A stretch of DNA of 64,000 nt from Candidatus Rokuibacteriota bacterium (GTDB lineage Bacteria; Methylomirabilota; Methylomirabilia; Rokubacteriales; CSP1-6), in assembly GCA_003220435.1 (NCBI GenBank), contig QHSL01000005.1:5993-69992 (forward strand). The letters run 5' to 3'. The position numbers and the translations under genes were made by a program. The stretch's first letter is position 1; each line of letters starts with the position of its first letter. Shown piece after piece: positions 1 through 64,000 of the stretch. A model generated the notes under the pieces. The model saw only the letters and a list, made by a program, of their open reading frames with translations, did no database searches and was not told the origin of the DNA.

Positions 1-47
1 TCGTCCAGCAGGGCGAGACCGACCTGATCGTGGCGAAGCGTCCGTGA
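1..47 (+). CDS. C-terminal end of a MaoC-like protein (partial)
   Basis: Only the last 14 codons and the stop of a gene that starts before the window are present, read from base 3. The tail VQQGETDLIVAKRP closely parallels the C-terminus of the next gene (VQQGKFTFLVAKRP), so this is very probably a paralogous hot-dog/MaoC-like protein in tandem with it. The stop overlaps the next GTG start in a GTGA junction, so the two are probably translated from one message. Nothing can be said about its N-terminus. Confidence 0.7.
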   Translation, partial: VQQGETDLIVAKRP

Positions 48-457
48 GCCGCACCTTCTTCGAGGACGTCGTGGTCGAGAGGATCCAGGAGACGCCGGCC
101 ATCACCGTGACGGAGGCCCACGTCGCGATGTACCTCGGGGTCACGCGCGAGCCGGCGCTCGACCACGGCGCGGTCCCGGAAATCCTGCCCCTGTGCCTGT
201 CGGTCGGGCTGGGCTGGCGGACCAAGGAGCCGCCGATGGTCGTCCTCGCCTTCGTCGGGCTCGAGTGGCAGATCGTGCGCGAGGTGCGGGTGGGCGACAC
301 GGTGCACATCCGCTCGCGCATCAGCTCCAAGCGCCCGATGCGCGACGGTGGCCTCGTAGTGGAGGACCGCACCCTCGTCGACCAGCACGGCGAGGTCGTG
401 CAGCAGGGCAAGTTCACGTTTCTCGTCGCCAAGCGACCCAAGGAGGCAGTGGCATGA
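44..457 (+). CDS. MaoC-like hot-dog domain protein
   Basis: This 137-residue protein has the single hot-dog layout of MaoC-like dehydratases: an N-terminal strand with ITVTEAHVAMYL (about residues 24-35) and the VRVGDTVHIRSRI strand (about 83-96). Members hydrate enoyl thioesters or act as related CoA-handling subunits. I do not see the Asp...His hydratase dyad, so the activity is uncertain and a non-catalytic or thioesterase-like role is possible. The GTG start overlaps the upstream stop (GTGA) and its stop overlaps the ilvD start (ATGA), implying a coupled operon. It looks like a duplicate of the truncated gene before it; the pair may form a heterodimer (inference). Confidence 0.75.
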   Translation: MSRTFFEDVVVERIQETPAITVTEAHVAMYLGVTREPALDHGAVPEILPLCLSVGLGWRTKEPPMVVLAFVGLEWQIVREVRVGDTVHIRSRISSKRPMRDGGLVVEDRTLVDQHGEVVQQGKFTFLVAKRPKEAVA

Positions 458-2127
458 CCTTCGACCCGAGGCACCAGAGCAAGACGCTCCTCGACGGCGC
501 CGATCGCGCCGCCGCCCGCTCGTACTTCAAGGCCATCGGCTTCACCGACGAGGACCTCAAGCGCCCGCTGGTCGGCGTCGCCCACTGCTGGATCGAGGTC
601 ACGCCCTGCAACTGGAACCACCGGAAGATGGCCGAGAAGGTGAAGGAAGGGATCCGCGCGGCCGGCGGCACCCCGATCGAGTTCAACTCGATCAGCGTCA
701 CCGACGGGATCGCGATGGGCACCGAGGGGATGAAGGCCTCGCTCATCAGCCGCGAGGCGATCGCGGACTCCGTCGAGCTGGTGGTCCGCGGCCACCTCTT
801 CGACGGCTTCGTGGGCATCTCCGGGTGCGACAAGACCATTCCGGCGATGGTCATGGCGATGGCCCGGCTCAACCTCCCGAGCGTGATGCTCTACGGGGGC
901 TCGATCGCCTTCGGCGAGTACAAGGGCCGCCGGCTCACGATCCAGGAAGTCTTCGAGGCCATCGGCGCCTTCAACGCCGGCAAGATCGACGCCCGCGAGC
1001 TCAGCGAGATCGAGGGCCGCGCCTGTCCCGGCGCCGGCGCCTGCGGGGGACAGTTCACCGCCAACACGATGTCGACGGCGTTCGAGATGCTCGGCGTGTC
1101 GCCTATGGGCTTCAACGGCGTGACGGCGGTCGACCCGCGCAAGGAAGAGGTCGCCTTCGAGACGGGCCGTCTGGTCATGGATCTCCTGAACAAGGGCCTC
1201 CTACCACGCCAGATCATCACCAAGAAGGCGCTCTACAACTCGATCGCCGGAGTCATGGCGACCGGCGGCTCGACCAACGCCGTCCTGCACCTGCTCGCGA
1301 TCGCCAAGGAGGCGGGCGTCAAGCTGGCGATCGACGAGTTCGACAAGATCTCTCGCAAGACGCCGCTGCTGGCGGACATGCGGCCGTGGGGCAACTACAC
1401 CGCGCCCGAGATGCACGACGCCGGCGGCATGGGGGTGGTGGCCAAGCGACTCCTCGAAGCCGGCCTGCTCTATCCCGACGAGCGCACGGTCACCGGACGG
1501 ACGATCGGTGAAGAAGCGCGCGGGGCCCGCGAGGCGCCTGGGCAGAAGGTGATCCGGCCGCTGTCCAACCCGATCAAGCCCGAGGGCGGGCTGGCGATCC
1601 TCAAGGGTAATCTCGCGCCTGAGGGGTGCGTCGCCAAGATCTCGGGACAGAAGCGCGATTTCCATCGCGGGCCCGCCCGCGTGTTCGACCGGGAAGAGGA
1701 CTCGTTCCAGGCTGTCAAGGCCGGGAAGATCAAGCCCAACGACGTGATCGTGATTCGGTGGGAGGGCCCCAAGGGCGGTCCGGGGATGCGCGAGATGCTC
1801 CACGTGACGGGCGCGCTCCAGGGCGCCGGCCTCGGCGACACCGTCGCGCTCATGACCGACGGGCGATTCTCCGGGGCGACCCACGGGTTCATGATCGGCC
1901 ACATCGCGCCCGAAGCCGCCGAAGGCGGCGCGATCGCGGCGCTCCGCAACGGCGATACGATCGTGATCGACATCAAGAAGCGCAAGCTCGACGTCGAGCT
2001 CTCGGCCGCCGAGCTGAAGAAGCGGCTCAAGTCCGTGAAGCGGCCCAAGCCGCGCTATACCTGGGGCGTCCTGGCCAAGTACGCCCGCCTCGTCTCCTCG
2101 GCATCCGATGGCGCCGTCACGGGTTAG
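454..2127 (+). CDS. ilvD: Dihydroxy-acid dehydratase
   Basis: IlvD converts 2,3-dihydroxy-3-methylbutanoate or -pentanoate to the 2-keto acids that precede valine and isoleucine, in the cytosol, using an Fe-S cluster. The 557-residue length is typical. The three cluster cysteines are at about C52 (PCNWN), C125 (GISGCDKT) and C197 ([11 protein letters not shown]). The C-terminal swivel half ([21 protein letters not shown]) is intact. The ATG at 454 overlaps the preceding stop as ATGA; in-frame codons further upstream lie inside the MaoC gene and are not needed. The related sugar-acid dehydratases (Edd/XylD) are the alternative, but the length and the [14 protein letters not shown] segment favour IlvD. 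Confidence 0.95.
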
Positions 2128-2158
2128 TGCCCGAACGTCGGGCACCGGAGGCTCGGAG

Positions 2159-2815
2159 GTGTCCCGACGGCCCGAGGATCCCACTGACAGGCTGAGCCCG
2201 GCCTTCCTGGAGCTGCTGAAGGCCGAGCCGCTCGCCACGCTCACCGTGCTCGACGCCGGGACGGGCGCGGGCCGGCTTGCGCTGACGCTGGCCCCGCACT
2301 GTCGGGCCGTGGTCGGGATCGACCGCGAGGCCCGGTCGATCGAGGAGGCGCGCCGGCGCGCCGCGGCGGCCGGGCTCTCGAACGTCCGCTTCGTCGTCGG
2401 CGACATCGAGGTGGAGGAGTACACGCCGTTCAAGCCCGAGCTGGTCACGGCCTATCTCTGCATGTCCGACGCGATCGCCGAGCGGGCCGGGCGGGCGCTG
2501 CGGCCTGGCCAGGTCTTCGCGTTCGTCGCGCTGCACCCCGACCAGTGGAAGGAGACGGGCCGCCCGTCGCGCTTCGCGTACGCAGAGACCGGCGCCCGTC
2601 GGGTTCTGAAGAAGTACGGATTCACCGTCGAGCACCTGGCGGTGGAGCGCGACGTGAAGTCCTTCGCCTCCGTGGAAGAGGGGCTCGCCGCCGCGGTTGG
2701 GCTCCAGGAGAAGTGGCGAGCCGACGGTCGCTGGTTCCGTTACGTGAAGTTTCTCGAGGACGGCGGACGCACGCTCACCCATGCCCATCTCGTCGTGAAG
2801 GCGCGCAAGGCGTGA
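2159..2815 (+). CDS. Class I SAM-dependent methyltransferase
   Basis: A 218-residue protein with the Rossmann motif I LDAGTGAGRLAL at about residues 31-42, followed by an acidic end of strand 2 (VGIDRE), so it should bind S-adenosylmethionine. The substrate is unknown. I chose the GTG at 2159 because GGAGG lies at 2147-2151 with 7-base spacing; an in-frame ATG at 2108 would overlap ilvD by 20 bases and has no such site. Its stop overlaps the queG start (GTGA). Small proteins of this kind resemble RNA or small-molecule methylases. The operon position beside queG hints at nucleic-acid modification, but that is inference only. Confidence 0.75.
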   Translation: MSRRPEDPTDRLSPAFLELLKAEPLATLTVLDAGTGAGRLALTLAPHCRAVVGIDREARSIEEARRRAAAAGLSNVRFVVGDIEVEEYTPFKPELVTAYLCMSDAIAERAGRALRPGQVFAFVALHPDQWKETGRPSRFAYAETGARRVLKKYGFTVEHLAVERDVKSFASVEEGLAAAVGLQEKWRADGRWFRYVKFLEDGGRTLTHAHLVVKARKA

Positions 2816-3912
2816 CGCTGGTCGCTCGCGCGCTGGGCGAGGCGGTGAGAGCCCACGCGCTCGAGCTGGGCTTCGACCGGGTCGCGATCGGGCCGCCGGA
2901 GCGCCCGGAGCACGGCGCGGCGTTCGAGCGCTGGCTCGACGCGGGTTACGCCGGCGAGATGCGCTATCTCGAGCGCACGCGCTCCGACCGTCTCGATCCG
3001 GCACGCCTCCTGCCGGGCTGTCGCTCGGTCGTGGCCGCGGCGGTGAGCTACAACGCTTCGACCACCAGCGCTGAGGGGCCGACCGTCGGGCGCGAATGCG
3101 CCCCGACGGCACAACAAGAAAAATGCGCCCCGACGGCAAAACAAAAAAACTGGGACGGCGTTGCCCGCTATGCACGCGGGCGCGACTACCACGACATTCT
3201 CAAACCGCGTCTCGTCGCCCTCGGCGCGTTCATCCACGAGGCCGCCGGCGGCGAGGTCAGGAGTCGCGCGGCCGTCGACACGAGCGCGGTCCTCGAGCGC
3301 GACCTCGCGGCCCGCGCGGGCCTGGGCTGGATCGGCAAGAACACGAACCTCCTGACGCCGTCGCTCGGATCCTACTTCTTCATCGGGATCGTCCTCACGA
3401 CCGCCGAGCTGACCTTCGACGAGCGCCAGACCGACCGCTGCGGCACCTGCACGGCGTGCCTCGACGCCTGCCCGACCGGCGCATTCGTGGGGCCCTACGT
3501 CCTCGATGCCCGGCGCTGCATCTCGTACCTGACCATCGAGCACCGCGGCGACGTGCCGGGCGAGCTCCGCGCTGGAGTCGGCGAGTGGCTCTTCGGCTGC
3601 GATGTGTGTCAGGAGGTGTGTCCGTGGAATCGCAAGGCGGAGCCCGGGCGCGAACCCGCGCTCGAGCCGTCGGCCACGCTCGGTCCGCTCGAGGCGCTGC
3701 TCGACCTCGACGACGAGGCATTCCGCGCGCGGTTCCGCGGGAGCGCGCTGACCCGGACGAAGCGGTCTGGCCTCCTGCGCAATGCGGCGATCGTCCTCGG
3801 CAACCGCGGCGACCGGCGCGCCGCCGGCGCCCTGACCCGGGCGCTCGAGGACCCGGACGAAACCGTTCGACGCGCCGCCGCATGGGCGCTCGAGCGGCTC
3901 GCCGCGCCGTGA
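2812..3912 (+). CDS. queG: Epoxyqueuosine reductase
   Basis: QueG reduces epoxyqueuosine to queuosine in tRNA wobble positions, using cobalamin and two [4Fe-4S] clusters. The cluster cysteines are visible at about 210/213/216/220 (CGTCTACLDAC), 236 and 263/266/270 (CDVCQEVC). The catalytic Asp is at about 156 (VDTS), and a C-terminal HEAT-like repeat is present. The length of 366 is normal. Residues 82-113 form an unusual insert with poor GC content, encoded by a 27-base tandem repeat (listed separately), in the loop before the conserved RYARGRDYH segment. The GTG start overlaps the methyltransferase stop, and the stop overlaps the VOC gene start (GTGA). Confidence 0.93.
   Translation: MTLVARALGEAVRAHALELGFDRVAIGPPERPEHGAAFERWLDAGYAGEMRYLERTRSDRLDPARLLPGCRSVVAAAVSYNASTTSAEGPTVGRECAPTAQQEKCAPTAKQKNWDGVARYARGRDYHDILKPRLVALGAFIHEAAGGEVRSRAAVDTSAVLERDLAARAGLGWIGKNTNLLTPSLGSYFFIGIVLTTAELTFDERQTDRCGTCTACLDACPTGAFVGPYVLDARRCISYLTIEHRGDVPGELRAGVGEWLFGCDVCQEVCPWNRKAEPGREPALEPSATLGPLEALLDLDDEAFRARFRGSALTRTKRSGLLRNAAIVLGNRGDRRAAGALTRALEDPDETVRRAAAWALERLAAP
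3085..3148 (+). repeat. 27-base tandem repeat inside queG
   Basis: Two 27-base units lie back to back at 3095-3121 and 3122-3148. Both open with AATGCGCCCCGACGGC and end in an A-rich tail, and they differ at only a few tail positions. The first unit also pairs with CCGTCGGGCGC just upstream (from 3085) to form a hairpin. The reading frame is kept because 27 is a multiple of 3. The A-rich tails stand out sharply against the GC-rich gene, which suggests a later in-frame insertion and duplication in a tolerant loop. Confidence 0.85.
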
Positions 3913-4301
3913 GGGTGAAGCGGCTCGATCACTTCGGCGTGGACGTCGCCGACCTCGCGCGGGCGGAGCACTTCTACACCGAGGTGCTCGGGATGACGGT
4001 TGAGATGCGTCTGGCCGACCAGGTGCTGCTGCGCCATGGAGACGGCGCGTGCGCGCTGTTTCTCCGGCCGGAGCGCGCGCCGGTCGATCCCGAGCAGGTG
4101 AACCATCCGCTCGGCAAGAGCCACCACGCCTTCGAGGTCCCGTGGGAGGACCTGACAGCCGCCCAGGCACTCTTCGCGAATCGCGGCGTCCCGCATCACG
4201 CGCCGATCGATTGGGGCGACCACGATTGCATCTACTTCCTCGACCCCGACGGGAATCTCTTGGAGCTCGTGGGCTACCGTCCCAAAGCTGAGAGGACGTG
4301 A
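3909..4301 (+). CDS. VOC (glyoxalase/dioxygenase fold) protein
   Basis: A single-module 130-residue vicinal-oxygen-chelate protein. The first beta-alpha-beta unit begins RLDHFGVDVADLARAEHFY with a candidate metal His at about 8, and the last strand ends IYFLDPDGNLLELVGY with a candidate metal Glu. This pattern is shared by glyoxalase I, fosfomycin-resistance thiol transferases and extradiol dioxygenases, so the substrate cannot be read from the sequence. The GTG start overlaps the queG stop and its stop shares one base with the next ATG (TGATG), so it belongs to the same operon. Confidence 0.85.
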   Translation: MRVKRLDHFGVDVADLARAEHFYTEVLGMTVEMRLADQVLLRHGDGACALFLRPERAPVDPEQVNHPLGKSHHAFEVPWEDLTAAQALFANRGVPHHAPIDWGDHDCIYFLDPDGNLLELVGYRPKAERT

Positions 4302-6607
4302 TGGACGGCGAGACCGCATCCGGCGGCTGGGTCGGAAAGCCGCTGCGTCGGCGCGAAGACCGGACGCTCGTGACCGGGCGAGGGCGTTTCGTCGATGACC
4401 TCGCCCTCGCCGGCGTGCGCCACCTCGTGCTGGCGCGCAGCCCGCACGCTCACGCGCGGATCCGCTCCATCGATACGAGCGCGGCGCTTGCGATGCCGGG
4501 CGTGGTCGCGGTGATCACGGCCAAGGACCTCGGCACGATCGGGCCGATCCCGCTCATGCGGCTGGTCCCGGGCACGGTCGTTCCCGACTATCCGCTGCTG
4601 GCCGCCGGCGTCGTCAGCGCACAGGGTATTCCCGTTGCCGCCGTCGTCGCCGATTCGCCCTACGCGGCGCTCGACGCCGTGGAGCGCATCGCCGTCGACT
4701 ACGAACCCCTGGACGGCGTCGCCGATCCCGACACCGCGCTGGCGGCCGGCGCGCCCCAGGCGGTCGAGGCCAGCCGCGACAACCGCGCCATGGCCGTCGC
4801 GTGGCGCCACGGCGACGCCGAGCGCGCGTTTCGCGAGGCTGCCCACCGCGTGACGGTGACCGTGCAGCAGCAGCGGCTGGCCGGCGTTCCGCTCGAGCCG
4901 CGCGGCGCGCTCGCCCGCTGGGATCCGAGCACGGACGAGCTGACGGTGTGGACCTCGACGCAGGCGCCGTTCAGGATCCGCTCCTCGCTCGCGCGCATGC
5001 TCGGGCTCGACGAGGCGCGCATCCGGGTGATCGCGCCCGACGTCGGGGGCGGGTTCGGCGTGAAAGGCGGACCCTATCGCGAAGAGGTCCTCGTGGCCTG
5101 GCTGGCGCGGCGCCTGGGTCAGGCGGTGAAGTGGGTCTCGACCCGCGCGGAGGATCTCCTCACGACCAATCACGGCCGGGGCGGCCGGGCCACCGGCGAG
5201 CTGGCACTCGACGCGGAAGGCCGGATCAAGGGGCTTCGCGCCCGGATCCGCCAGCCGCTGGGCGCCACACTCGCGGTCACGGTCGGCGGCACTCCGCAGA
5301 ACTACGGGCGGTGCTTGCCCGGCCCCTATCTCGTCGAGCACGTCGACATCGAGTCGGTGGGCGTGTTCACCACGACGCCGCCGGTCGGCGCCTACCGCGG
5401 CGCGGGCCGGCCGGAAGCGGCGTTCCTGATCGAACGCCTCGTCGACGAAGCGGCGCGCACGCTCAAGGTCGATCCGGCCGAGCTCAGGCGACGTAACCTG
5501 ATTCCGCCGGAGCGGTTTCCCTTCAAGACCGCGACCGGTCAGGTCTACGACTCGGGCGACTACCCCGCCCTCTTCGAGCGCACGCTCGCCGCGGCCGACT
5601 ACGCCGGCCTACGTCGGGCCCAGGCGGCGCGGCGTGCGCGTGGCGAGATCGTCGGCATCGGGGTGGCCGCGTATGTCGAGCCGTCGGGCCTCGGCTGGGA
5701 GAGCGGGCTCATCCGGGTGGAGCAGACCGGCGCCGTGCTCGCGATCACCGGCTCGAGCGCCCACGGGCAGGGACACGAGACCACCTTCGCCCAGATCGTC
5801 GCCGACGAGCTCGGCGTTGCTCCCGAGGTCGTCACGGTCCGCCACGGCGACACCCACGGCGCGCCTCAGGGCATCGGCACGTTCGGGAGCCGCAGCACCG
5901 CGCTCGGCGGGTCGGCGCTCGCGCTGGCCGCGCGCGACGTGCGCGAGAAGGCGCGGCGACTCGCCGGCGGAATGCTGGAGGCCGCGGTCGATGACGTCGT
6001 CGCCGTCGACGGTGGCTTCGGCGTCATTGGCGCGCCCGGGCGCACGGTCACCCTGGCGCGCGTGGCCGAGTTCGCCTACCGCGGGCAGGGGCTCCCGCCC
6101 GGCACCGAACCCGGTCTCGAAGCGACGCGCTTCTTCAGCCCTGAGGGCGAGGTGTGGAGCGCGGGCGCGTTCGTCGTGTCGATCCGCATCGACCGCGACA
6201 CGGGCACGGTGACCCCCGAGCGGATCGTCTGGGTGGACGATGCCGGCACGATCATCAACCCGCTGCTCGCCGACGGCCAACTCGAGGGCTCGCTCGCTCA
6301 GGGCTGGGGCCAGGCGATGATGGAGGAGATCGCGCTGGATGCCGGCGGCCAGGTGCTGAGCGGCACGTTGATGGACTACGCGATCCCGCGCGCCGACGAC
6401 GTCCCGCACGCGGAGATCGGCCACGCCCACAGCCCGTCGCCGCGCAACCCGCTCGGCGCCAAGGGAATCGGCGAGGCCGGTACGATCGGGATCCCGCCCG
6501 TGATGGTGAGCGCAGTGGTCGACGCGCTCTCACCGTTCGGCGTCAGCCATCTGGACATGCCGCTCACGCCAGAGCGGATCTGGCGCTCGCTCGCCGCGAG
6601 GCGCTAG
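4301..6607 (+). CDS. Xanthine dehydrogenase/CO dehydrogenase-like molybdopterin subunit (CoxL-like)
   Basis: This 768-residue protein is the large molybdenum-cofactor subunit of the xanthine oxidase family. The active-site loop reads AYRGAGR, the form II signature, not the AYxCSFR loop of true aerobic CO dehydrogenase. The proposed catalytic Glu lies in GIGEAGTIG near the C-terminus, and the Moco-binding GGGFGVKGG is at about residues 248-256. Form II members oxidise various aldehydes or heterocycles. No FAD or 2Fe-2S subunit gene sits next to it, which is unusual because these enzymes normally need both. The ATG at 4301 has AGAGGA 4 bases upstream and is preferred to the GTG at 4298. Confidence 0.88.
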   Translation: MDGETASGGWVGKPLRRREDRTLVTGRGRFVDDLALAGVRHLVLARSPHAHARIRSIDTSAALAMPGVVAVITAKDLGTIGPIPLMRLVPGTVVPDYPLLAAGVVSAQGIPVAAVVADSPYAALDAVERIAVDYEPLDGVADPDTALAAGAPQAVEASRDNRAMAVAWRHGDAERAFREAAHRVTVTVQQQRLAGVPLEPRGALARWDPSTDELTVWTSTQAPFRIRSSLARMLGLDEARIRVIAPDVGGGFGVKGGPYREEVLVAWLARRLGQAVKWVSTRAEDLLTTNHGRGGRATGELALDAEGRIKGLRARIRQPLGATLAVTVGGTPQNYGRCLPGPYLVEHVDIESVGVFTTTPPVGAYRGAGRPEAAFLIERLVDEAARTLKVDPAELRRRNLIPPERFPFKTATGQVYDSGDYPALFERTLAAADYAGLRRAQAARRARGEIVGIGVAAYVEPSGLGWESGLIRVEQTGAVLAITGSSAHGQGHETTFAQIVADELGVAPEVVTVRHGDTHGAPQGIGTFGSRSTALGGSALALAARDVREKARRLAGGMLEAAVDDVVAVDGGFGVIGAPGRTVTLARVAEFAYRGQGLPPGTEPGLEATRFFSPEGEVWSAGAFVVSIRIDRDTGTVTPERIVWVDDAGTIINPLLADGQLEGSLAQGWGQAMMEEIALDAGGQVLSGTLMDYAIPRADDVPHAEIGHAHSPSPRNPLGAKGIGEAGTIGIPPVMVSAVVDALSPFGVSHLDMPLTPERIWRSLAARR

Positions 6608-6612
6608 CCGGG

Positions 6613-6790
6613 ATGCTCACGACCAACCGGGTCGCGGGCGGCGCGCTCGCGCTGCTCGCGCTGTTCGTCGGACAGGCTAGAGACGCCAATCGTCTTCAAG
6701 CAGGGCGAGGAGTTCGCCAAGTTCTTCAAGACCGACGCGCGCCGCCTGGCGGCGGGCGTCCGCAAGGTGGGGAGGGTCGAGGCCAAGTGA
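6613..6790 (+). pseudogene. Remnant of tripartite tricarboxylate transporter genes (tctB start fused to tctC end)
   Basis: The first part (from 6613) encodes MLTTNRVAGGALALLALFVG, like the first membrane helix of TctB-type small subunits. Around 6676 the similarity jumps to another frame (6683-6790) encoding TPIVFKQGEEFAKFFKTD and ending RVEAK at a TGA. This resembles the C-terminus of a TctC/Bug-type periplasmic binding protein. The likeliest reading is a deletion that removed most of tctB, tctA and/or tctC and left two scars. Identification rests on short segments, so it is tentative. Confidence 0.45.
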
Positions 6791-6799
6791 GCGACGTGG

Positions 6800-6805
6800 T
6801 AAGAT
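6800..6805 (+). promoter_or_regulatory. -10 box of def, near-leaderless
   Basis: TAAGAT ends 10 bases before the def ATG at 6816, and there is no Shine-Dalgarno sequence between them. A start point about 7 bases after the box would leave a leader of only a few bases. No good -35 is seen. Confidence 0.45.
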
Positions 6806-6815
6806 TTGGTCGACT

Positions 6816-7364
6816 ATGGCGATTCTGAAGGTCGCGCGACTCGGTCACCCGGTGCTCCGGCAACGCGCCGAGCCACTCGACCCCGGCGCCGTGCGCTCCC
6901 CCGGGGTCCAGCGCCTCATCGACGACATGATCGACACGATGCGCGAATACGACGGGGCCGGCCTGGCCGCCAACCAGGTCCACACGCTCCGGCAGATCGC
7001 GGTCATCGAGGTGCTCGGCAACCCGCGCTACCCGGACGCTCCGTCGATCCCACTGATGGTCGTCGTCAACCCCGTCGTGACGCCCCTCACCGACGAGCTC
7101 GAGGAGGGGTGGGAGGGCTGCCTCTCGGTCCCCGACATGCGGGGGAGGGTGCCCCGCCACACAGCGGTACGCCTGCAGTGCCTCGACCGGGAGGGCCGGC
7201 CGCTCGATCTGATCGCCAAGGACTTCTTCGCCCGCGTCATCCAGCACGAGACCGACCATCTGAACGGGATCGTCTACCTGGACCGGATGCGCGACCTCTC
7301 CACGCTCACGCACATCGCCGAGTGGAACAAGCACTGGCTCGGCATCCGTGAACAGAGCGACTGA
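6816..7364 (+). CDS. def: Peptide deformylase
   Basis: Removes the formyl group from the N-terminal methionine of new proteins in the cytosol. All three signature motifs are present in the 182-residue protein: GAGLAANQ (about 47-54), EGCLS with the metal Cys (about 100-104) and QHETDHLNG with the two metal His and catalytic Glu (about 143-151). It has no fmt gene beside it. The start is an ATG with no ribosome-binding site but with a -10-like box 10 bases upstream, so the message may be nearly leaderless. The 3' end overlaps the next GTG start by 17 bases. Confidence 0.95.
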   Translation: MAILKVARLGHPVLRQRAEPLDPGAVRSPGVQRLIDDMIDTMREYDGAGLAANQVHTLRQIAVIEVLGNPRYPDAPSIPLMVVVNPVVTPLTDELEEGWEGCLSVPDMRGRVPRHTAVRLQCLDREGRPLDLIAKDFFARVIQHETDHLNGIVYLDRMRDLSTLTHIAEWNKHWLGIREQSD

Positions 7365-7761
7365 CCCCGGCGGAGCCGGCGGGGCGGGAGCCGGCTCGGA
7401 GCGCGACGCCCGGCCCGACGCTCCGGCGCTCGCCATCGTCAGCGACCTGTTCTTCGTCGCCCGCATCCGCGAGACCGGCCGCCTCGCGGGCGTGCCGGTC
7501 GAGTTCGCGAGAACGCCCGAGCAGGTCGCGGCGTCGCTCGCCCGGTCCCCTCGGCTCGTCCTCGTCGATCTGACCGCCGGCTACGACTATGAACGTCTCT
7601 TCGGGGAGCTCGAGCGCGCGCGCCCGCCCGTGCTCGGGTTCACGACGCACGCGCTGGCGGGTCAGACCCAGCCCTGGCACCCGCGATGCGATCGCGTCGT
7701 GACCAAGGAGACGCTCACGCAGGAGCTGCCGCGCCTCTTGAGGAATGGAGTGAGGGCATGA
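7348..7761 (+). CDS. Receiver-like (CheY-fold) hypothetical protein
   Basis: A 137-residue protein whose pattern resembles a response-regulator receiver fold: a first strand ALAIVSDLFFVARI, a central VLVDLTAGYDYERL where the phospho-acceptor would sit, and a late strand RVVTKETL with a Lys. The canonical acidic pair after strand 1 is missing (only one Asp, in SDLFF), so phosphorylation is doubtful; it may be a degenerate receiver. The GTG start overlaps def, and the stop overlaps the following ferritin-like gene in ATGA. Coupling to that gene suggests a joint role, but none can be named. Confidence 0.6.
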   Translation: MNRATDPGGAGGAGAGSERDARPDAPALAIVSDLFFVARIRETGRLAGVPVEFARTPEQVAASLARSPRLVLVDLTAGYDYERLFGELERARPPVLGFTTHALAGQTQPWHPRCDRVVTKETLTQELPRLLRNGVRA

Positions 7762-8417
7762 CGTCCGAAGAGTTCGTCGCGCACCTCGACGGAGAGAACC
7801 AGCGGCGTCTCAAGAGCCTGGCCCCCGACGACACGTTGAAGCCGGAGGTCGAAGGCGAGCTGACCGTGCTCAATCTGCTGAAGGTGGCGCTCAAGAACGA
7901 GATCGAGGCCACCGAGATCGCGGCGCGCTGGCTCGTCACCACCGGCGAGGTCGACGTCAAGCTCGCGCTGGCGCGACAGGTCGGCGACGAAGCCAAGCAC
8001 TACCGGATGATCGCCGACCGCCTTCGCGCGCTCGGCTTCGACGCCAAGTCGTTCGACCCGCTCGGCAAAGGCTACGGCCCACTGTTCAACTACCTGGACA
8101 CGCTCCCGACGACCGTCGAGCGCGTCGCCGCCGGCCAGTTCACGCGCGAGGCGATCGCGGTCGTGAAGAACCGCCAGTTCATCGAGTTCTGCGAGCACGC
8201 CGGCGACCGTGAGACCGCTGCGATGTACCGCGACGTGATCGAGCCGGACGAGCGGTACCATCATGAGCTCGGACGGATCCTCCTGCTCCGGCTGGCCACC
8301 ACGCCCGAGGCGCAGGCGGCCGCCGCGGCGTCGGCGCGGAAGACGCTCGAGCTCGCCGACGAGCTCCAGCGAAAGGCTCTCGCCACCGCGGGTATCCACC
8401 ACGCCCCGGGCTGCTGA
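7758..8417 (+). CDS. Ferritin-like diiron-family protein
   Basis: A 219-residue four-helix-bundle protein with a plausible diiron ligand set: E50 (LKNEIEATE), E78xxH81 (DEAKH), E131, and E165xxH168 (DERYHHELG). Ferritin-like proteins of this kind oxidise or store iron, or act as oxidases or rubrerythrin-like peroxide scavengers; no rubredoxin domain is present. The C-terminal Cys (HAPGC) is notable. The ATG at 7758 overlaps the preceding stop (ATGA) and has GGAG nearby, so I rejected an earlier in-frame start. It is followed 3 bases later by the SirB1-type gene, continuing the operon. Confidence 0.8.
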   Translation: MTSEEFVAHLDGENQRRLKSLAPDDTLKPEVEGELTVLNLLKVALKNEIEATEIAARWLVTTGEVDVKLALARQVGDEAKHYRMIADRLRALGFDAKSFDPLGKGYGPLFNYLDTLPTTVERVAAGQFTREAIAVVKNRQFIEFCEHAGDRETAAMYRDVIEPDERYHHELGRILLLRLATTPEAQAAAAASARKTLELADELQRKALATAGIHHAPGC

Positions 8418-8420
8418 CTC

Positions 8421-9245
8421 ATGACTCTCGACCCGACGCTGCGCGAGTTTCGGGACCTCTTGCGAATGCCCGAGATCGACCTCGCCGGCGCCGCGCTCGC
8501 GATCGCGCGTATCGAGCACCCCGAGCTCCCGGTCGAGCCGTCGCTGGCGGCGCTCGACGGCCTGGCTGCTCGCTCCGGGGTGTCGAAGGCGGGCGGGGGC
8601 CGGCCCGCGCTCGACCGGCTCCGCGAGTTCCTGTTCGACGAGGAGGGATTTCGCGGCAATGCCGATGACTACTACGATCCCCGCAACAGCTGCCTGAACG
8701 ACGTCCTCGAACGCCGGCTCGGTATCCCGATCACGCTCTCGGTCCTGGCCATGGAAGTCGGGCGGCGGGTGGGACTGGAGATCCTGGGCCTGGGCCTGCC
8801 TGGCCACTTCTGCGTGGGATCGCGCATCGGCCGCGAGCTGCTGGTGCTCGACCCGTTCGGCGGCGGGCGCGTGCTGGAGCGCGCGGAGGCCGAAGCGATC
8901 GTCTCGCGCTCGGTCGGGCGGGCCGTCAAGCTCACCGACGCCCACTTCGCCCCGACGCCGAAGGCGCAGATCGTGGTCCGCATGCTCCGGAACCTCGAGT
9001 CCATCTACGCGCGACGCGAGGACTGGGCCAAGGCACTGGCCGTCATCGACCGGCTCCTCGTCGTTGACGCCGGCGTGCCGGCCCACCTGCGCGATCGCGG
9101 CACCGTGCTCGTCAAGCTCGGCGACCTCCACCGCGGCGCGTCGGAGTGGGAGCGTTACCTGACCCGGTATCCTCAGGCCAGGGACGCCGCGGCCTTCAAG
9201 GAAGAGCTGCGGCGCGTCCGCCAGACATTGGCTGAACGGAACTAA
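8421..9245 (+). CDS. SirB1/transglutaminase-like protein with TPR tail
   Basis: A 274-residue member of the SirB1 family. It carries the N-terminal helical region, the family core YYDPRNSCLNDVLERRLGIP and ITLSVLAMEVGRRVGL (about residues 84-115), the LPGHFCVG segment with a Cys where transglutaminase-fold proteins carry theirs, and a C-terminal TPR-like helix pair ending about residue 270. The biochemical role of the family is not established. The ATG lies 3 bases after the ferritin-like stop with no Shine-Dalgarno site, so translation probably reinitiates. An M48 protease follows after 15 bases. Confidence 0.82.
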   Translation: MTLDPTLREFRDLLRMPEIDLAGAALAIARIEHPELPVEPSLAALDGLAARSGVSKAGGGRPALDRLREFLFDEEGFRGNADDYYDPRNSCLNDVLERRLGIPITLSVLAMEVGRRVGLEILGLGLPGHFCVGSRIGRELLVLDPFGGGRVLERAEAEAIVSRSVGRAVKLTDAHFAPTPKAQIVVRMLRNLESIYARREDWAKALAVIDRLLVVDAGVPAHLRDRGTVLVKLGDLHRGASEWERYLTRYPQARDAAAFKEELRRVRQTLAERN

Positions 9246-9248
9246 GAG

Positions 9249-9254
9249 TAGACT
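9249..9254 (+). promoter_or_regulatory. -10 box of the M48 protease gene, leaderless spacing
   Basis: TAGACT ends 6 bases before the ATG at 9261, the spacing expected if transcription starts at the A of the start codon. It lies just after the preceding stop, so the protease gene could have its own promoter. Confidence 0.45.
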
Positions 9255-9260
9255 ACTGGA

Positions 9261-10565
9261 ATGATGGTGCGGGGCTCCGGGAACGTCGCCTCTCGCTCCG
9301 TCGCGTGGCTGGTCATTGCCGCCCTCCTGACGAGCTCGTGCGCCTCGCGCAGCGTTCCGCCGATCGGCGCCGGCGGCAAGCCGTTCAAGCCGGAATCGGA
9401 CGAGCTCCGCCTGTGGGCCCAGGCCGAGAAGGAGGAGGAGCAGCTTCAGAAGAAGACCAAGCCCTACGACGACCCGCTCCTCGACGAGTACCTCGGGAAG
9501 ATCGGCGACAAGCTCCTGCCCGACGACGTGCGCGCCGCCGGCGGGCCCGGCTTCCGATTCGGCGTGATCCGCGACCCCACGCTCAACGCGTTCGCGATGC
9601 CCAACGGCCGCATCTACATCCACACCGGGCTCCTGAGCCGGCTCGACAACGAGGCGCAGCTGGCGATGATCGTCGGTCACGAGATGACCCACGTCACCAA
9701 CCGGCACGCGCTCAGCTTCACCCGCGACGTGCAGAACAAGCAGATCCTCTACACGGTGCTGGCCGTCGCCGCCTCGATCGGCGTCGCGGTGGCGGCGGGA
9801 TCGCGCGCGAAAGGCGGCGACTACGTGGGCGCCGCCGTCCTGAGCCAGACCGCCAACGTGCTCCTGGGCCTGGGTCTGCAGCTGGCCGCGATCGCCTCGA
9901 TCAACGGCTACGGGCGCGACCTCGAGCGCGAGGCCGACGCCGGCGGCATGGAAAAGCTGGTGCGCGCGGGCTACGACCCGGAGGAGGCGCCGAAGGTCTT
10001 CGAGCTGCTACGGAGCCAGTCCAAGGAGGGCGGGAGCCTCGAGGCCTTCTTCTTCGGGAGCCACCCCAAGCTGACGGAGCGGGTGGAGACCACCAGCGAG
10101 CTGATCAAGACCAAGTACGCGTCCGCGGCGGCGGAGTCCTCCAGCGTGAGGGACACGGAAGACTTCGGTCTGCGGATGCGCACGGTGGTTCGCGAGAACG
10201 CGCGGCTCGACATCCAGGCCGGCCGCTTCAAGCTCGCCGAGGATCAGCTCGAGCGCGTCCTGAAGATCACTCCGAAGGATCCGGTCGCTCACCTCTACTA
10301 CGGCGATCTCTATCGTCTGCAGTCGCAGCGCGCGCGGGACGTCGCCGACAAGAACGACAAGGCCAAGAAGGCGCTCGAGCGGTACGAGCGCTCCGCCGAG
10401 CTCGACCCGGCGTTCCCGGATCCATTCCGCCAGCTTGGCTTTCTGTATTACCAGCAGAAGGACAACGAGAAGGCCAAGGACGCATTCAAGAAATATCTCG
10501 CGCTCAAGCCGGATGCGCCGGACGCCAAGCGAATCAAGGAGTATCTGGTCGAGCTCGACCGGTAG
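9261..10565 (+). CDS. M48 family metalloprotease lipoprotein with TPR repeats
   Basis: This 434-residue protein starts with a lipoprotein signal peptide (LTSSC, lipid Cys at about 27). It has the zinc motif HEMTH at about 140-144, the third ligand region LEREAD at about 221-226, and TPR helices in the last 120 residues. The architecture matches BepA-like periplasmic proteases that survey outer-membrane protein assembly. The PNGRIYIHTGLL segment before HEMTH is typical of the family. An ATG at 9264 is an alternative start. It ends the plus-strand run; a large inverted repeat follows before the convergent ligase gene. Confidence 0.88.
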   Translation: MMVRGSGNVASRSVAWLVIAALLTSSCASRSVPPIGAGGKPFKPESDELRLWAQAEKEEEQLQKKTKPYDDPLLDEYLGKIGDKLLPDDVRAAGGPGFRFGVIRDPTLNAFAMPNGRIYIHTGLLSRLDNEAQLAMIVGHEMTHVTNRHALSFTRDVQNKQILYTVLAVAASIGVAVAAGSRAKGGDYVGAAVLSQTANVLLGLGLQLAAIASINGYGRDLEREADAGGMEKLVRAGYDPEEAPKVFELLRSQSKEGGSLEAFFFGSHPKLTERVETTSELIKTKYASAAAESSSVRDTEDFGLRMRTVVRENARLDIQAGRFKLAEDQLERVLKITPKDPVAHLYYGDLYRLQSQRARDVADKNDKAKKALERYERSAELDPAFPDPFRQLGFLYYQQKDNEKAKDAFKKYLALKPDAPDAKRIKEYLVELDR

Positions 10566-10570
10566 CTTGT

Positions 10571-10718
10571 CGGCGGGGTGGGGGCGGGAGGTGCGTGGTG
10601 CCCCCCGCGCCCTGGTTGCGGACACTCCGTGGGGTCGATGTCGTGCGCGCTTCGTTCGATCAGTCCTGACTACACAGGGCGCGGGGGGCACCACGCACCT
10701 CCCGCCCCCACCCCGCCG
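10571..10718. repeat. Perfect 44-base inverted repeat with 60-base spacer
   Basis: Arms at 10571-10614 and 10675-10718 are exact reverse complements over 44 bases and enclose a 60-base non-repeated spacer. The element fills most of the gap between two convergent genes (M48 protease on +, acyl-CoA ligase on -). There is no T-run next to the stems and no obvious flanking direct repeat. It could act as a bidirectional transcription block or be a miniature mobile-element relic. Confidence 0.95.
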
Positions 10719-10791
10719 GTTACCCGTCGATCACGACTACACCGTCGCGTAGACACCGTGCACGTGCTGCGCGGCGCGCGTCCGTCACGCA

Positions 10792-12210
10792 TTAGCCGGC
10801 GAGGCGGCTCTTCTGGATTTTGCCCGTGGGGCCCTTGGGGAGCGAGCCGAGGATCGTGACGCGGCGGGGGTGTTTGAAGGAGGCCAGACGATCGCGGCAG
10901 TAGGCGATCAGCTCTTCGGGGCGTGCCGTCGTCCCGGGCCGGAGCGTCACGAACGCCGCCACGTCCTCGCCAAGCTCGGGATGGGGCGTTCCGACCACCG
11001 CGGCCTCGGCGACGGCCGGATGCGTGAGGAGCGCCGCCTCCACCTCGGGCGGAAAGACTGAATAGCCGCCGCGGAGGATGCGTTCGCGCTTGCGGCCCAC
11101 GATGGTGACCAGGCCGTCGGCGCTGACTGTCGCGAGGTCGCCGGTGCGGAACCAGCCGTCGGCGAGGACCTCGCGCGTCTCGTCGGGCGCGTTGACGTAG
11201 CACTCCATCGCCGAGGGGCTCTTGATCAGAAGCTCGCCGGTCTCGCCGTCGCTGAGGGAACGCCCGTCGTCGTCGACGATCCGGATCTCCACGCCCGGCA
11301 CGGCGCGGCCGATCGCGTCCGGCGACTCGGTGGTGTCCGCCGCCTGGTAGGAGATCGGGCGAAACAGCTCCGTCATCCCGTAGCCGCGGACGATGCGGAT
11401 GCCCGTGCGCGCGCGCCACTCCTGGGCGAGCGTCCAGGGGCACGGCGCCGCGCCCGAAACGCCGATGCGCACGGACGCGAGATCGGCAGCGGCGAGCTCG
11501 GCGCTGTCGAGGAGCCGGCGGAACATCGTCGCGACGCCGGGAAACACGGTGACGCGATGGCGGCGGATGGCCTCGACGACCGCATCCGGCGCGAAGCGAT
11601 CGACCAGGACCACCGTGGCGCCTCTCACCAGCGGCGCCAGGAGCGCGCCGTTCAGCCCGAACGAGTGCGCGAGCGGCAGCGTCGCCAGCACGACGTCGTG
11701 CGCGGTCAGCGCCATCACCGGTCCCGCCCACGATTCGATGGCCAACTCCAGCGCCGTGTGGGACAGCAGCGCGCCCTTGGGCCGGCCGGTGCTCCCCGAG
11801 GTGTACAGAATCAGCGCCGCGGCGTCCGGTCCATCAGCGGCCGAGGCGAGCGGGGCGCTCGGGGGCGCGGGCTCCGTCCCCACGTCCTCGGCTCGGACGA
11901 TGACCGTCGACCCGAGATCCGCGACGATATCGGCGCGCTCATCGGCCTTCAACAGGACGTCGAGTGGCGCGACGGTCGCGCCGAGCTTCCATCCCGCCAG
12001 CAGCGCGACGGCGAACGCCCAGTGGTTACCGATCGTCAGCGCGATCCGGTCGCCGGCGCGCACGCCCTTGGCCGCGAGCGCACGCGCGAAGCCGTCGGTC
12101 CGCCGACCAAGCTCGCCGAACGTGAGCGCCCCGCCGTCCCAGGCCAGGGCGGGCTTCGCGGAATGATGGTGGAGCTGCGCGTCGAGGAGAGCGCTGAAGT
12201 TCTTCGACAC
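10792..12210 (-). CDS. AMP-forming acyl-CoA synthetase
   Basis: A 472-residue adenylate-forming ligase that activates a carboxylic acid with ATP and joins it to CoA. The phosphate loop YTSGSTGRPKG is at about 136-146, the GYGMTE motif at about 275-280, and the C-terminal catalytic Lys in PTGKIQK at about 464. The short length and lack of an N-terminal extension resemble malonyl-CoA or medium/aromatic acid ligases; the substrate is not readable. It lies 28 bases downstream of a UbiD-type decarboxylase on the same strand, so the two may handle related acids (inference). Confidence 0.9.
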   Translation of the reverse strand: MSKNFSALLDAQLHHHSAKPALAWDGGALTFGELGRRTDGFARALAAKGVRAGDRIALTIGNHWAFAVALLAGWKLGATVAPLDVLLKADERADIVADLGSTVIVRAEDVGTEPAPPSAPLASAADGPDAAALILYTSGSTGRPKGALLSHTALELAIESWAGPVMALTAHDVVLATLPLAHSFGLNGALLAPLVRGATVVLVDRFAPDAVVEAIRRHRVTVFPGVATMFRRLLDSAELAAADLASVRIGVSGAAPCPWTLAQEWRARTGIRIVRGYGMTELFRPISYQAADTTESPDAIGRAVPGVEIRIVDDDGRSLSDGETGELLIKSPSAMECYVNAPDETREVLADGWFRTGDLATVSADGLVTIVGRKRERILRGGYSVFPPEVEAALLTHPAVAEAAVVGTPHPELGEDVAAFVTLRPGTTARPEELIAYCRDRLASFKHPRRVTILGSLPKGPTGKIQKSRLAG

Positions 12211-12238
12211 CGAGCGCCGCCGGATGGCCCCGCCGAGG

Positions 12239-13594
12239 CTAGGCGAAGAAGTCCTTGAGGCTGATCCGCTGCCAGACGTCGGACGGAACGCGGTGGCGCG
12301 GCGTGTACGCAGCCAGCGAGGGCTTGGCGGTGGCGTCCACGCCCCACTTCGCGGTATAGCCGTCCTCGCGCGCCGAGGGATCGAGATCGGACCCGCGCGC
12401 GTTGGTGACGATCGTGATATCGCGGTCGGGCTGGCAGCGCGTCGCGATCGCCCAGTTCACCTGGCGGTCGTCGAACACGTCGACGTCGTGGTCGACCACG
12501 ACGATGCGCTTCATGTAGAGGTCGGCGCCGAGCGCGGCGAGGATCGCGTTCTTGGCCTGGCCCGGGACGCGCTGCTCGAGGGCGATGAAGCAGGTGAAAG
12601 GCCCGGGGACACGAACCGCTTTCACCGACGGCACCATCGCCCGCACCGCCCGGTAGAGGTTCGCCTCCATCGGGATCGTCGACAGGAGCATGTGGTCGAG
12701 GTGAGCGACGGTGATGTCCTGGAAGATCGCGTCGCGCCGGTGGGTGATCGCGTTGACGCGCACGATCTCGCGCTGGCGCTCGCCCAGGCTGTAGCCGGTG
12801 AACTCGCCGAACGGCCCTTCCGGCGTGCGCTCGCGCGGGAGGATCTCGCACTCGAGGACCATCTCGGCGTGGGCCGGCACCAGCACGTCCGACGTCGCGC
12901 ACTTCACCAGCTCCAGCGGCTCGCCGAGGAGCCCACCCATGATCGCGCGCTCGTCCTCGTCGATGGACCCGATCGCGAGGGCTCCGAGGGCGATCGCCGG
13001 GTGGACACCGATCACGAGGGCCAGGGGCAGCGGCTCGTTCCGCGCCTCGGCGATCCGATGGAACTCCCAGAGGTGCTTGGCCGTCGTCAAGTGGATCGCC
13101 GTCGTGTCGCGGCCCTTGATCTGCAGGCGATTGTAGGCGCAGTTCCAGAGCTCGCGCGTCGGGTCGCGCGCGAACGAGATCGCCGCCGTGATGTATGCTC
13201 CCGCGTCGCCCTCGTGGTGGACGATCTGCGGCAAGTCGTAGAGGTTGATCCGGTCGCCCCGGAGCACGACGTCCTGAACCGGCCCCCCGGCGACCACCTT
13301 CGGCGCGAGCGGCTTCTCCATCGCGCGGAGGTACGTCGTCTGCGTCTCCTCCGGCGGAACGTTCATCGCGGCGGCGAGCCGCGGGCGGCTCGCGTGGAGG
13401 TTGGTGAGGACCGGGAACTTCGTGCCCTTGACGTTCTCGAAGAGCACCACGGGCCGGCGCTTGGCTTCGCGCTCGAGTTTGACGACCAGCGCGGTGAGCT
13501 CGTAGCAGGGGTCGACCGGTCGGGAGACGATCTCGAAGTCGCCGGGCTTCCGCCGCTTGACGAGATCGAGGAAGCTCCGCAGGTCCTGCGCCAT
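12239..13594 (-). CDS. UbiD family decarboxylase
   Basis: A 451-residue prenylated-FMN-dependent decarboxylase. Family signatures include YNRLQIKGRDT (about 155-165) and the catalytic region ERTPEGPFGEFTGYSLG (about 255-271) with the conserved Arg and Glu residues. UbiD enzymes reversibly decarboxylate aromatic or unsaturated acids. The UbiX flavin prenyltransferase that makes the cofactor is not in the window. I use the ATG at 13594, because the extension to 13684 is unlike the family. TATCCT lies 7 bases upstream, suggesting a leaderless message. The acyl-CoA ligase follows in the same direction. Confidence 0.9.
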   Translation of the reverse strand: MAQDLRSFLDLVKRRKPGDFEIVSRPVDPCYELTALVVKLEREAKRRPVVLFENVKGTKFPVLTNLHASRPRLAAAMNVPPEETQTTYLRAMEKPLAPKVVAGGPVQDVVLRGDRINLYDLPQIVHHEGDAGAYITAAISFARDPTRELWNCAYNRLQIKGRDTTAIHLTTAKHLWEFHRIAEARNEPLPLALVIGVHPAIALGALAIGSIDEDERAIMGGLLGEPLELVKCATSDVLVPAHAEMVLECEILPRERTPEGPFGEFTGYSLGERQREIVRVNAITHRRDAIFQDITVAHLDHMLLSTIPMEANLYRAVRAMVPSVKAVRVPGPFTCFIALEQRVPGQAKNAILAALGADLYMKRIVVVDHDVDVFDDRQVNWAIATRCQPDRDITIVTNARGSDLDPSAREDGYTAKWGVDATAKPSLAAYTPRHRVPSDVWQRISLKDFFA

Positions 13595-13601
13595 GGCGCC
13601 T

Positions 13602-13607
13602 AGGATA
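13602..13607 (-). promoter_or_regulatory. -10 box of the UbiD gene, leaderless spacing
   Basis: On the minus strand TATCCT ends 7 bases before the ATG at 13594. No Shine-Dalgarno sequence lies between. It supports the shorter start. Confidence 0.4.
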
Positions 13608-13613
13608 CTGAAT

Positions 13614-14318
13614 TCACACGCGCTCGGGCATCTTCTTTCTGCCGTTCTGGCTCGAGAACCACCAGCCGAGCGCCACCAGCACAACCGCTGGGACCAGCGG
13701 CAGCACGTCGAACAGATCGAGGCCGGGCGCCCCGGGATCGAACCAGCGCGCGAGGCTCTTGTCCTTCAGGATCATCTCGCCGGCGACGTAGCCGAGGATC
13801 CCGCCGCCGAGCCATATGATCCACGCGAAGCGGTTCATCAGGGTGGCGAGGAGGCCGCTGCCCCACACGACGATCGGCAACGAGAGCGCGATGCCGAAGA
13901 CGACCAGGATCAGGTTGCCGTGGGCCGCGGCCGCGACGGCCAGCACGTTGTCGAGGCTCATGACGGCGTCGGCGATGATGATGATCCAGACCGCCTCGCG
14001 GAGCGAGCCGCCCTGGCGGACGTGTCCCTCGGCGCCGGTCTCCTTGTGGACGAGCTTGAACGCGATCCAGAGCAGCGCCAGGCCGCCGAGGAGCTGGAGG
14101 AGCGGAATCCTGAGCAGATAGGTTGCGATCGCGATGAACGCCAGCCGGAGCCCGACCGCGCCCACCGTTCCCCAGATCCGCCCCCAGATCTGTTGCCGCT
14201 GGGGCAGGGTGCGGACCGCCAGCGCGATGACGAGCGCGTTGTCGCCGGCGAGCGTGAGGTCGATAACGACGATCCCGACGACCCGCATCCAGAACTCGGG
14301 ATCCATGAGAAACATCAT
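13614..14318 (-). CDS. TerC family integral membrane protein
   Basis: A 234-residue multi-pass membrane protein. It has the TerC/YjbE signature with acidic residues inside helices: VVIDLTLAGDNALVIALAV near the N-terminus and the repeat IIIADAVMSLDNVLAVAAAA in the middle. Family members export manganese or other metals and affect tellurite resistance. The protein ends in a basic tail. The ATG at 14318 lies 3 bases after the stop of a 31-codon ORF, so it is probably translationally coupled; a second ATG at 14306 is possible. No Mn riboswitch (yybP-ykoY type) was recognised upstream. Confidence 0.88.
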   Translation of the reverse strand: MMFLMDPEFWMRVVGIVVIDLTLAGDNALVIALAVRTLPQRQQIWGRIWGTVGAVGLRLAFIAIATYLLRIPLLQLLGGLALLWIAFKLVHKETGAEGHVRQGGSLREAVWIIIIADAVMSLDNVLAVAAAAHGNLILVVFGIALSLPIVVWGSGLLATLMNRFAWIIWLGGGILGYVAGEMILKDKSLARWFDPGAPGLDLFDVLPLVPAVVLVALGWWFSSQNGRKKMPERV

Positions 14319-14321
14319 ATG

Positions 14322-14417
14322 TCACTCGACCAGCGCCTTGACGATCGCGACCAGGAGGCGCCCCACGACGATGAGCGCGACGGCGATCGCCAGGCCTTCG
14401 TAGCGATTGATAGTCAT
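14322..14417 (-). CDS. Small membrane peptide upstream of TerC (31 aa)
   Basis: A 31-codon ORF. It begins ATG with GGGGAG 8 bases upstream, encodes MTINRYEG followed by one hydrophobic segment (LAIAVALIVVGRLLVAIV, about residues 9-26) and ends KALVE. The stop is 3 bases before the TerC start. A good ribosome-binding site, a single predicted membrane helix and tight coupling to an integral membrane transporter suggest a real small subunit or regulator. No homolog is recalled. Confidence 0.6.
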   Translation of the reverse strand: MTINRYEGLAIAVALIVVGRLLVAIVKALVE

Positions 14418-14498
14418 CTCGAGTCTCCCCTTGGAGCGAACGGACGCAGCTCGCCGCCTGACGGCGGCGCGGTTCAGGAGACGAACGGGATGACGAAG
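14418..14498. other. Short intergenic gap
   Basis: Eighty-one bases between the small peptide start and the end of the next minus-strand gene. Apart from the ribosome-binding site of the peptide (from about 14426) I see no clear hairpin terminator or promoter. Confidence 0.4.
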
Positions 14499-14822
14499 CT
14501 AGTGGGCTTCGGAGGTCTGCGCGCGGCCCGAGGAGGGCAGGTGGGCGAGCCGTATGTACGCGTGCCACTCGTCGTCGAGTGGGCGGCGAGCCTCCAGCAG
14601 CCGAGGCGTGACCTGACGCTCCGGCGTGGACTGCTCGGTGCGGGCCTGGAGCGTCACGCGCGCGGTACCGAAGGCGCGTCTGCCTCGAGCCTCGCGGCGG
14701 ATGTGAATCGACTCCTCGATCTCGGAGTCGTCGGCCTCGAACTCGAAGGCGCCCGGCAGCGGCGTGGCGAGGTCGAACGACAGCCACGCGAGCAGCAGGA
14801 CAAAGATCCGCCGCGTCCTCAT
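14499..14822 (-). CDS. Hypothetical secreted protein
   Basis: A 107-residue protein of unknown function. It opens MRTRRIFVLLLAWLSFDLA, a plausible signal peptide, followed by an acidic stretch (FEFEADDSEIEESI, about 26-39) and a basic remainder. No domain is recognised. I chose the ATG at 14822 because TAGAAT lies 7 bases upstream and the signal peptide begins there; an earlier in-frame GTG (14867) would bury the signal. It is followed by the TerC group on the same strand after 81 bases. Confidence 0.6.
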   Translation of the reverse strand: MRTRRIFVLLLAWLSFDLATPLPGAFEFEADDSEIEESIHIRREARGRRAFGTARVTLQARTEQSTPERQVTPRLLEARRPLDDEWHAYIRLAHLPSSGRAQTSEAH

Positions 14823-14829
14823 GGTGTGG

Positions 14830-14835
14830 ATTCTA
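14830..14835 (-). promoter_or_regulatory. -10 box of the secreted hypothetical gene, leaderless spacing
   Basis: On the minus strand TAGAAT ends 7 bases before the ATG at 14822, with no Shine-Dalgarno site between. Confidence 0.45.
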
Positions 14836-14877
14836 CCAGGAGGCCGCCGAAGACTTGCGAAGCCCACGGCGGACCAA

Positions 14878-16467
14878 TCAGGGGCACCCCGGCAGCTTGA
14901 AGCTGCCGATCCGCGTCCGCCACTGCGTGCCGCGCGTCGTATAGTACTCGCCGGTGTACCAGAACGTGCAATCGTCGGCGGGATCGACGCTCATCGCGCT
15001 GTAGTCGCCCCAACGGTTACTGCCGCTCTGGGGAGCGCTGCCGGCGACCAGCGTCGCCTCCGCCTGGAGCGTGCCGGGCGGGTCCGTCGCCGGGCGCGTG
15101 GCGTAGCGCAGCGAGGGGAACACCGCGGTCGACGGACTGCCGGTCTGCCCGCTGATGCTGTGGCCGAGCGCCATGTTCCCGAATCGGTCCATGCCGATCG
15201 ATCCCATCCAGCGGTGCTCCCCACCGGGCGCCTGCGTGCCTTCCTGATGGAGGGACCAGCCGGCGCCACCGTTGCGGACCTCGTACCAACGAATGCCGGC
15301 ACGGTCGCCGCCGACGTCGATCGTGAAGTTCGCGACGAGCGTCTGATGCTCGCCGAAGTTGCGATAGGCCAGCGGCCACATCGGCCACTCCGACACCGCG
15401 TCGACGCGCTGGACGGCGAGCGGCTGCGGGATGCAGTTGAGGTGGAAGAACCCGCAGACGGTGTAGGTGTACGGAGTGACGTCGAGCGCGGCGATGCGCG
15501 TGAAGGTCGCGCTGGTCGGCGTCGTCCAGTCGACGTGCAGCTCGAAGATCTCCAGCCGGTCGCTGCCGCCATGGAACACGTCGTCCTTGAACGTGTAGAA
15601 CAGGCCAGGCGCGCCGTCGGGCGGTGGGGTGGCGCCGTTCACGACCGCGGGCATCAGGAAGTTCGTCTCGCCCGTGAAGCGCACGAACGAGGCGGCGAGC
15701 CCGCTCAGCATCCTCGTCCGTTCGAGGGCGTAGGCGCTATAGCTGCTCTCGTTGCTGCCGACGTAGTAGGCGTCCGGCCAGACGCCGATCTTGAAGTAGT
15801 CCGGGAACTCGGGAAAGACGAACTCGTAGAGGTCATACGCGCCGAGCGCGCTCGACGTTTGCGAGACCGCCACGCAGATGCCGTCGGCGAAATTCGCCCT
15901 GAACTGCGCCAGGATCCACCGATCGGCCAGCACGTCGTAGACGACGACCGGATCGCCGCCCGTGCTGTTCGCGCAGCCGCCGCCGGGCCACAGGTCGTTC
16001 AGCTGAACCGGCCCATGCAGCAGGTTGCCGCTCTTGTCGTAGACGGCCATGAACGTCGCGTTGACGAGCTGGACGTACTCCGTGAGCCCGACCGCGCCGA
16101 TCGGATCCGGCGGCGTCACCGACGAGAGGTTCGACGTGCCGTCGAAGCTGACGAGGGGCGGCGGGGCGAGCTCGTTGTTGGCGACCCCGGACCGCAGCAG
16201 CGGATCGGCGGGCCCCGGAATGTTCGGCGCCGGCGCGCCGCCGCCGGCCAGCGGGTTGATACGAGGCTTCATGTCTCGATTGGGCTGCGCGACCGGCTGT
16301 CGGAGCGGGAGATCGCGCACCGGGCGGCGCGGCTGAGGCGTGACGGGAGCGCCCACGAAGGGTCCCTCGATCTGCGGGCTCGCCGACACCGCGAAGCCTC
16401 CGGGTTGGCCCGGGAGGAGCCCGACCAGCAGCAGGACGGCGCCGCTCAGAGCGCGCGACATCCTCAT
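14878..16467 (-). CDS. Large secreted protein of unknown function
   Basis: A 529-residue protein with a signal peptide (MRMSRALSGAVLLLVGLLPG), a proline-rich stretch to about residue 70, and then a domain with repeated Trp/Tyr/Asp-rich strands. Examples are the segments VTPPDPIGAVGLTEYVQLVN, DRWILAQF and PDYFKIGVWPDAYYVG. Spaced strand motifs of this kind suggest a beta-propeller or other all-beta surface domain, similar in feel to extracellular proteins of soil bacteria; no enzyme motif is seen. The C-terminus ends in FKLPGCP. Its ATG overlaps the stop of the upstream TPP-enzyme gene (ATGA), so the two are co-translated, an odd pairing. Confidence 0.75.
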   Translation of the reverse strand: MRMSRALSGAVLLLVGLLPGQPGGFAVSASPQIEGPFVGAPVTPQPRRPVRDLPLRQPVAQPNRDMKPRINPLAGGGAPAPNIPGPADPLLRSGVANNELAPPPLVSFDGTSNLSSVTPPDPIGAVGLTEYVQLVNATFMAVYDKSGNLLHGPVQLNDLWPGGGCANSTGGDPVVVYDVLADRWILAQFRANFADGICVAVSQTSSALGAYDLYEFVFPEFPDYFKIGVWPDAYYVGSNESSYSAYALERTRMLSGLAASFVRFTGETNFLMPAVVNGATPPPDGAPGLFYTFKDDVFHGGSDRLEIFELHVDWTTPTSATFTRIAALDVTPYTYTVCGFFHLNCIPQPLAVQRVDAVSEWPMWPLAYRNFGEHQTLVANFTIDVGGDRAGIRWYEVRNGGAGWSLHQEGTQAPGGEHRWMGSIGMDRFGNMALGHSISGQTGSPSTAVFPSLRYATRPATDPPGTLQAEATLVAGSAPQSGSNRWGDYSAMSVDPADDCTFWYTGEYYTTRGTQWRTRIGSFKLPGCP

Positions 16468-18173
16468 GGCTTCTTACAGATCACGTTGAGCAGCGCCTGA
16501 CGCTTTTCGTCGCGGACGACCTTGAGGGCGCGCGCCAGCGCCTCCGGCAGCGCCGCCGGATCCTCGACGCGCTCGGCGTGTCCGCCCGACGCGCGGCATA
16601 CCATCTCGTAGTCCGGGGCCGGCTCGAGGTCGGAGAGCGGCATCGTCGCGGCCTTGACTCCGGCGCCCGTGGGCGCGTGGCTCTGCACCGCGCGCTTCAC
16701 CGCGTTCCAGGCCCGGTTGTTGTAGATCACGAACAGCGCCGGCAGGTTGTACGCGCGCGAGACGAAGTGCGCGGCGGTGGGGGCGCCGAAGATGTAGGCG
16801 CCGTCGCCCACGCAGCAGATGACGGTCTTGTCCGGCGCCGCCAGCTTGGCGCCGAGCGCTGCGCCCAGCCCCCAGCCGAGGCCGCCGGCCGGGGAGGACC
16901 CGAAGTAGGTCCCGGGCGTGCGGAAGCAGCCCTGGGTCGGATCGAAGTCGTACTCGTCCACCAGGATGGTCTTCTCGTCGATGAGGTCGCCGATGCACTT
17001 CGAGACCCACACCATCTCGAGGGGCTTTTCGCTCCGGGCCTTTCGTGCCGTCGCGGCCCACGCCTCGCGGAGCCTCCGGTGCTCGGCATGCCAGCGCCGG
17101 GTGCGCTCGCCGACGGACGACGCATCGACGCGCTGCCGCACGGCCTCGGCGAGGGCGACGAGGTTCAGGCTCACCGTGCCCGACAGCGCCGCGTCGGCCG
17201 GGAAGCCACGGATCGGATAGCGCGCGAAGAGCGGATCGACGGCGATCTGGACGATCTTCGCCTCCGGCCGCGGCGCCTTGAGCGCCGGGTACCAGAGCAC
17301 GTCGGACTCGACGGCCACGATGCAGTCGGCGTCGTCCAGATACGGCGTGGCGTCGAAGCCCGCATGGAGGGGATGGTCTTGTGGAAAGTTCACGTAGGTG
17401 TGGAACTGGTCGATGACCGGCGCGCCGAGCGCCTCGGCGAGCTTGACCAGCGCGGGGACCGCGCGAGGATCGCGGCCGGCGGCTTTGGTGACGATGATCG
17501 GGTTGCGAGAAGCGGCCAGCAGGCGCGCAGTCTCGGCTATCGCCTCGGGCGCCGCGACCACCGCGGCGGGACGGGGCGCCCGGCTCGCCTCGGCGTACTC
17601 GAAGACCTCTTGCTTCTCGGCGAGGACCTCGCGGGGCAGCGTGAGATAGATCGGGCCCTGCGGCTCCGCCTGGGCGAGCGACAGCGCGCGATCGACGACG
17701 GTCTCGAGCTGGGTGAAGTTCCGGAGCTCATAGTCCCACTTGACGAACTCGCGGATCATCCCGGCCTGGTCGAACGACTCCTGGGCCCAGTGGATCGCCC
17801 GGTTGCGGCTGCCGTGCAGGCCCGACTCGGTGAGCGGGTTACGCCCGGCGCTGAAGATGATCGGCACGTTCGAGCGCGCGGCGTTGATGATGCCGCCGAC
17901 CGCGTTGCCGGCGCCGACGATCACGTGGACCATGACCACCTGGGGACGGCCGGTCACCATCGCGTAACCGTGGGCCATGCCCACCGCCGGCGTCTCGTGC
18001 GGGATGGTCATGGGCCGCGGCAGCGCCTGCCCCTGCGAGAGCCGCTTGGCGTAGGCGTCGATCAGCGGCGCGAAATCCGTGCCCGAATTCGCGAAGAAGT
18101 ACTCGACCCCGCGCGCGGCCAGGAGCTCCAGGTAGGCTTCGGCGGTGGATTCGACGCTCGCTCGCTTGGTCAT
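16464..18173 (-). CDS. Thiamine-pyrophosphate-dependent enzyme, acetolactate synthase-like
   Basis: A 569-residue three-domain TPP enzyme. The N-terminal domain carries the catalytic Glu in PHETPAVGMAHGYA (about 60); the C-terminal domain has the TPP/Mg motif GDGAYIFG...NN (about 456-486). Members include acetolactate synthase, benzoylformate and phosphonopyruvate decarboxylases and sulfoacetaldehyde acetyltransferase; substrate residues do not point to one. No regulatory small subunit (ilvN) is adjacent, so biosynthetic acetolactate synthase is unlikely. The ATG at 18173 has AAGGAG 7 bases upstream and is preferred to 18191. A REP-like hairpin lies just upstream in the leader. Confidence 0.88.
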   Translation of the reverse strand: MTKRASVESTAEAYLELLAARGVEYFFANSGTDFAPLIDAYAKRLSQGQALPRPMTIPHETPAVGMAHGYAMVTGRPQVVMVHVIVGAGNAVGGIINAARSNVPIIFSAGRNPLTESGLHGSRNRAIHWAQESFDQAGMIREFVKWDYELRNFTQLETVVDRALSLAQAEPQGPIYLTLPREVLAEKQEVFEYAEASRAPRPAAVVAAPEAIAETARLLAASRNPIIVTKAAGRDPRAVPALVKLAEALGAPVIDQFHTYVNFPQDHPLHAGFDATPYLDDADCIVAVESDVLWYPALKAPRPEAKIVQIAVDPLFARYPIRGFPADAALSGTVSLNLVALAEAVRQRVDASSVGERTRRWHAEHRRLREAWAATARKARSEKPLEMVWVSKCIGDLIDEKTILVDEYDFDPTQGCFRTPGTYFGSSPAGGLGWGLGAALGAKLAAPDKTVICCVGDGAYIFGAPTAAHFVSRAYNLPALFVIYNNRAWNAVKRAVQSHAPTGAGVKAATMPLSDLEPAPDYEMVCRASGGHAERVEDPAALPEALARALKVVRDEKRQALLNVICKKP

Positions 18174-18195
18174 CGCTTTCTCCTTGTTCACAGAT

Positions 18196-18242
18196 GCGCC
18201 TCGGCCGGCGGGGCCCCAGCCCCGCGACGGCCTGCGGCGCGC
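18196..18242. repeat. REP-like palindrome, copy 1
   Basis: A 47-base GC-rich imperfect palindrome opening GCGCCTCGGCCGGCGGGGC. The stem has three blocks (GCGCC/GGCGC, GGCC/GGCC, GCGGGGC/GCCCCGC) and a CCCA loop. It lies between a minus-strand amidohydrolase stop and the TPP-enzyme start, 22 bases upstream of that start. Near-identical copies are at 25719-25765, 30238-30284 and 37144-37190. Confidence 0.9.
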
Positions 18243-18267
18243 ACTGCCACTACCGTGTCGCGCGCTG

Positions 18268-19256
18268 CTACTTGAGCCGCAGCCGGAGCATCCGGCGGGC
18301 GTTGCCCTCGTAGATCTTGGCCTTGTCCTCGTCGGTGGCGCGCATGCGTGTCATCGCCTCGATCGTATCGCGGATGAATCCCGGGCCTTTTTCGGGATCG
18401 AAGGGCATGTCGGTGCCGAACAGGACGTGGTCGGCCCCGAAGAATTCGAGCCCGGACTCCATGGCATGCCACGCGCCGAAGAGCGCGGTGTCGCCGTAGA
18501 ACATCCGGAAGTAGTCGATCGCCCCATGTCCTCGGGGTCGTCGCTGCGGCTGCCGAGCTGGTCCAGCCCGCCGCCGACGCGCCCGGCGCAGAACGGGACC
18601 ATCGCGCCCAGGTGGTGGGTGATGATCTTGAGCCGCGGGTGGCGATCGAAGATCCCGGAAAAGACCAGGCGCCCCATCGCCACCGAAGTCTCGTACGGCC
18701 AGCCGAAGGCCCACCACATATCGAACTTCGAGCGCTTTTCGCCCGCGTAGTCGGCGAAGGTCGCGGGCCGTGCCGGGTGCATCCAGATCGGCAGGTCGCG
18801 CTGGGCCATCCGCGCGAACACCGGCTGGTACTCCGGCGAGTCGAGCGGGCGTCCGGCGACGTTGGTGTAGATCTGCACGCCCGTCGCGCCCAGGTCGTCG
18901 ATCGCCCGGTCGATCTCGCGCACGGCGGCGTCGGGATTGTTCATCGGCAGCGACGCGACAAAGCCGGGGAAGCGGTCGGGGTGCTTCGCGACCACCTCGG
19001 CCATGCCGTCGTTGGCGAGCCTCGCCAGCCCGGGGGTCGCGTCGGGAGAGCCGACGATCTCGATGGGCGGGTTGGCCAGGGTGAGCACCTGCACGTAGCC
19101 CTCGTAGCGATCCATGATACGCAGGCGCTGCTCGACGTCGACCAGGACGGGGATGCCGGTCATCCGCTTCTGGAGCGCCATGCCCGGCGGCGCGACCTGA
19201 ATCATCCGGTCGAAGTACCGGCGCGGCATGATGTGGGGAAAGACGTCGATCTTCAT
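18268..19256 (-). pseudogene. Frameshifted amidohydrolase (ACMSD-like)
   Basis: The intact product would be a 329-residue metal-dependent amidohydrolase related to aminocarboxymuconate-semialdehyde decarboxylase. The N-terminal part (from ATG 19256) has VFPHIMPRRYF, TNVAGRPLDSPEYQPVF, WMHPARPA and THHLGAMVPFCAGR; the C-terminal part reads DYFRMFYGDTALFG, then DHVLFGTDMPFDPEKG. The two parts are in different frames; one missing G in the run at 18522-18525 (four G on the coding strand where five fit) explains the break. Restoring it gives the normal family length. It could be a sequencing error or a young pseudogene. It diverges from the racemase gene at 19318. Confidence 0.8.
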
Positions 19257-19303
19257 GGCGCGATGAGGATAAGCTCACGCGGCTCCGAAAGGAAGAAGCA
19301 GGG

Positions 19304-19309
19304 TAGAGT
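19304..19309 (+). promoter_or_regulatory. -10 box of the racemase-like gene
   Basis: TAGAGT ends 8 bases before the ATG at 19318 in the 61-base divergent region. GGGGG also lies at 19311-19315, too close to be a normal ribosome-binding site. Confidence 0.4.
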
Positions 19310-19317
19310 AGGGGGCC

Positions 19318-20055
19318 ATGACGTCGGGACGCGTCGAGGGCGGTTTCAACCAGTACGGCTTCACCGTCGGGATCCTCATGCTCGACACGAGGTTTCCGCG
19401 CATTCCCGGCGACATGGGCAACGCCGCGACCTTCCCGTTTCCGGTCCGTTACCAGCGCGTCAGCGGCGCTGATCCCGATCGCGTCGTCCGCCAGGGCGCG
19501 GCCGGGCTGCTGGGCGCGTTCGTCGACGGGGCGCGGCAGCTCGAGAGCGAGGGCGTGGGGGCGATCACTACGAACTGCGGATTCCTCGTCAAGTTCCAGC
19601 GCGAGCTCGCGACGTCCGTGCGGGTACCGGTGTTCACGTCGAGCCTCCTGCTGGTCCCGCTCGTCCATCGCCTGCTGCCGCCCAGCCAGCGGATCGGCAT
19701 CATGACCGTCGACGCGACGTCGCTGACTCCGGAGCACCTCGCGGGCGCCGGCATCGGCGCGGACGTGCCGATCGCCGTCGCCGGGATGGAGACCGAAAAG
19801 GAGTTCACCCGGGTGCTGCTCGGCAACGAGCTCGTCCTCGACGTCGACGCCGCGCGCGAGGAGCACGTGCGGGTCGCCCGCCGGCTCGTCGCCGATCACG
19901 CGGACGTCGGCGCGATCGTGCTCGAGTGCACCAACATGCCGCCCTACGCCGCCGACATCCAGCGCGAGACCGGGCGCCCCGTCTTCGACATCGTGTCGCT
20001 GGTCATCATGGTCCACGGCGCGCTCGCCGCCGGCCTGCCACCACGGCGGGCATGA
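19318..20055 (+). CDS. Aspartate/glutamate racemase-family protein
   Basis: A 245-residue Asp/Glu/hydantoin racemase-superfamily protein. The paired active-site cysteines are visible in GAITTNCGFL (about 87) and IVLECTNMPPYAADIQ (about 204). The family interconverts or decarboxylates amino acids, maleate or malonates by two-base catalysis, and some members act as hydantoin racemases or arylmalonate decarboxylases. The gene immediately precedes livG (52 bases), so it may act on a compound taken up by the nearby transporter. The start is fixed by a -10 box 8 bases upstream. Confidence 0.82.
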   Translation: MTSGRVEGGFNQYGFTVGILMLDTRFPRIPGDMGNAATFPFPVRYQRVSGADPDRVVRQGAAGLLGAFVDGARQLESEGVGAITTNCGFLVKFQRELATSVRVPVFTSSLLLVPLVHRLLPPSQRIGIMTVDATSLTPEHLAGAGIGADVPIAVAGMETEKEFTRVLLGNELVLDVDAAREEHVRVARRLVADHADVGAIVLECTNMPPYAADIQRETGRPVFDIVSLVIMVHGALAAGLPPRRA

Positions 20056-20106
20056 TCGACTGATCGGCCGGAGCCCGGCGACCATGCGGTTCTGGGAGCC
20101 CCGGGT

Positions 20107-20865
20107 GTGACGAGCGCGCCCGGCGCGCCCGCCGGCTGGCTGCTCGAGACCCGCGGGCTCACCAAGCGATTCGGCGGGCTGGTGGCCGTCGACGGGCTTC
20201 CGCTCACGCTTCGAGCCGGCGAGATCCGCGGCCTCATCGGTCCCAACGGCTCGGGCAAGACCACGACCGTGAACTTGGTCTCGGGCCTCTACCGCGTGGA
20301 CGCGGGCGAGATCTGGCTGCGCGGCGAGCGGATCGACCGGCTGGCGCCGCACCGGATCACCGCGCGCGGGGTGGCCCGGACGTTCCAGATCCCGAAGCTC
20401 TTCGGGAACATGACCGTGCTCGAGAACGCGCTGGTGCCGGCGCTGGCGGCGCTCGACCGGGGCCCGGCGCGGCCGGCGGGCGATATCCTCGGGCGGGCCC
20501 GCCGGCTCCTCGAGCTCGTCACGCTCGACGACAAGCGCCACGACGTTGCCAAGGAGCTCTCCGGCGGCCAGAGCATGCTGCTCCAGATCGCGCGCGGCCT
20601 GATGGTGAGCCCGATCCATCTGTTCCTGATGGACGAGCCGTTCGCGGGTGTTCACCCGACGATCAAGGACACCATCATGGAGACGATCCTTCGGATGAAC
20701 CGCGAGGAAGGCGTGACGTTCCTGATCGTGTCTCACGAGATGGCGACGCTGCGCCGGCTCTGCGCCCGCGTCTCGGTCATGCACGAGGGGCAGCTGATCG
20801 CCGAGGGCTCGTTCGAGGAGATCGCCAACCACACCGCGGTCGTCGAGGCGTACCTGGGCCGTTGA
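20107..20865 (+). CDS. livG: Branched-chain amino-acid ABC transporter ATPase LivG
   Basis: A 252-residue ABC ATPase. Walker A is GPNGSGKT (about 45-52), the signature LSGGQ (about 151-155) and Walker B HLFLMDEP (about 171-178). It has the LivG-type insert with ARTFQIPKLFGNMTVLEN. It powers import of branched-chain amino acids or related acids with LivF, LivM, LivH and a periplasmic binding protein. The GTG start follows GGGAG. Its stop overlaps the next start (TGATG). Confidence 0.93.
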   Translation: MTSAPGAPAGWLLETRGLTKRFGGLVAVDGLPLTLRAGEIRGLIGPNGSGKTTTVNLVSGLYRVDAGEIWLRGERIDRLAPHRITARGVARTFQIPKLFGNMTVLENALVPALAALDRGPARPAGDILGRARRLLELVTLDDKRHDVAKELSGGQSMLLQIARGLMVSPIHLFLMDEPFAGVHPTIKDTIMETILRMNREEGVTFLIVSHEMATLRRLCARVSVMHEGQLIAEGSFEEIANHTAVVEAYLGR

Positions 20866-21587
20866 TGCCGCTGCTCGAGCTCCAGGGGGTCGTCGCGGGC
20901 TACGTCGAGGGCATCGACATCCTGAACGATTTGCACCTGGGCGTCGCCGGGGGCAGCGTCACCGGCGTCATCGGACCCAACGGCGCCGGAAAATCCACTC
21001 TCCTCAAGACGATCTTCGGGTTCCTCCATCCCCGTCGGGGCCGGATCGTCTTCGACGGCCGCCCCGTCCAGAGCCTGGCGCCTCACGCGCTCAAGCGGCT
21101 GGGGATCGGATACGTGCCGCAGGGGGCGAACGTCTTTCCCCAGCTCACCGTGCACGAGAACCTCCAGATCGGGGGCTGGGTATACCGCCACGACCGCGCG
21201 CGCGTCGCCGGGATGCTCGAGCGCGCCTACACCGCGTTCCCGCGGCTGCGGGAAAAGCGCCGGTTGCGCGCCACGGCGCTCTCGGGAGGCGAAGCCAAGA
21301 TGCTCTCGGTCGCCAAGGAGCTGGTGACCGACCCGACGCTGCTCCTGGTCGACGAGCCCTCGGCGGGCCTGGCGCCGCGGATCGCCGCGCAGGTCTACGA
21401 GCGTCTGCTCGAGGTCCGTGCAGCCGGCGTGACGATCCTCCTCGTCGATCAGAACGTCACCAAGGCCGTCGAGATCTCGGACTATCTCTACATGCTGGAG
21501 ATCGGTCGCGTGCGCCGTGAGGGACCGCGCCAGGCGTTCGCAGATCAGCTGCGCGAGATCATCCGCGATTCGCTCCTCGGCGCCTGA
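20865..21587 (+). CDS. livF: Branched-chain amino-acid ABC transporter ATPase LivF
   Basis: A 240-residue ABC ATPase of the LivF type. Walker A is GPNGAGKST (about 37-45), the signature LSGGEAKM (about 139-146), Walker B TLLLVDEP (about 158-165), and the family segment GIGYVPQGANVFPQLTVHENL. It pairs with LivG. I start it at the ATG at 20865, which shares one base with the livG stop; the TTG at 20862 is less likely. livM follows after 2 bases. Confidence 0.93.
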   Translation: MPLLELQGVVAGYVEGIDILNDLHLGVAGGSVTGVIGPNGAGKSTLLKTIFGFLHPRRGRIVFDGRPVQSLAPHALKRLGIGYVPQGANVFPQLTVHENLQIGGWVYRHDRARVAGMLERAYTAFPRLREKRRLRATALSGGEAKMLSVAKELVTDPTLLLVDEPSAGLAPRIAAQVYERLLEVRAAGVTILLVDQNVTKAVEISDYLYMLEIGRVRREGPRQAFADQLREIIRDSLLGA

Positions 21588-21589
21588 TC

Positions 21590-22558
21590 GTGCCGCGCCT
21601 CGTCCGCCGCCTCGGCTGGTGCGCCGTCGCGTACGCGGCGCTGGCGTGGCTGCCGTGGGTCGCCTCCGAGTACCACACCCACGTACTGGTCACGAGCCTC
21701 TACTACGTCGTGCTGGCGATCGGCTGGAACCTGCTCGCGGGCTACACGGGTCAGTTCTCGCTCGCTCACCACACGTTCGCCGGCGTGGGCGCCTACACCT
21801 CGGCGCTGCTCGTGCTGTACGCGCGCGTTCCGCTTCTGGTCGGGATCGCGTCGGGCGCTCTGGTGGCGGCGACGATCGGCTACGGGCTCGGCACGCTGTG
21901 CCTCCGGATGCGCGCGATCTATCTGGCGCTCGCCACCTGGGCCTTTGCCGAGTCGCTCCGGCTGCTGGTCACGGTCGAGTACCAGATCACTCGAGGCGAC
22001 CTCGGTCTGGCCGCGCCGTTCCTGTTCAGCACGCCGCGTCCGACTCCGTACTACTTCGTCTTCCTCGGCCTGGCGCTCGCCGCCATTCTCGTCGCGCGCG
22101 AGATCGTCGACTCACGGATCGGCGCGTACATGCGCGCGATCCGCGACGACGAGGAGGCGGCCGCCGTCATGGGCGTGGACACCTTCAAGTGGAAGCGGTT
22201 CGTCTTCGCGGTGTCGGCGGTCTTCGCCGCGGTCGCCGGCGGCTTCCAGGGCCACTACGTCGGCTTGCTGTCGCCGACGCCGATGAAGTTCAACGAGATG
22301 GCCATCATCGTCGTCATGGTGATCGTGGGCGGCCTCCGGACCTTCCCCGGCCCCATCGTGGGTGCGGTGTTCATCGAGGTGCTCTCGGAGGCGCTCCGGG
22401 CCTGGGGCGAGGTCCGGATGGTGCTCTTCGCCCTGCTGGTGATCCTGATCGCCCGCGGCTACCCCGCCGGGCTCGTGGGGATCGGGCGCGCGCTCGGCCG
22501 CCGGCTGGCCGCCCGCATCCCGGCGCTGGCGGCCGCTACTTCCGGGCGTCGAGGATGA
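21590..22558 (+). CDS. livM: Branched-chain amino-acid ABC transporter permease LivM
   Basis: A 322-residue inner-membrane permease with about eight or nine hydrophobic helices and the LivM hallmarks GWNLLAGYTGQFSLAHHTFAG and AIRDDEEAAAVMGVDTFKWKRFVFAVSA. It forms the transmembrane channel with LivH. It begins at GTG 2 bases after the livF stop. Its 3' end overlaps the convergent serine hydrolase gene by 23 bases. The partner livH lies beyond that hydrolase on the other strand, a broken-up arrangement for a normally contiguous operon. Confidence 0.92.
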   Translation: MPRLVRRLGWCAVAYAALAWLPWVASEYHTHVLVTSLYYVVLAIGWNLLAGYTGQFSLAHHTFAGVGAYTSALLVLYARVPLLVGIASGALVAATIGYGLGTLCLRMRAIYLALATWAFAESLRLLVTVEYQITRGDLGLAAPFLFSTPRPTPYYFVFLGLALAAILVAREIVDSRIGAYMRAIRDDEEAAAVMGVDTFKWKRFVFAVSAVFAAVAGGFQGHYVGLLSPTPMKFNEMAIIVVMVIVGGLRTFPGPIVGAVFIEVLSEALRAWGEVRMVLFALLVILIARGYPAGLVGIGRALGRRLAARIPALAAATSGRRG

Positions 22559-23594
22559 GCTGCATCAGGTGGCCGAACTGGGAGGTCGTCACGAATCGGC
22601 CCTGGATATCGGTGTTCACGCGGTGGACCACGACCAGATCGAGGTACGGGACGACCACGATGTAGTGTCCGCCGAACCCTTGCGCCGAGAAGACGCGCCC
22701 CTTGAAGTCCGCCGACGTGAAGTGCGGTCCGCCGTTCGGCGCCACCCACCAGAGATAGCCGTAGCCGCCGGCCTGGCCGATGTCGGAGAACGAGCGCGTG
22801 CTCTCCTCGACCCATTCCCGCGGGACGATCGTTCGGCCTCGCCACTGTCCGCCGCGCAGGTACAGGAGCCCGAATCGCGCCATGTCACGCGCGGTCATCC
22901 TGAACGGGTACGCCGGGTGGATCGACTCCGGGCCGCTGACGCGGATGCCGTCCTCGAGGCGGAAGTCCTCCATCTGGAGCGGATCGGCGATCCGCGCCTT
23001 GAAGTTCTCGAAGACCGTCGCCTTGATCGTCTGCTCCAGGATCGTGCCCAGCACGTTGAAGTCCCAGTTGTTGTAGTACCAGTAGACGCCCGGCGGATAG
23101 CTGCCGCGGGCGGGACGCGCCATGGACATGCCCGGCGTTTCGTAGAGCGCTGGATGATAGACGCCGGAGCGGGCCTTCAGGAGATCGCCGACCGTCGCGC
23201 GCTTCTCCGCGGCGGTGAGCGGGCTGTGGTCGTCGATGGCGAGGTCGGTGAGGGTCTTCGAGAGCTGGATCCGTCCCTCCCGAACGTGGATCCCGTAGAG
23301 CGCGCTCAGGTAGCTCTTGCGGATCGAGTGGACGTTGAAACGCGTGGTCGTGTCGCCCCATTCGTCGAGGACGAGGCCGCCGGCGACGATCATCACCGCG
23401 GCGGTGTTGATCGTGGCGGCATACTCCCGCGCCTGCTTCAGCTTGTCGGCCGACCAGCCGATCTGATCGGCCGACGGCACGCGGCTCCACGACTTGTCCG
23501 GATAGACCGGCGCCTGAGCGAAGGCCGGCATGACGAGGACGGCGAGGAGCGTCGCCGCCAGCGCGAACGGAGCCATCGGTCCGCGTCGGGTCAT
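22536..23594 (-). CDS. Class C beta-lactamase-fold serine hydrolase (secreted)
   Basis: A 352-residue protein with a signal peptide ending near AFAQA (about 27) and the serine-hydrolase motif SIRK (S90-K93), plus a YNN motif in YWYYNNWDFN. The family includes penicillin-binding proteins, esterases, D-amino-peptidases and amide hydrolases; resistance to beta-lactams is not implied. The ATG at 23594 is preferred to the GTG at 23600. It sits between the two arms of the liv transporter, so it could release a substrate that the transporter imports (inference). Confidence 0.85.
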   Translation of the reverse strand: MTRRGPMAPFALAATLLAVLVMPAFAQAPVYPDKSWSRVPSADQIGWSADKLKQAREYAATINTAAVMIVAGGLVLDEWGDTTTRFNVHSIRKSYLSALYGIHVREGRIQLSKTLTDLAIDDHSPLTAAEKRATVGDLLKARSGVYHPALYETPGMSMARPARGSYPPGVYWYYNNWDFNVLGTILEQTIKATVFENFKARIADPLQMEDFRLEDGIRVSGPESIHPAYPFRMTARDMARFGLLYLRGGQWRGRTIVPREWVEESTRSFSDIGQAGGYGYLWWVAPNGGPHFTSADFKGRVFSAQGFGGHYIVVVPYLDLVVVHRVNTDIQGRFVTTSQFGHLMQLILDARK

Positions 23595-23601
23595 CGACAC
23601 G

Positions 23602-24470
23602 CTACACGCTCCGCTCGCGCTCGCCGAAGAGCCCGGTGGGCCGGAAGACGAGCAACGCGATGAGCAGCACGAAGCCGTAGAGGTCCTTGTACGCCGCCGA
23701 GAGAAAGACCGACCCGAGCGCCTCGATCACGCCGAGCAGCACGCCGCCCACGATGCTGCCGAGCACCGAGCCGAGCCCGCCGATGACGATGATCTCGAAC
23801 CCCTTGAAGGTCGAGATCGCGCCGTTCTCGGGGTAGACCAGGAAGTCCGGCGCCAGCAGCGCGCCGGCCGCGGCCGCCAGCGCCACGCCGACGCCGAAGG
23901 GTCGATCCCCGCGGTCTGGATCCCGACGCGGTTCTGGGCGGCGCCGCGCAGCGCGCGGCCCACCCACGTCTTCTTGATCACGAAGTAGAAGAGGCCCAGC
24001 AGCACCAGCGTGGCGATGAGCGCTACGAAGCGATTGCCCGAGATCGGTAGCGTGCCGATCGTGGTGGGCCGGGCGTAGTCGGCCGGCGCGTACTGGTTGG
24101 GACCGCCCAGGACGATGGCCAGGTTCCGGAAGAGGACCATGAGGGCGATCGTGATGATCGTCGCGTACTCGTCACGCCGCTCGATCGCGCCCACGAACAT
24201 GGGGCGGAGCAGGAAGCGCTGGATGACGACACCCAGCACGAACACCCCGGCCATCGCCACCGGCAGCGCCAGGTACCAGCGCCGGGGGCCGAAGAACGAC
24301 ACGATCAGCGCGTACTGCGCATAGCTGCCGATCATGTAGAACTCGCCCATCCCCCAGTTGATCATCTTCATCACGCTGTAAATGAAGGTGATCCCGAGCG
24401 CCATCAGGCTGTAGATCACCCCGATGACCACGCCCGACAACAGGTACTGGGAGAACAGGAACGCGTCCAA
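23602..24470 (-). pseudogene. livH: Branched-chain amino-acid permease LivH, frameshifted
   Basis: The N-terminal two thirds (from TTG 24470) reads MDAFLFSQYLLSGVVIG and INWGMGEFYMIG and ends near QNRVGIQTAGIDP; the rest continues in another frame as FGVGVALAAAAGALLAP and ends FRPTGLFGERERSV. One missing C (GGG at 23899-23901 on the plus strand where four fit) explains the break, and restoring it gives 289 residues, normal for LivH. If real, the transporter would lack a permease; a base-calling error is at least as likely. The binding protein gene lies 18 bases upstream on the same strand. Confidence 0.82.
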
Positions 24471-24488
24471 CCCTGGCGCCCGGCGTCG

Positions 24489-25697
24489 TCAGCGCTTCGG
24501 CGCCGCCATCCACTCTCCGGTCTTGAGCTCGGATGGATAGACGATCTTGACCTCCGAGAACGCCATCTCCGGCTTCGTGTACTGCGTCACCAGCATCGGC
24601 GGCGTCCACTGCTGCCAGTACGGCCCCTCGCCGCGCGTGAAGCTGATGGTCCCGTTCCAGCCCTCGAACTTGTTGGCCAGCAGCGCCTTCACCAGCTGCT
24701 CGGAGTTGTCGCTCTTGGCGGCGTTGAGCGCGTCGGCCAGCAGCAGTACCTGTGCGTAAGCGTTGAGCGCGCCGTAGACCGGATCTTCCTTGAACTCGGC
24801 CATGTACTTCTTGCGGAATGCCTCACCCCGCGTCGTCAGCTTCATCGTCGGATGGTAGTACACGATGAACGAGGCCCAGGTGCCCTTCTCGCCGAGGGTC
24901 TTCCAGTACTCGGGGCGCGTAGGCGCGTCGTACGAGATCAGCATCGGCACCGTGGGATGGAGCCCGACGTCGTACGCCTGCTTCATGATCAGGTACATCG
25001 GCGTCCCGATGCCGCCGTTGAGCAAGATGTCCGGCTTCCAGTTCTTGATCTCGAGCAGCTGCGGGGTGAGGTCGACGACCTGGCGATCGAAGATGATCGT
25101 CTTCAGCTCGGCGCCCGGGTAGAGCGACGCGAACGCCTTCTTGGTCTCGTCGACCAGCCCCACGCCGTAGTCGGTGTTCTCGGTGATCAGCGCAGCGCGC
25201 TTGAAGCCCCGCTCCTTGACCCAGCGCGTCCACATCTGGCACCGATCGGGGTCGATCACGTGGGTCCGGAAGGTGTATTCCAAATGCTTTTCCGTGACCT
25301 GCCGGGCCGAGGCCTGCGTGGAGAACACCGGAACCTTGAACTGTTCGGCGAGCGCCTGGACCGCCGTCATCACCGAGCTGTGAAACTGGCCGACCACCGC
25401 GACCGCCTGATCCTGGGAGGCGAGCTTGCGGAAGCCGGCCGCGCCCTTCTCCGGCGTTCCCGCGTCGTCTTCGATGACGAGCTCGATCTTCCGCCCGCCG
25501 AGCACGCCGCCCCGCGCGTTGACGTCCTCGGCGCCCATCTTGGCGCCGCGGGCGATGAACTGCCCGGCGGCGGCGTCACCCGGAGGCGAGAGCGGGGTGA
25601 GGACGCCGATCTTCACGGGCTTCTGCGCGAGCGCGGGCGCGGTGAGCCCGGCGATCAGCAGCGCTGTCAGGAGAGCGACTCGACCTCGTCCGATCAT
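24489..25697 (-). CDS. Branched-chain amino-acid-type ABC substrate-binding protein
   Basis: A 402-residue periplasmic type I binding protein (LivK-like) with a signal peptide (VALLTALLIAGLTAPALAQ, about 6-24). The mature start KIGVLTPLSPPGDAAAGQF and the VIEDDAGTPEKG segment are typical. Members bind amino acids, amides or aromatic acids; specificity is not readable. The ATG at 25697 has GGAGG 5 bases upstream, so longer starts into the repeat are rejected. A REP-like hairpin sits 21 bases upstream. It is followed by livH on the same strand. Confidence 0.9.
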   Translation of the reverse strand: MIGRGRVALLTALLIAGLTAPALAQKPVKIGVLTPLSPPGDAAAGQFIARGAKMGAEDVNARGGVLGGRKIELVIEDDAGTPEKGAAGFRKLASQDQAVAVVGQFHSSVMTAVQALAEQFKVPVFSTQASARQVTEKHLEYTFRTHVIDPDRCQMWTRWVKERGFKRAALITENTDYGVGLVDETKKAFASLYPGAELKTIIFDRQVVDLTPQLLEIKNWKPDILLNGGIGTPMYLIMKQAYDVGLHPTVPMLISYDAPTRPEYWKTLGEKGTWASFIVYYHPTMKLTTRGEAFRKKYMAEFKEDPVYGALNAYAQVLLLADALNAAKSDNSEQLVKALLANKFEGWNGTISFTRGEGPYWQQWTPPMLVTQYTKPEMAFSEVKIVYPSELKTGEWMAAPKR

Positions 25698-25718
25698 GTG
25701 GTCCTCCATTTGATAGCC

Positions 25719-25765
25719 GCGCCTCGGCCGGCGGGGCCCCAGTCCCGCGACGGCCTGCGGCGCGC
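25719..25765. repeat. REP-like palindrome, copy 2
   Basis: Same orientation as copy 1, with a C to T change in the second stem block that would leave a G-U pair in RNA. It lies in the 5' leader of the binding protein gene, 21 bases before its ATG. Confidence 0.9.
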
Positions 25766-25912
25766 ACAACCGAAGTGCGGGTGTGCGGCGTCGAGCCGCC
25801 TCATGCTATGCGGGCCCTCGGTCAGCGTCAATACACTCACGGGCGCTACGGCCGCGACGCTCGAGGGGCTCCCGGATCGACCGCCCGGCCGATCGGTCGT
25901 TCGTCGCCGTGC

Positions 25913-25918
25913 TAGAGT
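25913..25918 (+). promoter_or_regulatory. -10-like box upstream of the enoyl-CoA hydratase gene
   Basis: TAGAGT lies 38 bases before the ATG at 25957. Unlike the leaderless cases in this window the leader contains a G-rich site (GAGGGGGG at about 25943). The rest of the 25766-25956 gap shows no other clear signal. Confidence 0.35.
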
Positions 25919-25956
25919 TCGTTGCCGCGCAGTGAGCACGCCGAGGGGGGCCGCGC

Positions 25957-26715
25957 ATGTACGAACACATCGTGTGGGAGCGCACCGAGAACGTCGTGGT
26001 CGTCACGCTCAATCGCCCACGAGTGCTCAACGCGCTCAGCCGGGCGCTCAAGCGAGAGCTCGCCGAGGCGCTCGGCCGCGTCAAAGCCGACGAGCGGATC
26101 CGCGCCCTCGTGCTCACCGGCGCCGGCGAGCAGGCGTTCAGCGCGGGCCAGGACCTCACCGAGGCCAAGGACATGTCCGGACCGGAGGCCGAGGAGTGGG
26201 TGCGGGAGTACGAGCTGCTCTACGACCAGGTCCGGATGCTCGACGTGCCCGTGATCGCGGCGGTGAACGGCTGGGCGATGGGCGCCGGCTGTCAGCTGGC
26301 GCTGCTGGCCGACATTCGAATCTCGTCGGAGAACGCACGCTACGGCATGCCCGAGATCCGCGACGGGATTCCCGCCGTCTTCGGCCTCGAGCTCCTGTGG
26401 AACACGATCGGGATGAGCCGCGGACTCTATCTGGTCCTCAGTGGCGATGCGCTCGACGCGCGCCAGGCGCAGGAGGCGGGCCTGACGATCAAGACGGTCC
26501 CGCGCGCCCAGCTCATGACCGAGGCGCTGACCCTGGCGCGGACGCTCGCCGGCTACGCGCCGATCGCGATGAAGCAGAACAAGCAGTATGCGCGCCGGCG
26601 GACCGAGGCCGATTTCCGCGCGTGCGCCAGGTTCTGCGAGAGCGCGCACCACGCGTCGTTCGCGGCCGGAGACGCCAAGCGAGGCATGGAGGCGTTCCTG
26701 GCCAAGAAGCGCTGA
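25957..26715 (+). CDS. Enoyl-CoA hydratase/isomerase family protein
   Basis: A 252-residue crotonase-fold protein. The CoA-binding and oxyanion segments are LNRPRVLNALSRAL (about 15-28), FSAGQDLTEAKDM (about 60-72) and GWAMGAGCQLALLADIRI (about 102-119). It hydrates or isomerises enoyl-CoA in beta-oxidation or aromatic degradation. In FSAGQDL the usual GAD/GGD residue is AGQD, and in the second region the position corresponding to one catalytic Glu is not certain, so the exact reaction is open. It stands alone between the liv cluster and the enolase-superfamily gene (stop to stop, 1 base apart). Confidence 0.88.
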   Translation: MYEHIVWERTENVVVVTLNRPRVLNALSRALKRELAEALGRVKADERIRALVLTGAGEQAFSAGQDLTEAKDMSGPEAEEWVREYELLYDQVRMLDVPVIAAVNGWAMGAGCQLALLADIRISSENARYGMPEIRDGIPAVFGLELLWNTIGMSRGLYLVLSGDALDARQAQEAGLTIKTVPRAQLMTEALTLARTLAGYAPIAMKQNKQYARRRTEADFRACARFCESAHHASFAAGDAKRGMEAFLAKKR

Positions 26716-26716
26716 C

Positions 26717-27823
26717 TCAGCGCGCCCACTCCTTCAGCCGCGCCTCATCCACCTCGACGCCGAGCCCCGGGCCGTCGAGCGCCAGGATCGCGCCGTCCCG
26801 GTACTGCACGGGCGTGCGGGTCACGTCGCCCTCGAGGAGCAGCGGGCCGAACAGCTCGCAGCCCCACGTCACCGGCGTCGCCGCCAGCGCCATCTGGAGA
26901 TACGCGGCGGTGCCGAGCGAAGTCTCGATCATGCAGCCGACGTAGCAGCTCATGCCCGCCGACTCCGCGATGCGGGCGATCGCCATCGTGCCGAGGATGC
27001 CCGCCGACTTCGTGAGCTTGAGGGCGAGGATGGACACGCCGCCCAGGCGCGCGATCGCGAGTGCGTCGTGCAGCGAGCAGCAGGACTCGTCGGCCATGAT
27101 CGGTACCGTGACCGCCCGTGCGATCTCGGCCATGCCCTCCCGGTCCCAGCGTGCGACCGGCTGCTCGACGAAATCCAGCCGGTACGGCTCGAGCGCGCGG
27201 ATGGCCTGGAGCGCGGTGGCGCGATCCCATCCCTGGTTGGCGTCGACGCGCAGCGAGACGTCGGGCCCGACCGCCTCTCGCAGGCGGCGCACGCGCTCGA
27301 CGTCGTGGGCCACGGGATGGGCCGCGGTCTTGATCTTGAAGATGCGATGGCCGAGCGCCACCTTCGCCCGCGCCTCCGCGACCTCCGCCTCGGAGCTCTC
27401 CACCGCGAGCGACCACGAGAGCTCCACGTTCTCGCGCACGCGGCCGCCGAGCAGGCGGTGCACGGGAACGCCGAGGGCCTTGCCGTTGAGGTCCCAGAGC
27501 GCCATTTCTACCGCCGCGCGCGCGAACGGATTGCCCTGGACCCGGCGCGCCATCTCCTGCCGGAGCGGCTCGATTCCCGCGGCGTCGCGCCCCACGAGCC
27601 AGGGCGCGATGTAACGCTCGATCGTCACCCCGACCGACTCCGCCGATTCTTCGCTCCACGTCGGGCCGCCGAGACACGCGGCCTCGCCCCAGCCCACGAG
27701 ACCGTCCGACGTCTCCATGCGCACGAACGCGAAGTTCACCCGCTCGAGCGTGGTGAAGGACATCTTGTGCGGGCGCTTGACGGGGATGTCGGCGAGGATC
27801 ACGCGGACGTCGGCGATCCGCAT
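26717..27823 (-). CDS. Enolase-superfamily mandelate racemase/muconate cycloisomerase-like enzyme
   Basis: A 368-residue protein with the TIM-barrel catalytic set of the muconate-lactonising subgroup: KxK in IFKIKT (about 163-165), Asp in RVDANQGWD (about 192), Glu in FVEQP (about 218), Asp in MADES (about 243) and Lys in ALKLTKSAG (about 265-268). Substrates range from muconates to dipeptides and N-acyl amino acids. The ATG shares one base with the upstream oxidoreductase stop (TAATG), so the two are an operon. The closest alternative is a dipeptide epimerase or o-succinylbenzoate-synthase-like enzyme. Confidence 0.88.
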   Translation of the reverse strand: MRIADVRVILADIPVKRPHKMSFTTLERVNFAFVRMETSDGLVGWGEAACLGGPTWSEESAESVGVTIERYIAPWLVGRDAAGIEPLRQEMARRVQGNPFARAAVEMALWDLNGKALGVPVHRLLGGRVRENVELSWSLAVESSEAEVAEARAKVALGHRIFKIKTAAHPVAHDVERVRRLREAVGPDVSLRVDANQGWDRATALQAIRALEPYRLDFVEQPVARWDREGMAEIARAVTVPIMADESCCSLHDALAIARLGGVSILALKLTKSAGILGTMAIARIAESAGMSCYVGCMIETSLGTAAYLQMALAATPVTWGCELFGPLLLEGDVTRTPVQYRDGAILALDGPGLGVEVDEARLKEWAR

Positions 27824-28944
27824 TATCTAGCGAAGCGTCCCGGATCGAACGGCGAGAGGTCCATCGACGGTGTGCCGTCGAGCAGCCACTCGGAGACGTA
27901 GCGGCCGGTGGCGGGCGAGTGCTGGAAGCCGTGGCCGCCGAACCCGACCGCCAGGAAGAAACCCTCGACGACGGACCACCCGATGATCGCGTGGTCGTCC
28001 GGAGTGAGCGGGCGCAGCCCCGCCCAGCCGCCGGCGATCCGCGCGTCGGCGATCATCGGCAGGCGATGAACGGCCTTCTGCACGGCATCCTCGACCTTCC
28101 CAGGGTCCATCGGCACGTCGAAGTCCTCGCCGATGTCCTCGACGTCGCCCGGGCTCAGCAGCACCTGCTCCAGCTCCTTCCTGAAATAGAAGCCGCTCGA
28201 GACGTCGGTGGTGAGCGGCACCGGCCCCGGGATCGCTGGAAAGGGCTCGGTGAAGAAGATGTGGCGGCGTCTGGGATGGACGGGCAGCTCGATCCCGGCC
28301 AGCCGCGCGACGCGCGCGGCCGACGGCCCGGCGGCGTTGACGACGCGCGGTGCGGCGATCGAGCCGTTCGAGGTCGTCACGCCGGTCACCCGGCCGTCGG
28401 CTCGCTCGATCGACGTGACCCGGACGCCCTCGACGATCTTCACCCCGAGCTCGCGGGCGCGCCGCGCGAAGCCGGTGGTGACCTCGGCGGGGCCGGCGAG
28501 GCCGTCACCGGGTCCCCACACCGCGGCGATCAGGTCGTTCACCCGAAGGGCGGGCACGAGCGCGCGCGCGTCGTCGGGCGTGATCACGCGCACGTCGACG
28601 CCGAGCTTGCGCTGGAGCGCGATCCGCTGCTCGAACCCGTGGAGATGCTTCGCCTCGGAGATCAGGAAGAGGTAGCCGATCTTCTTGTAGCCGGGATCGA
28701 CGCCGAACTCCTCGCGGAAGCGCTCGAACACCTGGATCGACTCCAGCGAGAAGCGGATCTCCGCCTCGATCGGGAATTGGGCGCGTATGCCGCCCGCCGC
28801 CTTGCTGGTCGTGCCCGAGCCGACCGTCTCGCGCTCGACGACGGCGACGTCGCGGAGGCCGCGCCGGGCGAGGTGGTACGCGATGCTGCAGCCGACGACG
28901 CCGCCACCGATCACCACCACGCTGGCCGTTTTCGGTGTGTCCAT
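27823..28944 (-). CDS. FAD-dependent amine/amino-acid oxidoreductase (DAO family)
   Basis: A 373-residue flavoenzyme of the DAO family, with the FAD-binding VVVIGGGVVGCSIAYHLAR (about 10-28) and the C-terminal VGFGGHGFQHSPATGRYVSEWL region. Members include sarcosine oxidase beta subunits, glycine oxidase and D-amino-acid dehydrogenases. The ATG at 28944 is preceded by GGAG at 5-base spacing. It precedes the enolase-superfamily gene in one operon; a plausible joint role is handling of an amino-acid derivative, but that is inference. Confidence 0.9.
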   Translation of the reverse strand: MDTPKTASVVVIGGGVVGCSIAYHLARRGLRDVAVVERETVGSGTTSKAAGGIRAQFPIEAEIRFSLESIQVFERFREEFGVDPGYKKIGYLFLISEAKHLHGFEQRIALQRKLGVDVRVITPDDARALVPALRVNDLIAAVWGPGDGLAGPAEVTTGFARRARELGVKIVEGVRVTSIERADGRVTGVTTSNGSIAAPRVVNAAGPSAARVARLAGIELPVHPRRRHIFFTEPFPAIPGPVPLTTDVSSGFYFRKELEQVLLSPGDVEDIGEDFDVPMDPGKVEDAVQKAVHRLPMIADARIAGGWAGLRPLTPDDHAIIGWSVVEGFFLAVGFGGHGFQHSPATGRYVSEWLLDGTPSMDLSPFDPGRFAR

Positions 28945-29026
28945 CAATTCTCCACGCTAGCAAACGCGCCTGATTCTATCGCGACTCCTTGCGTCCCGTG
29001 TCCGTGCAATCTCTGGCCAGCGTGAC

Positions 29027-29150
29027 CGGGTCGCTCAAACAGGTCCAGATGCGAGGCGACGCCCGAAGGCCCGACTGAGGCGTATGCCGCATACGCCGCA
29101 GGGAGGGCTGAGGGCGTCAACGACGCAGCTGGGCCCGTTTCAGCGACCCG
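29027..29150. repeat. 124-base imperfect palindrome over the NUDIX gene end
   Basis: Arms at 29027-29053 and 29124-29150 match as reverse complements at 22 of 27 positions. The 70 bases between them hold a perfect inner hairpin (GCGTATGCCGCATACGC at 29080-29096) and further complementary stretches. The right arm covers the stop and last codons of the NUDIX gene. It occupies most of the gap to the FAD oxidoreductase start. Confidence 0.75.
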
Positions 29151-29538
29151 CCTCCAAGCGTGCGATCAGCTCGCGATCCGCGGGAGGAAACTCGAGCTCC
29201 GTGAGTCGCTCCGGAGCGACCCAGGCCATCGTCTGCGACTCCCGGGGCGCAATCGTGCCGGCCTCGAGCCGGCAGCGGTAGAAGGCGATCACGACCACGC
29301 GCTCCGGGTATTCCCACCGGACGGTGTCGACCAGCGCGCCCACGGCGAAGGTCGCCGACAGCTCCTCGCTCAGCTCGCGCCGGAGCGCCGCCTCCGCTGA
29401 CTCGCCCGCCTCGCGCTTGCCCCCGGGAAACTCCCACAGGCCCTCGAGGTGCGACCCGCGCCGGCGCCTGGTGACGAGGTAGCGTCCGGCCTCGTCCTGG
29501 ATGAGGGCGGCGGAGACATCGACGACCGGGACCGTCAC
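29140..29538 (-). CDS. NUDIX hydrolase (MutT-like)
   Basis: A 132-residue protein with a complete NUDIX box from about residue 39 (GGKREAGES...RELSEEL, with REx2EE). It also has the LWEFPGG segment typical of 8-oxo-dGTP-cleaving MutT. It would clear oxidised nucleotides. I start it at the GTG at 29538, which overlaps the mutY stop (GTGA); longer in-frame starts lie inside mutY. MutY proteins normally carry a NUDIX-like C-terminal domain, and the MutY here lacks it, so this separate gene may be the split-off domain, though it keeps active hydrolase residues. Confidence 0.88.
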   Translation of the reverse strand: MTVPVVDVSAALIQDEAGRYLVTRRRRGSHLEGLWEFPGGKREAGESAEAALRRELSEELSATFAVGALVDTVRWEYPERVVVIAFYRCRLEAGTIAPRESQTMAWVAPERLTELEFPPADRELIARLEAGR

Positions 29539-30203
29539 GACGATCCCACGTAGGGATAGCAGGCGCAGAAGGATCGCATCGGGCACGGAGCGCAGCGCGG
29601 GTTGCGCGGCGTGCACCACGTCGCGCCGAAGTCCATGAGCGCCTGGTTGAAGTCGTAGCCGCGCCCGTGCGGCACGAGCGACTCGGCGAGATCCCAGAAC
29701 GTCTTCTCGCCGCGGACGCGCGCGAGGCGGCGCCGGCCCAGGAACACGCGGCCCAGGACGCGCCGCACGTTCGTGTCGAGAACCGCCGCGTCTCGCCCGT
29801 AGGCGAACGAGAGGATCGCGCCGGCGGTGTAGCGCCCGACGCCGGGCAGTCGCCGCAGCGCCTCCTCGCGATCGGGCAGGCGGCCGCCGTAGCGGGCGAC
29901 GGTCTCGCGGGCGATCGCGTGGAGGCGAACGGGACGGATGTTGTAGCCGAGCGGGTACCAGAGGCGCCGCACCTCCGCGACGGGTGCCGCCGCCAGACGC
30001 CTCATGGTCGGAAAGCGACGGAGGAACTCGTGATACTTCGGAACGACGCGATCGACCTGGGTCTGCTGGAGCATGATCTCGGACACCAGCACCCGATACG
30101 GATGCCGCGTCCGGCGCCAGGGAAGATCACGACCGTGCCGGCCGTACCACGCGAGGAGACGTCGCTGGAAGCGCTCGACAGTCGGGCGCGGCGGCGGTCG
30201 CAC
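29535..30203 (-). CDS. mutY: A/G-specific adenine glycosylase (short MutY)
   Basis: Removes adenine mispaired with 8-oxoguanine. The 222-residue protein has the catalytic Glu in SEIMLQQTQV (E42), the helix-hairpin-helix LPGVGRYTAGAI (about 119-130), the catalytic Asp in VLDTNV (D143), and four [4Fe-4S] cysteines C197, C204, C207, C213. It is much shorter than typical MutY (about 350) because the C-terminal NUDIX-like recognition domain is absent; a NUDIX gene follows with a GTGA overlap. LWYPLGYNIRPVRLH replaces the usual GLGYYARARNL. The GTG at 30203 is the best start in the window, but the N-terminus is uncertain. Confidence 0.9.
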   Translation of the reverse strand: MRPPPRPTVERFQRRLLAWYGRHGRDLPWRRTRHPYRVLVSEIMLQQTQVDRVVPKYHEFLRRFPTMRRLAAAPVAEVRRLWYPLGYNIRPVRLHAIARETVARYGGRLPDREEALRRLPGVGRYTAGAILSFAYGRDAAVLDTNVRRVLGRVFLGRRRLARVRGEKTFWDLAESLVPHGRGYDFNQALMDFGATWCTPRNPRCAPCPMRSFCACYPYVGSS

Positions 30204-30237
30204 GGCGCGCAGTCTAGCACGAGGCCCGCGACGTGGG

Positions 30238-30284
30238 GCGCGCCGCAGGCCGTCGCGGGGCTGGGGCCCCGCCGGCCGCGGCGC
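30238..30284. repeat. REP-like palindrome, copy 3
   Basis: Opposite orientation to copies 1 and 2. It lies in the divergent gap between mutY and ygfZ, 34 bases before the mutY start and 12 bases before the ygfZ -10 box. It has CGCGG in place of CTCGG in the outer block. Confidence 0.9.
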
Positions 30285-30296
30285 GAGTATAGAGAG

Positions 30297-30302
30297 TAGA
30301 AT
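30297..30302 (+). promoter_or_regulatory. -10 box of ygfZ, leaderless spacing
   Basis: TAGAAT ends 6 bases before the ygfZ ATG at 30309, with no Shine-Dalgarno site. Twelve bases upstream is REP-like copy 3. Confidence 0.5.
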
Positions 30303-30308
30303 GACGCC

Positions 30309-31367
30309 ATGGCGAATCGCGAGACGTCGTCGGCGTACGGGCAGCCCGCCGACGAGTACTGGGCCGCGCGGCGAGGCGTCGGGCTCGTCGATCGCCGCGA
30401 CTGGGGCGTCCTCGAGCTCACCGGCCGCGATCGGGCGACGTTCCTCCACGCCCTGCTGAGCAACGAGGTCAAGGCGCTGGCGCCGGGGCAGGGGTGCGCG
30501 GCAACGCTGCTCGACGTCCACGGCAAGGTGCAGGTCGTCGTCTCCGTCTGGGTCGCCGACGATCGGATCTTCGTGGTGACGCCGCCCTCGATGGCGCAGA
30601 AGACGGCCGAGGCGCTGGATCACTACCTCTTCTCGGAGAAGGTGGCGATCCGTGACGTCTCCGACGAGACCGCGCTGCTCGTCCTCGCCGGACCGAAGGC
30701 GCGCGAGACGGCGGAGCGGATGGCCGGCGCGCGACCCGGAGAGGCCGCGTGGGCGCACGTCGCGAGCAAGCTCGGCGAGGTCCCCGTACGGCTCGTGACC
30801 GGCGGCCGGGAGACCGGTGAGGCCGAGGTGTGGATCGCCGGTCCCGCGAGCGAGGCAGCGCGCCTCTGGGATGCGCTCGTCGCCGCCGGCGCCCAGCCCA
30901 TCGGCCGGATGGCGTTCGAGTCGCTCCGGATCGAGGCGGGAACGCCCGTCCTCGGCCGTGACGTCGACGAGTCCGTCCTGCTCCCCGAGATCCCGTTCGA
31001 GCGTCTGGTCTCCCAGACGAAGGGGTGCTATCCGGGCCAGGAGGTCGTGGTCCGCATCCGCGATCGCGGTCACGTCAACCGGATGCTGGTGGGGCTGCTG
31101 CTCGACGGTTCCGACCCCCCCTCGGACGGCGCCGAGGTGGTCGCCGACTCCGCGGCCATCGGCCGGGTCACGAGCTCGACCTGGTCGTTCGGACTCGAGC
31201 GGCCGATCGCTCTCGCGTTCGTCCGTCGCCAGCACGCCGCCGCCGGCAGCCGCATCCAGGTTCGCGTCGGTGAACGGATGCTCTCGGCCAGCGTGAGCGC
31301 GCTTCCCTTTGTCGTTGAACATCGGGGGGAGCGAGCGCCGCTGCCCCCGATTTCCCCCACCGGGTAG
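30309..31367 (+). CDS. ygfZ: YgfZ-type folate-binding Fe-S assembly protein
   Basis: A 352-residue GcvT-fold protein with the YgfZ signature [21 protein letters not shown] around residues 238-258, including the essential Cys at about 240. YgfZ binds tetrahydrofolate and supports assembly or repair of Fe-S clusters, notably in MiaB. The C-terminal beta-barrel part is present. It sits beside the Fe-S enzyme MutY, with which it is divergent. The true aminomethyltransferase GcvT is longer and lacks the KGCYPGQE motif. Confidence 0.9.
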
Positions 31368-31381
31368 GTCGGAGAGCCGGC

Positions 31382-33397
31382 GTGTCCGAGAATCGGCTCG
31401 CGCGCGAGACCAGCCCGTACCTGCTCCAGCACGCCCACAATCCCGTCGACTGGTACCCGTGGGGAGACGAGGCCTTCACGCGCGCCCGGGCCGAGGACAA
31501 GCCGGTGCTCCTGTCCGTCGGCTACTCCGCGTGCCACTGGTGCCACGTGATGGAGCACGAGTCGTTCGAGAGCCAAGCAGTCGCCGAGGTGATGAACCGG
31601 CACTTCGTGAATATCAAGGTCGACCGCGAAGAGCGCCCGGACGTCGATCAGATCTACATGCAGGCGGTCCAGTCCATGACTGGCCACGGCGGCTGGCCGA
31701 TGACCGTCTTCCTCACGCCGGAGGGCGTGCCGTTCTACGGCGGCACCTACTTCCCACCGGTCGACGGGCACGGGCTTCCGGGGTTCCAGCGCCTGCTCGC
31801 GGCGATCGCGGACGCGTGGACGACGCGCCGAGGCGAAGTCCTCGAGTCGTCGCAGAAGATCGCGGCCTCGCTCGCCCAGACGGAGCGGCTGCGGGCCGCG
31901 AGCGAGCCGCTCACGCCGGGCATGCTCGGCGAGGCGTTCCAGGCGATCTCGGCTCAGTTCGACGACGGCGACGGCGGTCTGGGCGGTGCGCCGAAGTTTC
32001 CGCAGCCCATGATCTGGGAGTTCGTCCTGCGCTACGGGAAGCGGACGCAGAATGCGCGGGCGCGTCAGATGGCCCACGCCACGCTGACCATGATGGCGCG
32101 CGGCGGGATGTACGATCAGGTCGGCGGTGGCTTTCACCGCTACTCGGTCGACGCGCACTGGCTCGTGCCCCACTTCGAGAAGATGCTCTACGACAACGGC
32201 CAGCTCGCCTCGCTCTACCTGCACGGCTGGCAGGCACTCGGCGATCCCGAGTGCCGGCGCGTGTGCGAGGAGACGCTCGACTACATCCTGCACGAGATGA
32301 CCGATCCGGCCGGCGGTTTCTACTCGGCGCAGGACGCGGATTCCGAGGGTCACGAGGGGAAGTTCTTCGTGTGGACGCCCGAGGAGCTTCGCGAGGTGCT
32401 GGGCGACACCGACGCCGGGCGCGCGGGCCAGTACTGGGGCGTGGACCGCGGGCCGAACTTCGAGGGCAAGAACATCCTCTATCTCGCGGGCGAGCCCGAC
32501 CCCGAGCGGATCGCGCCCCTCAGGAGAAAGCTCTACGAGGCGCGGGAGCGCCGGGTCCATCCCGGCCGCGACGACAAGGTGCTGGCGTCGTGGAACGGCC
32601 TCGCCTGCCGGGCGCTCGCCGAGGCGGGCGGCGCGCTCGGTCGCCCCGACTACATCGCGGCCGCGGTCAAGAACGCGGGGTTCGTGCTCGGTGCGATGCA
32701 GGCCGACGGCCGGCTGCTCCGCACCTGGAAGGGTGGCCGGGCCAAGCTCAAGGGCTACCTCGAGGACTACGCCATGGTCGCGGCGGCGCTGATCGAGGTG
32801 TACGAGGCGACGTTCGAGCGCCGGTGGCTCGACGAGGCGCGGCGCCTGGCCGACGAGATGATCCGACTCTTCTGGGACGAGCGCCTCGAGGGCTTCTTCG
32901 ACACCGGGAGCGACCACGAGCAGCTGATTGTGCGGCCGCGCAACCTGTTCGACAACGCGGTGCCGTGCGGGACGTCGGTGGCCACCGAGACGCTGTTCCG
33001 GCTCGCGGTGCTCACGGGCGAGTCGCGATACGAGGCGACCGCCGTGAAAGCGCTCCGGCCGATGGCGGATCTGATGGCCCGCTACGCGAGCGGCTTCGGC
33101 CGATTCCTGTGTGCGCTCGATTTCCACCTCGGGCCGGTGGTCGAGATCGCGCTCGTCGCGTCCGCCGCCGGCGACGGGCTCGAGCCGCTGGTCAGCGAGG
33201 TCTTCGGGCGCTATCTGCCGAACCGCGTCGTGGCCGGGATGGTCGCGGGCGAGGCCGGGGACGCCGCCGGGATCCCGCTCCTCGCGGGGCGAGAAGCGGT
33301 GGGCGGAAGGCCGACGGCCTACGTCTGCCGGAACTACGCCTGCGAGCTGCCCGTCACCGATCGCGCCGGGCTGGCGCGCCAGCTCGATCAGGCTTAA
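31382..33397 (+). CDS. YyaL-type thioredoxin-fold protein (DUF255)
   Basis: A 671-residue protein. The first 160 residues are a thioredoxin-like domain opening [20 protein letters not shown] with a CHWCH motif (C51, C54); the remainder is an (alpha/alpha)6-barrel-like domain seen in N-acylglucosamine epimerases. The family (YyaL, spermatogenesis-associated protein 20) has no settled function; a disulfide or glycan-handling role has been suggested. The GTG start has GGAG upstream, 15 bases after ygfZ. The DUF4197 gene follows 2 bases after its stop. Confidence 0.9.
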
Positions 33398-33399
33398 GC

Positions 33400-34122
33400 G
33401 TGCGCGCCATAGCTCTCCTCGTCGGCGCGTTCCTCCTGACGACCGCCACGCCGGCGCCGGCCCAGCTCGACAGCATCCTGAAAGAGGTGGACACGTGGAC
33501 GCGCCCCGGTTCCGCGACGCCGGGCGGCGTGAAGATCGGCGCGGCGCTCAAGCAGGCGCTCCAGGTCGGGAGCGAGAACGCCGTGAAGCTGACGGGGCGG
33601 ACCGACGGTTACTTCGCGAACAAGGCGATCAAGATCCTGATGCCCGATCGCCTCCGCACGGTCGACCGAGGCCTGCGCACCGCCGGCTACGGGTCGAAGG
33701 TGGACGAGCTCGTGCTCAGCATGAACCGCGCGGCCGAGCGCGCCGCGCCGGCCGGCAAGAAGATCTTCTGGGACGCGATCGGCGAGATGACCATCGACGA
33801 CGCGCAGAGGATCCTGAACGGCACCCCGACCGCCGCGACCGACTACTTCAAGAGCAAGACGTCGGTCTCACTCCGCATCGCCTTCCGCCCCGTCGTGGAG
33901 AAAGCCATGAACGAGGTCGGGACGGTGCGGCAGTACAACGACCTGCTCGGCCAGGCCAAGGCCATCCCGTTCCTCAAGACCGAGGACTACGAGCTCGATC
34001 GCTACGTGGTCGGCAAGGCCCTCGACGGCCTCTTCTACGTGGTCGGCGAGGAGGAGCGCAAGATCAGGAGCGACCCATCCGCCCGCGTGACCGATCTGCT
34101 CAAGGAGGTCTTCGGAAAATAG
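33400..34122 (+). CDS. DUF4197 domain protein (secreted)
   Basis: A 240-residue protein with a signal peptide (IALLVGAFLLTTATPAPAQ, about 4-22) and a helical DUF4197 domain. Family landmarks include GGVKIGAALKQALQVGSENAVKLTGR, GYFANKAIKILMPD and the DYFKSKTS segment. Function is unknown; it is probably periplasmic. The GTG at 33400 lies 2 bases after the preceding stop and marks the start of the signal peptide. Its last 23 bases overlap the convergent sigma-factor gene. Confidence 0.85.
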   Translation: MRAIALLVGAFLLTTATPAPAQLDSILKEVDTWTRPGSATPGGVKIGAALKQALQVGSENAVKLTGRTDGYFANKAIKILMPDRLRTVDRGLRTAGYGSKVDELVLSMNRAAERAAPAGKKIFWDAIGEMTIDDAQRILNGTPTAATDYFKSKTSVSLRIAFRPVVEKAMNEVGTVRQYNDLLGQAKAIPFLKTEDYELDRYVVGKALDGLFYVVGEEERKIRSDPSARVTDLLKEVFGK

Positions 34123-35336
34123 CGGCGCGGGCGACGAGGAACTCGCGCACCGCCGTCTCCTCGCTCAGCCCGATCGCTCGCGCGTACGCCTGCCGGGCCG
34201 GCTCGTCCTCCCCGAGGCGCTCGTGTAGATGCGCGCGAAGCGCCCAGTACGGCTGGTAGGTCTTCATCGATTCCAGAGGGATGGCGTCGAGCGCCGCGAA
34301 TCCTTGGCGCGGGCCCCGCGCCTCCGCGAGCGCCGCGGCGTGGCCCACGCGGGCTCCGATCGTCGGCGCGCAGAGGAGCAGTCCCTGGTAGAGGAGGGCG
34401 ATCGCCTCCCAGTCCGTCCGCCCGACCACCGCTCGCCGCGCGTGGGCCGACTGGATCGCGGCCTCGAGCTGGAAGCGCCCCGGCGTCTTCGCGCGCGCCG
34501 CCGCCGCCAGCGCCGCTTCCGCTTCGTCGATCGTCGAGCGTGACCAGAGCGCGACGTCCTGCTCGCCGAGCGGAACATAGCGCCCCGCCGAGTCCCGCCG
34601 TGCGGCTCGCCGCGCCTCGCAGTGCAGCGTCAGCGCGAGCAGGCCGAGCGCCTCCGGCTCGTCGGGCAGGAGCCCGACGACCAGGCGTCCGAGCCAGATC
34701 GCCTCCTCGGCGAGGCCCTTGCGTCGCGCGTCGGCTCCCGCGACGTCGTCCCAGCCGCTCCCGTACGCGGCGTAGATGGCGTCCAGCACCGCGTCGACGC
34801 GTCCCGGAAGGTCGGCCGGGTCCGGGATCTCGAAGCGAATGCCGGCGTCACGGATCTTGGCCTTCACGCGCACCAGGCGCTGGCTCATCGCCGCGGGGGC
34901 CACGAGGAACGCCGACGCGATCGTGGTTCCGTCGAGGCCGAGCACGGTCTGCAGCCATCAGCGGTGTGCGGGCCGTCTCGTCGATCGCCGGGTGGGCGCA
35001 GACGAACAGGAGCTTCAGCCGCTCGTCCGGAAAGACCGCCTCGGACGAAGCCGTCTGCTGCGCGCGCTTGGCGACGAGCTCGAGGGCCTCGGCGGTCGCG
35101 GCCTCGACCTTCGCGTGCCGCGCGCCGTCGACGAGCCGGCGGCGCGCGGCCGCCAGCAGCCACGCTTCAGGCTTGTCCGGCACACCCGATCGCGGCCACG
35201 CCTCGAGCGCCGCCAGCAGCGCGTCGCCGAGCGCGTCTTCGGCCGCCGCCACGTCGCGCCATGAAGCGGCGAGGTAGGCGAGAAGCCTGCCATAGGAGGC
35301 GCGGGCCGCCAGTTCCGCCGCGCGGTGTGCGTCGAT
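34100..35336 (-). pseudogene. ECF-type RNA polymerase sigma factor (DUF6596 type), frameshifted
   Basis: Together the two parts would give about 411 residues, the usual size for ECF-like sigma factors with a C-terminal DUF6596 domain. The first part (to about 34960) carries sigma region 2 (RAAELAARASYGRLLAYLAA, AAEDALGDALLAALEAWPR) and ends at DETARTPLM. The second part, in another frame, carries LQTVLGLDGTTIASAFLVAP, AAMSQRLVRVKAKIRDAGI and the DUF6596 segment. One extra base near 34951-34961 (GCAGCCATCAG on the plus strand) explains the break. No ATG, GTG or TTG fits the N-terminus; the 5' end given is the first residue that matches the family. Its companion YCII gene lies just upstream. 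Confidence 0.75.
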
Positions 35337-35352
35337 GTCGCCCTCGCGCCAA

Positions 35353-35703
35353 TCAGTTGGGCAGGTTGGGGCGCACCTCGACCGCGCCCGTCGAGGCTGC
35401 CGGGCAACGGGCCGCCCAGTCGAGCGCTCGGTCGAGGTCCGGCACCTCGATGACGTAGTAGCCCCCGAGCTGCTCCTTGGCTTCGGCGAAAGGGCCATCC
35501 TGCACTTGGCGCTTTCCGTCCCTCAGGCGGATCGTCGTGGCGCGAGGCGGCACCTGGAGTCCGGCGCCGCCGGCCATCACCCCGGCCTGGGTCAGGGCCT
35601 GGGTGTATGCCCGGTAGGCGCCCCAGTAGGCCTCCTTTCGCTTCTCGTCGCTACGGGTGGTGAAATCGGCCTCGGTCTCGTAGATCAGGATCGTGTACTT
35701 CAT
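35353..35703 (-). CDS. YCII-related (DGPF domain) protein
   Basis: A 116-residue YciI-like protein with KYTILIYETEADF at the start and the DGPF motif at about 69-72, followed by EQLGGYYVIEVPDLDRALDWA. Genes of this family commonly stand directly before ECF sigma factors with a DUF6596 domain and probably sense or respond to an unknown signal. The ATG at 35703 has GGAGG 5 bases upstream; the longer open frame lacks family similarity. It is followed at once by the broken sigma-factor gene. Confidence 0.85.
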   Translation of the reverse strand: MKYTILIYETEADFTTRSDEKRKEAYWGAYRAYTQALTQAGVMAGGAGLQVPPRATTIRLRDGKRQVQDGPFAEAKEQLGGYYVIEVPDLDRALDWAARCPAASTGAVEVRPNLPN

Positions 35704-35728
35704 GGGTTCCTCCTTTCTCGCTCCACCT

Positions 35729-36310
35729 TCATGACGGGCGAGCCCCGTGCTTTTCGACAACCGGACCGATTTCGCGTGCTCGCCCGCGCCGCGCCAGCCA
35801 GCAGACGAAGATGACCACCGCGGCGGGCAGCCAGATCGACACGAGCTCGCTCGACACGACCTCCAGGCCACGATGGCTGAAGAACGCACCGATCCCGATC
35901 GGTGAGACGACGATCGGTCGCCAGGGGAAGAAGTACCGCGCTTCCGAGAACGGCGCGAAGAACGCGATCCCGAAACCGCCGGAGGTCATCGCGTCGAGGA
36001 GCCCGTGCGACGCCGTCGCCACGAAGAAGAAGGCCCAGAGCCGGATCGCGCTGCTGCTGGCGGCAAGTCGTCGGCGAGCCGCGACCGCTGTCGCCACCAA
36101 CGCGAGTCCGGCGGCGAAGGGGAGGGAGTGGGAGAGGCCCCGATGACCGAGCACGTGGCCGTACGGGAGCTCGAAGGCGAACGCGACGACGTCGAGGTCG
36201 GGCAGCACCGCGCACAGCGCGCCGAGCCCCCAGACGGCGAGCCGCGGCGGGGTGATCATCGCTGCGCCGATCGCGGTGGCCGCGACCGCGTGCGAGAAGA
36301 CCGTGGGCAT
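35729..36310 (-). CDS. DUF457 membrane-bound metal-dependent hydrolase-like protein
   Basis: A 193-residue membrane protein with several helices and the DUF457 (YdjM-type) conserved polar residues: an N-terminal His (FSHAVAA), acidic LPDLDVVAF, GHRGLSHSLPFA and a later SHGLLDAMTSGGFG. Members are predicted inner-membrane metal-dependent hydrolases; in enterobacteria YdjM is LexA-controlled. I see no LexA box here. The ATG at 36310 directly abuts the stop of the upstream methyltransferase, so it is cotranscribed with it. Confidence 0.8.
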   Translation of the reverse strand: MPTVFSHAVAATAIGAAMITPPRLAVWGLGALCAVLPDLDVVAFAFELPYGHVLGHRGLSHSLPFAAGLALVATAVAARRRLAASSSAIRLWAFFFVATASHGLLDAMTSGGFGIAFFAPFSEARYFFPWRPIVVSPIGIGAFFSHRGLEVVSSELVSIWLPAAVVIFVCWLARRGRAREIGPVVEKHGARPS

Positions 36311-37135
36311 TCACTTCACCCCCACACGGACGCGGTAGCTGACGTGCCAGGGAAGGCCGGTATCGCCGAGGACCCTGGCCGAGATCTCGCGAAGGGGAGT
36401 CAGGCCCAGCTCGTCATCGGGCAGACCCAGGTCGAGCACCGGGAGCACGAAGCCGATGGAGCACGCGAACCCGATCAACCGCTCCGCCGTGCACGGCTCG
36501 GTGTTATGCAGCACGATCTCCTTGAGGTAGCGGAACATAGAGCTCCTCCGCATCCGCTCGACGTGCTCCTCCTTGCTCCACCGCTGCTGCTCGCTTCGGA
36601 TGCCGTGCCGTGCGCGGAGCTCGTGCACCCGGCTGATGAACTCGGCAAACGCGAGCTCGACCTCCCAGTGAACCAGCGGAGGCCAATCGTAGTCGTAGGC
36701 GGCGAAAACGCCGCCCACTTTCAAGATTCGGTCGACCTCCGCCAGCGTACCCTGCGGTTCCGCGTGGTGAAGGGATTGCGCGCAGGTCACGATGTCCGCC
36801 GAGGCGGCCGGGAGGCCGGTGCGCTGGGCGACGCCCGGCCGGAACTCCACGTTCGGGAACTGGTCGCCGGTCTCGGCGATCTCCCGCATCTCGTCGAGCG
36901 GCTCCACGCCGATCACCTGCCGGGCGTGAGCGGCCCAGATGCGGGTCGAGATTCCCGTTCCGCTGCCGAGGTCCACCACGACGTGCGGGCGCCGGGTCCC
37001 GGCGAGCCGCAGCAGCAGCTCCACGAGCGCCCCCGGTGGCTTGGGGCGGCAGGCCTGATAGCGGGCCGAGAACCCCTTTCGCGTGTAGCCGGCGAGCCTC
37101 GCGTTGAGCAGCGGGTCATGCGGCGGTAAGCTCAT
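36311..37135 (-). CDS. Class I SAM-dependent methyltransferase
   Basis: A 274-residue methyltransferase with motif I VVVDLGSGTGISTRIWA (about 47-63), an acidic VIGVEPLDEMR after strand 2, and VTCAQSLHHA at motif IV. It resembles Methyltransf_11-type small-molecule methylases; the acceptor is unknown. The next gene on the strand (DUF457) starts at the base after its stop. A REP-like hairpin lies 8 bases upstream of its start codon. Confidence 0.85.
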   Translation of the reverse strand: MSLPPHDPLLNARLAGYTRKGFSARYQACRPKPPGALVELLLRLAGTRRPHVVVDLGSGTGISTRIWAAHARQVIGVEPLDEMREIAETGDQFPNVEFRPGVAQRTGLPAASADIVTCAQSLHHAEPQGTLAEVDRILKVGGVFAAYDYDWPPLVHWEVELAFAEFISRVHELRARHGIRSEQQRWSKEEHVERMRRSSMFRYLKEIVLHNTEPCTAERLIGFACSIGFVLPVLDLGLPDDELGLTPLREISARVLGDTGLPWHVSYRVRVGVK

Positions 37136-37143
37136 GGCGCAAT

Positions 37144-37190
37144 GCGCGCCGCAGGCCGTCGCGGGGCAGGGGCCCCGCCGGCCGAGGCGT
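37144..37190. repeat. REP-like palindrome, copy 4
   Basis: Same orientation as copy 3, with a CCCT loop and one mismatch in the outer stem. It lies in the divergent gap between the methyltransferase (8 bases to its start) and the DUF962-like gene at 37219. Confidence 0.9.
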
Positions 37191-37218
37191 GGTGATAAGA
37201 GGTGAGGGCCCCGGCGTG

Positions 37219-37575
37219 ATGAATCTGGTTCGTCCGCACTTGCTCGAGTGGCAGTGGAGCGACTACGCCCTGAAGCACCGCAACCGGACCAACCTGCTGC
37301 TCCACATCGTCGCCGTCCCGTTGTTCGACGTCGCCACGATCGTCCTGGTCGCCGCCGCGATGAGCCGCTGGGTGGGCGTCGCGGCGCTCGCCGTCGCCGC
37401 GATGGTGGCCGCGGTCGTGATGGAGGGGGGCGGCCACCGGAAGGAGGGGGCGGCCCCGGAGCCCTTCACGGGCCCCATCGACTTCGTAAGCCGCTTCGTC
37501 GTCGAGCAGTGGGTGACGTTCCCGCGCTTCGTGCTCTCCGGCGGGTGGTTCCGCCACATCAGCCACGCCCGCTGA
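37219..37575 (+). CDS. DUF962/Mpo1-like membrane protein
   Basis: A 118-residue protein with the family opening HLLEWQWSDYALKHRNRTNLLLHIVAVPLF, two hydrophobic helices (about 35-74) and a late RFVVEQWVTFPRFVLSGGW. It resembles the DUF962 family, whose yeast member Mpo1 is an iron-dependent dioxygenase of 2-hydroxy fatty acids; the conserved His in KHR and LLLHI fit metal ligands. The ATG at 37219 is preferred to the GTG at 37189, which would lie in the REP element. Confidence 0.65.
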   Translation: MNLVRPHLLEWQWSDYALKHRNRTNLLLHIVAVPLFDVATIVLVAAAMSRWVGVAALAVAAMVAAVVMEGGGHRKEGAAPEPFTGPIDFVSRFVVEQWVTFPRFVLSGGWFRHISHAR

Positions 37576-37582
37576 CTCGGCG

Positions 37583-38416
37583 CTAGCCTCCGGCGCCGCC
37601 GGCGTCGCGTTCCGGCGCCGTGAGCGTCGTGCCGCCATCGACCACGAGCACGTGGCCGGTGATGTAGCGCGCGAAGTCCGAGAGGAGAAACCGCACGGCG
37701 TGGCCGATGTCCCACCCGGTCCCTTCGATCTCGAGCGTCGACGCCATGCGCCGCCCTTCCCGTGCGGCGGCACTCATGCCGCGCTGGTAGACCATCGGCG
37801 TGTAGACAGGACCGGGCGCCACGCAGTTGACCCGGATGCCCTCGGCGCCGTGGTCGACCGCCATCGCCTTGGTGAGCGCGATCACCGCGCCCTTGGAGAC
37901 CGAGTACGCCGTGAGGCCGCGCGGCCGCAGCGCGGAGATCGACGAGACGTTGACGATGGCGCCGGCGCCCGTTCGCCGTATGGCCGGGATCGCGTGCTTG
38001 GCGGCGAGGAACATGCTGTCGACGTTGACCGTCATCAGCCGGCGCCAGCTGGCCTCGCTCTCGTCGATGATGGTGCCTCGGCTGCCGATGCCGACGTTGT
38101 TGTCGAGGAAGTCGAGGCGGCTGAAACGGTCCAGCGCGGCCTCGACCATCGCGGCGCAGTCGCCCGCGCGCGTGACGTCGGCCGAGAACGCGATCGCCTC
38201 GCCCCCGCTGGCCGCGATCATCTCGACCGTTCGCTTCGCGAGACCGGCGTCCCGGTCGACGACGACGACGCGGGTGCCGGCGCGGGCGAGGAGGATCGCG
38301 GCGGCGCGGCCGTTACCGATGCCGTCGCCGGCGGCGCCGCCGCCGGTCACGATGGCGACCTTCCCCGTCAAACCCCAGTTGTCCGGCACGTCGAAACCGA
38401 TCTGCGAGCTGGCCAT
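37583..38416 (-). CDS. SDR-family oxidoreductase
   Basis: A 277-residue short-chain dehydrogenase with the NAD(P) glycine motif TGGGAAGDGIGNG (about 24-36), NNVGIG (about 106-111), catalytic Ser at about 158-159, Tyr171 and Lys175 (AYSVSK). The acidic VVVDRD after strand 2 suggests NAD over NADP. The substrate is unknown. The ATG at 38416 has AGAGG just upstream and is preferred to the ATG at 38428. It follows the arabinofuranosidase gene on the same strand and may belong with sugar use (inference). Confidence 0.9.
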   Translation of the reverse strand: MASSQIGFDVPDNWGLTGKVAIVTGGGAAGDGIGNGRAAAILLARAGTRVVVVDRDAGLAKRTVEMIAASGGEAIAFSADVTRAGDCAAMVEAALDRFSRLDFLDNNVGIGSRGTIIDESEASWRRLMTVNVDSMFLAAKHAIPAIRRTGAGAIVNVSSISALRPRGLTAYSVSKGAVIALTKAMAVDHGAEGIRVNCVAPGPVYTPMVYQRGMSAAAREGRRMASTLEIEGTGWDIGHAVRFLLSDFARYITGHVLVVDGGTTLTAPERDAGGAGG

Positions 38417-38458
38417 GGCGCCTCTCATGCGGGCCTCGGGCGGGGGCCCAGCGAGCGG

Positions 38459-38464
38459 ATTCTA
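38459..38464 (-). promoter_or_regulatory. -10-like box upstream of the SDR gene
   Basis: TAGAAT on the minus strand, 42 bases before the ATG at 38416 and just after the arabinofuranosidase stop. No clear -35 is seen. Confidence 0.3.
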
Positions 38465-38483
38465 TCATCGGCGCTCCCGTCCG

Positions 38484-39980
38484 TCAGACGAGCGGTACGC
38501 GCAGGACGCTGATCGAGTGCGCGGGGAGCTCGTGCTCGAACCTCCGCCCGCGGACGGCGAGCTTCCCCTCGCGCACGTCGACCGCGCACGGCGTCTCGAA
38601 CGAGTTGACCGCGTCGACGTCGGCGCCGTTGACCTCGGACACGAGCACGTCGCCCGTCGCCTCCGCCTCGCCGAGGTCGATCGTCACCCGGTGGCGACGC
38701 TCGCGATCGCGGTTGACGACCGCGAGCGTGAGCCCGGCGCCTGCCCGGTCGCAGGTAGCGCTGGCGTCGAGCAGCGCGAACGGCCCGAGATCGGCCACGT
38801 GGTGGACGCGGCCGGAGCCGCCTTCCTCCTGGACCGGGGCCAGCTCGCGGGTCGGGCTGTCGACCAGCACGTCGAGCGCCACGTCGCGCGTGTGCTCGGC
38901 GTAGAGCCGGAGCGGGTGGTAGATGGTCTGCAGGAACAAGCCGTCGGGCCGGGTGAAGATCGGGGCGATCGCGTTCACGAGCTGGGCGAGGTTCGCGATC
39001 CGGACCGCACGGCAGTGGCGGATGAACCCGTTCAGATAGGTGGCGATGGCGAGCGCGTCGGAGAGGTTGTAGCGCTCCTCGATGCCGCCGACGCGGTCCT
39101 GCTGGCTTCGGGTGCGATACCAGACGTTCCACTCGTCGAACGCGATCGCGATCGGATGCTCGATCCGCTGCGCGTGGCGGACCCGCTCGATGAGCCCCGC
39201 GCAGATGCGCACCGCGCGCTCGGCCTGGTGGGACTGGAACACCGTCGTGTAGTGGTCGCGCTGCCCGGTGTAGAGGTGGATGCTGTGGTAGTCGACGATC
39301 GGCGCCAGCCCTTCGAGCACGGTCACGTCCCAGTCACTCCAGCCGTTGTGGCCGCAGCCGATGAGCTCGATGGTGGGATCGGTGCGTTTCATGACGAGCG
39401 CGAACGCGCGCGCCTTCTTGACATAGTCCTCCGCGCTCAGGCTTCCGATCTGCCAGCCCCCGTACATCTCGTTGCCGAGGCCCCAGTAGCGCACGTGGTG
39501 CGGCTCGGGGTAGCCGTGCTTCCTTCTCAGATTCGCCCAGTGCGTGTTGCCCGTTCCGTTGCAGTACTCCACCCACGCCTGCGCCTCGTCCATGGAGCCG
39601 GTGCCCATGTTCACGCAGATGTAGGGCTCGGCGCCCAGTGCCTGGCAGTAGCGGACGAACTCGTTGGTGCCGAAGCGATTGGACTCCTCGGCGTGCCAGG
39701 CGAGCTCCAACCGCCGGAGCCGATCGTCCGCGGGCCCGACACCGTCGAGCCAGTGGTAGCCGCTCACGAAGTTGCCCCCGGGCCACCGGAGGATCGGAAT
39801 GCGGAGCGGGCGGACCGCGTCGAGCACGTCGCGGCGGAAGCCGGCGGCGTCGCTCAGCGGCGAGCCCTCGTCGAAGATCCCGCCGTAAATGCAGCGGCCG
39901 AGATGCTCGACGAAGTTGCCGAAGATGCGGCGGTCGACGATGCCGATGCGCCGCGACAGATCGATCCCGATGCGCGCCAT
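38484..39980 (-). CDS. Alpha-L-arabinofuranosidase (GH51)
   Basis: A 498-residue glycoside hydrolase family 51 enzyme. It has the acid/base Glu in WGLGNEMYGG (E171), the nucleophile Glu in FDEWNVWY (E283), the GH51 opening FGNFVEHLGRCIYGGIF and RWPGGNFVSGYHW. It releases terminal arabinofuranosyl residues from arabinans or arabinoxylan fragments. There is no signal peptide, so it acts in the cytosol on imported oligosaccharides. It is divergent from a sugar ABC importer (50-base shared gap), strong support for a shared role. Confidence 0.93.
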   Translation of the reverse strand: MARIGIDLSRRIGIVDRRIFGNFVEHLGRCIYGGIFDEGSPLSDAAGFRRDVLDAVRPLRIPILRWPGGNFVSGYHWLDGVGPADDRLRRLELAWHAEESNRFGTNEFVRYCQALGAEPYICVNMGTGSMDEAQAWVEYCNGTGNTHWANLRRKHGYPEPHHVRYWGLGNEMYGGWQIGSLSAEDYVKKARAFALVMKRTDPTIELIGCGHNGWSDWDVTVLEGLAPIVDYHSIHLYTGQRDHYTTVFQSHQAERAVRICAGLIERVRHAQRIEHPIAIAFDEWNVWYRTRSQQDRVGGIEERYNLSDALAIATYLNGFIRHCRAVRIANLAQLVNAIAPIFTRPDGLFLQTIYHPLRLYAEHTRDVALDVLVDSPTRELAPVQEEGGSGRVHHVADLGPFALLDASATCDRAGAGLTLAVVNRDRERRHRVTIDLGEAEATGDVLVSEVNGADVDAVNSFETPCAVDVREGKLAVRGRRFEHELPAHSISVLRVPLV

Positions 39981-39999
39981 CGAGTTCCTCCCGCCCTGT

Positions 40000-40005
40000 T
40001 ATACT
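40000..40005 (+). promoter_or_regulatory. -10 box in the divergent GH51/sugar-ABC gap
   Basis: TATACT for the plus strand; the overlapping GTTATA also gives TATAAC on the minus strand, so one AT-rich spot may serve both promoters. The plus-strand gene has AGGAG at 40021-40025. Confidence 0.4.
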
Positions 40006-40030
40006 CCCGCTCGGCCAGAGAGGAGATCAC

Positions 40031-41305
40031 ATGAGCGCAGCGTCGCGCCGCCTGACCCGCCGCCGCTTCGTCCAGGGAACCGCCGCCCTCGCTACCGCCA
40101 CGCTCGCGGTGCCCCCGCGGCGCGCCTCGGCGCAGGCGAAGCCCACGACCACATACTGGAACGGGCTCACCGGCGCCGACGGCAAGATCATGGACGAGCT
40201 GATCGATCGGTTCACCAAGGAGACGGGCATCCGCATGGAGCAGCAGCGGATCCCGTGGGCCGATCTCTACGCCAAGCTCCAGGTCGCGGCGCCGGCGGAC
40301 GAGGGCCCGGACCTGGCGCTGATCCACACCGTCGAGATCCCGCACTTCGCCAGCGACGGCATCCTCGACGTCATGGCCGACGCACCGACCGGCGCCAAGG
40401 GGTTCCGCGCCGAGGACTACCTGCCGTCGACGTGGCAGGGCGGCGTCTACCAGGGCAAGCGCTACGCGATCCCGCTCGACGTGCCGCAACATCTGCTCTA
40501 CGTGAACGTGAAGGTGCTGCGCGACGCCGGCCTGGTCGGCGCCGACGGCAAGCCCCGGGTGCCAGCGACGCGCGCCGACCTGCTGGCGATGGCCAAGCAG
40601 ATCACCAAGGGCGACACGTTCGGGTTCGCGATCGGCACCGCGAATCCCGGCCGCTACACCTGGGGATTTCACAATCTCCTCTGGCAGAACGGTGCCAACG
40701 TCTACGCGGCCGACCTCAAGCGCTCGGGCCTCGCCGAGCCGGCCGCCCTCGAGGTGGCCGAGTTCTGGGCCGCGATCGTGAACCAGCACAAGATCACGCC
40801 GCCCGCCAACGCGAACTGCCGCGACGCGTTCATCGCCGGCAAGCTCGGCCTCTGGATCGCCGGCTCCTGGAACTTCACGGGGCTGCGCGACGCGAAGGTG
40901 GATTTTGCCGCGGCGCCGGTCCCGCGGCTGTTCAAGCAGCCGGTCGTGTGGACGATCCCCCACCAGTACACGCTGCCGAAGAGGAAGAGCGTGGACACGG
41001 CCAAGCGGGACGCCGCGTGGGCGCACGTGCGCTGGATGAGCGACCACGTCGCGGAGTGGACCCTGAAGGCCGGGCAGGTCTCAGCGCTCCGCAAGCCGCA
41101 CGCCGACGCGCGGATCACCGGCGACCCGGTGCTCCGGACGCTGTTGAGCCAGGCCACGCAGTGGCAGTCGGGCCAGCCGACGCCGAAGTGGGTGGCCGCC
41201 GAGAACCTCACGCGGCCGGTCATCGAGTCCGTCTACATCGGCCAGAAGCCGGCCGCGGCGGCCATGGGCGACCTCGCGCGCCAGATCAACGCGCTGCCCG
41301 ACTAG
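40031..41305 (+). CDS. Sugar ABC transporter substrate-binding protein
   Basis: A 424-residue family 1 extracellular solute-binding protein. It has a Tat-like signal peptide (RRRFVQG near residue 11, then ALATATLAVPP), so it is probably exported folded. Typical landmarks are FTKETGIRMEQQRIPWADLYAKLQ and YAIPLDVPQHLLYVN. Given the divergent GH51 gene it probably binds arabino-oligosaccharides (inference). The ATG has AGGAG 5 bases upstream. Two permeases follow. Confidence 0.9.
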   Translation: MSAASRRLTRRRFVQGTAALATATLAVPPRRASAQAKPTTTYWNGLTGADGKIMDELIDRFTKETGIRMEQQRIPWADLYAKLQVAAPADEGPDLALIHTVEIPHFASDGILDVMADAPTGAKGFRAEDYLPSTWQGGVYQGKRYAIPLDVPQHLLYVNVKVLRDAGLVGADGKPRVPATRADLLAMAKQITKGDTFGFAIGTANPGRYTWGFHNLLWQNGANVYAADLKRSGLAEPAALEVAEFWAAIVNQHKITPPANANCRDAFIAGKLGLWIAGSWNFTGLRDAKVDFAAAPVPRLFKQPVVWTIPHQYTLPKRKSVDTAKRDAAWAHVRWMSDHVAEWTLKAGQVSALRKPHADARITGDPVLRTLLSQATQWQSGQPTPKWVAAENLTRPVIESVYIGQKPAAAAMGDLARQINALPD

Positions 41306-41318
41306 CCCCGACGATCCG

Positions 41319-42206
41319 GTGCGACCGCGCCGCGCGCGCCGCCGGTCCGCTCTCACGCCCTACCTGTTCCTGGCGCCCGGCCTCGTCCTGTTCGCGGCCT
41401 TCCGGGTCTATCCGCTCCTGGAAGGGCTTTGGCTCTCGTTCACCAACGCGCGGCTCGGCCGCGCGCAGCAGACGTTCGTCGGCGTCGCGAACTACTCGCG
41501 GCTGCTCGACGACACGCGCTTCCACGCGAGCCTGCTGAACACCGCGTACTACACGATCGCCAGTACGCTGCCGATCCTCGCCGTCCCGCTCGTGCTGGCG
41601 ATCGCGCTCAACCGCGGCGTCGCGATGCGCACCTTCCTGCGCGGCGCATTCTTCTTCCCGTTCACGCTCTCGGTCGTCACCGTCGGCCTGACGTGGCTCT
41701 GGCTGCTGGACCCGGTGATCGGGCCCTCCACATACTATCTGCGCGCGCTCGGGGTGCCGGTGCGCTCGTGGCTGGCCGACCCGGCCACCGCGATGTGGGG
41801 GATCATCCTGACGTCGGTGTGGTGGGTGACCGGCTACTACCTCGTGATCTACCTGGCCGGACTTCAAGATATCCCGCGGGAGCTCTACGAGGCGGCGGCG
41901 CTCGACGGCGCCGGCGGCTGGCGCTCCTTCTGGGGGATCACGCTGCCCCTGCTGCGTCCGGTCTTCCTGTTCGTGCTGGTCACCCATATCATCGGGTCGT
42001 TTCAGATCTTCGGCCAGGTCTTCATCCTCACCAACGGCGGCCCGGGCGACGCGACCCGCACGGTGGTCCAGCACCTCTACGAGACCGCGTTCCAGAACTT
42101 CTTCCACTTCGGCTCGGCGACGGCCATGGCGTGGGTGCTGTTCCTGGTGATCCTCGCCTTCTCGCTGGTTCAGTTCCGGCTGCTGCGCGGCCACACTCAG
42201 TACTGA
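41319..42206 (+). CDS. Sugar ABC transporter permease (MalF/UgpA type)
   Basis: A 295-residue six-helix permease with a basic N-terminus (RPRRARRRSALTPYLFLAPG) and the EAA loop ELYEAAALDGAGGWRSFWGITLPLL (two copies of the pattern split by GA), which contacts the ATPase. It starts at GTG, 13 bases after the binding protein. It works with the next permease and an ATPase that is not in this window. Confidence 0.92.
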   Translation: MRPRRARRRSALTPYLFLAPGLVLFAAFRVYPLLEGLWLSFTNARLGRAQQTFVGVANYSRLLDDTRFHASLLNTAYYTIASTLPILAVPLVLAIALNRGVAMRTFLRGAFFFPFTLSVVTVGLTWLWLLDPVIGPSTYYLRALGVPVRSWLADPATAMWGIILTSVWWVTGYYLVIYLAGLQDIPRELYEAAALDGAGGWRSFWGITLPLLRPVFLFVLVTHIIGSFQIFGQVFILTNGGPGDATRTVVQHLYETAFQNFFHFGSATAMAWVLFLVILAFSLVQFRLLRGHTQY

Positions 42207-42211
42207 CCGCG

Positions 42212-43063
42212 ATGAGCCCCACGTCGTCGCGCGTCGGGTACGCGATCCTCACCGCGCTCATGGTGGCGCTCGCCGTCGCGTGGCTGCTGCCCGTGGTGTG
42301 GGTCGTCGTCACATCGCTGAAGCTCACCGAGAACATCGTGCGGGTGCCGCCCGAGTGGATCCCGTGGCCGGCGACGCTCGAGCACTACGGCGAGGTGCTC
42401 TTCAGCAGCTCACGCACGGCGCGGATCGGCCGGGCGTTCCTCAACAGCGCGGTGGTCTCGCTCGGGTCCGTGGCGATCGTCCTCCTGACGAGCGCCATGG
42501 CCGCGTATCCGCTGGCGCGCATGCGCTTTGGGGGGCGGGGTCCCGTCTTCGGGTTGCTGGTCGGCAGCCTCATGATCCCGAACGCGGTCATCCTGGTGCC
42601 GCAGTACGTGCTGGTCCAGCGGCTCGGCTGGCTCAGCACCTATCAAGGCCTCATCGTGCCCGAGGCGGCGATGACGTTCGCGTTCGGCGTCTTCCTGCTC
42701 CGCCAGTTCTTCCTCACGATCCCCGCCGAGCTGGAGGACGCCGCGCGCATCGACGGCGCCGGCCCCTGGCAGATCTTCACGCGCATCCTGCTGCCGCTCT
42801 CGCAGCCGGTCCTCAGCGCGCTCGCGATCTTCGCGTTCCGGTCGGCGTGGAACGACTTCCTGTGGCCCCTGATCGCCGTCAACAAGCCCGACATGTTTCC
42901 GCTGCCGGTCGCGCTGGCGCTGCTGCGCGGCGCCTACGCCGCGGAGTCGTACGGGCCCATCATGGCCGGGGCCGCGCTGAGCGCGCTTCCGCTGCTGATC
43001 GTGTTCCTGGTGGCAAACAGGAGAATCGTCGAGGGCGTCCGCGTAAGCGCGCTCAAGGGGTAG
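42212..43063 (+). CDS. Sugar ABC transporter permease (MalG/UgpE type)
   Basis: A 283-residue permease of the MalG type with the EAA loop ELEDAARIDGAGPWQIF (about 172-188) and the end RIVEGVRVSALKG. The ATG at 42212 lies 5 bases after the previous stop. No MsmX/UgpC-type ATPase gene follows; a convergent cupin gene overlaps its end by 11 bases. A shared ATPase encoded elsewhere is the likely answer, as is known for many CUT1 systems. Confidence 0.92.
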   Translation: MSPTSSRVGYAILTALMVALAVAWLLPVVWVVVTSLKLTENIVRVPPEWIPWPATLEHYGEVLFSSSRTARIGRAFLNSAVVSLGSVAIVLLTSAMAAYPLARMRFGGRGPVFGLLVGSLMIPNAVILVPQYVLVQRLGWLSTYQGLIVPEAAMTFAFGVFLLRQFFLTIPAELEDAARIDGAGPWQIFTRILLPLSQPVLSALAIFAFRSAWNDFLWPLIAVNKPDMFPLPVALALLRGAYAAESYGPIMAGAALSALPLLIVFLVANRRIVEGVRVSALKG

Positions 43064-43469
43064 GGGCGCGGGGCGGCACCGTCGGCGTCCACGGGCCCGT
43101 GACGACGATCGCCTCGCCTGTGCCCGGCCACGGCGGCATCGTCGCGCCGAGCACCGTGAGCGGCTCGTCGCCGAGGGCCCGGAATTGGAAGTGAGCGCCC
43201 AGCGGCACGGTCAGGCACACGCCCGGTCGCAACGCGACGACTTCCTCCCGAGGGTTCTGGCGACGCCACAGCTCGCCCCGGCCGCGCAGCACGTACCAGA
43301 TCTCCTCGACGGTCCGGTGCGTGACCGCGGTCGACACCTCGCCGGCCGCCAGCTCGAATTCGGCGAGGCCGCCGCCGGCGAGACCCAGCAGCAGCCGAAC
43401 ACCGGACCCATCCGGCGCCACCGCTTGTGGAGCGTGCGCGCGATCCAGCGTGGCGAAAGGCGTCGTCAC
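43053..43469 (-). CDS. Cupin-domain protein
   Basis: A 138-residue small beta-barrel cupin with HRTVEEIWYVLRGRGELWRR (about 51-70), giving the His and Glu metal ligands of motif 1, and TVPLGAHFQFRALG for motif 2. Single-domain cupins may bind sugars or metals or act as epimerases or dioxygenases. The end overlaps the permease gene by 11 bases. The start is GTG at 43469; no Shine-Dalgarno site is evident. It lies close downstream of the aspartic-protease gene on the same strand. Confidence 0.82.
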   Translation of the reverse strand: MTTPFATLDRAHAPQAVAPDGSGVRLLLGLAGGGLAEFELAAGEVSTAVTHRTVEEIWYVLRGRGELWRRQNPREEVVALRPGVCLTVPLGAHFQFRALGDEPLTVLGATMPPWPGTGEAIVVTGPWTPTVPPRAPTP

Positions 43470-43476
43470 GAGACGC

Positions 43477-44754
43477 TCACTGCGCGGGCCTGACCGTGTA
43501 GGACACGAGCTCCTCGATACGATCGCCCTGGCTCGACACGATGCGCTCTCGGACCGCGCCCTTCACCTCCGCGGCGTACCACACCTCCGAGACGACGCGA
43601 TCGTCGACGTCGCGGCACACGAGGTGGAGCGTGAGGAACGTCCCGGCCGCGACGCTCAGGGGGGTTTCGTCGGCGGCCAGGCACCGCCGATAGAACTCAC
43701 TAGTGCGCCCGTCGCCGTCCTGGCGCTGATAGCGCACGTCCCACGACTTGCCGACGCGGAGCGGCCAGTCATGGGCGATCGGCGGGGTGCGGCGCAGCAC
43801 GACCGCGCCGTTCACCTTCTCCATGTGCCAGCCGAGCGTTGACTTCACGTAGTAGACCTGCCGCGCGCCGTTGCGGATGACGTAGTACTCGATGCCGTCC
43901 ACCGTCTCTTCGCCCTCGACCGTCAGGACGGCCGTCCCGCTGGCCGTCGGGGTCTTCCAGCTGGTTCGCCACTCGTCGCCGGGGGACCACACCGGAAGCT
44001 GCCACTCGCGGTCGCTCATCGCCACTGTCTTCGGCGCCGGGGCGGTCGCGGTGGGCTGGCTCGGCCGCGAGGGCTCGAACGTGAGCCGCTGACCGGTCCG
44101 ATCGATCGTGACCTTGAAGTGGCTGAGGAAGTTGCCGCCGAGCAGCCCGTCGACGCCCGGGAGGTTTCCGAGAGTCTCGATCACACCGACATCGATACCC
44201 TCGACCGTGACGTCGCCCACCGCGAGTGACCGGACCCTGACGAGCGGAACCTCATACCGTTGGCCTCCCACCACCACGCTACTCATCTTCGGCGCGTCCG
44301 CGAGGACGTCGATCGACGCGCGGCGCGCGAATGCCGGTCGGAGCACGGTGAGCGTGGCGCCGGTATCGAGCAGGAGACTCGCCGTGACGCCGTTGACGAC
44401 GACTGAGACCAGGCTCAGCGTTCCGGCGAGCCTGAGCGGCACCGTCGTCGATCTGGCGGGCGCCGACAGCTGGCCGGCCGAGAACTGGACGTCGAACTGG
44501 CGTCGGATCGCTTCCTGGGCGCAGATCTGAAACCTTCCGAGGTCCGCGGCGTGGGCGGGCGTCGCCTGAGCATGTAGCTGGCCCTGATCGTCGATGCCGA
44601 GCACGCGCACCGCCGGATACTGCCGCTCGCAGGGCTCCAGGGCGCGTCGAATCGCGCTCCCTCGATCCACCTGCTTCGGCGGCGCCGGTGCCGACGCGCA
44701 GCCCTGGGCGATGAGCGTGGTCAGGGCCAGGAGAGCGCCGAGCTTAGCGCGCAT
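43477..44754 (-). CDS. Retropepsin-like aspartic protease lipoprotein
   Basis: A 425-residue protein with a lipoprotein signal (LTTLIAQGC, lipid Cys at about 19). It has a retropepsin-like aspartyl protease domain carrying LLLDTGATLTVL (catalytic Asp at about 130) and GVDGLLGGNFLSHFKVTID. The last 170 residues have no recognised domain. Single-domain members normally dimerise to form the two-Asp active site. It is probably attached to a membrane facing the periplasm. Its 5' end overlaps the upstream methyltransferase by 11 bases. Confidence 0.85.
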   Translation of the reverse strand: MRAKLGALLALTTLIAQGCASAPAPPKQVDRGSAIRRALEPCERQYPAVRVLGIDDQGQLHAQATPAHAADLGRFQICAQEAIRRQFDVQFSAGQLSAPARSTTVPLRLAGTLSLVSVVVNGVTASLLLDTGATLTVLRPAFARRASIDVLADAPKMSSVVVGGQRYEVPLVRVRSLAVGDVTVEGIDVGVIETLGNLPGVDGLLGGNFLSHFKVTIDRTGQRLTFEPSRPSQPTATAPAPKTVAMSDREWQLPVWSPGDEWRTSWKTPTASGTAVLTVEGEETVDGIEYYVIRNGARQVYYVKSTLGWHMEKVNGAVVLRRTPPIAHDWPLRVGKSWDVRYQRQDGDGRTSEFYRRCLAADETPLSVAAGTFLTLHLVCRDVDDRVVSEVWYAAEVKGAVRERIVSSQGDRIEELVSYTVRPAQ

Positions 44755-45505
44755 CTCGTCCGTGCTTCGACGCGACGACCACGAGGCGTTCGGCCTCGAG
44801 GTCGTACGGCCGGCCGTCGAGGCCGCCGTAGAGCTCGACGCTCGCGAAGCCCGCCCGCACGAGCAGGTCGCGCAGCTCGCGCCCGGAGTACACGCGCACG
44901 CTGAAGTCGAAGGTGCGGACCCGGGAGCCGGCGACGACGGTCCACTCGTTGCTCACCCGCGTCCAGTCGTCGACGATCGCGTGCCGCTGGAACAGGACCG
45001 ACCCGTCGGGCGCCTTCTGCGACGTCGTCGGCTGAAACCTTCGGGCCAGGCACTCCTTGCTCAGCACGTCCATCACGAGCGCGCCGGCCTGCCGAAGGCT
45101 CCGGTGGATGTTTTGCAGCGTCTGGAGAGCGTCAGCCGCGTCGTCGAAGTAGCCGAAAGAGGTGAAGAGAGAAAGCGTCAGGTCGAAGCTCTCCGGCCTC
45201 ATGAAGGCGCGCATGTCGGCCTGAACCAGCTCGATCGCGAGGCGAGCCTTCGCCACGTTCTGCTTGGCCTTCTCGAGGTGGAACGCCGAGAGGTCGACCG
45301 CTGTGACGGCAAAGCCGCGCGAGGCCAGCGCGATCGCGTGACGGCCGGGGCCGCATCCCAGGTCGAGGGCGCTCCCCGACTGTGGCACGCCGCGCAGGCG
45401 CAGCGCGTTCGCGACCTGTGTCTCGCCGGCGGCGATGACCGCATCCGGAAATTCGAACGGGTAGATCGCCTCCCACAGCGAGTCGTCGGCGAACCATTCC
45501 GCCAT
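44744..45505 (-). CDS. Class I SAM-dependent methyltransferase
   Basis: A 253-residue methyltransferase with motif I ALDLGCGPGRHAIALA (about 43-58), an acidic VTAVDLS after strand 2, FDLTLSLFTSFGYFDD (motif IV) and a long beta-rich C-terminus. The opening MAEWFADDSLWEAIYPFEFP matches a common family of small-molecule or protein methyltransferases. The acceptor is unknown. TATACT lies 6 bases upstream of the ATG, so it probably has a leaderless message. Its end overlaps the protease lipoprotein start by 11 bases. Confidence 0.88.
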   Translation of the reverse strand: MAEWFADDSLWEAIYPFEFPDAVIAAGETQVANALRLRGVPQSGSALDLGCGPGRHAIALASRGFAVTAVDLSAFHLEKAKQNVAKARLAIELVQADMRAFMRPESFDLTLSLFTSFGYFDDAADALQTLQNIHRSLRQAGALVMDVLSKECLARRFQPTTSQKAPDGSVLFQRHAIVDDWTRVSNEWTVVAGSRVRTFDFSVRVYSGRELRDLLVRAGFASVELYGGLDGRPYDLEAERLVVVASKHGRDAR

Positions 45506-45511
45506 GTTCGA

Positions 45512-45517
45512 AGTATA
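45512..45517 (-). promoter_or_regulatory. -10 box of the methyltransferase gene, leaderless spacing
   Basis: TATACT on the minus strand ends 6 bases before the ATG at 45505, with no Shine-Dalgarno site between. Confidence 0.5.
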
Positions 45518-45560
45518 CGGGTCGGCGACGCATCCCCTATCGGTCTACCGTTCGCTGGCG

Positions 45561-45590
45561 TTGGCTGGCCGGCCCCCCTCCGAGTACACT
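45561..45590 (+). promoter_or_regulatory. Sigma-70-like promoter of the CoA ligase gene
   Basis: TTGGCT (45561-45566) and TACACT (45585-45590) with an 18-base spacer lie 20 bases upstream of the ATG at 45610. GGGAGGA at 45600-45606 is the ribosome-binding site. Confidence 0.45.
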
Positions 45591-45609
45591 GCCGTCTCGG
45601 GAGGAACGC

Positions 45610-47559
45610 ATGGCCGAGGCCGGAGGCAGCGAGGTCGTCTGGCGGCCCACGAAGGACTACGCGGAGCGCTCGCGCCTCGCGCGCTTCATGCGCTCTCTCG
45701 GCATCGGCTCGCTGGAAGAGCTCCAGCGGCGGAGCGTCGCGGAGCCGGAGTGGTACTGGGACGCGGTCGTCCGCGACCTCGGCGTGCGCTTCACGCACCC
45801 GTACACGAAGGTACGCGACGTCTCGCGGGGCTTGCCGTGGCCGCGGTGGTTCGAGGGCGGCCGGCTGAATTTCGCCGACAACTGCGTGGACCGCCACCTC
45901 GACGGAGGCCGCGCTCAGCAGCCGGCGATCGTCTGGGAAGGAGACGATGGGCGGAGCCGGGCGCTGACCTACCAGGAGCTCTCGCGAGAGGTGAACCAGC
46001 TCGCCAACGCGCTCAAGCGCCTGGGCGTCGGCGAGGGCGACCGCGTGGGCGTGTTCCTGCCGATGTCGCCCGAGGCGGCCATCGCGACCCTCGCTGTCGT
46101 TCGCATCGGCGCGATCTACACGCCGTGCTTCTCCGGCTACGGCGCCCAGGCCGTGGCGTCGCGTCTTCAGGACTGCGAGGCGAAAGTGCTCGTGACCGCC
46201 GACGGCTTCTACCGCCGCGGTCAGGTCGTGAGGATGAAGGAGACGGCTGACGAGGCCGCCGCCGCGTCGCCTTCCATCGAGCACGTCGTGGTCTACAAGC
46301 GGCTCGGTCGCGAGATTCCGTGGACGCAGGGGCGCGACCACTGGTGGCACGAGCTGATCGGCAAGGAATCCGGCCAGTGCCCCGCGGTGGACGTCGACTT
46401 CGACCGCCCGTGCCTCATCATCTACACGTCTGGGACGACGGGCCGCCCCAAGGGCGCCGTGCTCACGCAGGGCGGCTTTCTCGTCAAATGCGCCCACGAC
46501 TTCGGATACCTGATGGACGTGGGCCCGGGCGATCGGCTCTTCTGGCTGACCGATCTCGGCTGGCTCATGGGCCCGATGCTGATCACGGCGGCCCTCTTCC
46601 ACGGCGGCACGGCCATCCTGTTCGAGGGCGTGCCCGACTACCCGAAGCCGAACCGCCTCTGGTCGCTCGTCGAGCGCCACCAGATCTCGGTGATGGGACT
46701 GTCGCCGACCGCGGTGAGGGCGCTCATGCCGCATGGCGCCGAGCACGTGCACGCCCACGAGCTCTCGTCGCTCCGGGTCCTCGGGTCCACGGGAGAACCG
46801 TGGAACCCCGAGCCCTATCGCTGGCTCTTCGAGAACGCGGGCAAGGCGCGCCTGCCGATCATCAACTACACGGGCGGCACCGAGATCTCCGGCGGCATCC
46901 TCAGCTCGTTTCCGATCGCGCCGATCAAGCCGTGCTCGTTCACCGGGCCCATCCCCGGCATGGCGGCCGACTGTTTCGGTGACGACGGCCGGCCGGTGCG
47001 CGGCCAGGTCGGCGAGCTGGTCGTCACCGCGCCGTGGCCCGGCATGACGCAAGGCTTCTGGAAGGACCCGCAGCGCTACGAGGAGACGTACTGGTCGCGC
47101 TGGAAGGACGTCTGGGTGCACGGCGACTGGGCGTACGTGGACGAGGACGGGTTCTGGTTCATCCAGGGGCGCTCGGACGACACGCTGAAGATCGCCGGCA
47201 AGCGCCTCGGGCCGGCCGAGGTCGAGTCGGTGCTGGTATCGCACGACGCCGTCGCCGAGGCCGGGGTGGTCGGCGTGCCGCACGAGGTGAAGGGCGAGGC
47301 GATCGTGTGCTTCGTGGTGCTCAGACCACGGCAGCAGCCCTCGGAGGCGCTTCGGAGCGAACTGTCGGACCTGGTCGCGCGGCAGATGGGCCGGGCGCTC
47401 AAACCCGAGCGGGTCTTGTTCACGCGCGACCTACCAAAAACCCGAAGCGCCAAGATCATGCGGCGTGTGATCCGCGCGACCTATCTCGGCAAGGAGCCTG
47501 GCGATCTCTCGTCCCTGGAAAACCCTGCCGCGGTCACGGCGGTCAGGGAGGCGGTATGA
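45610..47559 (+). CDS. Acetyl/acetoacetyl-CoA synthetase-like AMP-forming ligase
   Basis: A 649-residue adenylating acyl-CoA ligase of the Acs/acetoacetyl-CoA synthetase group, with the ACAS_N-type opening (PEWYWDAVVRDLGVRF, WFEGGRLNFADNCVDRHL), the phosphate loop YTSGTTGRPKG (about 272-282) and YTGGTEISGGIL. The catalytic Lys lies in RSAKIMRRVIR, where the usual Gly of SGK is Ala. The tail AVREAV is typical of Acs. GGAGGAACGC gives a clear ribosome-binding site. The acid substrate is not certain. It stands alone between divergent and convergent neighbours. Confidence 0.9.
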   Translation: MAEAGGSEVVWRPTKDYAERSRLARFMRSLGIGSLEELQRRSVAEPEWYWDAVVRDLGVRFTHPYTKVRDVSRGLPWPRWFEGGRLNFADNCVDRHLDGGRAQQPAIVWEGDDGRSRALTYQELSREVNQLANALKRLGVGEGDRVGVFLPMSPEAAIATLAVVRIGAIYTPCFSGYGAQAVASRLQDCEAKVLVTADGFYRRGQVVRMKETADEAAAASPSIEHVVVYKRLGREIPWTQGRDHWWHELIGKESGQCPAVDVDFDRPCLIIYTSGTTGRPKGAVLTQGGFLVKCAHDFGYLMDVGPGDRLFWLTDLGWLMGPMLITAALFHGGTAILFEGVPDYPKPNRLWSLVERHQISVMGLSPTAVRALMPHGAEHVHAHELSSLRVLGSTGEPWNPEPYRWLFENAGKARLPIINYTGGTEISGGILSSFPIAPIKPCSFTGPIPGMAADCFGDDGRPVRGQVGELVVTAPWPGMTQGFWKDPQRYEETYWSRWKDVWVHGDWAYVDEDGFWFIQGRSDDTLKIAGKRLGPAEVESVLVSHDAVAEAGVVGVPHEVKGEAIVCFVVLRPRQQPSEALRSELSDLVARQMGRALKPERVLFTRDLPKTRSAKIMRRVIRATYLGKEPGDLSSLENPAAVTAVREAV

Positions 47560-47596
47560 CGAAGCTCGCGATGTCCTGACGCCCGGGGGCGTCGGC

Positions 47597-49147
47597 TCAC
47601 TTCTTGAGCTTGACGTCCTCGTACGGCGCCGAGTACGCGTGCAGGGCGATGAGGCCCAGCCCCGACTCGTCCACGCGCGGCCCGACCGCGTTCAGGAAGC
47701 CCAGCTCCCACAGCGGCGCGTGCATGACCCGCTCGTGGGCCAGGCGCTGGATCTGGTGGAGCAGGCCCTCGCGGCGCTTGGGATCGAGCTCCCGCGCCTG
47801 CTGGATGAACAGGTCGTCGATGTCCGGGTAGCCGCCCCACGAGTAGAGGCCGTCCTTGACGAAGTAGTTCTGCACCCTCGTGGCGGCGTTGCCGAGCCCG
47901 CCGGCGCCCGCCTGCAAGATCCCGGTGATCTTCTTGTCCTTCCAGTTGCCGAGGAACGCCGCACGCTCCATCGGCCGCAGCTTGGTGCGGATGCCCACCG
48001 CGCCCAGGTAGTTGCCGATCGCCTCGGCGACGGTCGAGTACGACGCGTCGCACGCGTACTCGCCGGCGTCGAAGCCGTTGGGATAGCCGGCCTCCGCCAG
48101 GAGCTTCTTCGCGCGCGCGGGATCGTACGGATAGGGCGGGATCCACAGCGCGTACTCGAAGGCGCTGGGGATGATGCCGCCGGTGGGCTTGGAGTGACCG
48201 AGCGTCTCCGCCTGGTTGATGGCGTCCTTGTCGAAGGCGAGCGCTGCCGCCAGGCGCACGCGCCGGTCGTGCCAGGGCGATTTCGGATCCCACTGGAGCG
48301 GGCCGAAGTTGAGCCACTGGGTCCCGGAGATCACGGTGGGCATCAGCTTGAGACCCGGGGTGCGCTTCACCTCTTCGCCGAGCGCGCCGCGCAGCGAGTA
48401 CGCGACATCCACTTCGCCGCGCTTGAGCATCGCCAGCCGCGTCAGATCCTCGGTGACGGTCTTCCACACCATGCGCTTGATCGCCGGGGGCTTGCGCCAG
48501 TAGCGGTCATGCGCCTCCAGCACGATCTCGATGCCCGGATTGAACGAGGTGAGCTTGTAGGGTCCGGCGCCGATCGGCGCCTTCTTGAAGCCCTCGTCGC
48601 CGACCTTCTCGACGTACTTCTTGGGCACGATCCAGCCGGCGCCGCTGGCCGGCGTCGCGTAGAACGTCATGAAGTCCGGCCACGGCTCTTTGAGCCGGAA
48701 CCGCACGCGGAACGGATCGACGATTTCGACGGCCGCGACCTTGTCCTTGAGTAGCTTGGCCGCGGCGCCGCGATACCGCTCGAACGAGAACTTCACGTCC
48801 TCGGCGGTGAACGGGTCACCGTTGTGAAAGACGACGCCCTTGCGGAGAACGAACTCGTGGCTGAGGCCGTCCTTGGACGTGCTCCAGGATTCCGCGAGCG
48901 AGGGCGCCATCGGGTTGCCGGGCATCGGCTTCACGACCGCGTCGTGCACAGCGTAGAGCACCATCATCACGGTGATGATGCCCGTGTGTTCGGCCGGGTC
49001 GAACCAGACCGGAGCGAGCGAGACGTGGACCGCCCACGTCATCTGACTTCCGGAATTGTCCGAGCGGCCCTGCGCATCCGCCGCCGCGACGCCGCCGAGC
49101 AGGATCAGAGCGAGGATCGGGAGGGCGACTGAGCGCCGACCATTCAT
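47597..49147 (-). CDS. Peptide/nickel-type ABC substrate-binding protein
   Basis: A 516-residue family 5 solute-binding protein with a signal peptide (SVALPILALILLGGVAAADAQ, about 6-26). It has landmarks FHNGDPFTAEDVKFSFER, GAGPYKLTSFNPGIEIVLEAHDRYWR and GEVDVAYSLRG. Such proteins bring peptides, opines or glycosides to Dpp/Opp importers; the matching permeases and ATPases are not in the window. The ATG at 49147 follows GGAG with 8-base spacing; a longer open frame runs back through the thiamine riboswitch and is rejected. Confidence 0.9.
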   Translation of the reverse strand: MNGRRSVALPILALILLGGVAAADAQGRSDNSGSQMTWAVHVSLAPVWFDPAEHTGIITVMMVLYAVHDAVVKPMPGNPMAPSLAESWSTSKDGLSHEFVLRKGVVFHNGDPFTAEDVKFSFERYRGAAAKLLKDKVAAVEIVDPFRVRFRLKEPWPDFMTFYATPASGAGWIVPKKYVEKVGDEGFKKAPIGAGPYKLTSFNPGIEIVLEAHDRYWRKPPAIKRMVWKTVTEDLTRLAMLKRGEVDVAYSLRGALGEEVKRTPGLKLMPTVISGTQWLNFGPLQWDPKSPWHDRRVRLAAALAFDKDAINQAETLGHSKPTGGIIPSAFEYALWIPPYPYDPARAKKLLAEAGYPNGFDAGEYACDASYSTVAEAIGNYLGAVGIRTKLRPMERAAFLGNWKDKKITGILQAGAGGLGNAATRVQNYFVKDGLYSWGGYPDIDDLFIQQARELDPKRREGLLHQIQRLAHERVMHAPLWELGFLNAVGPRVDESGLGLIALHAYSAPYEDVKLKK

Positions 49148-49265
49148 GGGTCGTCTCCTCTCGTGTCGCGATGCGGGTCGAGATAAAAGACGTCCAGCCG
49201 GGCCCGCAGAGCTTACCACGCGCTCGACGGCGGGACACCCCGGCCGCGGGGAGGCGCCGCGGTGG

Positions 49266-49271
49266 TATACT
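49266..49271 (+). promoter_or_regulatory. -10 box of the thiamine operon
   Basis: TATACT lies 8-9 bases upstream of the riboswitch P1 stem, a sensible position for transcription to start just before the aptamer. No consensus -35 is seen at the expected spacing. Confidence 0.45.
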
Positions 49272-49279
49272 CCGCGTTG

Positions 49280-49369
49280 GCGTCGTGGGGGGAGGTTTCC
49301 TGAGAACCGGGTGCGGCCCGGGACCCCTCGAACCTGCACTGGGTAATTCCAGCGAAGGGAACACGACGA
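49280..49369 (+). ncRNA. TPP riboswitch (THI element)
   Basis: The conserved core is easy to read: CTGAGA at about 49310-49315, then ACCGGG...CCCGGG, GAACCTG and the TAATTCCAGCGAAGGGA segment. The P1 stem pairs CGTCGTG (49281-49287) with CACGACG (49362-49368). It binds thiamine pyrophosphate and controls the downstream thi genes. An intrinsic terminator follows within 10 bases, so control is probably at transcription. Confidence 0.95.
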
Positions 49370-49376
49370 CGATCAG

Positions 49377-49409
49377 CGGCCGCACCCGTGAAGGGGCGCG
49401 GCCGTTTTT
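49377..49409 (+). terminator. Intrinsic terminator of the TPP riboswitch
   Basis: A GC-rich hairpin (CGGCCGC 49377-49383 pairing with GCGGCCG 49398-49404, plus CCC/GGG inside) is followed by TTTTT at 49405-49409, 4 bases before the thiS ATG. High TPP should favour termination. The possible thiS ribosome-binding site (AAGGGG, 49391-49396) lies inside the hairpin. Confidence 0.85.
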
Positions 49410-49413
49410 GCTT

Positions 49414-49614
49414 ATGAAGATCTCGGTCAACGGCAAGGACATGGAAGTCGCCGACGGGATCAGCGTCGACGGGCTCCTGGACCACCTCGGCGTGACCCGC
49501 AAGTACACCGCGGTGGCCGTGAATCGTGATGTGACGCCGAAGAGCGAGTATGCGGCAACCGTGCTGCGCGACGGCGACCGGGTGGAGATCGTCAGACCGA
49601 TGGGCGGCGGATAG
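49414..49614 (+). CDS. thiS: Sulfur carrier protein ThiS
   Basis: A 66-residue ubiquitin-like sulfur carrier ending in the GG needed for adenylation and thiocarboxylation (RPMGGG). It donates sulfur for thiazole synthesis with ThiG. ThiF, which adenylates ThiS, is not in the window. The ATG follows the riboswitch terminator directly and there is no free Shine-Dalgarno site. Confidence 0.93.
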
Positions 49615-49633
49615 CAGCGGGGAGGATGGAACC

Positions 49634-50413
49634 ATGAGCGACACGAATCTCGTTATCGGCGGCAAGGAATTCTCGTCGCGTCTCATCGTCGGGACTGGCA
49701 AGTACGCGTCGATGGACGTCATGAAGCAGGCGCACGAGGCGTCGGGCGCCCAGATCGTCACCGTGGCGCTGCGCCGGGTCGCGCTGCCCACGGGCGGGTC
49801 GATCCTGGACCACCTCGACACTACACGCTACACGTTGCTCCCGAACACCGCCGGCTGCTACACGGCCGACGAGGCGATCCGGACCTGCTACCTGGCGCGC
49901 GAGGCGGGGCTCGGCGAGATGGTCAAGCTCGAGGTCATCGGCGATCCGCGCACGCTGTTCCCCGACGTGCTCGGGCTCCTGGAGGCCACGCGCACGCTCG
50001 CCCGAGACGGGTTCACCGTGATGCCCTACACCAACGACGACCCAGTCATGGCGAAGAAGCTGGAGGACGCGGGCGCCGCCGTGGTGATGCCGCTCGGCGC
50101 GCCGATCGGCTCGGGCCTGGGTATCCGCAACCCGTACAACATCAAGATCATCCTCGAGACGGTGAGCGTGCCGGTCATCGTCGACGCGGGCGTGGGCACC
50201 GCCTCGGACGCGGCCATCGCCATGGAGCTCGGCTGTGAGGGTGTGCTGATGAACACGGCGATCTCGGGCGCCCAGGATCCGGTCGCCATGGCGCGCGCCA
50301 TGCGGCTAGGGGTGGAGGGCGGCCGCCTGGCGTTCCGTGCGGGTCGCATCGGCAAGAAGCTCTACGCGACCGCGTCCTCGCCGCTCGAGGGCGTGCCCGA
50401 TTGGTCGAGCTGA
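49634..50413 (+). CDS. thiG: Thiazole synthase ThiG
   Basis: A 259-residue TIM-barrel enzyme that builds the thiazole phosphate of thiamine from DXP, dehydroglycine and ThiS-thiocarboxylate. The Schiff-base Lys is in VKLEVIGD (K98). Family segments [13 protein letters not shown]-like [24 protein letters not shown] and [12 protein letters not shown] are present. The ATG at 49634 has GGAGG upstream. It lies 19 bases after thiS. Confidence 0.95.
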
Positions 50414-51027
50414 GGCTCTGCCTCGTCACCGACCGTACCCAGACGCGCGGCCGCGACCTCACCGCGGTCGTGGACGAGTGCCTCGCGGCGGGGCTTCCGG
50501 CCGTGCAGATCCGAGAGAAGGACCTCGGCGCCGGGGACCTGGCGCTTCTCTGCCGGCGCATCCGCGCCCTCACGCTCGACCGCCGGGCGCTCCTGATCGT
50601 CAACGATCGAGTGGACGTGGCGCTGGCCGTCGGCGCCGACGGGATCCAGCGCACCTCGACGTCGCTCCCGGTCGAAGATATCCGCGCCATCGTCGACAAG
50701 CGCCTGCGGATAGGCGTTTCTGTCCACTCTCTTGAGGAAGCGGTCGAAGCCGAGCTGAAGGGCGCGGACTGGGTCATCTTCGGTCCCGTGTACGAGACGC
50801 TGTCCAAGCTGCCGTACGGGCCACCTCAGGGTGTCAGCCGACTCGAGCGCGTCGCCGCCACCGTCCGACTGCCCGTGATCGCGATCGGCGGGATCACGCC
50901 GGAGCGAGTCGGCGAGGTGCGCCGGGCCGGCGCCCACGGCGTCGGCGTCATCTCCGCGATCCTCGCGGCCTCGGCCCCCGGCGAGGCGACCCGCCGCTTC
51001 CTCGAGGCGCTGCAGGCGAGCGCTTGA
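50401..51027 (+). CDS. thiE: Thiamine phosphate synthase ThiE (or TenI-like)
   Basis: A 208-residue TIM-barrel ThiE/TenI-family protein that joins the thiazole and pyrimidine halves of thiamine. IQIREKDL-type [12 protein letters not shown], the VND pair in LIVNDRVD and GPVYETLSK are present. The usual ADGVHLG is ADGIQRT, seen in some lineages, so a TenI-like thiazole tautomerase role is possible. The TTG start at 50401 overlaps thiG by 13 bases, and the stop overlaps thiO. Confidence 0.85.
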
Positions 51028-52142
51028 AAGTTCTCGTCGTCGGCGGCGGGATCATCGGCTGCGCCGCGGCCTACGAGCTGGCGAAGGCGGGCTGCCAGGT
51101 CTCGGTGTTCGAGCGGTCGACTCCGGGCGCCGAGGCCTCGAGCGCGGCCGCCGGCCTCCTGGCGCCGCTGGGCGCCTCGAACGACACCAACTTCGCCCGG
51201 CTTGCCCTCGCGAGCTGGCGGCTCTATCCCGACGTCGTCCGCGAGCTGCAGGAGCGGACCCGGATCGACGTGGAGTACGTCACGCGCGGAACGATCTATC
51301 CGATGTCCGCGACGGGAACGCGAGGCGACGCCGAGGAGTGGGCGATCAACAAGGATCTCGGCGTCGAGGCGCTCGAGGGGGCCGACGTCCAGGCGCTCGA
51401 GCCGGCGCTCTCGCCGAAGATCCGCCACGCGATCTTCGTCAGGGGAGATCACTGGCTCAACAACCAACGTCTCGTCCTCGCATACGCGCAGGCGGCGGCG
51501 GCCGTCGGCGTCGAGCTCAACACTGGAGCCAACGTCTCCCGTCTCGTCGTCGAAGGCGGCAAGGCGCGCGCCGTCGTGACCGAAGGCGAGCGGGTCGACG
51601 GCGACGTCGTGCTCTTGGCCGCCGGCGCCTGGAGCGCCGAGCTGATGGCGCCGCTCGGCGCGCCGCTACGAATCGAGCCGCGCCGCGGACAGATGATCGC
51701 GCTCGGTCACGTGCCGCCCGTCCTCACGTACTGCGTCCACGGCGAGGCGTACATGGCGCCGAGGCCGTCGGGCGAGCTGATCGTCGGCGCGACCGTCGAG
51801 CGGGCGGGCTTCCAGCGCGCGGTCACCGCCGAGGGCATCGGGGGTCTCCTGCGCGCCGCGATCGAGCTGGTGCCGTCGCTCCGGGAGCTGCCGATCGCGC
51901 GCACGTGGTGCGGGTTCAGGCCCTGGGCGCCCGACAGCCTGCCGGTTCTCGGTCCCTGGCCCGGCGTTGAAGGGCTGTTCGTCGCCACCGGCCACTTCAG
52001 AAACGGGATTCTGCTCGCGCCCATCACGGCGCGGCTCATGACGGAATGGATCACTGGCAAAGCGCTGAGCGTCGACGTGCCGGACTTTCTCCCGGACCGA
52101 TTTATCCAACCGCGTGGGGCTGAAGCGAAAAAAGGGGCGTGA
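51024..52142 (+). CDS. thiO: Glycine oxidase ThiO
   Basis: A 372-residue FAD enzyme that makes dehydroglycine for ThiG from glycine. FAD binding is VLVVGGGIIGCAAAYELAKAG (about 3-23), with ASSAAAGLLAPLGA and the C-terminal CGFRPWAPDSLPVLGP and TGHFRNGILLAP. It completes the thiS-thiG-thiE-thiO operon under the TPP riboswitch. It starts TTG in a TTGA overlap. Its final codons (EAKKGA) form the T-tract and one stem arm of the terminator used by the convergent gene. Confidence 0.93.
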   Translation: MKVLVVGGGIIGCAAAYELAKAGCQVSVFERSTPGAEASSAAAGLLAPLGASNDTNFARLALASWRLYPDVVRELQERTRIDVEYVTRGTIYPMSATGTRGDAEEWAINKDLGVEALEGADVQALEPALSPKIRHAIFVRGDHWLNNQRLVLAYAQAAAAVGVELNTGANVSRLVVEGGKARAVVTEGERVDGDVVLLAAGAWSAELMAPLGAPLRIEPRRGQMIALGHVPPVLTYCVHGEAYMAPRPSGELIVGATVERAGFQRAVTAEGIGGLLRAAIELVPSLRELPIARTWCGFRPWAPDSLPVLGPWPGVEGLFVATGHFRNGILLAPITARLMTEWITGKALSVDVPDFLPDRFIQPRGAEAKKGA

Positions 52143-52165
52143 GGCGTTCAGTGCCTCGCGCCCCT
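52128..52165 (-). terminator. Intrinsic terminator of the repeat-protein gene
   Basis: Stem arms at 52133-52145 and 52153-52165 match at 12 of 13 pairs with a 7-base loop. On the minus strand the stem is followed by TTTTTT (52128-52133). It sits on the end of the minus-strand gene and overlaps the thiO 3' end. Confidence 0.85.
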
Positions 52166-52948
52166 CGAGGCGCTGCCGCTATGGGTGACCGTGCTGCCGT
52201 CCTTGGCCCAGGTGTCCTCGCGCGTCGCCGTACCACCGTCCGAGCCAGTCGTCGTGCCCTGATGGTCGACGGTGTTGCCGCTCCGCTTCCACGTGTCGTT
52301 GCTGGTGGCGGTCTTCCCGTTCGGCGCCGTCGTGGAGCCCTTGCGGCTCACGGTGCTTCCGTCCTTGGTAACTGTGCCTCCGCTGGTGACGGTCGACCCG
52401 TTCGGGGCCGTCGTCGACCCGCTGCGGGTGACTGAGTTGCCGTCTTTCGTCACGCTGCCCTGAGACGTCGTCGTCTGCCCATTCGGCCCCGTCGCCGTGG
52501 TGCCACGGCTGACGGCGTTGCCGTCCTTGGTGACCGCGCCCTGGGTGGTCGCCGTCTTTCCGTTCGGCCCGGTCGTGGTACCCGACTGACTGACCGTGTT
52601 GCCGTTCCTGACCCACGAGCCCTGAGTGCCGACGGCGTTGCCGCCGGGGCCCGTCGTCGAGCCCTGGCGGGTGACCGTGTTGCCGTCCTTGGTTGCGGTG
52701 GTTCCAGTCGTGGCGGGCGCGCCGTTCGGGCCAGTGGTCGAGCCGCTGCGCGTGACCGAGTTGCCCTGCTTGGTGATCGTGCCCTGGTTGGTCGTCGACG
52801 CCCCGCTGGGCGCCGTGTTCGTCCCGGAGTGAGTGACCGTGTTGCCGTCCCTGGTCCAGGTGTCCTGACCCGTGGTGGTCTGCGCTGCCGCCGGCGCTGC
52901 GGCCATCGCCACGACCAGCGACGTGACCCCGGCGATCTTCCAGCTCAT
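52148..52948 (-). CDS. Secreted protein of tandem 27-residue repeats
   Basis: A 266-residue protein with a signal peptide (IAGVTSLVVAMAAAPAAAQ) and then eight whole 27-residue repeats plus one partial. Each follows the pattern ...T(K/R)(D/Q/N)GN(T/S)V(T/S)RxGSTTGPNGxxxTT. A regular Gly/Thr/Asn repeat with no Cys suggests a beta-solenoid or extended surface fibre. No function or family name is recognised. The ATG at 52948 has AGGAGG 6 bases upstream; the in-frame ATG 6 bases earlier lies directly after that site. Confidence 0.85.
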   Translation of the reverse strand: MSWKIAGVTSLVVAMAAAPAAAQTTTGQDTWTRDGNTVTHSGTNTAPSGASTTNQGTITKQGNSVTRSGSTTGPNGAPATTGTTATKDGNTVTRQGSTTGPGGNAVGTQGSWVRNGNTVSQSGTTTGPNGKTATTQGAVTKDGNAVSRGTTATGPNGQTTTSQGSVTKDGNSVTRSGSTTAPNGSTVTSGGTVTKDGSTVSRKGSTTAPNGKTATSNDTWKRSGNTVDHQGTTTGSDGGTATREDTWAKDGSTVTHSGSASRGARH

Positions 52949-53179
52949 GCGCATCCTCCTCGCGGTTCGCTCTTGTGATTCGCTTTCCGGGTAGGGGTCG
53001 ACTCTGAGCATAGGCTCATGTTCGTACGATTTGACGCTGCAATCACCTGGTTTAGTTACGACGCGAGCACGTTTGCGGCGACGCTTCGAGGTGCAGAGGG
53101 CGTGCCATGGCCTCCCGGCGAGCCGGAAGGCGCGATCCGATCCCGACTTACGCCGATCGGTCGTTCCTGCCGTCGGGTT
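52949..53179. other. Intergenic region, no clear gene
   Basis: 231 bases between two minus-strand genes. It is locally less GC-rich (around 53020-53060). AGCATA at 53007-53012 could be a minus-strand -10 (TATGCT) for the repeat-protein gene, but no -35 accompanies it. Confidence 0.3.
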
Positions 53180-54052
53180 CTATTCGGATCCGCTCGACTT
53201 CCTGATGTCGAGCATCGGCGGGAGCATGCCGTGAGCCGGCACTGCCTCGATCTGAGTGATCGAGTTCATGCGGGTGATGATGTCCTTCACGCTGTTGACA
53301 CCTTCTCGCGCCCGCGCCGCCCACTGAGCGTCTTCGCTGTCGGCCGGCAGGCGCTTGGCGAGAATAGCCAGACCGCCGGCGACGACCATGAGCGCGTTGT
53401 TGATCTCGTGTGCTGCAGCGCGGGCGAGCAAGTTGATCGCGCGCAGCTCGGCGGCCTCGCGCCGCGCCCCCTCCGCCACCTGGGCGTTGGCGACGTCCGT
53501 GAAGAGTCGGGTGAATCCCCCGATACCCACGACGCTGACTACCAGTAGAGGAAGCCAGTCGCGCGAGAACATTTCGATGCCCCGCGCGCCCAGCACGAGG
53601 AACGAGGCGAACGTCACCACGAACACGGCGGCGCCGAGAGCGAACGCGTGACGCGTGCGGACACGCCCTTCGCGGCGCGCCCACGCGAGCGCCAGCGCCG
53701 CGGTGCCCGCCGTGGCCAGGAGCCACAGCACGCCGGCCAGCGCGCCGCTGCCGCCCATCCACACCCGATAGCCGGCGGCGACAACCGCGGCGACCAGCCC
53801 CGCCCAGCCGCCCTCCACCAGCGTGACCAGCGCGATCGGAACGGCGCGTGCGTCGACGAAGGCGCCCGGGCCGACCTGGATGCGGGAGATCATCAACGTA
53901 ATCGCCAGGAGCCCGAAAAAGACGCCGTTCACCAGCGCTCGCAGCCGACGATCGATCCGCGCCGTCGGCTCGAGCCAGCGCCGTGCGTACGAGTAGAAGA
54001 CGAGCCCCAGGGCCACGATGCCGGCGGCCTCGATGACATGGTGGAAGTCCAT
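53180..54052 (-). CDS. Membrane protein with histidine-kinase H-box but no ATPase domain
   Basis: A 290-residue protein. About five or six hydrophobic helices fill residues 1-175 (resembling the LytS-type 5TM sensor). A helical stretch follows with LLARAAAHEINNALMVVAGG, a good HisKA H-box with His215. The ATP-binding domain (N, G1, G2 boxes) that should follow is absent: the protein ends 75 residues later in DIRKSSGSE. The downstream 231 bases cannot encode it. It may be a phospho-acceptor partner or an inactivated sensor. The start is ATG 54052; in-frame alternatives are weak. Confidence 0.72.
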   Translation of the reverse strand: MDFHHVIEAAGIVALGLVFYSYARRWLEPTARIDRRLRALVNGVFFGLLAITLMISRIQVGPGAFVDARAVPIALVTLVEGGWAGLVAAVVAAGYRVWMGGSGALAGVLWLLATAGTAALALAWARREGRVRTRHAFALGAAVFVVTFASFLVLGARGIEMFSRDWLPLLVVSVVGIGGFTRLFTDVANAQVAEGARREAAELRAINLLARAAAHEINNALMVVAGGLAILAKRLPADSEDAQWAARAREGVNSVKDIITRMNSITQIEAVPAHGMLPPMLDIRKSSGSE

Positions 54053-54118
54053 GGTCCCCTCTCAACTCGAGTGATCTGAGCCTCCGCCAGTATGCAGGCG
54101 CGCCCGGGCTGGCGGCAG

Positions 54119-54124
54119 TAGAAT
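54119..54124 (+). promoter_or_regulatory. -10 box of the M20 hydrolase gene
   Basis: TAGAAT lies 43 bases before the ATG at 54168, in the divergent gap. A start point near 54131 would leave a leader of about 37 bases carrying GGAGAG before the ATG. Confidence 0.4.
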
Positions 54125-54167
54125 GTCTCGCGGCCGCCACGCCGGGGCAACCCATGGAGAGAACGAC

Positions 54168-55496
54168 ATGACCAAGAGCGAGCTGAAGCAGCGGGTCTAC
54201 GAGGCCATTGACCGTCGAGGCGAAGAGATCATCGGGCTCGGCGAGCAGATCCGGCGCCACCCCGAGCTCGGGTTCAAGGAGGTCAAGACGGCCCGGCTCG
54301 TCGAGGACACGTTCAAAAAGCTCGGGCTGGCCCCGCGGGCGGGCCTCGCGCTGACGGGTGTGCGGGCCGACGCCGGCGGCCGCGCCGGCGTCGGCCCGAC
54401 CTTTGCCGTGCTCGGCGAGCTGGACGCGCTGGTCGTCGCCGGCCACCCGGAGGGGGACCCGGGAACGGGCGCGGCGCACGCGTGCGGCCACAACGCGCAG
54501 ATCGCGGGGATGCTGGGCGCGGCGATGGGGCTGCAAGATGCGAAGGCCGTCGATCATCTTGCGGGACGGGTGGCATTCTTCGCCGTCCCGGCCGAGGAGT
54601 ACGGCGATATCGAATGGCGAATCGCCCAGGCGCGCGCCGGGAAGCTCGAGTTCCTGGGCGGCAAGCCCGAGCTCCTGCGCCTCGGGCACTTCGACGACGT
54701 CGACCTCGCGATGATGATCCACACGACCTCCCGGACCGAGGACGGCAAGGCGGGTGTGCCGGCGTCGAACAACGGCTGCATCGTGAAGACGGTGCGCTAT
54801 ATCGGCCGCGCGGCGCACGCCGGTGGCGCCCCGCACCTGGGCGTGAACGCGCTCTACGCCGCCCAGATCGGCCTGATGGGGATCAACGCGATCCGCGAGA
54901 CATTCCGCGATGAGGACACGATCCGCGTCCATCCGATCATCACCCACGGCGGCTCGCAGGTGAACGTCATCCCAGGCGAGGTGCGGATGGAGACGTACGT
55001 GCGCGGCCGCTCGATGGACGCGATCCTCGACGCCAACCGCAAGGTCGATCGCGCGCTCCGCGCGGGCGCCCTGGCGCTCGGCGCCAAGGTCGAGATCGAA
55101 ACGCTCCCCGGCTACATGCCGATGACCTGCGACCCGATCATGGAGCAGTATTTCAAGGACAACGTAGCCGGCCTGCTGGGCGAGGAGCACTACCGCCAGA
55201 TCGGCCACCGCACGGGCTCCACCGACATGGGCGACCTCTCTCAGGTGATGCCCGTGCTCCATCCCTACATCGGAGGCGCCCGCGGCACGGGCCACGGCGC
55301 GGACTTCGAGATCGTCGACAAGCCGCTCGCGTACCTCGGCCCCGCCAAGGCGCTGGCCGCGATGGTGGTGGATATGCTCTGGGAGGGCGCCGCTGGCGCC
55401 CGCGAGGTGATGGCCAAGGCCAGGCCGCCGATGACCCGCGAGAGCTACCTCGCGTTCCAGCGGGGCCTGGCGCGGCGCGAGACCTACGAAGGGTAG
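54168..55496 (+). CDS. M20-family amidohydrolase (AbgB-like)
   Basis: A 442-residue M20 peptidase/amidohydrolase. Metal motifs are HACGHNAQ (C106, H108 region) and VPAEEYG (E143/E144), with dimer-domain segment GRAAHAGGAPHLGVNAL and a late GSTDMGDLSQVMPVLHPYI. It resembles p-aminobenzoyl-glutamate hydrolase AbgB and N-acyl amino-acid deacylases. The ATG at 54168 has GGAGAG upstream. The gene is convergent with the TPR gene (19-base gap). Confidence 0.92.
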   Translation: MTKSELKQRVYEAIDRRGEEIIGLGEQIRRHPELGFKEVKTARLVEDTFKKLGLAPRAGLALTGVRADAGGRAGVGPTFAVLGELDALVVAGHPEGDPGTGAAHACGHNAQIAGMLGAAMGLQDAKAVDHLAGRVAFFAVPAEEYGDIEWRIAQARAGKLEFLGGKPELLRLGHFDDVDLAMMIHTTSRTEDGKAGVPASNNGCIVKTVRYIGRAAHAGGAPHLGVNALYAAQIGLMGINAIRETFRDEDTIRVHPIITHGGSQVNVIPGEVRMETYVRGRSMDAILDANRKVDRALRAGALALGAKVEIETLPGYMPMTCDPIMEQYFKDNVAGLLGEEHYRQIGHRTGSTDMGDLSQVMPVLHPYIGGARGTGHGADFEIVDKPLAYLGPAKALAAMVVDMLWEGAAGAREVMAKARPPMTRESYLAFQRGLARRETYEG

Positions 55497-55515
55497 TGTG
55501 TGCCCGGAGATGACC

Positions 55516-57135
55516 TCATTTCCTGAGAAACCCCTTCGCATGCTGGAGCTCCGGCCTTTGTGTGTCCGCGCGGTCGCATAGCGATAGGAGCTCGGTGTAC
55601 AGCGCCCGGGCTTTGCCAGGGTCGCGTGACAGCTCAGCCGCCTGCGCGGCGCCGAACAGGCTCCGAAACCGATTCGGCTCCCCCTTCAGCGTTCCTTCGA
55701 ACTCCTGCAGGGCTTCCTTCGGCTGGTTGAGCTCGAGGAGCAGCTCGCCGAGGAGCTCGCGCGTGGGGACCACGGGCGCCGGAGTGACAGGGTGCTTGTC
55801 CATTGAGCCCTCGAGATCGGCGGCGGAGCGGAGCAGGTTCAACGCCTCCTGGTTCTTGCCCTGGGCGCGCGCGACGAGCGCGGCGGCCGCGCGATGCTGG
55901 ACTTCCACCTGGTCTGCCCAATACTTGTTCTTCGCCTGGACGAGGCTGTCCCGAAGCGACGCGAGCTTCTGGACTTCCTTTTCGGCGCCGACGACATCAC
56001 CACTGCGCGCCATCCCGAGGGCGCGGGCGAAGGCGGTGATGCCTTCGCCCCATGGGAAGCGATTCCACGGGAACGTCGAGGGGCTGAGGGTCAGGGTCGC
56101 GGCCTCCGGCCAGCGGTGCCGCTCCAGAGCGACGCGCGCTGGAATGGCGGCGAGGGCATAGGCGGCGGGAAGACTCTCCGGATACGCCTTGGAAATCGTC
56201 GCCACGTCTTCGGCCACGCGCTTGGCCGCGACGTCGCGGCCCGTCTGGAGGTAGGCGTAGACGAGATAGTCGAGTGAATGAAGGGTCTGATCCCAGACGC
56301 CATTCGCTCCCGCTTTCTTACTGTACGCGACACCCGCGTCAGCGGACGTGCGGTTCGAGTCGATGGACTCTTGCCACAGTCCTAAACGCGTGAAGATGTG
56401 GCCGGGCATGTGAAGGGCGTGAGGCGCTGACGGCGCGATTTTCGCGTAGCTGCGGGCGGCCGGGAGGGCGCGGCTCGCGAACGGCGCCGAATCGTAGCTG
56501 TGGATGACGTAGTGCGCCACCCCGGGATGGTTCGGTTGCTCGATGAGCACCTTTTCGAGGATCGCGCCAGCCTTGAGCTGGTTGGCGTAGGTCTTGTCGG
56601 TCGGGGGCGCGGTGGCATTCAGGGCGAGGGCATAGAAGATCGCCGCCTCGTGGTCGTCGGGATAGCGCGCGTACACGCGTTCCATCGCCTTTTCATAGGC
56701 AACGGTTCGGCTGCGATGATCACTCTTCTCCCAGTCGCGATAGAACGTCTCGATGGCCTCGAGATAATCTCGTTCTCGCTGGGTCTTCGCGCCGACGGCC
56801 TTCGCGCGGTCGAGGACGGCCACCCCGCTCTTCAGGGTGGCCTCGCTGGGCGGGTACCAGAGCGGGTAATACATGCTCATGGCGACGCCCCAGAAGCTCA
56901 TAGCGCACGACGGGTCGGTGACGGCGACTTCGGTGAAGGCCTTGACGGACTCTTCGTACCAGAATGAGTGCAGCATCGCGACGGCGCGTACGAATTGTTG
57001 GCTCGCAGCCGGGCTGCACGAGACTGGGAAGACGACCGTCCCCAGTTTTTCTCCGTTCGTTCCTTGCGCGCTTGCCATAGGGGCACAGAGCAGACTGATC
57101 AGGACGAAGAGCCGAAGCATGTTTGCCAGTCTCAT
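55516..57135 (-). CDS. Secreted tetratricopeptide-repeat protein
   Basis: A 539-residue TPR protein with a signal peptide (LFVLISLLCAPMASAQ, about 8-23) and repeated helix pairs such as HSFWYEESVKAFTEVAVTDPSCAMSFWGVAMS. A distinctive HALHMPGHIFTRLGLWQESIDSN segment is shared by a widespread TPR family of unknown role. A partner-binding scaffold is the likely function. The ATG at 57135 has GGAGG 6 bases upstream, a textbook site; the earlier open frame lacks one. Confidence 0.85.
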   Translation of the reverse strand: MRLANMLRLFVLISLLCAPMASAQGTNGEKLGTVVFPVSCSPAASQQFVRAVAMLHSFWYEESVKAFTEVAVTDPSCAMSFWGVAMSMYYPLWYPPSEATLKSGVAVLDRAKAVGAKTQRERDYLEAIETFYRDWEKSDHRSRTVAYEKAMERVYARYPDDHEAAIFYALALNATAPPTDKTYANQLKAGAILEKVLIEQPNHPGVAHYVIHSYDSAPFASRALPAARSYAKIAPSAPHALHMPGHIFTRLGLWQESIDSNRTSADAGVAYSKKAGANGVWDQTLHSLDYLVYAYLQTGRDVAAKRVAEDVATISKAYPESLPAAYALAAIPARVALERHRWPEAATLTLSPSTFPWNRFPWGEGITAFARALGMARSGDVVGAEKEVQKLASLRDSLVQAKNKYWADQVEVQHRAAAALVARAQGKNQEALNLLRSAADLEGSMDKHPVTPAPVVPTRELLGELLLELNQPKEALQEFEGTLKGEPNRFRSLFGAAQAAELSRDPGKARALYTELLSLCDRADTQRPELQHAKGFLRK

Positions 57136-57279
57136 CGCATACCTCCATACCTCGAGTCCGCCAGCTAACCTCTGGATAGTTACCTCGCGACATACTGCGA
57201 ATGCCGATCCTCCTTGTTTCACGTGCATGAGTCGCACTCCTTCATGTTCGAGTTGAGCGCAGCTGGCGCCAAGTTCGGT

Positions 57280-58407
57280 TCAGCCATTCACGTCGAGGCC
57301 GAGAGCGAGTCGTCCCGTGTAGAGAACCTGCGCAGGCTCGCGCACCGGGTGGTAGCGAGCGCCCTGCACGTCCCGGAAGAGGCGCTCGAGTCCGAGGCCG
57401 CGGAAGAACCCGGCCCCGCCCGCGACCTCCATGGCTCGCTCCACCGTCTTGATGGCCGCGTGTACAACGAGGGTGCGTCCGATCAGAACCTGACCGGTCG
57501 TCTCGGCGCCCATCGGGCCGAGCGCCGCGGCGTCGAGCATGTGACGGAGCGCGAGCTGCGCGGCCGTCAGGTCGTTCTCCATCTCACCGACGAGGCGCTG
57601 GGTTGTCGCATCGTCACGGCGCTTCGCCGCCACGTCGAGGGCGAGGGCGCGCGCGGCCTCGGCGACACCGACGTAGACGGCGTAGATGAGCGGGAGGGCG
57701 ATCGCCGCCGTCACGTGCATCGGGGGGCTCCACTGGCCGGCCGGCCTGCGCAGGCTTACGGCGGTGTCCGGCACGAACACACCGTCGAGCACCGTGTCGT
57801 GCGACCCGGTGGCGCGCATGCCGAGCGTCCGCCACGTGTCCTGAATCGTCACGCCGGGAGCGCTCAGCGGGATTCCGAAGTGAAGAACGGTCGGACCATC
57901 CTTCGGGTCGTGGTAGATCGCCATGGTCATCAGGAGGTCTCCGGCGGGCGCGCCGCTGCCAAAGACCTTCCGGCCGGTGATTCGGTACCCTCCTTCGACT
58001 TTCTCCGCCGTGCCCGAGCCCGCGACCCAGTCCGACCCGCCGCTCGAGACCAGGACCAGCTCCTCCGCCGCCACGCGCCGGAGAAACGCGTCGACCGAGG
58101 CCTCTCCGTGGCGCCAGCGCCAAGTCGGGATGAGGACTTGATGCGTGTGCATCGACAACGCCAGGGCGGTCGAGCTGCAGTAGGTCGCCAGGACCCGTAG
58201 AGCGTCGGCGAGCTCGGCGTGCGAGGCGCCGCCGCCCCCGAGCTCGACCGGCACGCCGGCCGCAAAGACACGATGCGCGCGGAGCTCGGCGTAGTTGTCG
58301 GCGACGAACGCGTCGGCGGCGTCGTGGGCGGCCGCTCGCGCCGCGAAGCCGGGCCCGAGTTGGCGAACGACAGCGACCCAATGATCTGGTGGTCGGCTCC
58401 GTGCCAT
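57280..58407 (-). CDS. Acyl-CoA dehydrogenase-fold oxidoreductase (flavin monooxygenase-like)
   Basis: A 375-residue ACAD-fold flavoprotein: FAD-region LVSSGGSDWVAGSGTAEKVEGGYRITGRKVFGSGAP (about 114-150, given here as two parts) and a C-terminal VERAMEVAGGAGFFRGLGLERLFRDVQGARYHP. The S-G-G-S-D-W pattern and the short length resemble group D monooxygenases (DszC-like) as much as true acyl-CoA dehydrogenases; the catalytic Glu of dehydrogenases is not obvious. The ATG at 58407 follows GAGAGGA. It is divergent from an HxlR regulator, which probably controls it. Confidence 0.82.
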   Translation of the reverse strand: MARSRPPDHWVAVVRQLGPGFAARAAAHDAADAFVADNYAELRAHRVFAAGVPVELGGGGASHAELADALRVLATYCSSTALALSMHTHQVLIPTWRWRHGEASVDAFLRRVAAEELVLVSSGGSDWVAGSGTAEKVEGGYRITGRKVFGSGAPAGDLLMTMAIYHDPKDGPTVLHFGIPLSAPGVTIQDTWRTLGMRATGSHDTVLDGVFVPDTAVSLRRPAGQWSPPMHVTAAIALPLIYAVYVGVAEAARALALDVAAKRRDDATTQRLVGEMENDLTAAQLALRHMLDAAALGPMGAETTGQVLIGRTLVVHAAIKTVERAMEVAGGAGFFRGLGLERLFRDVQGARYHPVREPAQVLYTGRLALGLDVNG

Positions 58408-58426
58408 CGCATGTCCTCTCGAGGCT

Positions 58427-58478
58427 CGGAGCGCGACAGTCGGCGGCGTCATCGCCCAACCATGCCCTGTGCGCTCCG
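58427..58478. promoter_or_regulatory. Possible operator in the divergent gap
   Basis: CGGAGCGCGACAG (58427-58439) and CTGTGCGCTCCG (58467-58478) form an imperfect inverted repeat with a 27-base spacer, between the ACAD-fold gene and the HxlR gene. It could be a binding site of the regulator. Confidence 0.3.
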
Positions 58479-58502
58479 ATGCCGAAAGCCCAAAAAATGA
58501 AC

Positions 58503-58531
58503 TTGCCCGGTACCTCGGACCGGCCTAGAGT
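58503..58531 (+). promoter_or_regulatory. Promoter of the HxlR gene
   Basis: TTGCCC (58503-58508) and TAGAGT (58526-58531) with a 17-base spacer end 9 bases before the ATG at 58541. The leader would be only a few bases and lacks a Shine-Dalgarno site. Confidence 0.5.
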
Positions 58532-58540
58532 CCCCTCAGA

Positions 58541-59233
58541 ATGCACGGGTACGGCCAGTTCTGTCCTGTGGCCGTCGCCTGCGAGGTGTTCGCGGAGCGG
58601 TGGACGCCGCTGATCTTACGCGAGCTCTTCGCGGGGAGCCGACGGTTCTCGGAGATCCGACGGGGCATGCCGCTGATCTCCCGGGCGTTGCTCGCGCAGC
58701 GACTGCGCCACCTGGAGGACGTCGGCGTGATCGAAAGCCAGCCCGCCGGGCGTGGCCGCGAGTACCGCCTGAGCCAGGCGGGAGCCGAGTTCCACGGCGT
58801 GATCGAGGAGCTCGGCGCCTGGGGCCAGCGCTGGATCCATGGGCGCGCCTCGGCCGAGAACCTCGACGCGATGTTGCTCCTGTGGAACGTTCGGCGGCGC
58901 CTGGCGGTCGACCGGCTGCCCAATCGGCGCATCGTCGTGCGGTTCGACTTTCGCGGCGTGCCGGCCGGTCGCGGGCCGGCGACCTCCTGGCTCGTCGCCA
59001 GTCGGGAGGATGTCGACGTGTGCCTCAAGGACCCCGGCTTCGGGGTCGACCTCGTCGTGACGGCGGACCTCGGCGCGTTCACTCGTGTCTGGCTCGGCGA
59101 CGTCTCGTTCGACCAGGCCCTCCGCTCACGAGGAGTGCGCGTGGAAGGACCGCGCGAGCTCGTGCGCGCCTTCCCCGGATGGCTTCTACTCAGCCACTTC
59201 GCCGGTGTGGCGCGTCCGGCGCGCGCCTCCTAG
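58541..59233 (+). CDS. HxlR-family transcriptional regulator with extra C-terminal domain
   Basis: A 230-residue regulator. The HxlR winged helix fills about residues 5-100 (FCPVAVACEVFAERWTPLILREL, then RFSEIRRGMPLISRALLAQRL and HLEDVGVIESQPAG), with the redox-capable Cys8 typical of the family. The 120-residue C-terminal extension, twice the usual total length, resembles a small-ligand or sterol-carrier-like domain (RRIVVRFDF, FGVDLVVTADLGAFTRVWLGD). It is divergent from the ACAD-fold gene and probably regulates it. It is followed by the BtuF-like gene. Confidence 0.85.
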   Translation: MHGYGQFCPVAVACEVFAERWTPLILRELFAGSRRFSEIRRGMPLISRALLAQRLRHLEDVGVIESQPAGRGREYRLSQAGAEFHGVIEELGAWGQRWIHGRASAENLDAMLLLWNVRRRLAVDRLPNRRIVVRFDFRGVPAGRGPATSWLVASREDVDVCLKDPGFGVDLVVTADLGAFTRVWLGDVSFDQALRSRGVRVEGPRELVRAFPGWLLLSHFAGVARPARAS

Positions 59234-59250
59234 CGAACGACCGGCCCGCG

Positions 59251-60054
59251 ATGTACGGAACGCGCCGCGTCGACTTCCCGCAGCGCATCGTCTGCCTCAC
59301 CGCGGAGACCGCCGAGATCGCCTTTCTGGTGGGCGCCGGCGAGCGCGTCGTGGGTGTCCCGGGCACGGCCCGGCGGCCCGAGGCGGCCCGGGAGAAGGCA
59401 CGGATCGGCGGCTTCACGACGTTCAGGCTCGACCGGATCCTGGCTCTCGAGCCCGACCTCGTGCTGGCGTTCTCTGATCTCCAGCGGGACATCGTCCGCG
59501 ACCTGATCGGCGCCGGCGTGAGCGTGCTGTGCACGAACCAGCGCTCGCTCGACGACGTCCTCAAGACGATTCTGGTCATCGGCGGCGCGCTCGGTTGCGA
59601 GGCCGCGGCGCGTGGCGTGATCCAGGACGTCGCCGATGAGGTCCGCCAGATCCGTGAGTACTCGGCAGTCTGGCCCCAGCGCCCGCGCGTCTACTTCGAG
59701 GAATGGATGGATCCGATGATCGTCGGGATCCGCTGGGTGTCGGAGATCATCGAGATCGCCGGCGGACGCGACGTGTTCGCCGAGCTACGCGATCAGCACG
59801 CAGCGCCACGCCGCGTCGTGATGCCCGGCGTCGTCGTGGAGCGCGATCCCGAGATCATCCTCGCGTCGTGGTGCGGCAAGCCGGTCGATCCCGCATTGAT
59901 CGCGTGTCGTCCGGGGTGGGAGCAGATCGCCGCCGTGCGCGCGGGGCGCATTCACGAGATCGACGGCGCCGACATTCTCGCGCCCGGCCCGTCGCTCATG
60001 GTCGGTCTTCGACGCATCCACGAGATTATTCAAGCCTTTCAAGCGACCGCCTAG
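59251..60054 (+). CDS. BtuF-like cobalamin/iron-siderophore binding-domain protein
   Basis: A 267-residue protein with the Fe/B12 periplasmic-binding fold: PQRIVCLTAETAEIAFLVGAGERVVGV at the start, the DRILALEPDLVLAF strand and GADILAPGPSLMVGLRRI at the end. There is no signal peptide from the ATG at 59251, so it may act in the cytosol, or the true start may be missed. No transporter genes are beside it. It lies 17 bases after the regulator gene. Confidence 0.8.
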   Translation: MYGTRRVDFPQRIVCLTAETAEIAFLVGAGERVVGVPGTARRPEAAREKARIGGFTTFRLDRILALEPDLVLAFSDLQRDIVRDLIGAGVSVLCTNQRSLDDVLKTILVIGGALGCEAAARGVIQDVADEVRQIREYSAVWPQRPRVYFEEWMDPMIVGIRWVSEIIEIAGGRDVFAELRDQHAAPRRVVMPGVVVERDPEIILASWCGKPVDPALIACRPGWEQIAAVRAGRIHEIDGADILAPGPSLMVGLRRIHEIIQAFQATA

Positions 60055-60160
60055 CCTTCACCCGCTGGGTAGAATAGATCGAAGCCAAAAAACTTGGGGT
60101 GTAGCAGGCCGCACGGTTAGGATTGGGCCTCCGACCGCCCCCATGGGAGCCGGATTTGGT
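60055..60160. other. Intergenic region upstream of tldD
   Basis: 106 bases. TAGAAT at 60070-60075 could be a -10, and the stretch around 60088-60094 is an A-run. No terminator for the BtuF-like gene is evident. Confidence 0.3.
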
Positions 60161-61609
60161 ATGACAGACCTCGTGAGCACTCGTCCTGAGAGGTTCTTCT
60201 CCGACCGCTTCAACATCACCGCCGGATTGATGGAGCGCGTCCTCGGCGGCAACCTCGTCGGCAAGGTCGACGACGCCGACATCTACCTCGAGTACCGTAT
60301 CAACGAAGAGCTGCTACTCGAGGAAGGCACGGTCAAAAAGGCGTCGCGCCACGTGAGCCAGGGGGCGGGGGTTCGCGCCCAGTCGGGAACACGGACCGGC
60401 TACGCCCACACCGACGAGATATCGATCAGGAACCTCGACGAGGCCGCGCGCCAGGCGCGCGCGATCGCCGACCGGAGCGGCACCTCGGGCGCGGTCGCGC
60501 TCGCCTCCCGCGGGCGCCCGCACGATCTCTACTCGCTGGCAGAGCCGCCCATCGCCGCCGAGCTGGCGCGCAAGCTGGATCTGCTGAAGCGCATCGATAC
60601 CGAGACGCGCGCCGTCGACCCGCGGGTCAACCAGGTGATCGCCTCGATCACCAGCGAAGAGGTCGTCATGCTGATCGCGACCGCCTCGGGGTGGACGGTC
60701 GGCGATATTCGGCCGCTGACCCGGCTAAACGTCACCGCGATCGCCGAGGAAGGCGCCAAGCGCGAGATCGGATCGTACGGCGGCGGTGGGCGCGTGACCT
60801 TCGACTTCTTCCTGGAGGACGGACGCTGGCGCCGGTTCGCCACCGAGGCCGCGCGCCAGGCGGTGCTGAAGCTCCGCGCGGTGGACGCGCCCGCCGGAGC
60901 GATGACCGTGGTGCTCGGTCCGGGCTGGCCGGGCATCCTGCTCCACGAGGCGATCGGCCACGGCCTCGAGGGGGACTTCAACCGCAAGGGCACGTCGGCA
61001 TTCTCTGGCCGCATGGGGCAGAAGGTCGCCTCGGAGCTGGTGACGGTGGTCGACGACGGGACGATCGCGAACCGCCGCGGCTCGCTCAACGTCGACGACG
61101 AGGGCACGCCGACCGGCCGGACCGTGCTCATCGAGAACGGGATCCTGACGGGCTACATGCAGGACCGGCTGAACGCGCGGCTCATGGGCATGAAGCCCAC
61201 CGGGAACGGGCGTCGCGAGTCCTACGCGTACGCGCCGATGCCGCGGATGACCAACACCTTCATGCTGGCCGGGCCCGACGATCCGGCAGACATCCTGAGA
61301 TCGGTCAAGAACGGCCTGTACGCCGTGACGTTCGGGGGCGGCCAGGTCGACATCACCAACGGCAAGTTCGTCTTCTCGGCGAGCGAGGCATATCTCATCG
61401 AGGACGGGCGGGTCACGGCGCCGGTGAAGGGAGCGACGCTGATCGGCAACGGGCCGGACGCGCTCACGCACGTCAGTCGCGTCGGGCGGGACCTGCAGCT
61501 CGACGAGGGCGTTGGCACCTGCGGCAAGGACGGCCAGTCCGTGCCGGTGGGCGTGGGGCTTCCCACGATCCGCGTCGACGAGATGACGGTCGGGGGCACC
61601 GCGGTATGA
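60161..61609 (+). CDS. tldD: TldD metalloprotease subunit
   Basis: A 482-residue TldD protein carrying the zinc motif HEAIGH (H262, E263, H267) in LLHEAIGHGLEGDF. It also has family segments SLNVDDEGTPTGRTVLIENGILTGYMQDR and GKFVFSASEAYLIEDG. With TldE it forms a peptide-degrading heterodimer. I prefer the ATG at 60161 (GGGAG upstream at about 10 bases) to the ATG at 60143. The stop overlaps tldE in ATGA. Confidence 0.95.
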   Translation: MTDLVSTRPERFFSDRFNITAGLMERVLGGNLVGKVDDADIYLEYRINEELLLEEGTVKKASRHVSQGAGVRAQSGTRTGYAHTDEISIRNLDEAARQARAIADRSGTSGAVALASRGRPHDLYSLAEPPIAAELARKLDLLKRIDTETRAVDPRVNQVIASITSEEVVMLIATASGWTVGDIRPLTRLNVTAIAEEGAKREIGSYGGGGRVTFDFFLEDGRWRRFATEAARQAVLKLRAVDAPAGAMTVVLGPGWPGILLHEAIGHGLEGDFNRKGTSAFSGRMGQKVASELVTVVDDGTIANRRGSLNVDDEGTPTGRTVLIENGILTGYMQDRLNARLMGMKPTGNGRRESYAYAPMPRMTNTFMLAGPDDPADILRSVKNGLYAVTFGGGQVDITNGKFVFSASEAYLIEDGRVTAPVKGATLIGNGPDALTHVSRVGRDLQLDEGVGTCGKDGQSVPVGVGLPTIRVDEMTVGGTAV

Positions 61610-62940
61610 ACGAGGAGCTCCTGGTCAAGGTCCTGGCCCGGGCCGTCCAGCGCGGAGCGACCGCCGCCGACGGCTTCCTGGTCGAGGAGAGCCGCTTCGC
61701 CGCTGCGGTGAGGATGGGCGAGATCGAGACGCTCAACCACTCGAGCGAGCAGCGTCTCTCGCTCCGCGTGTTCGCCGGCCGGGCCTCGGCAGCGGCCTCG
61801 ACCTCCGACCTCTCCCGTGAGTCCCTCGAGCGCGTCGTCGACGAGGCGACCGCGCTGGCCAAGATCACCGCGGAGGACCCGCACGCCGGCCTCCCGGAGC
61901 CGGGTGCGCTGATCGAGCGCGTGCCGGATCTCGATCTCGAGGACGATGGGAGCGACATCACGCCCGAGGAGAAGATCGAGATCGCCCGCCGCGCGGAGAC
62001 CGCGGCCCGCGAGACCGACCCGCGCATCACGAACTCGGAGGGGGCCGAGTACTCCGATCGCCGGGCGCGCTACGCGTACGCGACCTCCCACGGGTTCGTG
62101 AAGAGCTATGCAACCACCGGCTACTCGATCGCGGTGTCGCCGATCGCCTCCCGGGACGGCGAGATGCAGCGCGACTACTGGTACTCGACGGCGCGCAAGC
62201 GCGCGCGGCTCGAGGACCCGGCCGCGGTCGGCCGGACGGCGGCCGTCCGCGCATTGCGGCGCCTGGGCGCGCGAAAGATGAAGACCGTCGAGGTGCCGGT
62301 GATCTTCGATCCGGAGACGGCGGCGAGCCTCGTCCGCGCGGTCGCGGGCGCCGCGAGCGGTCCGAGCCTGTATCGGCGCGCCTCGTTCCTGCTCGACCGG
62401 CGCGGCACCAAGATCGCATCCCCGGCCGTGACCATCATCGATGACGCGCTGGTCCCGGCCGGCCTCGGCTCGCGCCCGTTCGACGGTGAAGGGCTGGCCA
62501 CCGGCCGCACCGTGCTGGTCGGGGAGGGCGTGCTCGAGTCCTACCTGCTCGACACTTACAGCGCTCGGAAGCTCGGGCTCACGTCCACGCACCACGCCAG
62601 CCGGGACGGCAGCGGCGTCTCGGTCTCGACGACGAATCTAATGTTGCTGCCAGGGAAGGCGACGCCGAAGGAGCTGATCGGATCGGTCAAGAACGGGTTC
62701 TACGTCACCGAGCTGATCGGGTTCGGGGTGAACGGCGTGACCGGTGATTATTCGCGCGGTGCCGCGGGCCAGTGGATCGAGAACGGCGAGCTCGCCTACC
62801 CGGTCGAGGAGGTGACGATCGCCGGCAATCTCCGGGAGATGCTGTCGGCGATCGACGGCGTCGGCGACGATCTCGTCCTGCGCGACCGGACGGTGGCGCC
62901 CACCGTGCGGATCAGTCGGATGGTGGTGGCGGGGACCTGA
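61606..62940 (+). CDS. tldE: TldE/PmbA protease partner
   Basis: A 444-residue TldE (PmbA) subunit, which lacks the zinc HExxxH motif of TldD and supports its partner. Typical segments are LSRESLERVVDEATALAKI, IFDPETAASLVRAVAGAA and DGEGLATGRTVLVGEGVLESYLLD. Coupled to tldD by an ATGA overlap, so the two are produced together. It is followed after 10 bases by the TatD-like hydrolase gene. Confidence 0.95.
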   Translation: MNEELLVKVLARAVQRGATAADGFLVEESRFAAAVRMGEIETLNHSSEQRLSLRVFAGRASAAASTSDLSRESLERVVDEATALAKITAEDPHAGLPEPGALIERVPDLDLEDDGSDITPEEKIEIARRAETAARETDPRITNSEGAEYSDRRARYAYATSHGFVKSYATTGYSIAVSPIASRDGEMQRDYWYSTARKRARLEDPAAVGRTAAVRALRRLGARKMKTVEVPVIFDPETAASLVRAVAGAASGPSLYRRASFLLDRRGTKIASPAVTIIDDALVPAGLGSRPFDGEGLATGRTVLVGEGVLESYLLDTYSARKLGLTSTHHASRDGSGVSVSTTNLMLLPGKATPKELIGSVKNGFYVTELIGFGVNGVTGDYSRGAAGQWIENGELAYPVEEVTIAGNLREMLSAIDGVGDDLVLRDRTVAPTVRISRMVVAGT

Positions 62941-62950
62941 GAGCGACTCG

Positions 62951-63736
62951 ATGGTCATCGACAGCCACTGCCACCTCCACGACCCGTCGTTCGCGGACCT
63001 CGCCGAAACGCTCCGCACCTCGATGACCCACGACGTGTGGGGCGTCATCGCCGTCGGGTGCGACGCCGAGACGAACGCGCGCACGATGAAGGCGGCCACC
63101 GCCGCGCCGAAGTCGGTGTGGGCGTGCTTCGGGTTCCACCCCGACTGGACCCGGCTGACCGACGACGACCTCGATCGGGTCGAGGCCCAGATCGGCGCCC
63201 ACCACTCGCGAATCGTGGGCGTGGGCGAGATCGGCTTGCCGTGGTACTCGCTCGAGGGCGCGGCCGACGCGCCGATGCTGATGGCGCGGGGACGAGAGCG
63301 GTTCGGGCGACTGCTCGCGCTCGCGGCGCGCTGGGACCTGCCGGTGGCATTGCACGCACCCCACGGCGCGGCGGTCGGTGCCCTCGAAGCGCTCAAGCGT
63401 CACCAGATCGAGCGCGCCGTCTTCCACTGGCACAAGGCGCCCGCCGAAGTGACGCGGGCGATCGTGGACGCCGGCTATCTGATCTCGGTGAGCCCGGAGG
63501 TCGTCTACCGCGAGCGAGATCGCGAGATGGTCGCGTCGGTGCCGCTCGACGCCCTGCTGGTCGAGAGCGACGGCCCGTGGAAGTACGGCGGCGAGTTCGA
63601 GGGGATGAGCTCCGGTCCGTGGCTCGCCAGCCGGGCGGCCGAGGAGGTCGCGAAGCTCAAGCAGCTTCCGGTCGAGGATGTGATGTTCCGCCTCTCGACG
63701 AACACCTGCCAGCTCTTCGATCTCGTCTGGGCTTGA
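62951..63736 (+). CDS. TatD-family metal-dependent hydrolase
   Basis: A 261-residue TIM-barrel hydrolase of the TatD DNase family: metal motifs SHCHLH (H6, H8), GFHPDW, VGVGEIGLPWY, a mid-protein His (LHAPHGAA) and ESDGPW near the end. TatD proteins act as 3'-5' exonucleases or related nucleic-acid repair enzymes. Some residues differ from E. coli TatD, and it could instead be a related amidohydrolase. The stop shares bases with the next TTG start (TTGA). Confidence 0.88.
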   Translation: MVIDSHCHLHDPSFADLAETLRTSMTHDVWGVIAVGCDAETNARTMKAATAAPKSVWACFGFHPDWTRLTDDDLDRVEAQIGAHHSRIVGVGEIGLPWYSLEGAADAPMLMARGRERFGRLLALAARWDLPVALHAPHGAAVGALEALKRHQIERAVFHWHKAPAEVTRAIVDAGYLISVSPEVVYRERDREMVASVPLDALLVESDGPWKYGGEFEGMSSGPWLASRAAEEVAKLKQLPVEDVMFRLSTNTCQLFDLVWA

Positions 63737-64000
63737 TCCAGGAACGGCACACCGTCGCGCTACCTGGCGGCAAGCTCGCCCTCGTTCTCCACCTTCCGGA
63801 CGCCGCCCGCCCCTCTCCGTGCGTCGTCGCCTGCCATGGACTCGGCGCCTCGAAGGACAGCGACAAATACCTGCTGCTCGGCGAGGAGTTCACGCGGGCG
63901 GGGCTGGCCCTCGCGCGCTTCGACTTCCGCGGCTGCGGCGAGTCGTCGGGCCGCGAGGACGAGACCACCGTGGCCACGCGCGTCGAGGACGCGCGGGCCG
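63733..64000 (+). CDS. Alpha/beta hydrolase, partial
   Basis: The first 89 codons of a gene that runs out of the window. It starts TTG in a TTGA overlap and reads ...LPGGKLALVLHLPDAARPSPCVVACHGLGASKDSDKYL (given in part), with the HG oxyanion strand VACHGLGASK and RFDFRGCGESSG, the pattern of serine alpha/beta hydrolases. The nucleophile elbow would lie beyond the window. Function is unknown. Confidence 0.8.
   Translation, partial: MIQERHTVALPGGKLALVLHLPDAARPSPCVVACHGLGASKDSDKYLLLGEEFTRAGLALARFDFRGCGESSGREDETTVATRVEDARA

Follow-up and report, generated by a model that had tools for sequence, protein, structure and literature searches.

To our knowledge, few partners or controls of TerC-type exporters are known besides the Mn riboswitch. 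For other transporters, small associated membrane proteins are familiar, such as AcrZ, a one-helix accessory of AcrB, and KdpF. Leaders that control the gene behind them are familiar as well: in the SecM layout, the leader opens RNA that masks the next gene. CutF and CruR (DUF2946) are exported copper-sensing upstream ORFs (PMC9973294, PMC9426467), and for CutF a stem-loop is described that hides the ribosome-binding site of the next gene and is opened by the nascent leader (PMC9973294). Arrest at a stop codon by a short C-terminal motif is also documented, and in the NSP-stop, NAP-stop and DGMK-stop arrest peptides the stop codon is, certainly or most likely, in the A site at the stall (PMC10987492). 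In the TerC family itself, a Mn riboswitch controls meeY, and both MeeF and MeeY have been connected with the export of proteins and their loading with Mn; neither a small partner ORF nor a leader protein is mentioned in the available part of that report, and the term "small protein" occurs 0 times in its main text (PMC10550928).

The locus presented here belongs to a Candidatus Rokuibacteriota genome of 5.4 Mb and was analyzed within a window of 64,000 nucleotides, that is, the whole stretch of DNA under study. On the minus strand, a leader gene, a small ORF and terC follow one another (Table 1), a layout that is best read, by analogy, as CutF/SecM-like. As in CutF and CruR, a short exported leader heads a metal-related operon (PMC9973294, PMC9426467), and an RNA structure hiding the next ribosome-binding site is found in the form of a predicted helix supported by permutation tests. 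Unlike in those systems, an [E/D]DH motif is conserved at the stop codon of the leader, and a mini membrane protein stands between leader and transporter. The exported leader with its short conserved C-terminal motif also resembles SecM, VemP, MifM and the NSP-, NAP- and DGMK-stop peptides, whereas SecM-class arrest peptides control Sec/YidC genes and here it is mostly ion-transporter genes that follow. In the accessible text of PMC10987492, [E/D]DH-stop is not among the stop-codon arrest motifs that we found described. The downstream gene is of the same family as YjbE, MeeF and MeeY, and the product of the small ORF resembles AcrZ and KdpF in being a single short helix that goes with a transporter, with no shared sequence family found. 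No published account of this leader and mini-protein system was recognized in the literature searched, parts of which were accessible.

We think it rather probable that leader, 31-aa membrane protein and TerC are encoded in one operon with coupled translation, in which the ribosome on the leader opens the helix and the peptide serves as a transporter accessory.

Table 1. Features of the leader, small ORF and terC locus in window coordinates.
Feature	Position	Strand	Basis and remarks
TAGAAT, -10-like element	14830..14835	-	7 nt before leader ATG
Leader protein of 107 aa with hydrophobic N-terminus, variable tail and SEAH-stop C-terminus	14499..14822	-	ORF, family comparison
Masking helix, 5' strand	14476..14494	-	predicted fold, permutation tests; starts at the fifth nt after the leader stop
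Inner hairpin CGCCGCC/GGCGGCG	14452..14469	-	predicted fold
Shine-Dalgarno-like GGGGAG of small ORF	14425..14430	-	sequence
Masking helix, 3' strand	14413..14429	-	predicted fold, permutation tests; covers most of Shine-Dalgarno and AUG
Small ORF: 31-aa single-helix membrane protein	14322..14417	-	conserved coding frame; ATG at 14417, TGA end at 14322
terC, YjbE subfamily	13614..14318	-	ATG at 14318; Pfam TerC E 2.8e-46; TIGR03717 212 bits vs cut-off 134.8

The small membrane protein and its conservation

The small ORF encodes the 31-aa product MTINRYEGLAIAVALIVVGRLLVAIVKALVE and is separated from terC by a CAT spacer. This agrees with a sequence-only reading of the window, which had described a 31-residue ORF ending 3 bases before the TerC start and encoding one membrane helix; a single hydrophobic helix is supported. 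The same reading had given the ORF a strong ribosome-binding site of its own, and a strong Shine-Dalgarno-like site is indeed there, since GGGGAG lies 7 nt upstream of the ATG, but it is base-paired in the predicted RNA fold, and its use would depend on the leader gene that the reading had omitted. The peptide was also thought to be coupled to TerC. The tight spacing with terC is confirmed; a dedicated TerC partner it is not, because its relatives precede other ion-transporter genes, as described below. In our opinion, the earlier interpretation was half right.

The TIGR03717 score of the TerC protein exceeds the curated cut-off and places it in the YjbE subfamily. Its nearest named relatives, at most 90% identical, come from metagenome genomes of Candidatus Rokuibacteriota or Rokubacteria. 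The genome also has a second TerC paralogue, which is 60% identical, has no such peptide and lies, by eye, behind the end of a TctA-like gene. Peptide-less TerC genes (L002 in G000:C14, L096, L097, L101, L103, L105 and L107-L109) were seen by eye directly behind what resembles the end of a gene for a TctA-type transporter.

The TerC search kept 80 relatives, 10 of which are Rokubacteria loci (L003-L012), and at each of these 10 a frame of 31 aa ends 2-11 nt 5' of terC; at the 70 loci from outside Rokubacteria, inspection by eye of ORFs 20-60 aa in length whose end is close to the match start gave no similar peptide. A profile search at E 0.01 found the peptide in 21 of 57 family genomes and in 22 of 95 phylum genomes, with one match per genome, and TerC is the next gene at all 22 places of the phylum search. 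Between the members of seven sister pairs, which are roughly independent, codons 3-31 show 48 synonymous and 12 nonsynonymous differences (two more distant non-sister pairs, with 14/6 and 8/5 synonymous/nonsynonymous differences, were left out). Pooled over 136 pairs of 17 peptide sequences, in which related sequences are counted repeatedly, pN/pS is 0.41, and the same pooling gives 0.85 and 2.62 for the other two reading frames of the small ORF. As judged from these comparisons, purifying selection acts on the amino-acid sequence of the peptide, and the ORF is a real gene for a conserved membrane protein of soil Rokubacteria. The alignment of relatives that the sequence-only reading had recommended as a check comes out in its favor, with the frame kept and the differences mostly synonymous; wherever the locus is present, close relatives show neither the loss of frame nor the internal stop codons that it had named as contrary evidence. 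The genus counts nine genomes with the present one, of which one is without the peptide (G008, 88% complete), and its sole TerC is 58% identical and paralogue-like.

No described family accommodates the peptide so far. For the peptide of the window, neither Pfam nor NCBIfam gave a match at E up to 1, and two peptides of the family gave none in Pfam at E up to 5. KdpF and other named small-membrane-protein families were considered and set aside, with no model match in Pfam or NCBIfam. The single PDB match is weak (E 2.1). When peptide and TerC were folded as one read-through chain, the mean pLDDT was 72.8; the peptide formed a low-confidence helix with block values of 53-67, and because of these values we make no claim of docking between the two.

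The position of the ORF leaves room for the explanation that its translation merely hands ribosomes to terC, with a product that does nothing itself. The start of terC lies 2-11 nt beyond the small ORF or overlaps its stop: here the distance is 3 nt, and in some relatives a GTG start of terC overlaps the small-ORF stop by 4 nt. Moreover, two genomes have unlike small ORFs in the same slot between leader and TerC (G066, locus L181, 33 aa; G028, locus L187, 63 aa), each with one hydrophobic stretch, as a pure relay would allow. Selection on the peptide sequence and the recurrence of homologous peptides before other transporters speak against such a relay, and we consider it improbable. The slot may instead take different mini membrane proteins.

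The leader and its complementary RNA

Upstream of the small ORF lies a leader gene with related frames directly upstream at all 21 TerC-linked loci checked, and also in G031. Its relatives were found in 46 of 95 phylum genomes by a profile search at E 0.01, from which three weak places (G067, G002:C578 and G013:C56) were left out of the locus set. Searches of the leader against Pfam, NCBIfam and PDB found no family relative; the Pfam scan returned three stray matches with E 0.045-0.062, each for one member. No leader match was obtained in the 26 genomes of other groups that were reached through the loci, in a search run without positive control. A TAnAAT element lies 5-7 nt 5' of the chosen start in 15 of the 21 TerC-linked leaders (2000 shuffles gave a mean of 0.017 and a maximum of 1), the starts having been chosen by a script that favors ATG and a length near 106. 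Such a -10-like element just 5' of the ATG suggests that the transcript is leaderless.

The leaders form a family with a conserved N-terminal segment, a variable, low-complexity middle and a sharply conserved end. Among 62 C-termini (L217, L218, L219, L224, the second L177 copy and L245 being excluded), H occupies position -1 in 51, D position -2 in 50, and E or D position -3 in 59; 50 end in [E/D][D/A](P)H, and we write the family motif as [E/D]DH-stop. Entropy is 1.0-1.2 bits in the last three residues and at least 2.2 bits at positions -4 to -15. By the features tested, the leader does not belong to the CutF/DUF2946 family: none of 25 leaders scanned against Pfam matched DUF2946, CxxC or CxxxC occurs in 0 of 62, and PP lies within the last 15 residues of 23 of 62, so that the CutF-like combination of a Cys-based metal motif and PP is not found.

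The 24 nt 3' of the leader stop are complementary to the Shine-Dalgarno sequence and start codon of the small ORF. Across genera, both strands of this predicted helix vary and complementarity is kept, that is, they covary. For seven genera, the true pairing is within the best 7 of 5040 permutations, and with three genera of near-identical 5' strand pooled, leaving five leader groups, it is first of 120. A wider test used 52 leader loci, cut to 22 by similarity, with next-gene starts picked by eye from ORF lists; it excluded L182, L214, L216, L226 and L228 (next start unclear), L217 and L218 (contig end), L219 (internal stop), L224 (which runs into another gene), the second L177 copy and L240-L245. 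At these 22 dissimilar loci, the mean energy of the own pairing is -19.1 versus -15.8 when permuted, and 0 of 100000 permutations are as good; slid windows at the leader loci give means of -11.3 to -13.3. The own pairing is within the best five partners at 12 of the 22 loci. With the TerC loci excluded, 1203 of 100000 permutations do as well as the own pairing, so the support for complementarity at non-TerC loci is modest. The helix is weak or absent at HflK, CNNM and response-regulator loci. In a small control with crude gene calls, made up of 17 ordinary co-directional gene pairs that come from 11 sources, own and permuted energies are -15.8 and -15.6 (p 0.40). Pairing is stronger at the leader loci than in this control (p 0.023). 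We infer that the helix forms in cells.

A helix of this kind could also act without the protein. RNA thermometers typically have long helices that mask a start, and a Mn riboswitch often controls this TerC subfamily, as its NCBIfam name R_switched_YjbE indicates. The RNA would then be the sensor, for metal or temperature, and the gene upstream incidental. No Rfam riboswitch is found at the locus, though, either at the gathering score in the scan of the window or within 14250-14900 at E up to 5, and the helix varies freely in sequence between genera and starts right after a coding stop codon; we hold an RNA sensor to be very improbable. The Mn riboswitch (RF00080, yybP-ykoY) matches in 2 of 57 family genomes, on contigs other than that of the peptide locus. 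Elsewhere in the window, at 49278-49378 on the plus strand, a TPP riboswitch reaches the gathering score with 56.4 bits.

Under the operon reading given at the outset, the transcript would start at the leader ATG and the leader would be translated first. The RNA 3' of the leader would pair with the Shine-Dalgarno sequence and start of the small ORF and keep them closed. A ribosome at the [E/D]DH-stop, or pausing on it, would cover the 5' strand, the helix would open upon termination of the leader, and the freed site would allow the small ORF to be translated. terC would then probably be read by coupled re-initiation, because its start lies 3 nt past the small-ORF stop or overlaps it, and its translation would in this manner be coupled to that of the small ORF.

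Pausing is dispensable in a plainer version, in which the leader gene encodes some ordinary small protein for export, produced in parallel with the transporter; its normal termination opens the helix, and there is neither stalling nor sensing. A terminating ribosome suffices without arrest, and the leader has a conserved N-terminal segment of its own and could act outside the membrane. Against this version stands the sharp conservation of the last three residues next to a variable low-complexity middle, as in stop-codon arrest peptides, together with the occurrence of the same leader family before unrelated genes. We give it a somewhat less than even chance.

Leader and peptide at other ion-transport loci

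Behind the relatives of the leader lie genes for TerC, a CitMHS_2 transporter, NhaA, a Na/H exchanger, TrkA-N, Band_7 (HflK by eye), CNNM-CorC and a universal stress protein, among others. For naming, eight downstream proteins were run against Pfam, of which seven matched and the eighth, of 114 aa, did not; the remainder were named by eye. A membrane peptide of 29-32 aa comes first behind the leader at many of these loci, and relatives of the peptide also precede NhaA, CitMHS_2 and Na/H-exchanger genes. Compared profile to profile, TerC-linked and other peptides match with a probability of 93%, and two shuffling schemes gave 200 column-shuffled controls each, all of which score lower. On this sequence evidence, the peptide is not TerC-specific.

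With the joint peptide profile, 35 of 95 phylum genomes yield 36 places, with the leader upstream at 36 of 36, most of which had entered the profile via leader or TerC loci; at the only independent ones (G076, G022 and G074), the leader is upstream in 3 of 3. By eye, G074 and G076 have no same-strand transporter behind the peptide, and in G024 the ORF behind it resembles a sensor kinase.

Some leader loci are built differently. Before HflK-like (Band_7) genes (L176, L180, L188, L189 and L210), there is no peptide, and the masking helix is weak or absent. A protein of 114-124 aa starting near MAKVGRF or MGKVGRF recurs behind leaders (L171, L172, L177, L185 and L222); one of this type was tested and had no Pfam match, and in L171 it is followed by a cation-antiporter-like ORF. 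In L173 (G011:C55 near 68816), the 318-aa ORF behind a second leader copy starts MTLNRYEGL, resembling a remnant of the peptide start fused to another gene.

By analogy with small transporter-associated proteins, the peptide is most likely an accessory subunit or stabilizer of cation transporters. A bolder proposal makes the leaders nascent-chain sensors of a new class, which would stall at [E/D]DH-stop when export or the cations outside change and would control ion-transport loci of Rokubacteria (TerC, Na+/H+ antiporters, TrkA-N, CNNM, HflK), and at many of these loci the 30-aa membrane protein that they share would be a common transporter subunit. We put it forward tentatively and regard it as rather unlikely, if possible.

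The leader with its RNA switch, common to several ion-transport loci, is in our opinion a more interesting object than the peptide alone. Cation transporters of several kinds are here associated with a single leader family and a single family of mini membrane proteins, and the pairing of leader and peptide offers a route of control plus a candidate shared transporter subunit. Few exported-leader switches are known, and the system would add to them a leader family that is free of CxxC and carries its motif directly at the stop codon.
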